Of a DNA stretch of 33,661 nucleotides, positions 1-33,661 are shown one piece after another; within the stretch, counting starts at the first letter, position 1, and the number at the start of each line of letters is the position of its first letter. Source of the stretch: Gammaproteobacteria bacterium (GTDB lineage Bacteria > Pseudomonadota > Gammaproteobacteria > Thiohalospirales > Thiohalospiraceae); the NCBI GenBank assembly GCA_015491735.1, contig WFVH01000056.1:1-33661 (forward strand), written 5' to 3'. The translations under genes and the position numbers were made by a program. The notes under the pieces were generated by a model that saw only the letters and a list, made by a program, of their open reading frames with translations, made no database searches and was not told the DNA's origin.

Positions 1-189
1 GGTGACCTTGCTTTCCGGACCGAGATGTTTGAGTAGCGCCCGGCGAATATCCCCATCGGTAATGGTGCCCAGCAACCTCTGCTCCGGGTCGACAACCAGC
101 GCTATACGCAAAGCCTCCTGGTCGAGCACCTGAATGGCTTTTGTCATATTGTCGTCTGGCGTGAGAAGCGCTTGTTTCCATTGGTACAT
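1..189 (-). CDS. CBS-domain sugar-phosphate nucleotidyltransferase, N-terminal fragment (PtmE-like)
   Basis: This is the first 63 codons of a gene that runs off the left edge. The ATG (complement of 187-189) lies 3 bp after the stop of the NeuD-like gene, so it is the next gene of the same operon. The visible residues form one CBS domain: an ALVVD strand followed by a GTITDGDIRRALL signature. CBS domains precede the nucleotidyltransferase domain in PtmE-type enzymes, which make GDP-glucosamine for the GDP-linked legionaminic acid route; the neighbours fit that role. The catalytic domain is outside the window, so the enzyme assignment is inferred from the CBS fragment and from context. Confidence 0.7.
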   Translation of the reverse strand, partial: MYQWKQALLTPDDNMTKAIQVLDQEALRIALVVDPEQRLLGTITDGDIRRALLKHLGPESKVT

Positions 190-192
190 CGG

Positions 193-849
193 CTACTCTC
201 CAATGTTTACTGTTCGCTCCGGGCGTGATTGTATGTACTTTACGCCCCGGGGGATATCCTTATACAGGGTGGAGCCTGCGGCAACGATACTGCCTGAGCC
301 TACTTTTATGTTTTGGATCACGGAACTTCCAGTTCCCAGGTGGACGTTCTCGCCAATGATAACACCACCGCTGAGAACGACCCCCGGTGCCAGATGGCAA
401 TTGGCGGCAATTTTGCAATCGTGGTCGATGCAAACACCGGTGTTGACAATCGTATCCACCCCCACGGTAACGCCGGGTTGAATAACAGCCCCGGCCATTA
501 CCTGAGTACCTTCGGCAAGCCCTGCATCATTCGCAATGACTGCTGAAGGGTGTATGACAGAGGCAAACCGGTAGCCCAGTTGCCTCATTCGCTGCCCGAC
601 TTCCCGGCGCCGGTGTTTTCCGGGTATGGCGCCTAATCCGTTGACAAGCTCGACTTTACCGGGGGGGTGATTGGAGATGAAATATTCCTCTGTCAATAAC
701 GGCGCGCCACAAAAGTGTGTGCCGGATGGTTTGTACGGGTCGGTCACTCCGGCAATCTTCCGGCCTGACAGGCGTAGCGCTTCGGCTACCACCTTGGCGT
801 GCCCGCCCGCCCCAAGAAGTATCAGCGGCTTGGTATTCAGATCGCGCAA
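193..849 (-). CDS. NeuD/PglD-family sugar O- or N-acyltransferase (LegH-like)
   Basis: The 218-residue protein starts with a short Rossmann-like part carrying GAGGHAKV at residues 13-20, the hallmark of NeuD/PglD enzymes. It then has hexapeptide-repeat sequence (residues about 95-205; for example GVTVGVDTIVNTGVCIDHD), predicted to form a left-handed beta helix that works as a trimer. Members acetylate amino-sugars or sialic acids with acetyl-CoA. Its start lies 13 bp inside the end of neuB, so the two are translationally coupled. In a LegB/LegG/LegI neighbourhood the likely job is N-acetylation of the 4-amino sugar (LegH/PglD role). A NeuD-type O-acetylation of the finished nonulosonate is the alternative, and sequence alone does not settle it. 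Confidence 0.85.
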   Translation of the reverse strand: MRDLNTKPLILLGAGGHAKVVAEALRLSGRKIAGVTDPYKPSGTHFCGAPLLTEEYFISNHPPGKVELVNGLGAIPGKHRRREVGQRMRQLGYRFASVIHPSAVIANDAGLAEGTQVMAGAVIQPGVTVGVDTIVNTGVCIDHDCKIAANCHLAPGVVLSGGVIIGENVHLGTGSSVIQNIKVGSGSIVAAGSTLYKDIPRGVKYIQSRPERTVNIGE

Positions 850-1916
850 CGGATGACCTCATCCACTTTATAGGAACGGTCACTTTGGGTTCCCAACAGA
901 TCCCAGTACAACATGGGCGTTATCCCGGCGCCTGCGCGTTTTACCGTCAAGTTCTGTTCACAGAAAAACTCCCCCTTGGCGATAGGCCGTGCAGCAACCA
1001 GGCTTTTACGCACGATGGCGCGGTTTTGTATTTCAGAAAACGAGGGGATTTTCAATCCATTACCCTTTGCTTTTTCCACAATACGTATCCCCTCTATCAT
1101 GGAGCGCAGCTCTCCCGGGTCGAGGGATGCCCGGTGATCCGGGCCAGGCAGGTTTTTGTCCAGCGTAAAATGCTTTTCAATCACAGTGGCCCCCATAACT
1201 GCAGCAGCAACGGGAACGGTGATACCCTGGCTGTGATCGGAATAACCTGTCTTCAAACCAAATGCCTGGCGCAGGGTGGCAATGGCGTTGAGGTTAATCT
1301 CCGGGTACGGGGCAGGGTATTCGCTGGTGCAGTGCAGTAGCGTGACCCTTCTTTTCAGCGCCGCCTGACCCTTGCCGGAACAGTAGGCGGTTTGAAATGC
1401 CGCTCTCGAAGGTTTGCCGCCGCCGATGAGTCCGAAAGCAATGACACCGAGCGCCTCCTCGATCTCCGCCAGGGTTGCCATGCCGGTTGAGACGATCAGC
1501 TCGTGACCTGTCCGGGCATGAGCCAGCAACAAGGGGGCATTGGTAATCTCTCCGGAGGGGATTTTGAGTGTTTGCAGGCCGATGTCATTGACCAGGAAAT
1601 CGAGACTTTCCAGGTCGAAAGCGGTGGAAAGCAGTTGAATGCCTTTTTTCCGGCAGTAGTCAGCAAGCCGATGGTGAACCTCCCACGACAGCTCCAGCCG
1701 TTTCAGCATGTCGAACTGGGGTTCACCGGCTTTTGTGGTCTGTTTTTGATAGTTGGCTTTCCCTACACTCCGGGTAACCAGGTTTTTGGCTTTGAATGTC
1801 TGAAACTTTACGGCATCGGCTCCCGCTGCCACGGCAGCGTCCACCAGCCCGAAAGCCCTGTCCGGGTCTCCGTTGTGGTTTACTCCGGCTTCGGCAATCA
1901 GGAAGATAGGGTTCAC
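837..1916 (-). CDS. neuB: N-acetylneuraminate/legionaminate synthase (NeuB/LegI family)
   Basis: The family condenses phosphoenolpyruvate with a six-carbon N-acyl amino sugar to make a nine-carbon nonulosonic acid. The 359-residue product has the NeuB TIM-barrel opening (IAEAGVNHNGD at residues 7-17, then DAVKFQTF), the KIPSGEI segment, the STGMA segment and HCTSEYPAP. A C-terminal SAF/antifreeze-like domain occupies about residues 300-359 (RKSLVAARPIAKGE). Start is GTG at 1914-1916, overlapping the neuC stop by 4 bp (GTGA). Whether the product is sialic, legionaminic or a related acid depends on the precursor; the adjacent LegB-type dehydratase favours legionaminate. Family membership is secure and the exact substrate is not. 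Confidence 0.93.
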   Translation of the reverse strand: MNPIFLIAEAGVNHNGDPDRAFGLVDAAVAAGADAVKFQTFKAKNLVTRSVGKANYQKQTTKAGEPQFDMLKRLELSWEVHHRLADYCRKKGIQLLSTAFDLESLDFLVNDIGLQTLKIPSGEITNAPLLLAHARTGHELIVSTGMATLAEIEEALGVIAFGLIGGGKPSRAAFQTAYCSGKGQAALKRRVTLLHCTSEYPAPYPEINLNAIATLRQAFGLKTGYSDHSQGITVPVAAAVMGATVIEKHFTLDKNLPGPDHRASLDPGELRSMIEGIRIVEKAKGNGLKIPSFSEIQNRAIVRKSLVAARPIAKGEFFCEQNLTVKRAGAGITPMLYWDLLGTQSDRSYKVDEVIRCAI

Positions 1917-3088
1917 GTTTCTGTTTCCATGTCGAAAAACCGTTTTTTCAGGATATCATCCAGCGGGTGTTTGCGGATGATTTTTGCAATTTTTCTGGAT
2001 GCGCCGCCATCACCGTAGGGGTTGGTGGTCTGCTGCAGCTTTTCCTGGAAGCGGGAAGTGTATATCTCCTGGATTGCTGCGCGAATGCTGTTGCTGTCGG
2101 GGCTGCAGTCGATGACGCTCTCCGCCTTGATCCGGCCCCGTTGCCGATCTCCGATGTTGACCGTGCCGATTTTGAAGCTTGGCGCCTCGAGCAGGCCGCT
2201 GGATGAGTTGCCTACCACTGCATCCACGAATTGCATGGTGGAAAGATAGCGGAGCTGTCCCAGCGATGTGTAGGCAATGGCGTGGTCGCGGTGGCTCGAG
2301 ACGTAGTCATCGATCATGCTGTTGATAATCCGGCCATTGGTATCCGCATTGGCTTTGGTAAACAGCAAGTGGGTCTCTTCCAGTTCGCTCAGAACCTGTA
2401 GCAGGTTGCCGAACTGCTCTTCCGCCGTCTCCTGCTCCAATGTGACCGGGTGATAGGTGACCAGTAAATTACGCTTGCCGAGCTTGAAATCAATGGCTTT
2501 CTCCAACTCGTTGCGCTTGAGCAGGTTTAGACGCCGGATACTGTCGATCCCCAGGGCGCCTACCTCAAATACGCGCTCCGGCTGCTCTCCGAGCTGAATG
2601 ACCCGGTTGCGATAGGCCCTGGTGGCGGTAAAGTGGAGATGCGACATTTTGGTGATCGAATGCCGAATCAGCTCATCGAATGCCCCCTCCGTTGCTTCAC
2701 CTCCATGCAGATGTGCGACAGGAACCCTGGCGACCATCGCGGCGCTGACGGCGGAGAATATTTCAAAGCGGTCGCCCAGTACCACCAGCAGGTCAGGTTG
2801 CAAATCCGCAAGTGCATCGGCAAACCCAATGACACCTAAACCGATTGACTTGCCAATTCCCGTTGGACTGTCGGAAGAGAGCAGCATTTCGATTTTGTGA
2901 TCGATGGTAAAACCATCCTGCTCGATTTGCAGATAGGTAAGCCCGAACTCCGGTGAGAGATGCATACCGGTAGCAATGATTTGCAGCTTCAAATCATCAG
3001 CCGCCTCAATCTCTTTCATCAGCCAGTAAAGCAGCCCGTATTCTGCGCGGGTGCCGGTGACAACACAGATTTTGCGCCTGTTTTTCAT
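1913..3088 (-). CDS. neuC: Hydrolysing UDP/GDP-N-acyl-amino-sugar 2-epimerase (NeuC/LegG family)
   Basis: The 391-residue protein carries the NeuC opening (VVTGTRAEYGLL at residues 9-20), the LVVLGDRFE motif, HLHGGE, and the late SSSGLLEAPSF segment that holds the nucleotide. The family removes the nucleotide and inverts C2, giving the free ManNAc-type sugar used by NeuB. It is directly upstream of neuB with a 4-bp overlap. With a LegB homologue next to it, the substrate is probably a di-N-acetylated 6-deoxy sugar (LegG activity) rather than UDP-GlcNAc. The start is the ATG at 3086-3088; no strong Shine-Dalgarno is visible before it. Confidence 0.9.
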   Translation of the reverse strand: MKNRRKICVVTGTRAEYGLLYWLMKEIEAADDLKLQIIATGMHLSPEFGLTYLQIEQDGFTIDHKIEMLLSSDSPTGIGKSIGLGVIGFADALADLQPDLLVVLGDRFEIFSAVSAAMVARVPVAHLHGGEATEGAFDELIRHSITKMSHLHFTATRAYRNRVIQLGEQPERVFEVGALGIDSIRRLNLLKRNELEKAIDFKLGKRNLLVTYHPVTLEQETAEEQFGNLLQVLSELEETHLLFTKANADTNGRIINSMIDDYVSSHRDHAIAYTSLGQLRYLSTMQFVDAVVGNSSSGLLEAPSFKIGTVNIGDRQRGRIKAESVIDCSPDSNSIRAAIQEIYTSRFQEKLQQTTNPYGDGGASRKIAKIIRKHPLDDILKKRFFDMETET

Positions 3089-3202
3089 ACGTTATCAGAC
3101 TACAGCAGTGGAGTGGAGACCCATCGATTTAGCTACCGGATCAATTAGTAAAGGGGTCCACGTACTGCAAACGGTTTTTGCGCCGAACGGGGTGCAACAT
3201 CA

Positions 3203-4186
3203 TCAAACATTGTAGATTTCCGCTTTATAGGCTTTGAGATTTTCCGGCCGGGTAATCCAGTCGATGGTTTTTTGCAGTCCTTCCCGAATGCCGACTTCCG
3301 GTTTGAAACCGGTGAGGCGCTCTATTTTTGTGTTGTCACACCAAAGGCGGAACACTTCGGATTTTTCTGGACGGAAACGCTGTTCATCGGTTACGAACTC
3401 TACGCAGCTTCCCATCAGCTCCTTGATCAGGTTCAGGGTGTCGGCAATGCTGATTTCAAAGTTGGAGCCGATATTGACTGTTTCTCCTATCGCCTCGTCA
3501 CATTGCGCCAATGCCAGGAATCCCCGGCAGGTATCGGTTACATAGTTGAAATCACGGGTGGGGGAGACATCTCCAAGTTTAATCTGTTTTTTGCCATTGG
3601 CGATCTGGGTGATGATGGTGGGGATAACCGCACGCGCCGACTGCCTTGGGCCATAGGTGTTGAATGGCCGCGCCACCGTCACGGGCAGATCGAAAGCACT
3701 ATGAAAACTCATCGCCATGGCGTCAGCGGCTATTTTTGTTGCGCTATAGGGCGACTGGGGTTGTAGCGGGTGCTTTTCATCGATGGGTACATACTGCGCG
3801 GTGCCATACACTTCGCTCGTGGAGGTGTGTATCACCCGTTTTACGCCATTTTCCAGCGCCGCCTGACATATGTTGAGGGTCCCTTTTATATTGGTATCCA
3901 CATAGCTGTCGGGCGCAACATAGGAGTAGGGAATAGCAATCAGTGCAGCCAGATGAAAGATGCTATCCACATCGCGCGTAATGTGTTTGCAATAGTGCGG
4001 ATCGCGCACATCGCCAGTCAATATCTCGATATGATCCTTGCAGGCCACATCCTCCAGCCAGCCCCAGTGATTGAAAGAGTTGTATTGTGACAGTGCCTTG
4101 ACACGCCAGCCCTGCTGGACCAGCATCTCCGTCAGGTGAGAGCCGATGAAGCCGTCCGCGCCGGTTACCAATACCTGTTTCGCCAT
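3203..4186 (-). CDS. legB: LegB-like NAD-dependent sugar-nucleotide 4,6-dehydratase (SDR family)
   Basis: This 327-residue extended short-chain dehydrogenase has the Rossmann motif GADGFIG at residues 9-15, the active-site STSEVYGT stretch and YSATK (catalytic Tyr and Lys). The early YNSFNHWGWLE segment is characteristic of LegB proteins of the legionaminic acid pathway. They make the 4-keto-6-deoxy intermediate from a nucleotide-linked GlcNAc. The gene starts 27 bp after manC and is followed by a 114-bp gap before neuC. In many nonulosonate loci a LegC aminotransferase sits beside legB; none is present there. The broader class (NAD-dependent epimerase/dehydratase) is certain and the LegB assignment is likely. 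Confidence 0.85.
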   Translation of the reverse strand: MAKQVLVTGADGFIGSHLTEMLVQQGWRVKALSQYNSFNHWGWLEDVACKDHIEILTGDVRDPHYCKHITRDVDSIFHLAALIAIPYSYVAPDSYVDTNIKGTLNICQAALENGVKRVIHTSTSEVYGTAQYVPIDEKHPLQPQSPYSATKIAADAMAMSFHSAFDLPVTVARPFNTYGPRQSARAVIPTIITQIANGKKQIKLGDVSPTRDFNYVTDTCRGFLALAQCDEAIGETVNIGSNFEISIADTLNLIKELMGSCVEFVTDEQRFRPEKSEVFRLWCDNTKIERLTGFKPEVGIREGLQKTIDWITRPENLKAYKAEIYNV

Positions 4187-4213
4187 GTTGCTGTTATCCG
4201 CTGATAGAAAACG

Positions 4214-5683
4214 CTATCTTCCGTATTGATCTTCAAACCGCACGATATCGTCTTCCCCCAGGTAACTGCCGGATTGCACTTCAATCATTTCGAGGGGGAT
4301 GGAGCCGGGATTTTCCAGCCGGTGAACGGTTCCCAGGGGAATGTAGGTCGACTGGTTCTCGGTTATCAGCAGCTCATCTTCACCACAAGTCACCTTGGCG
4401 GTTCCTTTGACGACAATCCAGTGCTCCGCACGGTGGTGATGCATTTGCAGGGAGAGCGCAGCTCCCGGGTTTACGGTAATCCGCTTGACCTGATAGCGTT
4501 CACCAAAATCGATTCCCTCGTATGCTCCCCACGGCCGGTGAACCCGGCGGTGAACCAGATGCTCTTCCCGGCCGGCGCTGTGTATCCGGTTGACGATGGA
4601 TTTGACATCCTGGGCGGCATCCTTGTGCGCTACCAGCACCGCATCGGCCGTTTCCACTACAATCAGATTGTCGATGCCCACGGTTGCCAGCAAGCGGTCA
4701 TTGGCATAAAGCAGGCTGTTGCTGGTTTTTTCCACCAGAACATCACCTTTGATGACGTTGTTTTGTTCATCGCGTGGTTGGGTTTCCCACAGGGATGGCC
4801 AGGCGCCGACATCGGACCAGCCAGCAGCAAGGGGGACAACTGCGGACTGGTATATCGAGTCCGTTTCGCCCTGATTGAGTTTCTCCATTACGGCGTAGTC
4901 GATCGATTCATCGGGACACTGCTCGAAAAGCGCTCTGTCAACACGGTAAAAATCCGTATCACTACGGCCTTTTTCGTAACTTTCCCGGCAGTTGTCCATG
5001 ATATCGGCGCGGTAGTGAGCCAGGGCGTCGAGCCAGACAGAGGCTTTCATCATGAACATGCCACTGTTCCACAGGTATTCGCCCGAGGAGACGTATCTTT
5101 CTGCCGTGGCCCGATCCGGTTTTTCGACAAATTGGCTTATGGTGCGCGGCGGCGCGCCCGGTTTGCCGAACCGGGGGGTGGTTTCCACCGGTTCTCCCGT
5201 GCGGATATAGCCGTATCCGGTTTCCGGCTTGTCGGGCGTGATGCCGAAGGTCACAAGGAAGCCGTTCGCGGCCAGAACGGCGGCTTGTTCGACCGCGGCA
5301 TGAAACTTTCCGGCATCAAGAATGATGTGGTCGGCGGGCATGACGAGCATGATTGCGTCCTGCTGCCGTTCAACCACGGCCAGTGCGGCCAGCGCCAATG
5401 CAGGCGCGGTATTCTTGCCAACCGGCTCAAGGAGTATGCCGGGTGTTTCCGCGCCTGTTTCGCGCAACTGTTCAGCAACCAGAAAGCGGTGCTCTTCGTT
5501 GCAGATGACCATGGGAGAAGCGGAACGGAGCTTTAGCCCGGCCAGGCGGTTCACGGTCGCCTGCAACAGCGTCTGTTCTCCAAGCAGCGGTAACAGTTGC
5601 TTGGGAAAAAGTTTCCGCGACAGCGGCCATAAACGGGTACCGGATCCGCCAGAGAGAATGACCGGGGTGATCTGCAACTTCAT
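4214..5683 (-). CDS. manC: Bifunctional mannose-1-phosphate guanylyltransferase / mannose-6-phosphate isomerase
   Basis: The 489-residue length is typical of the two-domain type II enzymes (ManC/CpsB/AlgA/WbpW). The N-terminal nucleotidyltransferase has GGSGTRLWPLSRKLFPKQ at residues 12-29 (GTP binding) and a FVEKPD motif. The C-terminal cupin, roughly residues 375-480, has HRPWGAYEGI, QMHHHRAEHWIVV and the PLGTVHRLENPG metal-binding stretch of phosphomannose isomerase. It provides GDP-mannose for surface polysaccharide. The ATG at 5681-5683 follows a GGAG Shine-Dalgarno and lies 2 bp after the wzz stop, so the genes are co-transcribed. Confidence 0.95.
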   Translation of the reverse strand: MKLQITPVILSGGSGTRLWPLSRKLFPKQLLPLLGEQTLLQATVNRLAGLKLRSASPMVICNEEHRFLVAEQLRETGAETPGILLEPVGKNTAPALALAALAVVERQQDAIMLVMPADHIILDAGKFHAAVEQAAVLAANGFLVTFGITPDKPETGYGYIRTGEPVETTPRFGKPGAPPRTISQFVEKPDRATAERYVSSGEYLWNSGMFMMKASVWLDALAHYRADIMDNCRESYEKGRSDTDFYRVDRALFEQCPDESIDYAVMEKLNQGETDSIYQSAVVPLAAGWSDVGAWPSLWETQPRDEQNNVIKGDVLVEKTSNSLLYANDRLLATVGIDNLIVVETADAVLVAHKDAAQDVKSIVNRIHSAGREEHLVHRRVHRPWGAYEGIDFGERYQVKRITVNPGAALSLQMHHHRAEHWIVVKGTAKVTCGEDELLITENQSTYIPLGTVHRLENPGSIPLEMIEVQSGSYLGEDDIVRFEDQYGR

Positions 5684-5685
5684 CG

Positions 5686-6747
5686 CTAACTCCGTTTCTC
5701 CTCAACAAGAAACTCCTCTCGTGCCTTGCTGACGAGCGATGCGCCGAAAGCGGCAAATACGCCCACAAAAAAGCCAACGACAGCAAATATCAAAACAGTG
5801 ACGGTTTTGCCTGTGCCAACGGGTCGCGCCGATCGCATGGGGGCTATCAACATGCGGGTTTCGCGCATATTGTTGACCGTGGCCTCGGTTTTGGCAATCT
5901 CTGCCGCCTGCTCGTGCTGTTCGCGCAGGTTATCCGAGATTGCACTGCTCAACGTATCTTTTTCCCGCGGAAGTTCGATATACAGGCGCTCCTCCAGGGC
6001 GGCGAGGCGCTCGCTGTTTTGCTGAATCTCATTGTCAATCATCAGCAGCGTCATTGCCCGGGTTTCGTCACCTGTCTGGGTTCGCGCCGCTTTCCGGTAT
6101 TCGATGGCCTCGTTGACCAGGGCCTTCAAGGCTGAAACGTGTTCGCCCAGAAGTTCTGAAGTTCGATCGAGACGTTTCAGGTCGGCAGTAAGCACCTTAT
6201 GCTGCTCTTGCAGCGCACTCAGCTTGTTTCTGCTTTTGTCCAGCTCGACACTCCTCTCCTTTTTTATAATCTCGAACACCCCCTGGTGGTTTTGCTTGAC
6301 ATAATCGACCACCTGTTTGTGCAGTTGGACAAGCGTGTTCCCCTGGGACTCGGGGGCTTTGCTCTCCAGGACGATGACCTCACTGTCCCGGGGGATTCGC
6401 GCCGTAATCTTGTAGTTGTCCGGCTTCTCTTCCGTGAGCTGCTCAAGGGCGTGAGGTATGTAGGCTTCATTGATTTTTGCCAGCAGGGTTCCCGGACGAT
6501 CGATTAAAAGCGTTTTGCCATCTTCCAGAATTGTTCCAATCTCGATGGTGGTCGTGTACCGGTACTGTTTGGGTATCAACAGCGCATAGGCCATGCCAAA
6601 CAGGGTAAAAAACAGGAAGATAGTAATGATTATCCGTTTGCGCGCAATCAATATCTGTATCAGCTCTACCAGGCTGAGTTCGTTTTCGCGCGAACCGGCA
6701 GCCTGTGTATCCCCGCCTTCGTTGGGTGTTTTCAATATCTTCTTCAT
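5686..6747 (-). CDS. Wzz-type polysaccharide chain-length determinant protein
   Basis: The 353-residue protein has the polysaccharide co-polymerase layout. There is an N-terminal transmembrane helix (about residues 38-57, ending in the conserved LIPKQYRYTTTIEIG), a long periplasmic region with heptad-like helices (about 170-290), and a second transmembrane helix (about 315-339) before a short basic tail. Such proteins set the length of Wzy-polymerised chains in the inner membrane. It is the first gene of the visible polysaccharide operon. The 226-bp gap upstream (6748-6973) presumably holds the operon promoter, but I cannot point to convincing -35/-10 boxes. No tyrosine-kinase domain is fused to it. 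Confidence 0.88.
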   Translation of the reverse strand: MKKILKTPNEGGDTQAAGSRENELSLVELIQILIARKRIIITIFLFFTLFGMAYALLIPKQYRYTTTIEIGTILEDGKTLLIDRPGTLLAKINEAYIPHALEQLTEEKPDNYKITARIPRDSEVIVLESKAPESQGNTLVQLHKQVVDYVKQNHQGVFEIIKKERSVELDKSRNKLSALQEQHKVLTADLKRLDRTSELLGEHVSALKALVNEAIEYRKAARTQTGDETRAMTLLMIDNEIQQNSERLAALEERLYIELPREKDTLSSAISDNLREQHEQAAEIAKTEATVNNMRETRMLIAPMRSARPVGTGKTVTVLIFAVVGFFVGVFAAFGASLVSKAREEFLVEEKRS

Positions 6748-6973
6748 CGTAAAGCCATATCATCCCTGACCGTGTATTCAGCCAATGCTGACAAAAGCGG
6801 GTATTATGACTCAAAGTTGGCGGTCAATCCAGGTATCGGGTCAGCTCGTTGGAACGGGGAGGGCAGATCCCCGATATTGCGGGAAATTGAGGAGAATCGC
6901 TTCTGCAGCCGGAGAAGGCGGGCGGAAGTGTCAGCGGGCCTTCCTGGCCCTTGTCGCTCTGTTGGCGGGGGTA

Positions 6974-8629
6974 TTACTTTACCCCTTTTCCGCTCAGAAA
7001 GGGAACGTACTTTTTGTCGGTACCCTGAATATGGCTGGCCAACCAGTTTTTGAGAAACTGCAGCAGCTCCTCGAGTACGCTGTCGTCATTGGCAGTGACA
7101 CGGCCCTGGAATTCCATGATTCGGGCAACGAGCTTTTTGTGCTTGGCTTGATGCGGCGCCAGCTCCGGGTAGCCATGCATTGCCAGCAGGCCCTCTTCGT
7201 AGGTGAAGTGGGTTTTCGTATACTCCACCAGGCCATTCAGTATGCGCCCCAGCATCTCGTGGCCGCTGTTTTTGCCGGATTCGTAATAGAGTTCGTTTAC
7301 GATATCGACCAGCAGTTTGTGTTGGCGATCGATTTCGGCAATACCCACCATAAGTGATTCATCCCAGCGGAACAGGAGATTGCTTTCCTGGGCGGATTTC
7401 TTCTCCTGCAACGCCTTCTGGTTAATCCGGAAACGTTCCAGCAGCATGCGTACCTCCGCCGCCATGGCGGCCACCCGGGCGCTTTCGGAACCAGCGTGCT
7501 GGGCATCGTGATTGATCTCGTCGACGGCCTGGGAGATGCGGTTGATATTGCCGTTGATATCTTCTGCCACGACACTCTGTTGCTCGACCGCTGTGGCTAT
7601 CAGCTCATTCATTTCGGTTATGGCGTTGATGGCGCTGGCTATCTCATCCAGCACGGAGCAGGTTCCGTTGGCCTGGGCAACGCTCTGCTTGGCGCGATCT
7701 CCACTGGAGAGCATGACCTGGGCTGTTTGCCGGGTATCTCGTTGCAGATCCTCGATCATGTTCTGGATCTCCAGCGTGGACTCCTGTGTGCGCCTGGCAA
7801 GGGAGCGCACCTCGTCAGCCACAACGGCGAACCCGCGTCCCTGTTCCCCGGCCCGTGCGGCTTCGATTGCGGCATTCAGGGCCAGCAGGTTGGTCTGTTC
7901 CGCGATGTCACGGATGATGTCCAGAATGCCATTGATATTGTTGCTGTGGCTCTCCAGCCGCTCAATCGCATCGACCGCCTGTTGCACATCGCTGGCCAGT
8001 GCGTTGATGGAGTTGACCGCCTCTTCCACAACTTTTTGCCCATTGAGAATGGAGTCATCAGCCTGCTTGGCAGCGCTGGCCGCGTGGGATGAGTTGCGGG
8101 CCACCTCTTGCACGGTGGCGGTCATCTCGGTCATCGCCGCGGCGGCCTGCTCAATACTCTCAGCCTGGACGGAGACGTTTTCTCCCGATTTTTCGTTGAG
8201 ATGCGCCAGTTTGCCAGAGGTCTCGGCCAGAACGCCGACGGTGGTGAGCACAGAGCTGATGGCTTGCCCGACACCATCGGAGATATGGTTGATGGAAGAG
8301 GCAATTTCTCTCATTTCATCGTGGCTTTTGAGCGTCAGGCGCGCGCTCATGTCACCCTCCGCCATTTGGTGGCAGCTCTCCTGTAGCTGATTGATGTTCA
8401 GGCGGATGGCGGTGTAGATGGCAAGAAAGAGATAGGACAACAGCAGCAGCGTACCAACCAGCAGGGCAGCATTCAGATATCCGGTTGTTTTGTCTATGCC
8501 ACTTGCATTGAAGAGTTCATAGCCAAAAACCAGTAAGGGTATCGTGCTGACGGTAAACAGCAGGAAAAACTTGGTGCGAAAGCGAAGCTGGTTCATTAAA
8601 TGAACAGCGGGTGTCAGTAAAAAAGCCAT
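6974..8629 (-). CDS. Methyl-accepting chemotaxis protein with C-terminal hemerythrin domain
   Basis: The 551-residue receptor has two membrane helices (about 20-40 and 51-73) joined by a loop of only about ten residues, so it lacks a periplasmic sensor domain. A HAMP-like linker follows (about 74-125). The signalling hairpin tip is intact ([20 protein letters not shown], then [15 protein letters not shown]). From residue 418 there is a bacteriohemerythrin domain with all seven di-iron ligands in their usual spacings: H437, H474, E478, H493, H497, H533 and D538. The protein therefore probably senses O2 (or NO/redox) in the cytoplasm and signals to CheA, as DcrH-type receptors do. The start has GGGGAG about 11 nt upstream. 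It stands alone, with no other chemotaxis gene nearby. Confidence 0.93.
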
Positions 8630-9019
8630 TTTGGTGGTACTCCCCGTTATTCTTATTGTTGGTATATCGACGCTGCTTCCTTCTCCCGGGTTGCGGGCGG
8701 GAGGGAGGCTGTGTCTGAATTGTAACGGCGCTCCAAAACTAAACTTTAGTAGATATTAATAAACTGACACTCTTGGTGGGGATATTGTTGCAGGGTTAAT
8801 GATACTAACCCGGCAACCAGCTATATCGGCCTCAGCCGCGATGTGTGTTCTGGCATCGCGGTTCTGCAGGAAGGATGGCAACGGCTCCCCGCGAGCCGGA
8901 TCAGCCCGTTATTGGAGAGGCCCTGATGAACGTTGAGTCCAACAGACAGACCGGTGCCCGCTGGCTGAATCCATGTTGCGTTTTCGCCGGATTATCAGCA
9001 TAACGGCTTCATTGGGGAA
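8630..9019 (-). other. Intergenic region with a possible repeat-family-B element
   Basis: This 390-bp gap separates the chemoreceptor from the NAD-synthase-like gene. A short inverted repeat at 8788-8816 reads TTGCAGGGTTA, 7 nt, TAACCCGGCAA; these are two facing copies of the end motif of repeat family B. A second end motif (GCCGGATTATCAGC, near 8982-8996) could close an element of about 190 bp, close in length to the copy at 19072-19257. A small stem CCGCGATG/CATCGCGG lies near 8838-8863. I see no credible gene. A 25-codon ORF at 8926-9003 has a good GGAGAGG site but nothing recognisable. Confidence 0.4.
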
Positions 9020-10000
9020 TCAAACTTCCACCACGGTTTCCACCAGGGCCGGGGGGGCGTGCAAATAGGTGGTTGTGTTGCGTTTGGCTTCGATGTCGGC
9101 GTATATCAGTTCGGCCTGTTGTATGCTGATGTCCAGCGTTTTACCCAGTTTAGCTGCAGGAATGCCGTTGTTTTTTGCCCATAGGGCCAGATCCATTTTT
9201 TCGTAGGGGAGGGCGTAATAGAACTCATCCTGCCCCTGGGGCAGGCTGTAGGTGTCTGTTGTTGGTATTGCCGTACAGATCGCTTCTGGAAGGCCCATGT
9301 GTCTGGCAAGTGCATAGACCTGGCTTTTGTACAGATGCGCGATCGGCTTTATGTCCGCTGAACCGTCGCCGTTTTTTACAAAAAACCCCTGGTCATATTC
9401 AACCCGGTTGGGGGTGCCGATAACGCTGAAGTTAAGGCGATCGGCATGGAAATACTCGATTGTCTTGCGAATCCGCTGTTTGAAATTGGTAGCTGCTACA
9501 ATTTGCAGGTACGCTTTGTAGGGCAGCCGTTTTTCGAGGAGTTCTCCTTCCGGGGTCTGCACGATCAGCCGAAAGTAGTGGAACCCCCCTTTTGCTCCCC
9601 CCGATATGACAATCTTGTTTCTCCAGTTCTTTTGGTAAGCGGGGAAAACGGTGCGAATGGCTTCATCCCGCCATCGATAGCAGCCGATGGCATCCAGGGT
9701 TGGCGAAAGATCGGTGACGATGTAATCCAGTTTCAGATGTTCCGCTATCAGCTCCCCCAGACTTGAACTGGTTCGAGAAGAGTCCTGTTCCGGAAGCAGC
9801 AGCGCCTGTACCTTGTCAGCGCCAAATGCTTCTACGCAGAGTGCGGCGCAGACGGAGCTGTCAATTCCTCCCGAAAGGGCAATGATGGCGCCACGGCGGC
9901 GGTGTTTTCTGTTATATGCCCTCAGGGCAGTGCTGATCTTTTCTATTTCCCGATCGTAGTCAAGTTTGAAAACCTGCCGATCCAATGATAGCGATGACAT
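9020..10000 (-). CDS. NAD(+)-synthase-like ATP-dependent amidating enzyme (divergent NadE family)
   Basis: From the chosen start the protein is 326 residues. It has the N-type ATP pyrophosphatase P-loop SGGIDSS (residues 43-49), GTPNRVE (195-201) and GDGSADIKPI (211-220), all features of ammonia-dependent NadE. It lacks a glutaminase domain. It differs from housekeeping NadE by an insertion of about 45 residues (roughly 120-165) and by the segment PTTDTYSLPQGQDEFYYALP (246-265) after the GDG motif. The start is the ATG at 9998-10000, preceded by AAGGTGG; a longer TTG-initiated reading (10045) lacks support. It lies 41 bp after an acyl carrier protein gene. Family knowledge predicts adenylation and amidation of a carboxylate; the substrate is unknown and may be carrier-bound. 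It could still serve as an ordinary NAD synthase. Confidence 0.8.
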   Translation of the reverse strand: MSSLSLDRQVFKLDYDREIEKISTALRAYNRKHRRRGAIIALSGGIDSSVCAALCVEAFGADKVQALLLPEQDSSRTSSSLGELIAEHLKLDYIVTDLSPTLDAIGCYRWRDEAIRTVFPAYQKNWRNKIVISGGAKGGFHYFRLIVQTPEGELLEKRLPYKAYLQIVAATNFKQRIRKTIEYFHADRLNFSVIGTPNRVEYDQGFFVKNGDGSADIKPIAHLYKSQVYALARHMGLPEAICTAIPTTDTYSLPQGQDEFYYALPYEKMDLALWAKNNGIPAAKLGKTLDISIQQAELIYADIEAKRNTTTYLHAPPALVETVVEV

Positions 10001-10041
10001 TCGTCCACCTTCCCGGTTAATAGCTGCGCATCTGCTCCGTT

Positions 10042-10290
10042 TCAAGCCGATTTCTGTTCTACGTAGTGAGTGATTCTGTTCAGTGTGTCGAGGTTCTCCG
10101 GTGTTATTTCATCATCTTCCACCTGGATTTTGAACTCCTCCTCGAGAAAAGTGACCAGTTCGATGACCCCCGTCGAATCCAGCAGGCCCAGCTCCAGAAA
10201 GGAGGTGTCGTTTCCCAGCTCGATATCATTTTGACCCATCAAAAAGTTGTCCCGAATATAATTCTCGATGATTGTTCTGGCCTTTGCCAT
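10042..10290 (-). CDS. Stand-alone acyl carrier protein
   Basis: This 82-residue acidic protein has the four-helix carrier fold signature. GLLDSTGVIELV (residues 35-46) contains the phosphopantetheine-attachment serine S39, here in a DST context instead of the DSL of fatty-acid AcpP. The start is the ATG at 10288-10290, because AGGGAG lies about 10 nt upstream. The in-frame GTG 9 bp earlier is only 1 nt from that site and is unlikely. The gene precedes the NAD-synthase-like gene in the same direction, suggesting that the two act together on a carrier-tethered intermediate. It is not beside fabF or fabD, so it is probably a specialised carrier. Activation would need a phosphopantetheinyl transferase such as the AcpS encoded at 12935-13318. 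Confidence 0.88.
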   Translation of the reverse strand: MAKARTIIENYIRDNFLMGQNDIELGNDTSFLELGLLDSTGVIELVTFLEEEFKIQVEDDEITPENLDTLNRITHYVEQKSA

Positions 10291-10379
10291 GGCTACCACT
10301 CTCCCTCATGGTTATTCAAAAGTAACGAAAACACTGAAAAGCATGAACCGTTTCCCCTTGAAACTGATTTTCTCTGTTA

Positions 10380-10531
10380 GTAACTATTCAGCTCACCCCT
10401 GAAATCCGCCATTTCTGCGTTGAAAAATGGTCATTTACGCTCGTAAACTCCCATTTTTCGCCTTGAACTGACGAATTTCAGGGGCAATCTGAACAGTTAC
10501 CGGCTTGTTTTATACTATGCTGAATAGTTAC
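10380..10531 (+). mobile_element. Palindromic MITE-like element, copy 1 (full length, perfect 8-bp target duplication)
   Basis: The element has a 121-bp foldback core (10380-10500, GTAACTATTCAG to CTGAACAGTTAC) plus a 31-bp tail ending in CTGAATAGTTAC at 10531. It is flanked by CTCTGTTA at 10372-10379 and again at 10532-10539, an exact 8-bp direct repeat that marks it as a transposed unit. It occupies the 412-bp gap between rarA and the carrier-protein gene; the rest of that gap (10540-10702) shows nothing recognisable. It encodes no protein. Arms pair imperfectly around a TTTAC/GTAAA apex. Confidence 0.9.
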
Positions 10532-10702
10532 CTCTGTTATTTATCGGGTAAAAAGCTGTTTTTCAAAGGGGGGATGACTGTTTGCTGATAATATTGCAAT
10601 AGGGTACTGATGTGAAGTAGAAATACAGTTGGATAAGCGGGGCATACGTGGCGACGGATCAAGCGGCCTTGCTTTTGCAGCCATGAGGGTGCAGGCGGCA
10701 GA

Positions 10703-12034
10703 TCATTTGGGAGATGTTTTTTTGTCCAGTTCCCGCAGGTGCTTCAGTTTCTCTCCTATTTTGAGCTCCAGGCCGCGGGTTACCGGGCGGTAGTAGCTGC
10801 GCGGCTTCATCCCGTCAGGAAAGTAGTTTTCCCCCGCCGCATAACCCTCGGCTTCGTCGTGAGCGTAGCGGTACTTTTTCCCGTACCCCAGCTCTTTCAT
10901 CAGCCGGGTGGGCGCGTTGCGCAGATGTACCGGGACTTCATGGGAGTTGTGCCGGCGGACATCGGCCATCGCTTCATTGAAGGCGTTATAGACGGCATTG
11001 CTTTTGGGAGCGCAGGCAAGGTAGATGATGGCCTGGGCGATGGTCAGTTCGCCTTCGGGGCTTCCCAGCCGTTGCTGCACATCCCAGGCATTGAGCGCCA
11101 GTTGCAGTCCGCGCGGATCGGCATTGCCGATATCTTCGCTGGCCATGCGCACCACGCGCCGGGCGATATAGAGGGGGTCGCAACCGCCATCGAGCATGCG
11201 GGCAAACCAGTACAGCGCGGCGTCAGGAGATGAACCGCGCACCGATTTGTGCAGAGCCGAGATCTGATCATAAAAGGCTTCTCCACCCTTGTCGAAACGG
11301 CGCACGCCACCACTGATCACCTCTTTGACATGCGCCGCATCAATGGCGCCGTTTTCGCTTAGATCGGCACAGATCTCCAGCAGATTCAGGGCGCGGCGTG
11401 CGTCTCCATCGGCCGCCTTCGCCAGCATGTCACGCAGCCCGGGCGGGCACTGCAGCCCGGAACCACCCAGCCCGCGCTCCTCATCCAGCAGTGCGTTGTC
11501 GATAATCCGGCGCAGCTCCTCCGCTTGTAGCGGTTTGAGTACGTAGACTCTTGCCCGCGACAGCAGGGCGTTGTTGAGTTCGAAAGAGGGGTTTTCGGTA
11601 GTGGCGCCGATGAAGGTGACCGTGCCGTCTTCAACGAACGGCAGGAAAGCGTCCTGCTGGGATTTATTGAAGCGGTGTACTTCATCCACGAACAGGATGG
11701 TTCCCTGTGCGGAGATTTCACGCGCCCGTCTGGCCTGTTGAATGGCGGCCCGGATCTCTTTTACTCCACTGAGCACAGCGGAGATGTTCAAAAACTGCGC
11801 CTGGGCATGGTGGGCTATCATCCGCGCCAGTGTGGTTTTGCCGCTACCGGGCGGCCCCCAGAAGATCATGGAATGGAGGCGATCCGCCTCGATCGCCTGG
11901 CGCAACGGTTTGCCGCGGCCCAGCAGATGAGACTGTCCGAAAAACTGCTCCAGCGAGCGGGGACGCATGCGATCGGCCAGCGGCTGCCCGGCAGGGTCAC
12001 CCCCCTGCCGTGGAAACGGTTCGCCTGCGCTCAT
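10703..12034 (-). CDS. rarA: Replication-associated recombination protein A (RarA/MgsA AAA+ ATPase)
   Basis: The 443-residue protein matches RarA in length and motifs. It has [16 protein letters not shown] near the N terminus, Walker [10 protein letters not shown] (about residues 60-68), Walker [17 protein letters not shown], sensor 1 [12 protein letters not shown], and the C-terminal region [11 protein letters not shown] and YAHDEAEGY typical of the family. RarA is a clamp-loader-like ATPase that acts at stalled forks with SSB. It starts 18 bp after lolA, reproducing the common lolA-rarA pair. Downstream on the minus strand is the copy-1 palindromic element. Confidence 0.97.
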
Positions 12035-12052
12035 CCGCCGTATTTCAACCTG

Positions 12053-12760
12053 CTACTGACCATCTATGACATCCACTCCCTGGGGGGCGGTGAAGCTGAA
12101 CAGTTTGGCAGGAAGCCGGGTATTCACCTTTACGTCGCGGAACTGCAACCGGGTGGTTTGCCCAAGTATATCCACCACCTCCATCAAGCGCAGCCCCTTG
12201 CTGCTGAATCCCAGCCGCACGCTCTGGAAACTGCTCTGCTCCTGTTTGGGCTGCAGTTCCAGCCACTGCAGATCAGAGCTGCTGCGCTTCAATTGCCGAA
12301 TGATAAAATCGTTTTCCAGCGGGCGCTTGCCGCTCAGCAGCAGGGCAGGGGTGTCGCCCACGGCGCTGTCGATGGATTTGACGATGACCTGCTCCAGGTC
12401 GGGATCGTAGTTCCAGATCTTGCCGCCATCGGCCACATAGAGCTGTTTGTAGGGCTTGGTGTACTCAAAGCGGAATTTTCCCGGCCGCTGCAGGGCAAAA
12501 ACTCCCTCGCTGGTTTGCAGCGGTTTGCCGCTTTCATCGAACCGGGTCTGGATAAATCCAGCCTGCATGGTCTTTATCCCGCTATAAAAGGCGTCAAGAT
12601 GTTCGCGCGCCGTTGTTGCCTGGACGGCAGCGGTCACGGCGACAAGATAAAGGGCCGTTATCAGGCCGGTGATCCTTCGATGCCTTGCCGCAGGCATACG
12701 CACGGTAGCTGAGGCTCCTGTATTCCGTTGCCGGATTGGTAACTTGCTGGGTGTTTTCAT
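12053..12760 (-). CDS. lolA: Outer-membrane lipoprotein carrier protein LolA
   Basis: The periplasmic chaperone carries lipoproteins from LolCDE to LolB. The chosen ATG (12758-12760) has AAGGAT about 7 nt upstream and gives 235 residues; an upstream ATG at 12808 lies inside the repeat element and is not credible. The basic start and hydrophobic core ITGLITALYLVAVTAAVQA form a signal peptide. Mature sequence has the LolA features MQAGFIQTRFDESGKPLQTSEGVF (abridged here) and GKFRFEYTKPYKQLYVADGGKIWNYD in overlapping parts of residues about 60-115. The leader before the hydrophobic core is rather long, so a later start near 12697 is possible. A 152-bp palindromic element ends 21 bp upstream of this start. 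Confidence 0.93.
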   Translation of the reverse strand: MKTPSKLPIRQRNTGASATVRMPAARHRRITGLITALYLVAVTAAVQATTAREHLDAFYSGIKTMQAGFIQTRFDESGKPLQTSEGVFALQRPGKFRFEYTKPYKQLYVADGGKIWNYDPDLEQVIVKSIDSAVGDTPALLLSGKRPLENDFIIRQLKRSSSDLQWLELQPKQEQSSFQSVRLGFSSKGLRLMEVVDILGQTTRLQFRDVKVNTRLPAKLFSFTAPQGVDVIDGQ

Positions 12761-12781
12761 CGGTTGGATCCTTTTCAGGTT

Positions 12782-12933
12782 GTAACTATTCAGCATAGTA
12801 TGAAACAAGCCGGTAACTGTTCAGCTCACCCCTGAAATCCGCCATTTCTGCGTTAAAAAAGGGTCATTTACACCCGTAAACGCCCATTTTTAACGCAGAA
12901 ATGGCGGATTTCAGGGGTGAGCTGAACAGTTAC
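12782..12933 (-). mobile_element. Palindromic MITE-like element, copy 2 (perfect 47-bp inverted arms)
   Basis: The copy lies in reverse orientation: tail 12782-12812, core 12813-12933. It is flanked by TTCAGGTT at 12774-12781 and 12934-12941, an exact 8-bp direct repeat. Unlike the other copies, its arms are identical: 12813-12859 is the exact reverse complement of 12887-12933, leaving a 27-nt apex that itself has TTTAC/GTAAA. The acpS stop codon (12935-12937) lies in the duplicated target, so acpS was left intact. Transcribed from acpS toward lolA, it would form a very long hairpin. Confidence 0.92.
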
Positions 12934-12934
12934 T

Positions 12935-13318
12935 TCAGGTTTTGCACTGCAAGGTAACGAATGCCAGCGCATACTCCTCTTCATCGGCCAGACTGAGATG
13001 AGCTGCCTCGATCCCGCTGCGGATGATGAAAGTTTGCGCCTGTTCGCTGAAACAGAGCAAGGGGCGGCCATTCTGCTCGTGGCTGACAGTGATCTGTTTC
13101 AAGGTGATGCCGTCACGGAACCCGGTTCCCATCGCTTTGGCTGCTGCCTCTTTGGCGGCAAAACGTTTGGCCAGAAAATGGGCGCGACGCTTGCTCTGGA
13201 GGAAGGCAGGCCACTCCTCTCCGGCCAGGATACGCCGGGCGAATGGTTCACCGAAGCGCTCCAGACTGTTGCGCATGCGCGAGATGCGCACGATGTCGGT
13301 GCCGACGCCGAAGATCAC
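12935..13318 (-). CDS. acpS: Holo-[acyl-carrier-protein] synthase
   Basis: AcpS transfers 4'-phosphopantetheine from CoA to the serine of acyl carrier proteins. The 127-residue product has the family signature: [11 protein letters not shown] (residues 5-15, metal-binding Asp) and [16 protein letters not shown] (catalytic Lys/Glu region, about 53-68), then [13 protein letters not shown] near the end. Start is GTG at 13316-13318, overlapping the pdxJ stop by 4 bp; pdxJ-acpS is a usual proteobacterial pair. The stop codon lies inside the 8-bp target duplication of palindromic element copy 2. Confidence 0.96.
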
Positions 13319-14052
13319 GGCTGGCGGGCCTCCAGCATCAGCCGTTTCATTTCGCGCACCGCCTGTTCCAGGCCGGTAAACAGCGCACGGGCGATGATGG
13401 CATGTCCAATGTTGAGTTCCCGGACTCCGGGCAGCGCCGCAACGGGTTTTACATTCTGGTAGTTGAGTCCGTGCCCGGCATTGGTCTGCAGACCCAGTTG
13501 GCAGCCCAGTTCGACGGCGTGCGCGATGCGGCGGTACTCATCATCCCTTTCCTGCTGGTTGGCCGCATCTGCGTAACGGCCGGTGTGGATCTCCACGACC
13601 GGGACGCCAAGCTGCGCAGCCGCTTCAATCTGCCGGGGTTGCGGATCGATGAATAGCGAGACGCAGATTCCGGCGTCTGCCAGCCGCTGGCAGCCAGCCT
13701 GGAGCTGCCCGCTGTTGCCGGCCACATCGAGTCCGCCCTCGGTAGTCAGCTCTTCGCGCCGCTCCGGCACCAGGCAGCAGTTCTCCGGTTTTGTCTGTAC
13801 CGCAATATCCAGCATCTCTTCGGTAAGCGCCATCTCCAGATTCATCGGGATGTTCAGCATCCCCTTGAGGAGTGTGACATCACGATCCTGGATGTGACGC
13901 CGATCCTCGCGCAGGTGCAGGGTAAGACCGTCCGCCCCGGCCAGCTCCACCAGCATGGCCGCCTGCAGCGGATCCGGATAGCGGGTGCCGCGCGCCTGGC
14001 GCAGGGTGGCGACGTGATCGATATTGACCCCCAGCAGAATTTCATTTGTCAC
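13315..14052 (-). CDS. pdxJ: Pyridoxine 5'-phosphate synthase
   Basis: PdxJ condenses 1-deoxyxylulose 5-phosphate with 3-amino-2-oxopropyl phosphate to form pyridoxine 5'-phosphate. The 245-residue barrel protein shows [17 protein letters not shown] (residues 8-24), [36 protein letters not shown] and the late GHGLNYQNV and [13 protein letters not shown] motifs. All are conserved in the family. Start is GTG at 14050-14052 in a 4-bp overlap with recO; its end overlaps acpS by 4 bp. Length and motifs are normal. Confidence 0.97.
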
Positions 14053-14789
14053 AACGTTGTTCCTCTGTTGACGCCTTTCAGGCTGCGAAACAGCTCACGG
14101 CTGCGCAGCGGCTTGCTGCCCAGGTAGAATGCCAGTACGGTGCGCATCAGACGCAGCGCATCCTTCCTGCTCTGTTGGTCGGGAAACTGTCCGCTCGCCA
14201 AAGCCAGCAGGCTGCTTCCGGCCAGTTGCACGCCGTTGGCCGGTTCCCCTGTCGCCAGCTCCACCGGCCCGCGTTCAATATGATAACAGTAGTGCGCTTC
14301 CGGCTGTATTGGCCGGCCATGCTCTACCTCATGGTCGAGAGTCATTCCGTAGCCCAACTCCTGCAGCAGGTGACATTCAAACAGGCGCAGTGCATCCTGA
14401 CCGGCCCTCCGTTCACCCAGCCGGTTTAATGTCCGGTGATAGTTGCGGAACAGCCGGGGATAGGGGACATGGCGCCCGGTCAACCGCAGCAGCAGTTCAT
14501 TGAGATAGAAGCCACTCATCAGCGCGGCGCCGGAGAGCACTGGCGGCGCGCCATCCGGTTCCGCGGTGCGCATGGTTGCCAGTTCACCGCGGCTGTGCCA
14601 GGAGAGCAGCAGCGGGCGGAACGGCTGGAGTCTTCCCTGCAACCGGGAGCGTTTTGACGAAACGCCACGCGCTATCATGCCAAAGCGCCCGTAGTCCCGG
14701 CTGAACACCTCCAGCAAGCGGCTGCTGTTTCGGTAAGGGTGATGGTGAAGGATATAAGCGGGATGCAGCTCGACCCGCTCAGTTTTCAT
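14049..14789 (-). CDS. recO: DNA repair protein RecO
   Basis: RecO works with RecF and RecR to load RecA on SSB-coated gaps. From the ATG at 14787-14789 the protein is 246 residues. It begins [30 protein letters not shown] in parts, matching the family's N-terminal OB fold, with [16 protein letters not shown] and [11 protein letters not shown] following. The C-terminal part ends in the SRELFRSLK-type helix. The start lies 11 bp inside the end of era. An upstream ATG at 14822 with a possible GAGGG site would add 11 unconserved residues and is less likely. The era-recO-pdxJ order is classic. Confidence 0.93.
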
Positions 14790-15678
14790 CGCTGTATCCC
14801 AGGCTGCGCAGGGCGCGATCATCGTCCGACCATCCCTCTTTTACCTTGACCCAGAGCTGCAGAAACACCCGGGTTCCGAGCAGCAGCTCTATCTCCTTGC
14901 GCGCTTGCTCCCCTATCGTTTTCAGTTGTTTGCCGCCCTTGCCGATCACGATACCCTTGTGACTTGAACGTTCGACCCAGATGATGGCGGCGATCCTGGT
15001 CAGACCGCTCTCTCCGGCGGAAAAGGCTTCAATCTCCACGGTAAGAGCATAGGGAAGCTCCTGCCCCAGCCGGCGCATCAGTTTTTCGCGGATGATTTCA
15101 GCGACCAGGAAACGTTCACTGCGATCGGTCAACTGGTCGGGAGGAAAAACCGGCGGTTGCTCGGGGAGCAGCCTCTCCACCACCGGTTCCAGGCGGGAAA
15201 TATCCGCTTTCCGGGTTGCCGTGACAGGGATGACCTCAATGAACGATCCTTTCTCTGTCAGCTTCTGCAAATAAGGTAGCAGTCGTTCCTTGTCGCTGAC
15301 CGTATCCACTTTGTTCGCCAGCAGCAGAACCGGAGCCTTTGTCTGCTGCAGCCGTTCCAGCACCGCCTCATCCTCGTCGGTCCAGCGCAGTGCCTCTACC
15401 ATGAAGATGATGAGATCGACATCCTGCAGACTGGCTGAGGCTACCCGGTTCATATAGCGGTTCATTGCCCGTCTGGCCTGCGTGTGGATCCCGGGTGTAT
15501 CCACATAGATGACCTGTGCATGGCCGGTGGATTTAATGCCGAGAATCCGGTGCCGGGTGGTTTGCGGTTTACTGGAGGTGATACTGATCTTCTGCCCGAG
15601 AATATGGTTGAGCAGGGTGGATTTGCCCACATTGGGCCGCCCGACGATGGTGACATAGCCGCAGCGGTAGTTACTCAT
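14779..15678 (-). CDS. era: GTPase Era
   Basis: Era is an essential GTPase that binds the 3' end of 16S rRNA and helps 30S maturation. The 299-residue protein has G1 GRPNVGKS (residues 13-20), the PQTTRHRILG switch region, G3 DTPG, G4 NKVD and the TATR loop. A C-terminal KH RNA-binding domain contains GIVIGKGGKQLKTIG. It overlaps rnc by 8 bp upstream and recO downstream. All motifs are intact. Confidence 0.98.
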   Translation of the reverse strand: MSNYRCGYVTIVGRPNVGKSTLLNHILGQKISITSSKPQTTRHRILGIKSTGHAQVIYVDTPGIHTQARRAMNRYMNRVASASLQDVDLIIFMVEALRWTDEDEAVLERLQQTKAPVLLLANKVDTVSDKERLLPYLQKLTEKGSFIEVIPVTATRKADISRLEPVVERLLPEQPPVFPPDQLTDRSERFLVAEIIREKLMRRLGQELPYALTVEIEAFSAGESGLTRIAAIIWVERSSHKGIVIGKGGKQLKTIGEQARKEIELLLGTRVFLQLWVKVKEGWSDDDRALRSLGYSDEN

Positions 15679-16387
15679 GTCCCTTCAACAGCCGGAGCGC
15701 CTTCCCGGCCGCCACCTGCTCCGCCTTGCGGCGGCTGCTGCCCTTGCCCTCGATCTGAACCGGCAGCACGGGGATTTCACACTGTACGACATAGATCCGT
15801 GCGTGCTTGTCACCCTCTTCCCCGGTGATTCGGTAGTTGGGAAGAGGCATCCTGCGTGACTGCAAAAACTCCTGCAGCCGGGTTTTGGGATCTTTCAGCT
15901 GATCCAGATCGGGAAGCGAGCCGAGCCAGGGCTGGTAGAGACGCAGAATCACGTTCCTGGCCGTTTCAAGGCCGCCATCCAGGCTGATTGCGCCAAAAAT
16001 CGCTTCCAGGGCATCTGCCAGAATGGAGGTGCGGCGAAAACCACCGCTTTTCAGCTCCCCCGGTCCGAGCTTGAGATGGTCGCCCAAAGAGAGTTGCTGC
16101 GCTATTTCCGCCAGGGTCTCGCCTTTGACCAGGCTGGAGCGCAACCGGCTCAAATCACCCTCCTTGCAGTGTGGATAGCGGTGAAACAGCTCATGACTGA
16201 TGACATGTTCAAGCACGGCATCCCCCAGAAACTCCAGCCGCTCATAGTTGTCGCTCGCCGCGCTGCGGTGGGTAAGCGCCGTTTCCAGCAGACGCGGGTT
16301 GCGGAAGGCGTAGCCCAGCGTGCGGCCCAGATGCTCCCGTGAAGCGTTATTCGATGATCGTGCCAATGCGGCTCCAGGTGATTCCAC
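15671..16387 (-). CDS. rnc: Ribonuclease III
   Basis: RNase III cleaves double-stranded RNA during rRNA processing and mRNA turnover. The 238-residue frame holds the signature ERLEFLGDAVLEH with its catalytic acidic residues, LADALEAIFGAI (second acidic cluster), and a C-terminal double-stranded RNA-binding domain ending GKGSSRRKAEQVAAGKALR. The GTG at 16387 would overlap lepB by 41 bp. A TTG at 16364-16366, seven codons later, has GGAG about 5 nt upstream and may be the real start. The product would act on long hairpins such as those encoded by the palindromic elements here, though that link is speculative. Confidence 0.96.
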   Translation of the reverse strand: MESPGAALARSSNNASREHLGRTLGYAFRNPRLLETALTHRSAASDNYERLEFLGDAVLEHVISHELFHRYPHCKEGDLSRLRSSLVKGETLAEIAQQLSLGDHLKLGPGELKSGGFRRTSILADALEAIFGAISLDGGLETARNVILRLYQPWLGSLPDLDQLKDPKTRLQEFLQSRRMPLPNYRITGEEGDKHARIYVVQCEIPVLPVQIEGKGSSRRKAEQVAAGKALRLLKGHE

Positions 16388-17155
16388 CGGCTACCGGATC
16401 CCAGTTCATCCAGACGAAAAAAGCCTTGCCAACCAGATTGACCTCCGGAACCGTGCCCCAGAAACGGCTGTCCCGGCTGTTGTCCCGGTTGTCGCCCAGT
16501 ACGAAATACTGCCCATCGGGCACGGTATATTCAAAGTCCCGGTTAAAGCCGTTTGAGCGCACCAGGATGTCATAGCTGACCTCCCCAATGGTCTCCTTGT
16601 AGCGCATCGCACCAGTCATGCTGGCGCTGGCGCCATCGGCAATATATTTGCCAACCAGCTTTTGTGGAACAGGCTTGCCATTGATATAGAGTTTCTTGCC
16701 GGCATAACGAATATGATCACCCGGTATGCCGACGACTCGCTTGATATAGTCAATACCGGGGTCTTCCGGATAACGGAATACGGCAATGTCCCCCCGTTGC
16801 GGCTCGCCTATCTCCACTATTTTGGTGTTCAGCACCGGCAGCCGCAGGCCATAGGAGAACTTGTTGACCAGGATAAAATCACCGACCAGCAGGGTGGGCA
16901 TCATCGATCCCGACGGGATCCGAAACGGCTCAACCAGGAAAGAGCGCAGCACCAGAACCGCCAGTATAATCGGGAAAAACGATTTGGAGTACTCGACAAT
17001 CAAGGGGAGTTTTTCCTGCTCCACAGCAGAAGCACCTGCCACTCCCGAGGAGAGCGCCATCTCCCGGCGCCGGGGTGCGAATATCAGGGCATCCAGCGCC
17101 CAGATTGCGCCGGTGACAAATGTCGCCAGTACCAGAAAAGCGGGAAAATTTATAT

Positions 17156-17159
<4 letters not shown>
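16347..17159 (-). CDS. lepB: Signal peptidase I
   Basis: LepB removes signal peptides at the outer face of the inner membrane. The 270-residue protein has a first membrane segment (about residues 5-27), a cytoplasmic stretch, a second segment (about 60-76), and then box [13 protein letters not shown] with catalytic S85. Box [12 protein letters not shown] follows with general-base K140, and box [15 protein letters not shown] closes the active site. It overlaps lepA by 4 bp (ATGA). lepA-lepB-rnc-era is the standard gammaproteobacterial order. Confidence 0.97.
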
Positions 17160-18961
<1,802 letters not shown>

Positions 18962-19071
18962 CTGAAATGGCCTGGGGGGCGTTCTCAATTGACAAGGCCA
19001 TCATACTGCCGACCCCTTCGGGTTGCGCCTGAAAAAAACCATGCTGCATTGTCCGTTGTCTGTTTACAATG

Positions 19072-19257
19072 GTTAACCCGGCAACAACATTCAGCCGTTG
19101 TGTGCCGGTGTTCTGCCAATCGGATAGCCAGGGTTTCGAGAAACAGGCTGGCCTGGCGTTGCCGCTTTTGCCAATGGGGAAAATTGCCTGCAAGCTGCGC
19201 CTTGTTCCAGCCAGTTCATGAAACCCTGAGTGCGACAAATATTGTGGCCGGGTTAAC
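19072..19257. repeat. Repeat family B, 186-bp inverted-repeat element
   Basis: The ends GTTAACCCGGCAACAA (19072-19087) and TTGTGGCCGGGTTAAC (19242-19257) are inverted copies matching at 15 of 16 positions. Inner sequence also has inverted CAGGGTTTC/GAAACCCTG segments. The right part resembles 21590-21654 (shared CTTGTTCCAGCC, TGAAACCCTGA and the end motif). It lies in the 474-bp gap between lepA and the glutaredoxin gene; I see no gene in that gap and no clear target duplication around the repeat. Confidence 0.6.
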
Positions 19258-19435
19258 AGAATAAGCAAACTTCTCTCCTCTCGCCTCGCCCTGAACGCTG
19301 ACAAGCCAACTGCATCCGGAATGATCGTCTTGACGGAGTGCGAGCCCTTGTCTACGGGCAAACAACCGATTTTACATGATTTCCGGTAACTATTCACCAC
19401 GAAGCCTTGCATGGATGGCGAAGAGAGAAGCTGGG

Positions 19436-19675
19436 TTAATATTGCCGGCGGATATGGTTCAGCAGGGCGGTTTCGTCCAAATGGTAGTGGCAAATCTCCT
19501 CTGTTCCGCTCATTAGCACCGGAACCAGTTCATCGAAACGACGCTCCAGCCGGGCATCGCTGTCGACATCAATCAGCTCCAGTTCAAACCCGTACCGTTT
19601 TTGATACGGCAGCAACGCCTTGTGCATATCCTCACACAAATGGCAGTAGCTGCGGGTATAGAGCGTCAGTTTCAT
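19436..19675 (-). CDS. Glutaredoxin family protein (DUF836 type)
   Basis: This small 79-residue thioredoxin-fold protein has the redox motif CHLC at residues 11-14 after the first beta strand (LTLYTRSYCHLC). The cis-proline region is LVPVLMSG (residues about 50-57). The family is found between lepA and mucD/degP in many gammaproteobacteria, as here. Its substrate is not known; a cytoplasmic thiol-disulfide role is the general expectation. It has no signal peptide. It is separated from mucD by two palindromic elements, so it may no longer be in the mucD transcription unit. Confidence 0.88.
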   Translation of the reverse strand: MKLTLYTRSYCHLCEDMHKALLPYQKRYGFELELIDVDSDARLERRFDELVPVLMSGTEEICHYHLDETALLNHIRRQY

Positions 19676-19705
19676 TGCCTGTTTGTAGCTGGGTTAATAA
19701 TAATA

Positions 19706-19829
19706 CAGCTACTCAGCTTGCCCCGGAAATCTGCACACTGTTTCTCTGTTGAAAAATAGTCAGTTACGGTTATGCCCCCCCGTTTTCCGCCCCGAACCGG
19801 CGAATTTCAGGGGCATGCTGAGCGGTCAG
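19706..19829 (+). mobile_element. Palindromic MITE-like element, decayed copy
   Basis: Its outline follows the 121-bp core of the other copies. A GCTACTCAGCTTGCCCC start corresponds to the GTAACTATTCAG end, GTTGAAAAATAG and TCAGTTACGGTTATG to the apex, and CGAATTTCAGGGGCATGCTGAGC to the right arm. Many substitutions break the pairing and the terminal bases. It lies just upstream of the intact copy at 19877, so two insertions of different age share this gap. Confidence 0.65.
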
Positions 19830-19876
19830 ATCCAAATATGACAACTCACTGTGTCGGGTTGTCACTTTTTGTTTTC

Positions 19877-20028
19877 GTAACTATTCAGCTCACCTCTGAA
19901 ATCCGCCATTTCTGCGTTGAAAAATGGTCATTTACACGCGTAAACTCCCATTTTTCGCCTTGAACTGACGAATTTCAGAGGCAATCTGAACAGTTACCAG
20001 CCTGTTTCATACTATGCTGAACAGTTAC
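19877..20028 (+). mobile_element. Palindromic MITE-like element, copy 3 (supplies the mucD stop codon)
   Basis: The core is 19877-19997 and the tail ends at 20028. Flanks TTGTTTTC (19869-19876) and TTTTTTTC (20029-20036) match at 7 of 8 bases, consistent with an 8-bp target duplication. The final GTTAC reads as GTAAC on the minus strand, and its TAA (20025-20027) is the stop of mucD. Together with the decayed copy it fills the 349-bp gap between mucD and the glutaredoxin gene. Confidence 0.9.
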
Positions 20029-21470
20029 TTTTTTTCTTCGTCCTGGGTTAGCGTCAGGGCGAGGAAAAGCGGGTTTCCGTGGCGCTGTATCAGCAGCGGA
20101 ATGGCCTTGTTCCCGGGCAGCTTGTTGACAATCTCCTTGAGATGCTTTGTGTTCTTTACCTTCACGTTGTCAATCATGATGATCACATCCCCGGCGCGCA
20201 GGCCGGCCTCTTTTGCCGGTCCTTCCTGAACTCTCTTTATCAGCACACCGCCCTGATTGTCCAGCTTCAACTCCTTTTTCTGTTCATCACTCAGATTGGC
20301 AATGGCAGCTTTCAGGCGGTTGTCTATCCGTGATGAAGGTTCGCTGGAGGAGAGTTCCAGCTCCTCCTCGCCGGGAAGCTCCTCAACCGTTACCTTTTTC
20401 GTCAGGGTCTTGCCATTACGAATGACTTTCAGCTCTGCGCTGTTCCCCGGCCGTACGCGGCCAACCAGGGGCGGAAGATCGGATGAGTAGTAGATCGTTT
20501 TGCCATTGAACCCGACAATTATATCTCCTACTTCGAGACCGGCATTTGCCGCCGGGCTGTCGGGCAGCACCCGTGAAATGAGCGCCCCCATCGGCTTGTT
20601 CATGCCGAAAGATTCCGCCAGATCACGTGTTACATCCTGGATCAGTACGCCCAGCCAGCCCCGTGATACCGCTCCTTTCGTCTTGAGTTGCTCGACGATA
20701 TCCATCGCCATATCGACGGGGATGGCAAATGAGAGTCCCATGAATCCGCCTGTCCGGCTGTAGATTTGGGAGTTTATTCCTACCACCTCCCCGTCCAGAT
20801 TGAACAGGGGTCCACCCGAATTGCCGGGGTTGATGGCAACATCGGTCTGGATGAAAGGCACATAGTTTCCACTGGGAAGACTACGGCCAATGGCGCTTAC
20901 CACTCCCACCGATACCGATTGTTCGAAGCCGAATGGCGAGCCGATTGCCAGTACCCATTCGCCCACTTTAAGTGTGCTTGAACGGCCAATTTTTGCCACG
21001 GGCAGGTCGTCGGCTTCCACCTTTAGCAGTGCGATGTCACTGCGCTTGTCATGGCCGATCAGCGATGCCTTTAGTTCGCGCCGGTCGCTGAGACGAACGA
21101 TAATCTCATCGGCGTGATCGACGACATGATCGTTGGTCAGAATATAGCCGTCGGCAGAGATGATAAACCCGGAACCGAGGGACTGGCTTTTAAACTCCCG
21201 TCCTTCACCCTCTTCACCAAAAAAATGACGGAACAGATCTCCGAAAGGTCCGTCTTCCGGAATCTCCATTCCCGGCGGCAGGGCAGGGTGTGTGCGTTTG
21301 ATTTTCTGTGTGGTGCTGATATTCACCACGGTTGGGCCATTCTCTTCCACCAATTTGGTAAAGTCCGGCAGCTTGGCTGCGGCGGCCGGAAGTTGAAACA
21401 GGAAGAGTGACAAGATGACGATGAAAAATGGGGTTTTGAAACCGGTCCTGGTGTTTTTCATGGCGTTCAT
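20025..21470 (-). CDS. mucD: Do-family periplasmic serine protease/chaperone (DegP/MucD)
   Basis: From the ATG at 21468-21470 (AGGT 6 nt upstream) the protein is 481 residues with a signal peptide (residues 1-32, ending LPAAAA). The trypsin-like domain has the full triad: H115 in TNDHVV, D145 in KRSDIALL and S218 in GNSGGPL. Two PDZ domains follow (about 285-375 and 400-475). It degrades or refolds misfolded envelope proteins and, next to the sigma-E genes, restrains or relieves envelope stress as MucD does in Pseudomonas. Its stop codon TAA comes from the end of palindromic element copy 3; joining across one target copy suggests an ancestral TGA one codon further on. It is cut off from rseC by 361 bp of repeats. 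Confidence 0.96.
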   Translation of the reverse strand: MNAMKNTRTGFKTPFFIVILSLFLFQLPAAAAKLPDFTKLVEENGPTVVNISTTQKIKRTHPALPPGMEIPEDGPFGDLFRHFFGEEGEGREFKSQSLGSGFIISADGYILTNDHVVDHADEIIVRLSDRRELKASLIGHDKRSDIALLKVEADDLPVAKIGRSSTLKVGEWVLAIGSPFGFEQSVSVGVVSAIGRSLPSGNYVPFIQTDVAINPGNSGGPLFNLDGEVVGINSQIYSRTGGFMGLSFAIPVDMAMDIVEQLKTKGAVSRGWLGVLIQDVTRDLAESFGMNKPMGALISRVLPDSPAANAGLEVGDIIVGFNGKTIYYSSDLPPLVGRVRPGNSAELKVIRNGKTLTKKVTVEELPGEEELELSSSEPSSRIDNRLKAAIANLSDEQKKELKLDNQGGVLIKRVQEGPAKEAGLRAGDVIIMIDNVKVKNTKHLKEIVNKLPGNKAIPLLIQRHGNPLFLALTLTQDEEKK

Positions 21471-21549
21471 TGAGTACCTGTATTTGCAAAGTTTAAAATC
21501 ACGGGTGTTCGGCACACGGCGGCTTGTCTTCTATAATCAAATTTGCCAG

Positions 21550-21654
21550 GGGTTTCGGTACCGATGGAGCAACCATTGCCTGCGACCTGTACCTTGTTCC
21601 AGCCTGCTCCTGAAACCCTGAATGTGACATATATAGCTTGTTGCCGGATTAATA
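21550..21654. repeat. Repeat family B, partial copy
   Basis: The stretch ends in TTGTTGCCGGATTAATAA (21638-21654) and shares CTTGTTCCAGCC and TGAAACCCTGA with the right half of the 19072-19257 element. The left end motif GTTAACCCGG is not visible, so this looks truncated or diverged. It lies in the 361-bp mucD-rseC gap next to palindromic element copy 4. No gene is apparent there. Confidence 0.5.
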
Positions 21655-21672
21655 ACTTTTCCTTCAATGATT

Positions 21673-21824
21673 GTAACTATTCAGCTCACCCCTGAAATCC
21701 GCCATTTCTGCGTTGAAAAAGGGTCATTTACACGCGTAAACTCCCATTTTTCGTCTTGAACTGACGGATTTCAGGGGCAATCTGAACAGTTACCGGCTTG
21801 TTTCATACTATGCTGAATAGTTAC
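21673..21824 (+). mobile_element. Palindromic MITE-like element, copy 4
   Basis: This is a full-length 152-bp copy: core 21673-21793 and tail to 21824. Its tail end is 7 bp from the rseC stop codon. The flanking octamers (CAATGATT and TTCCCTTC) do not match, so this copy has either lost its target duplication or been rearranged. It separates mucD from the rseA-rseB-rseC genes. Confidence 0.88.
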
Positions 21825-21831
21825 TTCCCTT

Positions 21832-22323
21832 CTATATTTTGGCAATGGGGATGCACTGGCCGGTTACGGCATTTTGGTCTGTTTTTCGTAGTATAACCGG
21901 TTGGTAGTCCGGATTGTATTTGATTGAACGGGAGAAAGTGGCAACCCAGCCATAGCCCGCCAAAAGCCCGAGTAACGCCAGGAGAATGCTGCTGCCCTCG
22001 GGGGGGAGTCCCAGCCAGGGGGCCACCATCGTTGAGCCAGCGATAGCAGAAAGTATCATTGCCAGCAGTGGTACGATGTAGACAGCCACCGAACCCTTCA
22101 GCAGCGCCTTCTCTTCGAGTCCGATGACGACTTCGTCCCCCGGCCGGCTGGAGAGGGGATCGATGGTTTTCAGGGTGGTATTTCTGTCTCCCAGCAGCTT
22201 GTCCAGTGCGGATACACCGCACCCTTTGTTCAGGGAACAGCCGTTGCAGGCTGTTTTCCGTCGGGTCTGCACCCAGGCAACATCTTTGGCTGTCCGGATA
22301 ACCGTCGCTGTCTCTTCAATCAC
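21832..22323 (-). CDS. rseC: SoxR-reducing system / sigma-E regulatory membrane protein RseC (MucC)
   Basis: The 163-residue protein has a cysteine cluster (C26, C29, C35 in CNGCSLNKGCG) and two adjacent membrane helices (about residues 78-98 and 103-125; LKGSVAVYIVPLLAMILSAI and SSILLALLGLLAGYGWVA). This is the RseC/MucC layout, also seen in RnfF-like proteins. Its role in sigma-E control is minor, and in Escherichia coli it helps reset SoxR. The start is GTG at 22321-22323 with AGGA just upstream, overlapping the rseB stop by 8 bp. It is the last gene of the rpoE operon before the repeats. Confidence 0.9.
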   Translation of the reverse strand: MIEETATVIRTAKDVAWVQTRRKTACNGCSLNKGCGVSALDKLLGDRNTTLKTIDPLSSRPGDEVVIGLEEKALLKGSVAVYIVPLLAMILSAIAGSTMVAPWLGLPPEGSSILLALLGLLAGYGWVATFSRSIKYNPDYQPVILRKTDQNAVTGQCIPIAKI

Positions 22324-23326
22324 GGTTCCTGTCTCCGTTCTTCTGGATGGAGGTGGCTATTTTGCGCACTGTCGCCGGGGGGACTTCACCCAGGGCGATA
22401 ACCTGAAAATGGTCATGGGTAGCGCCGAAAGCGTTGACCACACCGAGGCTTGAGGGTCCCTGCAATGGCTTCTGTTCCGGCTTGAGCGGTTCAATGAAAA
22501 CTGAAACCGATGAGAGACCATCGGAATAGATCAGCTGTTCCATGGGGCTTTGCTTGTCCGCTCCCGGGAAGTGGCGATGCGCGCTCAGTTCAAATCCGCG
22601 CGGCAGCTCGGCCGGATGCCACGAAGGGGGTGTGACTGCCCCGGTCTCATCAGGGTGATTTCTGTAAAAGGTGAATTTGTTTCCGTCGAGCTTTGGCTCG
22701 AGCAGGGCGGCAGGTACGGAATCGAGAAAACGAACCGTCGTGAACATGAACTGCTCAGGAATATTCAGTTGTCTGCTCAACAGTTCCGTTTTCAACAACA
22801 GCCCGGTTTCATGATCCAGCCACAGCCGGTATCCGTAACGGAGCTTGTCCCTGGGTTTGATGGTGAGGCGTTGCGTGGTGCGTCCGGCAACGCGATCCTG
22901 CCCGCTCAGTATGACGTCATAGCTCTCGATGAGCTTGTCGATACGCTGGGGGGAGAGCAGTGGAAAACCGGGCCTCGGATGGTTTCGCCGCTGTTCGACC
23001 TTCCGGGCGCTGTTCTTGGGGGTGATATAGGTTACTTTCCCGTTGCTGCGCAGCACCTCCCGCTGTAAGCCGTTGAGCAGCACCAGGCGCTCGTGCTCCT
23101 TCTCTTTCTCCACGCTGTGAACGATGCGGACAGCCTGCAGCCGATTACCGTGCAGGTAGATGAACACGCCTTCGTAGTTGTACTTCCGGGCTGCGCTGGA
23201 CATCTTTTGCAGCCATGCTTTCGCTTCCGGATTGTCGGCAGCCGCAGTATCGCCAATGCATAACAGTGAGAGGCAGCCTAGCAGACCAATCCACACGCGC
23301 CTTGCACTGTACATGCCCTCTTTCAT
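22316..23326 (-). CDS. rseB: Periplasmic sigma-E regulator RseB (MucB)
   Basis: RseB binds the periplasmic part of RseA and shields it from DegS until lipopolysaccharide or lipoprotein signals release it. The 336-residue protein has a signal peptide (to about residue 29, ending DTAAA). A LolA-like N-terminal domain follows (YNYEGVFIYLHGNRLQAVRIVH and GLQREVLRSNGKVTYI, quoted in parts), then a smaller C-terminal domain (about 215-320; LPRGFELSAH and MEQLIYSDGLSSVSVFIE). It overlaps rseA by 4 bp and rseC by 8 bp, confirming one operon. Confidence 0.94.
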   Translation of the reverse strand: MKEGMYSARRVWIGLLGCLSLLCIGDTAAADNPEAKAWLQKMSSAARKYNYEGVFIYLHGNRLQAVRIVHSVEKEKEHERLVLLNGLQREVLRSNGKVTYITPKNSARKVEQRRNHPRPGFPLLSPQRIDKLIESYDVILSGQDRVAGRTTQRLTIKPRDKLRYGYRLWLDHETGLLLKTELLSRQLNIPEQFMFTTVRFLDSVPAALLEPKLDGNKFTFYRNHPDETGAVTPPSWHPAELPRGFELSAHRHFPGADKQSPMEQLIYSDGLSSVSVFIEPLKPEQKPLQGPSSLGVVNAFGATHDHFQVIALGEVPPATVRKIATSIQKNGDRNRD

Positions 23327-23973
23327 TCACCACTCGCATGCTGAAGGGTACCAGAGGCAGTTCCTGTTACGCGGGTATAGGGCAGCATGCCTGTAACAGC
23401 ATACTCACTATGGTCGATCAGGTAACTTTCAAAACGGGGATCAAACGTTTGTGGAGAAACAGCGACCGGTTGTTGAGGATACTCAATATCTGAAACCAGA
23501 GCGGGCCGGGAAGAGACAGCAGTGACCGGCCTTTGTATCGATGGCGTGATTTTTTCCGCATCTGCGACCACGGCGGCCGGAGTAGCCGTTTCCACCTGGG
23601 CCGTTTGCTGGCCGGCATCAAAACCGCTCTGTTCATTCTGCAACGAAACAACCATGACTACCGCCACAGACGCGGCCACCGCCATGCCGCCCACCTGCTT
23701 GAGCGCAGGCAGCACCTTTGCCGGGATCCGCACCCGTTGCGGCGCCAGTACGGTCGGTTCTTTTTCAAGCGCTTGCTGAACCCGCCGGGCCAGATCGGGT
23801 TCGACTGTGTCCGGCAGATTGTTGTGCAGTGCATCGCTGATGAGGTGGTAGCGCTGCCACTGTTCAGCAGATGCCCGGTTTCTGGTTAGTTCAGCTATGA
23901 CGGTTTTCAGTTCTGTGTCGTGAATTTCATCATCGACCAACGCAGAGATTTGTTCTTGAATCTTGTCTGTCAT
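23323..23973 (-). CDS. rseA: Anti-sigma-E factor RseA (MucA)
   Basis: The membrane-spanning anti-sigma factor holds RpoE at the membrane until regulated proteolysis by DegS and RseP. The 216-residue protein has the N-terminal RseA domain (IQEQISALVDDEI at residues 5-17, and SAEQWQRYHLISDALHN). One membrane helix lies at about residues 94-111 (GGMAVAASVAVVMVVSL), followed by a variable periplasmic tail that would bind RseB. It starts 30 bp after rpoE and overlaps rseB by 4 bp. Length and layout are ordinary. Confidence 0.93.
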   Translation of the reverse strand: MTDKIQEQISALVDDEIHDTELKTVIAELTRNRASAEQWQRYHLISDALHNNLPDTVEPDLARRVQQALEKEPTVLAPQRVRIPAKVLPALKQVGGMAVAASVAVVMVVSLQNEQSGFDAGQQTAQVETATPAAVVADAEKITPSIQRPVTAVSSRPALVSDIEYPQQPVAVSPQTFDPRFESYLIDHSEYAVTGMLPYTRVTGTASGTLQHASGE

Positions 23974-24003
23974 CTTAATCCACCATTTATCACACAGAAA
24001 TCA

Positions 24004-24588
24004 CTACTCCGTACTCAGTAACGGCTGCAGCTTGCAATCGATCGCTTCCCGCGCACGGAAAATACGCGAACGCACGGTTCCAATCGGGCAGTCCATCGCT
24101 TCTGCGATCTCTTCGTAACTCAGCCCATCGAGTTCCCGGAGAGTAATGGCTGTACGCAAATCATCGGGCAGCTCCTCGATGGTCTGGAATATCACCTGGC
24201 TTATCTCGTCCCTCAGTATCAGTCGTTCCGGTGTGGCATCGTCCCGCAGCTTTGAAATGGTTTCGATGCGTTGTCCTTCGTCGGCATCGATATCGATACT
24301 TTGTGGCCGCCGCCCCTTTGCTACCAGATGGTTCTTGGCGGTATTGATGGCTATCCGGTAAAGCCATGTATAGAACGCACTGTCACCCCTGAACCCGGGT
24401 AGCGCCCGATAGGCCTTGATAAAGGCCTCCTGCGAAACATCCATCACCTCGGACGGATCCTGGATGTAGCGCGAGATCAGCTTTGCCAGCTTGTGCTGGT
24501 ACTTGCGGACGAGAATATCGAAGGCCTTTTTATCCCCTTTCTGCACACGCGCAACCAGCGCCGCATCACTGTTCTCCTCCTCCCCCAT
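24004..24588 (-). CDS. rpoE: RNA polymerase sigma factor RpoE (AlgU)
   Basis: This ECF sigma factor controls the envelope stress response. The 194 residues include region 2 ([35 protein letters not shown] and [23 protein letters not shown], quoted in part) and region 4 ([24 protein letters not shown] and [12 protein letters not shown], quoted in part). These are near-diagnostic of RpoE/AlgU. A candidate sigma-E type promoter lies 43-70 bp upstream, consistent with autoregulation. It is divergent from nadB, the normal gammaproteobacterial arrangement. Confidence 0.97.
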
Positions 24589-24630
24589 CTAGACCTGCCT
24601 TTCCACGCAGCTCTTTCCTGCATCTGTTCG

Positions 24631-24658
24631 ATATGACATTACGGTTAAGTTATAGTTC
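24631..24658 (-). promoter_or_regulatory. Candidate autoregulated sigma-E promoter of rpoE
   Basis: On the minus strand GAACTA (24653-24658) is followed after exactly 16 nt by TCATAT (24631-24636). The RpoE/AlgU consensus is GAACTT, 16-17 nt, TCTGA or TCAAA. The expected start would leave a leader of roughly 35 nt before rpoE. Position and spacing are right and the -10 match is partial. Confidence 0.55.
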
Positions 24659-24704
24659 GTCTTGCCGTGAAGATTTTTGCACCAGGTATTATTGTTTATT
24701 TGCC

Positions 24705-26339
24705 ATGAACACTGCAAACCGAATCCAGTGTCAGCATGACTGTGACGTTCTTGTCATTGGCAGTGGTGCCGCCGGTCTGAGTCTCGCCTTGCGGCTGGCG
24801 GACAGTGCTGCGGTTGCGGTGCTGTCGAAAGGCGCCTTGCGCGAGGGCAGCACCCTTTGGGCTCAGGGTGGCATTGCCGCGGTGCTTGACGAGAAGGGGG
24901 ATTCTGTCGAGTCTCACGTGCGGGATACCTTGAATGCCGGCGCCGGGTTGTGCGACAGGCGGGTGGTTCAATACGCCATCGAGCATGGCCGGGAGAGTAT
25001 CCGCTGGCTTATCGACCAAGGGGTACCCTTTACCCGTGAAATCTCCGCAAAGGGGGAGCCGCGATACCATTTGATGCGGGAGGGGGGGCACAGCCAGCGC
25101 CGCATTTTCCATTCCGCCGATACGACGGGTTACGCCATCGAGACCACGCTGGAGAGCAAGGTCCGGCAACATCCCGGTATCGGCCTGTTCGAGCATCATA
25201 TGGCGGTGGATCTCATCACCGGTGCCAAACTCGGCCAACGGGAGCAGCGGGTGCTGGGTGCCTATGTGCTGAACCGGCGCAGCGATCGGGTGATGCTGTT
25301 CCGTGCCCGCGCTGTGGTGCTGGCTACCGGAGGCGCCAGCAAGGTCTATCTCTATACCACCAACCCCGATCTCTCCACCGGGGATGGCCTGGCCATGGCC
25401 TGGCGGGCCGGTTGCCGGGTCGCCAACATGGAATTCAACCAGTTTCACCCTACCTGCCTCTATCACCCGAAGGCCAAATCCTTTCTGATCAGCGAGGCGG
25501 TGCGCGGCGAGGGGGGCCGTCTGCTGCTGCCGGACGGCACAGCGTTCATGGAGCGCTTCGATCCCCGCGCGGAGCTGGCTCCCCGCGATATCGTTGCCCG
25601 CGCCATCGATCACGAGATGAAGCGCCACGGGCTGGAGCACGTGTTGCTTGATATCAGTCACAAACCCGCCGGCTTTATCAAGCAGCACTTTCCCAACATC
25701 TACAGGCGTTGCCTCGAGTTCGGTTTCGACATCACCTGCGAACCGATTCCGGTGGTGCCGGCAGCCCACTATACCTGCGGCGGCATCATGACGGATCTGC
25801 GTGCGCGCACCGATATTCCCGGACTGTACGCCGCTGGCGAGGTTGCTTTCACCGGTCTGCACGGCGCCAACCGCATGGCCAGCAACTCGCTGCTGGAGTG
25901 TCTGGTCTTTGCCGCTGCGGCCGCCAGGGATATCCTGCAGCAGCTGGAGCATATCCCCCCGCCGGGAGAACTTCCCCCATGGGATGAGAGTCGGGTCACC
26001 GATTCTGACGAGGCGATCGTTGTTACCCATAACTGGGATGAGCTGCGCCGCTTCATGTGGGACTACGTGGGTATCGTGCGCAGTGACAAACGGCTGGAGC
26101 GCGCCATGCACCGGGTGGAGCTGTTGAGCAAGGAGATTGCCGAATACTATGGCAACTTCCGCATCAACAGCGACTTGCTGGAGCTGCGTAACCTGGTGGT
26201 GGTCGCCGAACTGATTGTGCGCTGCGCCAAAACGCGCAAGGAGAGCCGTGGACTGCACTATAATCTGGACTATCCCGGGCCGGATGAAAGCCACCCTCCG
26301 CAGAACACTATTCTGGAGCCTGCGCCCCCTCCAGCCTGA
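24705..26339 (+). CDS. nadB: L-aspartate oxidase
   Basis: NadB oxidises L-aspartate to iminoaspartate, the first step of de novo NAD synthesis; NadA is not in the window. The 544-residue flavoprotein has the FAD-binding [16 protein letters not shown] motif, [31 protein letters not shown] (substrate and active-site region), and [28 protein letters not shown] succinate-dehydrogenase-like C-terminal helical domain follows. The chosen ATG at 24705 fits the family start; the open frame extends upstream but that sequence is the rpoE promoter. It ends 32 bp inside the convergent ygfX gene. Confidence 0.96.
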
Positions 26340-26775
26340 GCCGTACCCGCAGACGCCGGAAGTTGTGCCGATCCAGCGAGTCGGAGAAAATGATCGCGGA
26401 AAAGCGCCGGGACGGATCACTGGGGGCAAGATTGAGTATCACGCAGTGGGGAGAAACGAAACTGTCGGACAACAGCCGTGCCTGCAGCCTTTTCCCGCTG
26501 GCCAGCGTTACCACCCACTTGCCCGGTTCATCCCCTGCCAGCCGGATGATCGCGCGGCGGCCGGTAAGCAGTGCCCAGCGGGAAACTGTATAACAAAGGC
26601 TGAACAGAATTGCGCCAGTCAGCACCAGGCGTACCGGCCAGGGGAAAGGGGCAATCAGCACGCACCCGGCAGCGCCGCCGTGAACAACCAGCAGCAGCAC
26701 TGAAAAAATGCGGGAAGGGCGCAGTTCAAGATGCAGTGGCGCGGATTTTTGCAACAAGCTGGCGGGTCTCCTCAT
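26308..26775 (-). CDS. ygfX: YgfX-family membrane protein
   Basis: The 155-residue protein has two close membrane helices (about residues 24-43 and 46-64; [20 protein letters not shown] and [18 protein letters not shown]). A soluble C-terminal part ([23 protein letters not shown]) ends in RRLRVRLRL, the YgfX layout. In Enterobacteria ygfX follows sdhE, as here. A toxin role affecting cytoskeletal proteins was proposed for the E. coli homologue, but its function is not settled. The ATG start overlaps sdhE by 50 bp; a TTG six codons later with AGGAG upstream is an alternative. Its last 32 bp overlap the end of nadB on the other strand. Confidence 0.8.
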
Positions 26776-26965
26776 CGGTGGGAGCGGATTGACCGTAAAG
26801 ATACGCCATCAACTGCTGATCGGGATATTTTAGCAGGTGCTCCAAAACGGCGCATTCGGCCTCAGTCAATGCACCGAGCCGCCGATCGAGAAACCCGCCC
26901 AGCAACAGTTCCAGCTCCAGTATCCCCCGCCGGCAGCGCCAGCGGAGACGTGATTCGGTACTCAA
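26726..26965 (-). CDS. sdhE: FAD assembly factor SdhE
   Basis: SdhE promotes covalent attachment of FAD to the succinate dehydrogenase flavoprotein. The 79-residue all-helical protein has the RGxxE motif (R13-G14-I15-L16-E17 in RRGILELELLL) and the LLKYPDQQLMAYLYG segment typical of the family. The start is TTG at 26963-26965, with GGAG about 8 nt upstream, overlapping the fetB stop by 4 bp. It is therefore coupled to an ABC permease gene. Length is normal. Confidence 0.93.
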   Translation of the reverse strand: MSTESRLRWRCRRGILELELLLGGFLDRRLGALTEAECAVLEHLLKYPDQQLMAYLYGQSAPTDEETRQLVAKIRATAS

Positions 26966-27753
26966 ATCAACCGCTCCAGACAGAGCCGATGCCGTTTGTC
27001 AAACAGCCGCCGGGCGCCCAGGGATACCGAAACCATGGTGCCGAATCCGGTACCGGCAGCAATCAGAAACATGATCAGGATTTGATAGTTTACCGCGATA
27101 ACGGGGGGCGTTCCCGCCAGGATCTGGCCGGTCATCATCCCCGGCAGGCTGACGATACCGGCTGCCGCCATGGCGTTTATGATGGGCACCAGTCCTACCC
27201 TCATTGCCTCCCGGCGAATATCGGCAACCACCTCGCTCCAGCTACCGCCCAGCAGCAGCCGCTGCTCGATTACCTCACGCTGCTCCCAGGCATTGCGGGT
27301 GAGCTGATCCAGCCCCAAGCTGATACCGTTCATGGTGTTGCCCAGCAGCATTCCGAGCAGTGGAATAGCGTACTGGGGCAGATACCAGGGTTGATTGTTG
27401 ATAATGACGGTAAGCGCCAGGATGGTCACGCTGAAAGAGGACACGAACATCGACAGTGTGCCGAGACCGAATCCCCACCAGCCACGGAAGCGGCGCTTCT
27501 GCCGCACCATCACCTCCCGCCCCGCCATCAGCAGCATAACCAGCGAGACGAGTGTCAGCCAGGCCAGTTGCGCATTTGCAAACAGTGCCTTCAGCACCAG
27601 GCCAACCAGCAGCAGTTGGATGGTCGTGCGCAAAGCAGCGATAATCAGCTGCCGTCCCACGCCGAGATGCAGCATCCGGCTAAGGGCCGCCAACGCAATG
27701 ACCAGAATGGAGGCCAGCGCCAGATCCAGCGGTGTCAACGGGAGGATATTCAT
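26962..27753 (-). CDS. fetB: FetB/YbbM-type ABC transporter permease (putative iron exporter)
   Basis: This 263-residue hydrophobic protein has about seven membrane helices. It carries family landmarks GNTMNGISLGLDQL, PIINAMAAAGIVSLPGMMTGQILAG and AVNYQILIMFLIAAGTGFGT. The FetAB (YbbLM) system of E. coli is reported to export iron and protect against oxidative stress; the substrate here is inferred. It overlaps fetA by 4 bp upstream and sdhE by 4 bp downstream. Coupling a putative iron exporter with a flavoprotein assembly factor is unusual. Confidence 0.88.
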   Translation of the reverse strand: MNILPLTPLDLALASILVIALAALSRMLHLGVGRQLIIAALRTTIQLLLVGLVLKALFANAQLAWLTLVSLVMLLMAGREVMVRQKRRFRGWWGFGLGTLSMFVSSFSVTILALTVIINNQPWYLPQYAIPLLGMLLGNTMNGISLGLDQLTRNAWEQREVIEQRLLLGGSWSEVVADIRREAMRVGLVPIINAMAAAGIVSLPGMMTGQILAGTPPVIAVNYQILIMFLIAAGTGFGTMVSVSLGARRLFDKRHRLCLERLI

Positions 27754-28322
27754 CCGGTTTGTTCCAGCAGATGACCATCGCGTAACTCAAAGTGCCGGGT
27801 GGCAACGCGTCGAATCTGTTCCGGATCATGGCTCACCCAAAGAACCGCAACACCGTACTGGATGCGATATTTTTCCAGCAGCGTCTCCATCCGCCGAACG
27901 TTGGCGGGGTCGAGGCTGGCGGTGGGTTCATCGAGCAACAGCGCCTGGGGGCGGTTGGCCAGCAGGCGCAGCAGCGCCAGACGCTGACGCTCGCCGGTGG
28001 AGCAGCGCCTCACCTCCCACTCCAGTACCTGACCGGAAAACCCCAGCTGCTCCAGCCAGCCCGGCTCCAGCCCCCCCATGTGCTCTCCCACCCTTTCGTA
28101 CCACCATTTGCTCTCCGCCGGCAGCAGTCCGACCCGCCGGCGCCACTCCGGCGCGGGGAAAGAGTCACATGGCCGCTCATCCAGCCAAACCGTCCCCTGA
28201 TGGGGGTCGAGGTCGGCAATCGCCCGCAACAGCAGCGTTTTACCTGAACCGGACGCTCCCGACAGGCAAACGCACCGGGCGGGATCCACCCGCAGATCGA
28301 GTGGTCCGATGTGGTGAGTCAT
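27750..28322 (-). CDS. fetA: FetA/YbbL-type ABC transporter ATP-binding protein
   Basis: The short 190-residue ATPase has Walker A GASGSGKT (residues 22-29) and Walker B ALLLDEPTASLD with the switch histidine in WVSHDPEQ. The signature motif is degenerate (CSTGERQR instead of LSGGERQR). The ATG at 28320-28322 has AAGG 4 nt upstream. The open frame continues upstream without an ATG, GTG or TTG in a good context, so the first beta strand and aromatic A-loop appear reduced. It forms a coupled operon with fetB, sdhE and ygfX. Confidence 0.88.
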   Translation of the reverse strand: MTHHIGPLDLRVDPARCVCLSGASGSGKTLLLRAIADLDPHQGTVWLDERPCDSFPAPEWRRRVGLLPAESKWWYERVGEHMGGLEPGWLEQLGFSGQVLEWEVRRCSTGERQRLALLRLLANRPQALLLDEPTASLDPANVRRMETLLEKYRIQYGVAVLWVSHDPEQIRRVATRHFELRDGHLLEQTG

Positions 28323-28416
28323 CAGACCTTTGACGCGCAGCCGGCTCAGAGCCGTTTCCCTGACTGAATCTTCTTCATCCGCATATTGTATCCGGCAGCA
28401 TCAGCAGGCGCAGCAC

Positions 28417-28440
28417 AAAAAAAGGGGCACCGAAGTGCCC
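28417..28440 (-). terminator. Intrinsic terminator of glnK-amtB
   Basis: Read on the minus strand, GGGCAC-TTCG-GTGCCC (28425-28440, a 6-bp GC-rich stem with a very stable TTCG tetraloop) is followed directly by G/C and then seven T (28417-28423). It lies 36 bp downstream of the amtB stop and before fetA, so it ends the glnK-amtB transcript. Confidence 0.9.
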
Positions 28441-28475
28441 GCTTTCACAACTGTCCCCAGTCAGGCGGCAGCGTG

Positions 28476-29747
<1,272 letters not shown>

Positions 29748-29775
29748 TTGGCCACCCTCCACTGAGATGTTTTGA

Positions 29776-30129
<354 letters not shown>

Positions 30130-30183
30130 TCACGCTGGAACGGGTTGCCGGATTAATGATTAGTAGTACGACAGATGGCAGGA

Positions 30184-30199
30184 AGCACGGGTTGTGCCA
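30184..30199 (-). promoter_or_regulatory. Sigma-54 promoter of glnK-amtB
   Basis: The minus strand reads TGGCAC-AACCC-GTGCT, against the consensus TGGCAC-N5-TTGCW. The -24 box is perfect, the -12 GC is present and the spacing is exact; only one base departs. Transcription would start near 30173, giving a leader of about 60 nt before glnK. A family-B end motif (GTTGCCGGATTAATGAT, 30144-30160) lies in that leader. Confidence 0.8.
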
Positions 30200-30265
30200 G
30201 ATGGCGTTATTGTTTGTTTGTTCAGCGGGTTAATCTGAAGCAGCGTCCCTATGGTAACCATTTGC

Positions 30266-30280
30266 GCACTTTGCTGGTGC
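30266..30280. promoter_or_regulatory. Probable NtrC enhancer site
   Basis: GCACT-TTGCT-GGTGC fits the NtrC pattern GCACY-N5-RGTGC. It is centred about 100 bp upstream of the predicted sigma-54 start, the usual enhancer distance. A further palindrome AGTGCGCACT at 30292-30301 could be part of a second, weaker site. Confidence 0.65.
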
Positions 30281-30400
30281 GTAGGCTGGAGAGTGCGCAC
30301 TATTATGATCCCCAGGAACCACCGCTGTTGAAAACGCCAAATGAGGCTGAGGAAAACCCGGTACTGTAAACTTGGCCCGGTTCCCGGTACAATTCCTGCC

Positions 30401-30573
30401 GTAACGACTCAGCTTGCGCCTGAAACCCGTCATTTCCGCGTTGAAAAAGGGCCAGTTATGCCGAACAGGGGTTCCAGTGCCGCAGAGCACAAGGATGCGC
30501 GGGAGCGGCCCCGGCATAAACGCTCATTTTTCGCCTCGAACTGACGAATTTCAGGGGCAGTCTGAACAGTTAC
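30401..30573 (+). mobile_element. Palindromic MITE-like element, long-loop variant A
   Basis: The arms match the 121-bp core family (GTAACGACTCAGC to CTGAACAGTTAC). The apex carries about 50 extra bases between TTATGCC and GGCATAA, making 173 bp, and there is no 31-bp tail. It shares this insert with the copy at 32455-32627. No matching 8-bp flanks are present. It lies between the glnK control region and ubiK; its right end is 40 bp before the ubiK start. The rest of the 499-bp glnK-ubiK gap holds the sigma-54 and NtrC sites. Confidence 0.82.
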
Positions 30574-30613
30574 CATTAATTTTTACAATATCGCCGAGTA
30601 GTTTCTCCCTGCC

Positions 30614-30868
30614 ATGATAAATACCGACTTTCTGGACAATCTCGTACGCCAAGTCATGCAAAGACTTCCCGGTAGCGATAGCCGCCTGGTGGATGATTTG
30701 GAAAAGAACCTGCGTGCCGCCATGTACGGGGTATTCAGCCGCATGGATCTGGTGACCCGCGAGGAGTTCGATCTGCAGACCGAACTGCTTGCCCGCAGCC
30801 GCGCCAAGCTGGAGCAGCTGGAGCAGCAGATTGCTGAACTGGAAGCACAGCTAGACAAGAACCGTTGA
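30614..30868 (+). CDS. ubiK: Ubiquinone biosynthesis accessory factor UbiK (YqiC family)
   Basis: The 84-residue protein has an amphipathic N-terminal part (NTDFLDNLVRQVMQRLP) and a C-terminal coiled coil (about residues 48-82; EEFDLQTELLARSRAKLEQL), the known layout of YqiC/UbiK. UbiK helps the soluble ubiquinone-synthesis complex with UbiJ and binds lipids. It is divergent from glnK and precedes comM by 10 bp, a conserved neighbourhood. Confidence 0.92.
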   Translation: MINTDFLDNLVRQVMQRLPGSDSRLVDDLEKNLRAAMYGVFSRMDLVTREEFDLQTELLARSRAKLEQLEQQIAELEAQLDKNR

Positions 30869-30878
30869 GTTCCGCTGG

Positions 30879-32411
30879 ATGCCGCTGGCTACCATCTACA
30901 GCCGGGCGCAGCAGGGTATCGAAGCGCCTCTGGTCACTATTGAGGTACATCTCTCCAACGGCCTGCCTGCGCTGAATATCGTTGGGTTACCGGAAACAGC
31001 GGTCAAGGAGAGCAAGGATCGGGTGCGTGGCGCGATCCTGAACAGCCGTTTTGAATTTCCGATGCGGCGCATCACCGTCAATCTGGCACCTGCTGATTTG
31101 CCCAAGGAAGGAGGCCGGTTCGATCTGCCTATCGCTCTCGGTATCCTCGCAGCCTCAGGGCAGATTCCCTCCCGCTCGCTGAATCAATATGAGTTTCTTG
31201 GTGAGCTTGCACTAAGCGGGGAGTTACGCCCGGTGCGGGGAATACTTCCGGCCGCACTGCAAACCCGCACAGCCGGGCGCGCGCTGGTGGTTTCAGGGGG
31301 GAATGCTGAAGAGGCGGCGCGGGTGGAAGGGTTGAACGTCATGGCCACCGATCATTTGCTGGCGATCTGCGCCCATTTCAGTGGTGGCAGAGCGCTCGAA
31401 AACCATGTTCCGCAACAGGCCGGAAACCGCCTTGTGGCGGAAGAGGATCTCTCCGAGATTTGCGGTCAGCATCTTGCCAAGCGAGCGTTGGAGATTGCCG
31501 CTGCCGGTGGCCACAGTTTGCTGATGAGCGGGCCGCCAGGGACGGGTAAAACCATGCTGGCACGGCGTCTGCCCGGCATTTTACCGGCGATGACCGGGCA
31601 GGAGGCGCAGGAGACGGCGGCTATCCAGTCAATCAGTGATGCCGGTTTCGATATCGGAAAGTGGGGAGTCCGGCCATTCCGCGCTCCGCATCACACCGCC
31701 TCGGGCGTTGCGTTGGTGGGTGGCGGCAGCCAGCCGCGTCCTGGTGAGATATCGCTGGCGCACAACGGCGTATTGTTCCTGGATGAACTTCCGGAGTTCG
31801 ATCGGCGGGTGCTGGAGGTGTTGCGGGAGCCTGTCGAGTCGGGATTCATAACCATCTCACGGGCGGCCCGCCAGGCGGAGTTTCCTGCCCGGTTTCAGCT
31901 CATCGCCGCCATGAACCCCTGTCCTTGCGGCTATCTGGGCCACGCCAGTGGGCGTTGCCGTTGTACACCGGATCAGATCCAGCGCTACCGCGGCAAGCTG
32001 TCCGGTCCGTTGTTGGACCGGATCGATATGTGTATCGAGGTTCCGGCGGTGCCGCTGAGCCAACTGGAGCAGATGGCAGGAGAGAAGAGTGAAACCAGCG
32101 CCCAGGTTCGTGCCCGTGTGGAAGCTGCCCGCTGCAGACAACTTCAGCGGAGTGGCGTGCCCAATGCGCAGCTTGGTAACCGGGCGATCACCCAGCACTG
32201 TTTCCTGCAAGAGCGGGATCGCCGATTGCTGGAGCGGGCCATCGAGCAACTGGGCCTGTCTGCCCGCACCTATCATCGCGTGCTCAAACTTGCCCGAACC
32301 ATCGCCGATCTGGATGGTGCGCAACAAATTATGACGCCACACATTACCGAGGCGATCAGTTACCGGAGGCTGGATCACCGCACCAATAACGGTGGAGTTG
32401 CCAGCTTATAG
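30879..32411 (+). CDS. comM: YifB/ComM-family Mg-chelatase-like AAA+ helicase
   Basis: ComM is a hexameric helicase that drives branch migration during natural transformation. The 510-residue protein has the N-terminal Lon-like domain (VEVHLSNGLPALNIVGLPETAVKESKDRVR in part), Walker A GPPGTGKT at residues 218-225 and Walker B VLFLDELPEF. The MNPCPCGYLGH cysteine stretch and the C-terminal Mg_chelatase_C region (LSARTYHRVLKLARTIADL) complete it. Length is normal. It is probably co-transcribed with ubiK. A long-loop palindromic element follows 43 bp after the stop. Confidence 0.96.
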   Translation: MPLATIYSRAQQGIEAPLVTIEVHLSNGLPALNIVGLPETAVKESKDRVRGAILNSRFEFPMRRITVNLAPADLPKEGGRFDLPIALGILAASGQIPSRSLNQYEFLGELALSGELRPVRGILPAALQTRTAGRALVVSGGNAEEAARVEGLNVMATDHLLAICAHFSGGRALENHVPQQAGNRLVAEEDLSEICGQHLAKRALEIAAAGGHSLLMSGPPGTGKTMLARRLPGILPAMTGQEAQETAAIQSISDAGFDIGKWGVRPFRAPHHTASGVALVGGGSQPRPGEISLAHNGVLFLDELPEFDRRVLEVLREPVESGFITISRAARQAEFPARFQLIAAMNPCPCGYLGHASGRCRCTPDQIQRYRGKLSGPLLDRIDMCIEVPAVPLSQLEQMAGEKSETSAQVRARVEAARCRQLQRSGVPNAQLGNRAITQHCFLQERDRRLLERAIEQLGLSARTYHRVLKLARTIADLDGAQQIMTPHITEAISYRRLDHRTNNGGVASL

Positions 32412-32454
32412 CATTATCATGTTGGAATGGCTCAGCGAATTGTTATCTATTATG

Positions 32455-32627
32455 ATAGTTGCCCAGATTGCCCCTGAAATTCGTCAGTTCGAGGCGAAAA
32501 ATGTGAGTTTACGCCGGGGCCGCTCTCGCGCATCCCCATGCTCCGCGGCATTGGAACCCCTGTTCAGCATAAATGACCCTTTTTCAACGCGGAAATGGCG
32601 GGTTTGCGGGGCAAGCTGAGTCGTTAC
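32455..32627 (-). mobile_element. Palindromic MITE-like element, long-loop variant B
   Basis: It is the reverse-orientation counterpart of 30401-30573: same arms, same extra apex sequence (for example CGCCGGGGCCGCTC, GGAACCCCTGTTC), about 173 bp. The end near 32455 has decayed, while the other end keeps GAGTCGTTAC. It occupies most of the 243-bp gap between comM and the DNA glycosylase gene and ends 27 bp before the latter's start, so that gene's promoter may lie inside it. Confidence 0.8.
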
Positions 32628-32654
32628 CTCTTTTTTTCTTGTCAACACAGAACG

Positions 32655-33479
32655 ATGCCGGAAGGACCAGAAATCCGGCGGGCAGCCGAACAGGTGGCTG
32701 CTGCCGTCGCGGGAAGGGAGGTGAGGCAGCTGTATTTTGCTTTTGATCACCTCAAACGTTATGAATCTCTACTGGCGGAGAGCGCTATCCGCGCAGTGGA
32801 AACATACGGAAAAGCCATGCTGATTCGTTTCAGCTGTGGTTTAAGCATCTATAGTCATAATCAGCTTTATGGCCGCTGGTATATCTGCAAAGCGGGTGGG
32901 CGTCCACGAACCAGGCGTCAGTTGAGGCTGGCTATCGATAACAGCGAGTGTTCTGCACTGCTATACAGTGCGTCCGATATTGCTGTTTTGAGGGATGATG
33001 AAATTGCCGTTCACCCCTTTATCGGAAAGTTGGGGCCGGATGTTCTATCCCCCCAAACCAGCGAGGCGATGATTATTGAGCGGTTGCGGGACAAGCGTTT
33101 TCGTAACCGGCAGCTGGGTGGTTTGCTGACTGCGCAGTCTTTTGTTGCCGGCCTGGGGAATTATCTGCGCAGTGAAATTCTGTTCGTTAGCGGCTTGTCT
33201 CCAGCCTGTCAGCCGAAACAGCTGGATGAGCGGCAGCTTGAACAGCTTGCCACCGCCATTCTCGTTTTGCCGCGGCAATCCTATGAAACGGATGGCATAA
33301 CCAATGAACCCCACAACGCCAGACGATTGATTCAGCAGGGCGCGAGTTTCGAGGAGGCCCGGTTCTGGGTGTTTCGGCGGGAGAGCCGGCCTTGTTACCG
33401 TTGTGGAACGCCCATTGTCCGCGTTAGGCGGGGAGGGCAACCTGTTTACCTGTGCCCTCACTGCCAACGCAATTGCTAG
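32655..33479 (+). CDS. nei: Formamidopyrimidine-DNA glycosylase/endonuclease VIII (Nei-like)
   Basis: The enzyme removes oxidised bases and nicks the abasic site. From the ATG at 32655 it is 274 residues, beginning MPEGPEIRRA with catalytic P2 and E3; the Fpg/Nei family requires the processed N-terminal proline, which fixes this start against the longer frame. Other landmarks are YGKAMLIRF, the H2TH region LLTAQSFVAGLGNYLRSEIL, and a C-terminal zinc finger CYRCG to CPHCQRNC (final 28 residues). PEGPEIRR and the helix-two-turn-helix favour Nei over Fpg (MPELPEVE). Confidence 0.93.
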   Translation: MPEGPEIRRAAEQVAAAVAGREVRQLYFAFDHLKRYESLLAESAIRAVETYGKAMLIRFSCGLSIYSHNQLYGRWYICKAGGRPRTRRQLRLAIDNSECSALLYSASDIAVLRDDEIAVHPFIGKLGPDVLSPQTSEAMIIERLRDKRFRNRQLGGLLTAQSFVAGLGNYLRSEILFVSGLSPACQPKQLDERQLEQLATAILVLPRQSYETDGITNEPHNARRLIQQGASFEEARFWVFRRESRPCYRCGTPIVRVRRGGQPVYLCPHCQRNC

Positions 33480-33510
33480 TACTCCGTCAAGGTGATAACT
33501 TAGGATTCAG

Positions 33511-33661
33511 GTAACTATTCAGCTCACCCCTGAAATTCGCCATTTCTGCGTTGAAAAATGGTCATTTACACGCGTAAACTCCCATTTTTCGCCTTGAACT
33601 GACGAATTTCAGGGGCAATCTGAACAGTTACCGGCCTGTTTCATACCATGCTGAATAGTTA
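33511..33661 (+). mobile_element. Palindromic MITE-like element, copy 5 (cut by window edge)
   Basis: The core is 33511-33631, and the tail runs to the window end one base short of its final C. It starts 31 bp after the nei stop. The left flank is GGATTCAG; the matching right flank would lie just outside the window. Confidence 0.88.

Follow-up and report, generated by a model that had tools for sequence, protein, structure and literature searches.

A NadE-like enzyme paired with a stand-alone acyl carrier protein in a conserved gene cassette: a possible route to amidation of carrier-tethered acyl groups

The window, that is the whole stretch of 33,661 nucleotides analysed here, carries on its minus strand a gene for a NadE-like enzyme preceded by a gene for a stand-alone carrier protein, both of which a first-pass annotation had placed correctly. 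The NadE-like ORF ends with a stop at 9020, and its most likely start is ATG 10000, which is preceded by the sequence ggaaggtggacga; its product has 326 aa and its reading frame stays open further upstream to TTG 10045. The carrier gene, located 41 nt upstream on the same strand, extends from ATG 10290 to a stop at 10042 and encodes 82 aa. Both frames are undamaged; across the genus they share 72-80% identity, and their active sites do not vary. The features of the locus are as follows.

9020 to 10000, minus strand: NadE-like N-type ATP pyrophosphatase, PRK00876/NF002048 (NF002048 467.7 bits; NadE structures of the PDB with Z up to 27.4)
10042 to 10290, minus strand: stand-alone acyl carrier protein, 82 aa (PF00550; conserved partner in 63 of 64 loci)
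10171 to 10179, minus strand: DST phosphopantetheine attachment site of the carrier (from the sequence; DSTG in homologous carriers)
9857 to 9874, minus strand: SGGIDS ATP pyrophosphatase loop (S, GG and DS identical in homologues and canonical NadE)
9518 to 9682, minus strand: family-specific insertion of about 49 net residues with GCYxxRD and WK motifs (alignment and model)
9218 to 9265, minus strand: altered P2 loop PTTDTYSLPQGQDEFY (alignment; residue roles from PMC6946656)
10380 to 10531, unstranded: imperfect palindromic element upstream of the pair (36-nt arms and an inner 18-nt hairpin)

The palindromic element lies between rarA and the carrier gene, has a terminal perfect inverted repeat of 13 nt (GTAACTATTCAGC) and looks like a small repeat element. 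A scan for promoters and terminators gave nothing beyond chance level, PADLOC gave no defence match and no relative was found in viral contigs.

The NadE-like protein is a full member of the NCBIfam subfamily NF002048/PRK00876, with a score of 467.7 bits over residues 20-338 for a cut-off of 313, and its match to PF02540 consists of two stretches divided by an insertion. It scores above the cut-off of TIGR00552 (138.3 bits, cut-off 63.65) and under those of NF010587 (160.6 bits, cut-off 255) and NF001979 (90.8 bits, cut-off 250). The subfamily is functionally uncharacterised and carries the sole label 'NAD(+) synthase', which is inherited from NadE; the evidence of this analysis argues against that label. 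The carrier matches PF00550 (31.6 bits, cut-off 20.8) and remains under the cut-offs of the ornithine-lipid ACP model NF052616 (59.9 bits, cut-off 130), of DltC (31.5 bits, cut-off 68) and of fatty-acid AcpP (about 30 bits, cut-offs 66-106). Its DST attachment site had been regarded as unusual in the first-pass annotation; with DSTG in 87 of 90 homologous carriers it is the norm of the family, and it was discarded as a distinguishing feature.

A scan of GTDB species genomes revealed more than 550 relatives, of which the 80 best were retrieved together with as much as 10 kb of flanking DNA. Cassette counts refer to the 64 loci, drawn from these best 80 of more than 550 relatives, whose upstream flank measures 4.5 kb or more. 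Of these 64 loci, 63 carry a homologous carrier gene, 62 an AMP-forming ligase gene and 53 a gene for an AsnB-type amidotransferase; in 52, all three lie no further than 5 kb from the NadE-like gene. Of 397 Pseudomonadota genomes sampled evenly, 18 (about 5%) carry the NadE-like gene, and 16 further loci from this sample contain carrier and ligase genes in every case and AsnB in 14. In 90/92 cases the NadE-like gene shares its strand with its nearest partner, the median distance being 26 nt. In a control restricted to 1.5 kb, any partner was found at 0/35 canonical NadE loci and at least one at 28/28 PRK00876 loci. The carrier pairing is conserved in other genomes and occurs far beyond chance (63/64 loci compared to 0/35 canonical NadE loci). 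Several Alphaproteobacteria show the gene order NadE-AsnB-ligase-carrier in place of AsnB-carrier-ligase-NadE; as the association survives this shuffling, it argues for a shared function beyond shared descent alone. Cassette partners were not found at one diverged locus with full flanks (L117), nor within the short flanks covered at two other diverged loci (L099 and L105). Relatives outside Pseudomonadota, as judged by record titles and with many metagenome bins among them, include Myxococcota, Chloroflexi, Krumholzibacteriia and Latescibacterota, and Methanosarcina acetivorans also has a match.

The A4 motif of the ligase varies between FDYG, FGYG and FYYSYG types, which may reflect several acyl substrates; the types being mixed, no conclusion was drawn on amino-acid specificity. 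In several genomes, divergent GNAT-like proteins with weak Acetyltransf matches are encoded directly after the NadE-like gene (L017:10266-11369, L022:4270-5325, L108:10994-12043) and are candidate acceptor transferases. Some cassettes contain a glyoxalase/methylmalonyl-CoA-epimerase-like protein (L067:4073-4483, L082:3394-3822, L021:2725-3156), and its presence might point to an acyl group that is branched or dicarboxylic.

By profile, a PrmC/HemK-family protein is encoded in or beside the cassette at 30 of about 99 loci (about 30%), and NPPY is present in 19 of these 30. Against the TIGR03534 cut-off of 199.1, the cassette paralogues score 191-207 bits in the gamma group and 165-178 bits in the alpha group, and in the Alphaproteobacteria checked they are additional to a full-scoring housekeeping PrmC. 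Some are embedded in the cassette, for instance L078:9046-9939, L083:9016-9978, L047:8942-9871 and L104:3506-4423. As PrmC methylates the side-chain amide nitrogen of glutamine, a PrmC paralogue in the cassette would fit a pathway that makes carboxamides. The replacement of NPPY by APPY or LPPY in some of the paralogues suggests a changed substrate.

To compare active sites, 51 PRK00876 homologues were aligned with 36 canonical NadE proteins, three alpha sequences being left out. The ATP-binding and amidation motifs are kept, as initially annotated: the S, GG and DS of SGGxDS are the same in all 51 homologues and all 36 canonical NadE, and the ammonia-site D214 is retained together with F208, K227, N174, R178, R180 and K308. 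F208 occupies the place of the residue stacking on the nicotinic ring, and the KNGDGSAD motif around D214 shows little or no variation, as is the case in NadE. Because F208 is retained, as are the N and R residues of the helix that comes next, some NaAD-like binding is conceivable. In the human residue numbering used here, His648 is taken to stand just before the C-terminal KR. This numbering fits every residue named in PMC6946656, where Ala573 and Leu575 of the P2 loop of human NadE are in contact with the nicotinic ring and AMP, and where the adenine is contacted by His648 in the human enzyme and by Phe634 in that of M. tuberculosis. The altered segment reported in the first-pass annotation, PTTDTYSLPQGQDEF, is present in the NadE-like protein and provides a conserved Thr pair in this loop (T250 in 50/51 homologues, T252 in 51/51), whereas canonical NadE has Ala in 33/36 and Leu in 36/36. 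At the adenine-contact position, the placing of which rests on this numbering, Tyr or His is found in 36/36 canonical proteins and Ala, Ser, Asn, Thr, Arg or Val in 51/51 PRK00876 proteins. This pattern supports a changed acyl substrate, with adenylation and ammonia attack presumably kept.

The insertion, initially estimated at about 45 residues, comes to about 49 residues by comparison with E. coli NadE and holds the conserved motifs GCYxxRD and WK. It is modelled with confidence as a three-strand beta element at residues ~129-160, in a model with a mean pLDDT of 88.7 over the whole protein. The model superimposes on PDB 2e18 with Z 27.4 and an rmsd of 3.3 over 251 residues, and on NadE structures overall with Z 20-27. 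Judging from the model and the alignment, the insertion and the altered P2 loop may change the shape of the pocket on its acyl side.

A canonical NadE is encoded elsewhere in the genome of the window, by a 563-aa frame on another contig (C84) scoring 250 bits, so the NadE-like protein is not the only NadE of the organism. Glutamine-dependent NadE was found in 17/17 further PRK00876-positive genomes, and canonical NadE in most same-genus and same-class genomes with a PRK00876 gene, none being found in one incomplete draft genome (G002). In a tree of the 51 PRK00876 and 36 canonical proteins, the former group together in a single clade on a long branch (support 0.94, branch 1.76), separate from canonical NadE. 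Combined, these data support the view that the NadE-like gene is not the housekeeping NadE. The two groups share the fold, the SGGxDS loop, the ammonia-site Asp, the helix N/R residues and a KR near the C-terminus. The NadE-like proteins differ by the beta insertion, the change of P2 Ala/Leu to Thr/Thr, the loss of the adenine-contact His/Tyr, their clade, and the carrier and ligase genes that nearly always adjoin theirs.

Genes very probably related to the cassette have been studied in Sinorhizobium, where an asnB-ACP-ligase-nadE operon stands on pSymB (1450586-1455388) alone beside minCDE, with no sugar genes. In S. meliloti, the pSymB acyl-CoA ligase homologue SMb20650 is co-transcribed with the ACP SMb20651, acylates holo-SMb20651 and, when expressed in E. 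coli, gives acylated ACP; it cannot take the place of FadD (PMC7232532). The likeness to the cassette lies in a ligase gene co-transcribed with its own ACP and in acylated ACP in vivo upon expression of the ligase; the neighbouring asnB and nadE-like genes are left undiscussed in that work (PMC7232532). Two other ACP-like matches occur on pSymB, one at 633 kb among HAD/MBOAT genes and the other at 677 kb next to mobile-element and sugar genes, and neither adjoins a cassette ligase. Since no ACP-ligase pair other than that of the cassette was found on pSymB, SMb20650 and SMb20651 are very probably, by elimination, its ligase and carrier. If so, the loading step has experimental support and efficient synthesis of long-chain acyl-CoA by this ligase is unlikely.

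From the gene association, the retained catalytic core, the altered nucleotide-substrate contacts and the separate canonical NadE, we consider it on balance probable that the pair belongs to a conserved carrier-protein module for the ATP-dependent amidation of a carrier-tethered acyl group, and not to NAD synthesis. In this mechanism, the AMP-forming ligase would load a carboxylic acid onto the dedicated carrier and the NadE-like enzyme, using ATP, would adenylate a carboxylate of the acyl group, which we infer to be carrier-bound. Ammonia, either free or supplied by the AsnB-like glutaminase/amidotransferase acting in a presumed order with the NadE-like enzyme, would then attack the adenylate and generate a carboxamide, which in a subset of genomes could be N-methylated by the PrmC paralogue. 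Nearby GNAT or hexapeptide acyltransferases are candidates for passing the putative acyl group to a presumed acceptor, often an exopolysaccharide sugar. A point against this reading is that the cassette would contain two enzymes for amidation, AsnB and the NadE-like one, between which the work might be divided in more than one way. The first-pass annotation had proposed amidation or aminoacylation of a carrier-bound acyl group: a conserved functional pair is borne out and amidation is the best reading, whereas the proposed decoration of the polysaccharide encoded at 1-6747 is not upheld. The fuller statement, that a repurposed NAD-synthetase paralogue with a beta insertion and a new substrate pocket amidates a phosphopantetheine-tethered acyl group at the core of a widespread and so far undescribed carrier-amide pathway, is put forward tentatively.

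The closest alternatives concern the substrate or the nucleophile. The NadE-like enzyme might amidate a free small molecule or a sugar nucleotide, such as a uronic acid, with ligase and carrier contributing an acyl group of their own to that product. Many of the cassettes lie in exopolysaccharide loci that also encode Wzz, tyrosine kinase and XrtA-type deacetylase, and uronamides are known in exopolysaccharide-type polymers (WbpS of P. aeruginosa, as cited in PMC3684757); however, the rhizobial cassette stands without sugar genes and the carrier is the most constant companion of the NadE-like gene, so we regard this alternative as having a minor though real chance of being right. It is rather unlikely that the enzyme is an amide ligase in which an amine (an amino sugar, an amino acid or another amine) replaces ammonia in the attack on the adenylated carboxylate, leading to conjugation. 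Other N-type ATP pyrophosphatases, namely argininosuccinate synthase and TilS, do use amine nucleophiles and the acyl side of the pocket appears reshaped, but the ammonia site, including D214 and KNGDGSAD, is preserved as in NadE and an amide methyltransferase of PrmC type fits a primary amide better.

In the genome of the window the cassette is split. AsnB lies on a different contig (C27) and is 80% identical to a same-genus copy that adjoins carrier and NadE-like genes; the ligase lies on a third contig (C22) and is 51-57% identical to cassette ligases. For the GNAT partner of same-genus genomes there is no clear orthologue in the genome of the window (25 bits, 27% identity). These facts could indicate that the pair is a left-over of a cassette broken up in this organism, whose scattered genes no longer form one working pathway; yet the frames of the pair are intact and conserved in the genus with invariant active sites, and those of AsnB and the ligase are likewise intact, which makes such decay improbable. 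That the NadE-like protein is a second working NAD synthetase beside carrier genes, for instance for local NAD supply or regulation, would suit the NadE fold overall, the ATP site and the TIGR00552 score (138 bits, cut-off 63.65), but is very improbable in view of the missed NF010587 and NF001979 cut-offs, the altered nicotinic-ring and adenine contacts and the occurrence of canonical NadE in those complete genomes that were checked.

Within the genus, AsnB-carrier-NadE(-GNAT) is found in three genomes, and carrier-NadE lies by rarA in another and by ribosomal-protein genes in others; the neighbours of the pair are rarA/glyA/thiL, nar or ribosomal-protein genes. The sugar cluster at 1-6747 is absent near the pair at the same-genus loci within the DNA read, so its nearness in this window says little. 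A tie between the pair and this cluster was rejected on genus-level synteny, and the rhizobial cassette alone beside minCDE also speaks against it. In many other Gammaproteobacteria, the cassette lies in XrtA-type exopolysaccharide loci.

The XrtA/PEP-CTERM accessory set (TIGR03108, TIGR03098) has homologous AsnB and AMP-ligase proteins and occupies similar exopolysaccharide loci in many Gammaproteobacteria. The cassette proteins differ from it, as the copies tested score far under both cut-offs (AsnB 414-476 bits against 817; ligase 374-434 bits against 592), and to our knowledge a NadE-like enzyme is not among the known families of that set. Carrier-dependent amidation occurs in natural products, where OxyD-type AsnB makes malonamyl starter units. 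OxyD-type systems share the ligase/carrier/amidotransferase logic of the cassette, with an AsnB-type protein as the amidating enzyme; we know of no NadE homologue in that role in natural-product carrier systems.

A literature search found, among searchable papers, no description of the carrier/NadE-like pair, of the function of the NadE-like protein or of the four-gene cassette. The first-pass statement that no such system is described holds to this extent; on the other hand, the subfamily is listed in NCBIfam and the rhizobial ACP-ligase pair, very probably of the same cassette, has been studied (PMC7232532). The protein subfamily, the single pieces and the ligase-carrier-amidotransferase logic are already known, and the system is new beyond that logic only if the NadE-like step acts on the carrier. 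Hundreds of genes labelled nadE or NAD(+) synthase are probably mis-annotated, which distorts reconstructions of NAD pathways and lists of drug targets. If the mechanism is true, it would provide a carrier-based route to carboxamides, perhaps N-methyl amides, that unites the NadE, AsnB and PrmC families, and a testable function for the S. meliloti operon and for accessory genes of many exopolysaccharide loci.

Two other regions of the window, both on the minus strand, were recorded. At 193-6747 there are sugar genes of sialic-acid type, which encode a NeuD-like acyltransferase, NeuB, a NeuC epimerase, and GDP-mannose 4,6-dehydratase-like and mannose-1-phosphate guanylyltransferase-like proteins, together with a gene for a Wzz-like protein; the sugar product is perhaps legionaminic acid. 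At 6974-8629 lies a gene for a methyl-accepting chemotaxis protein that carries a C-terminal hemerythrin domain and probably senses oxygen or redox state.
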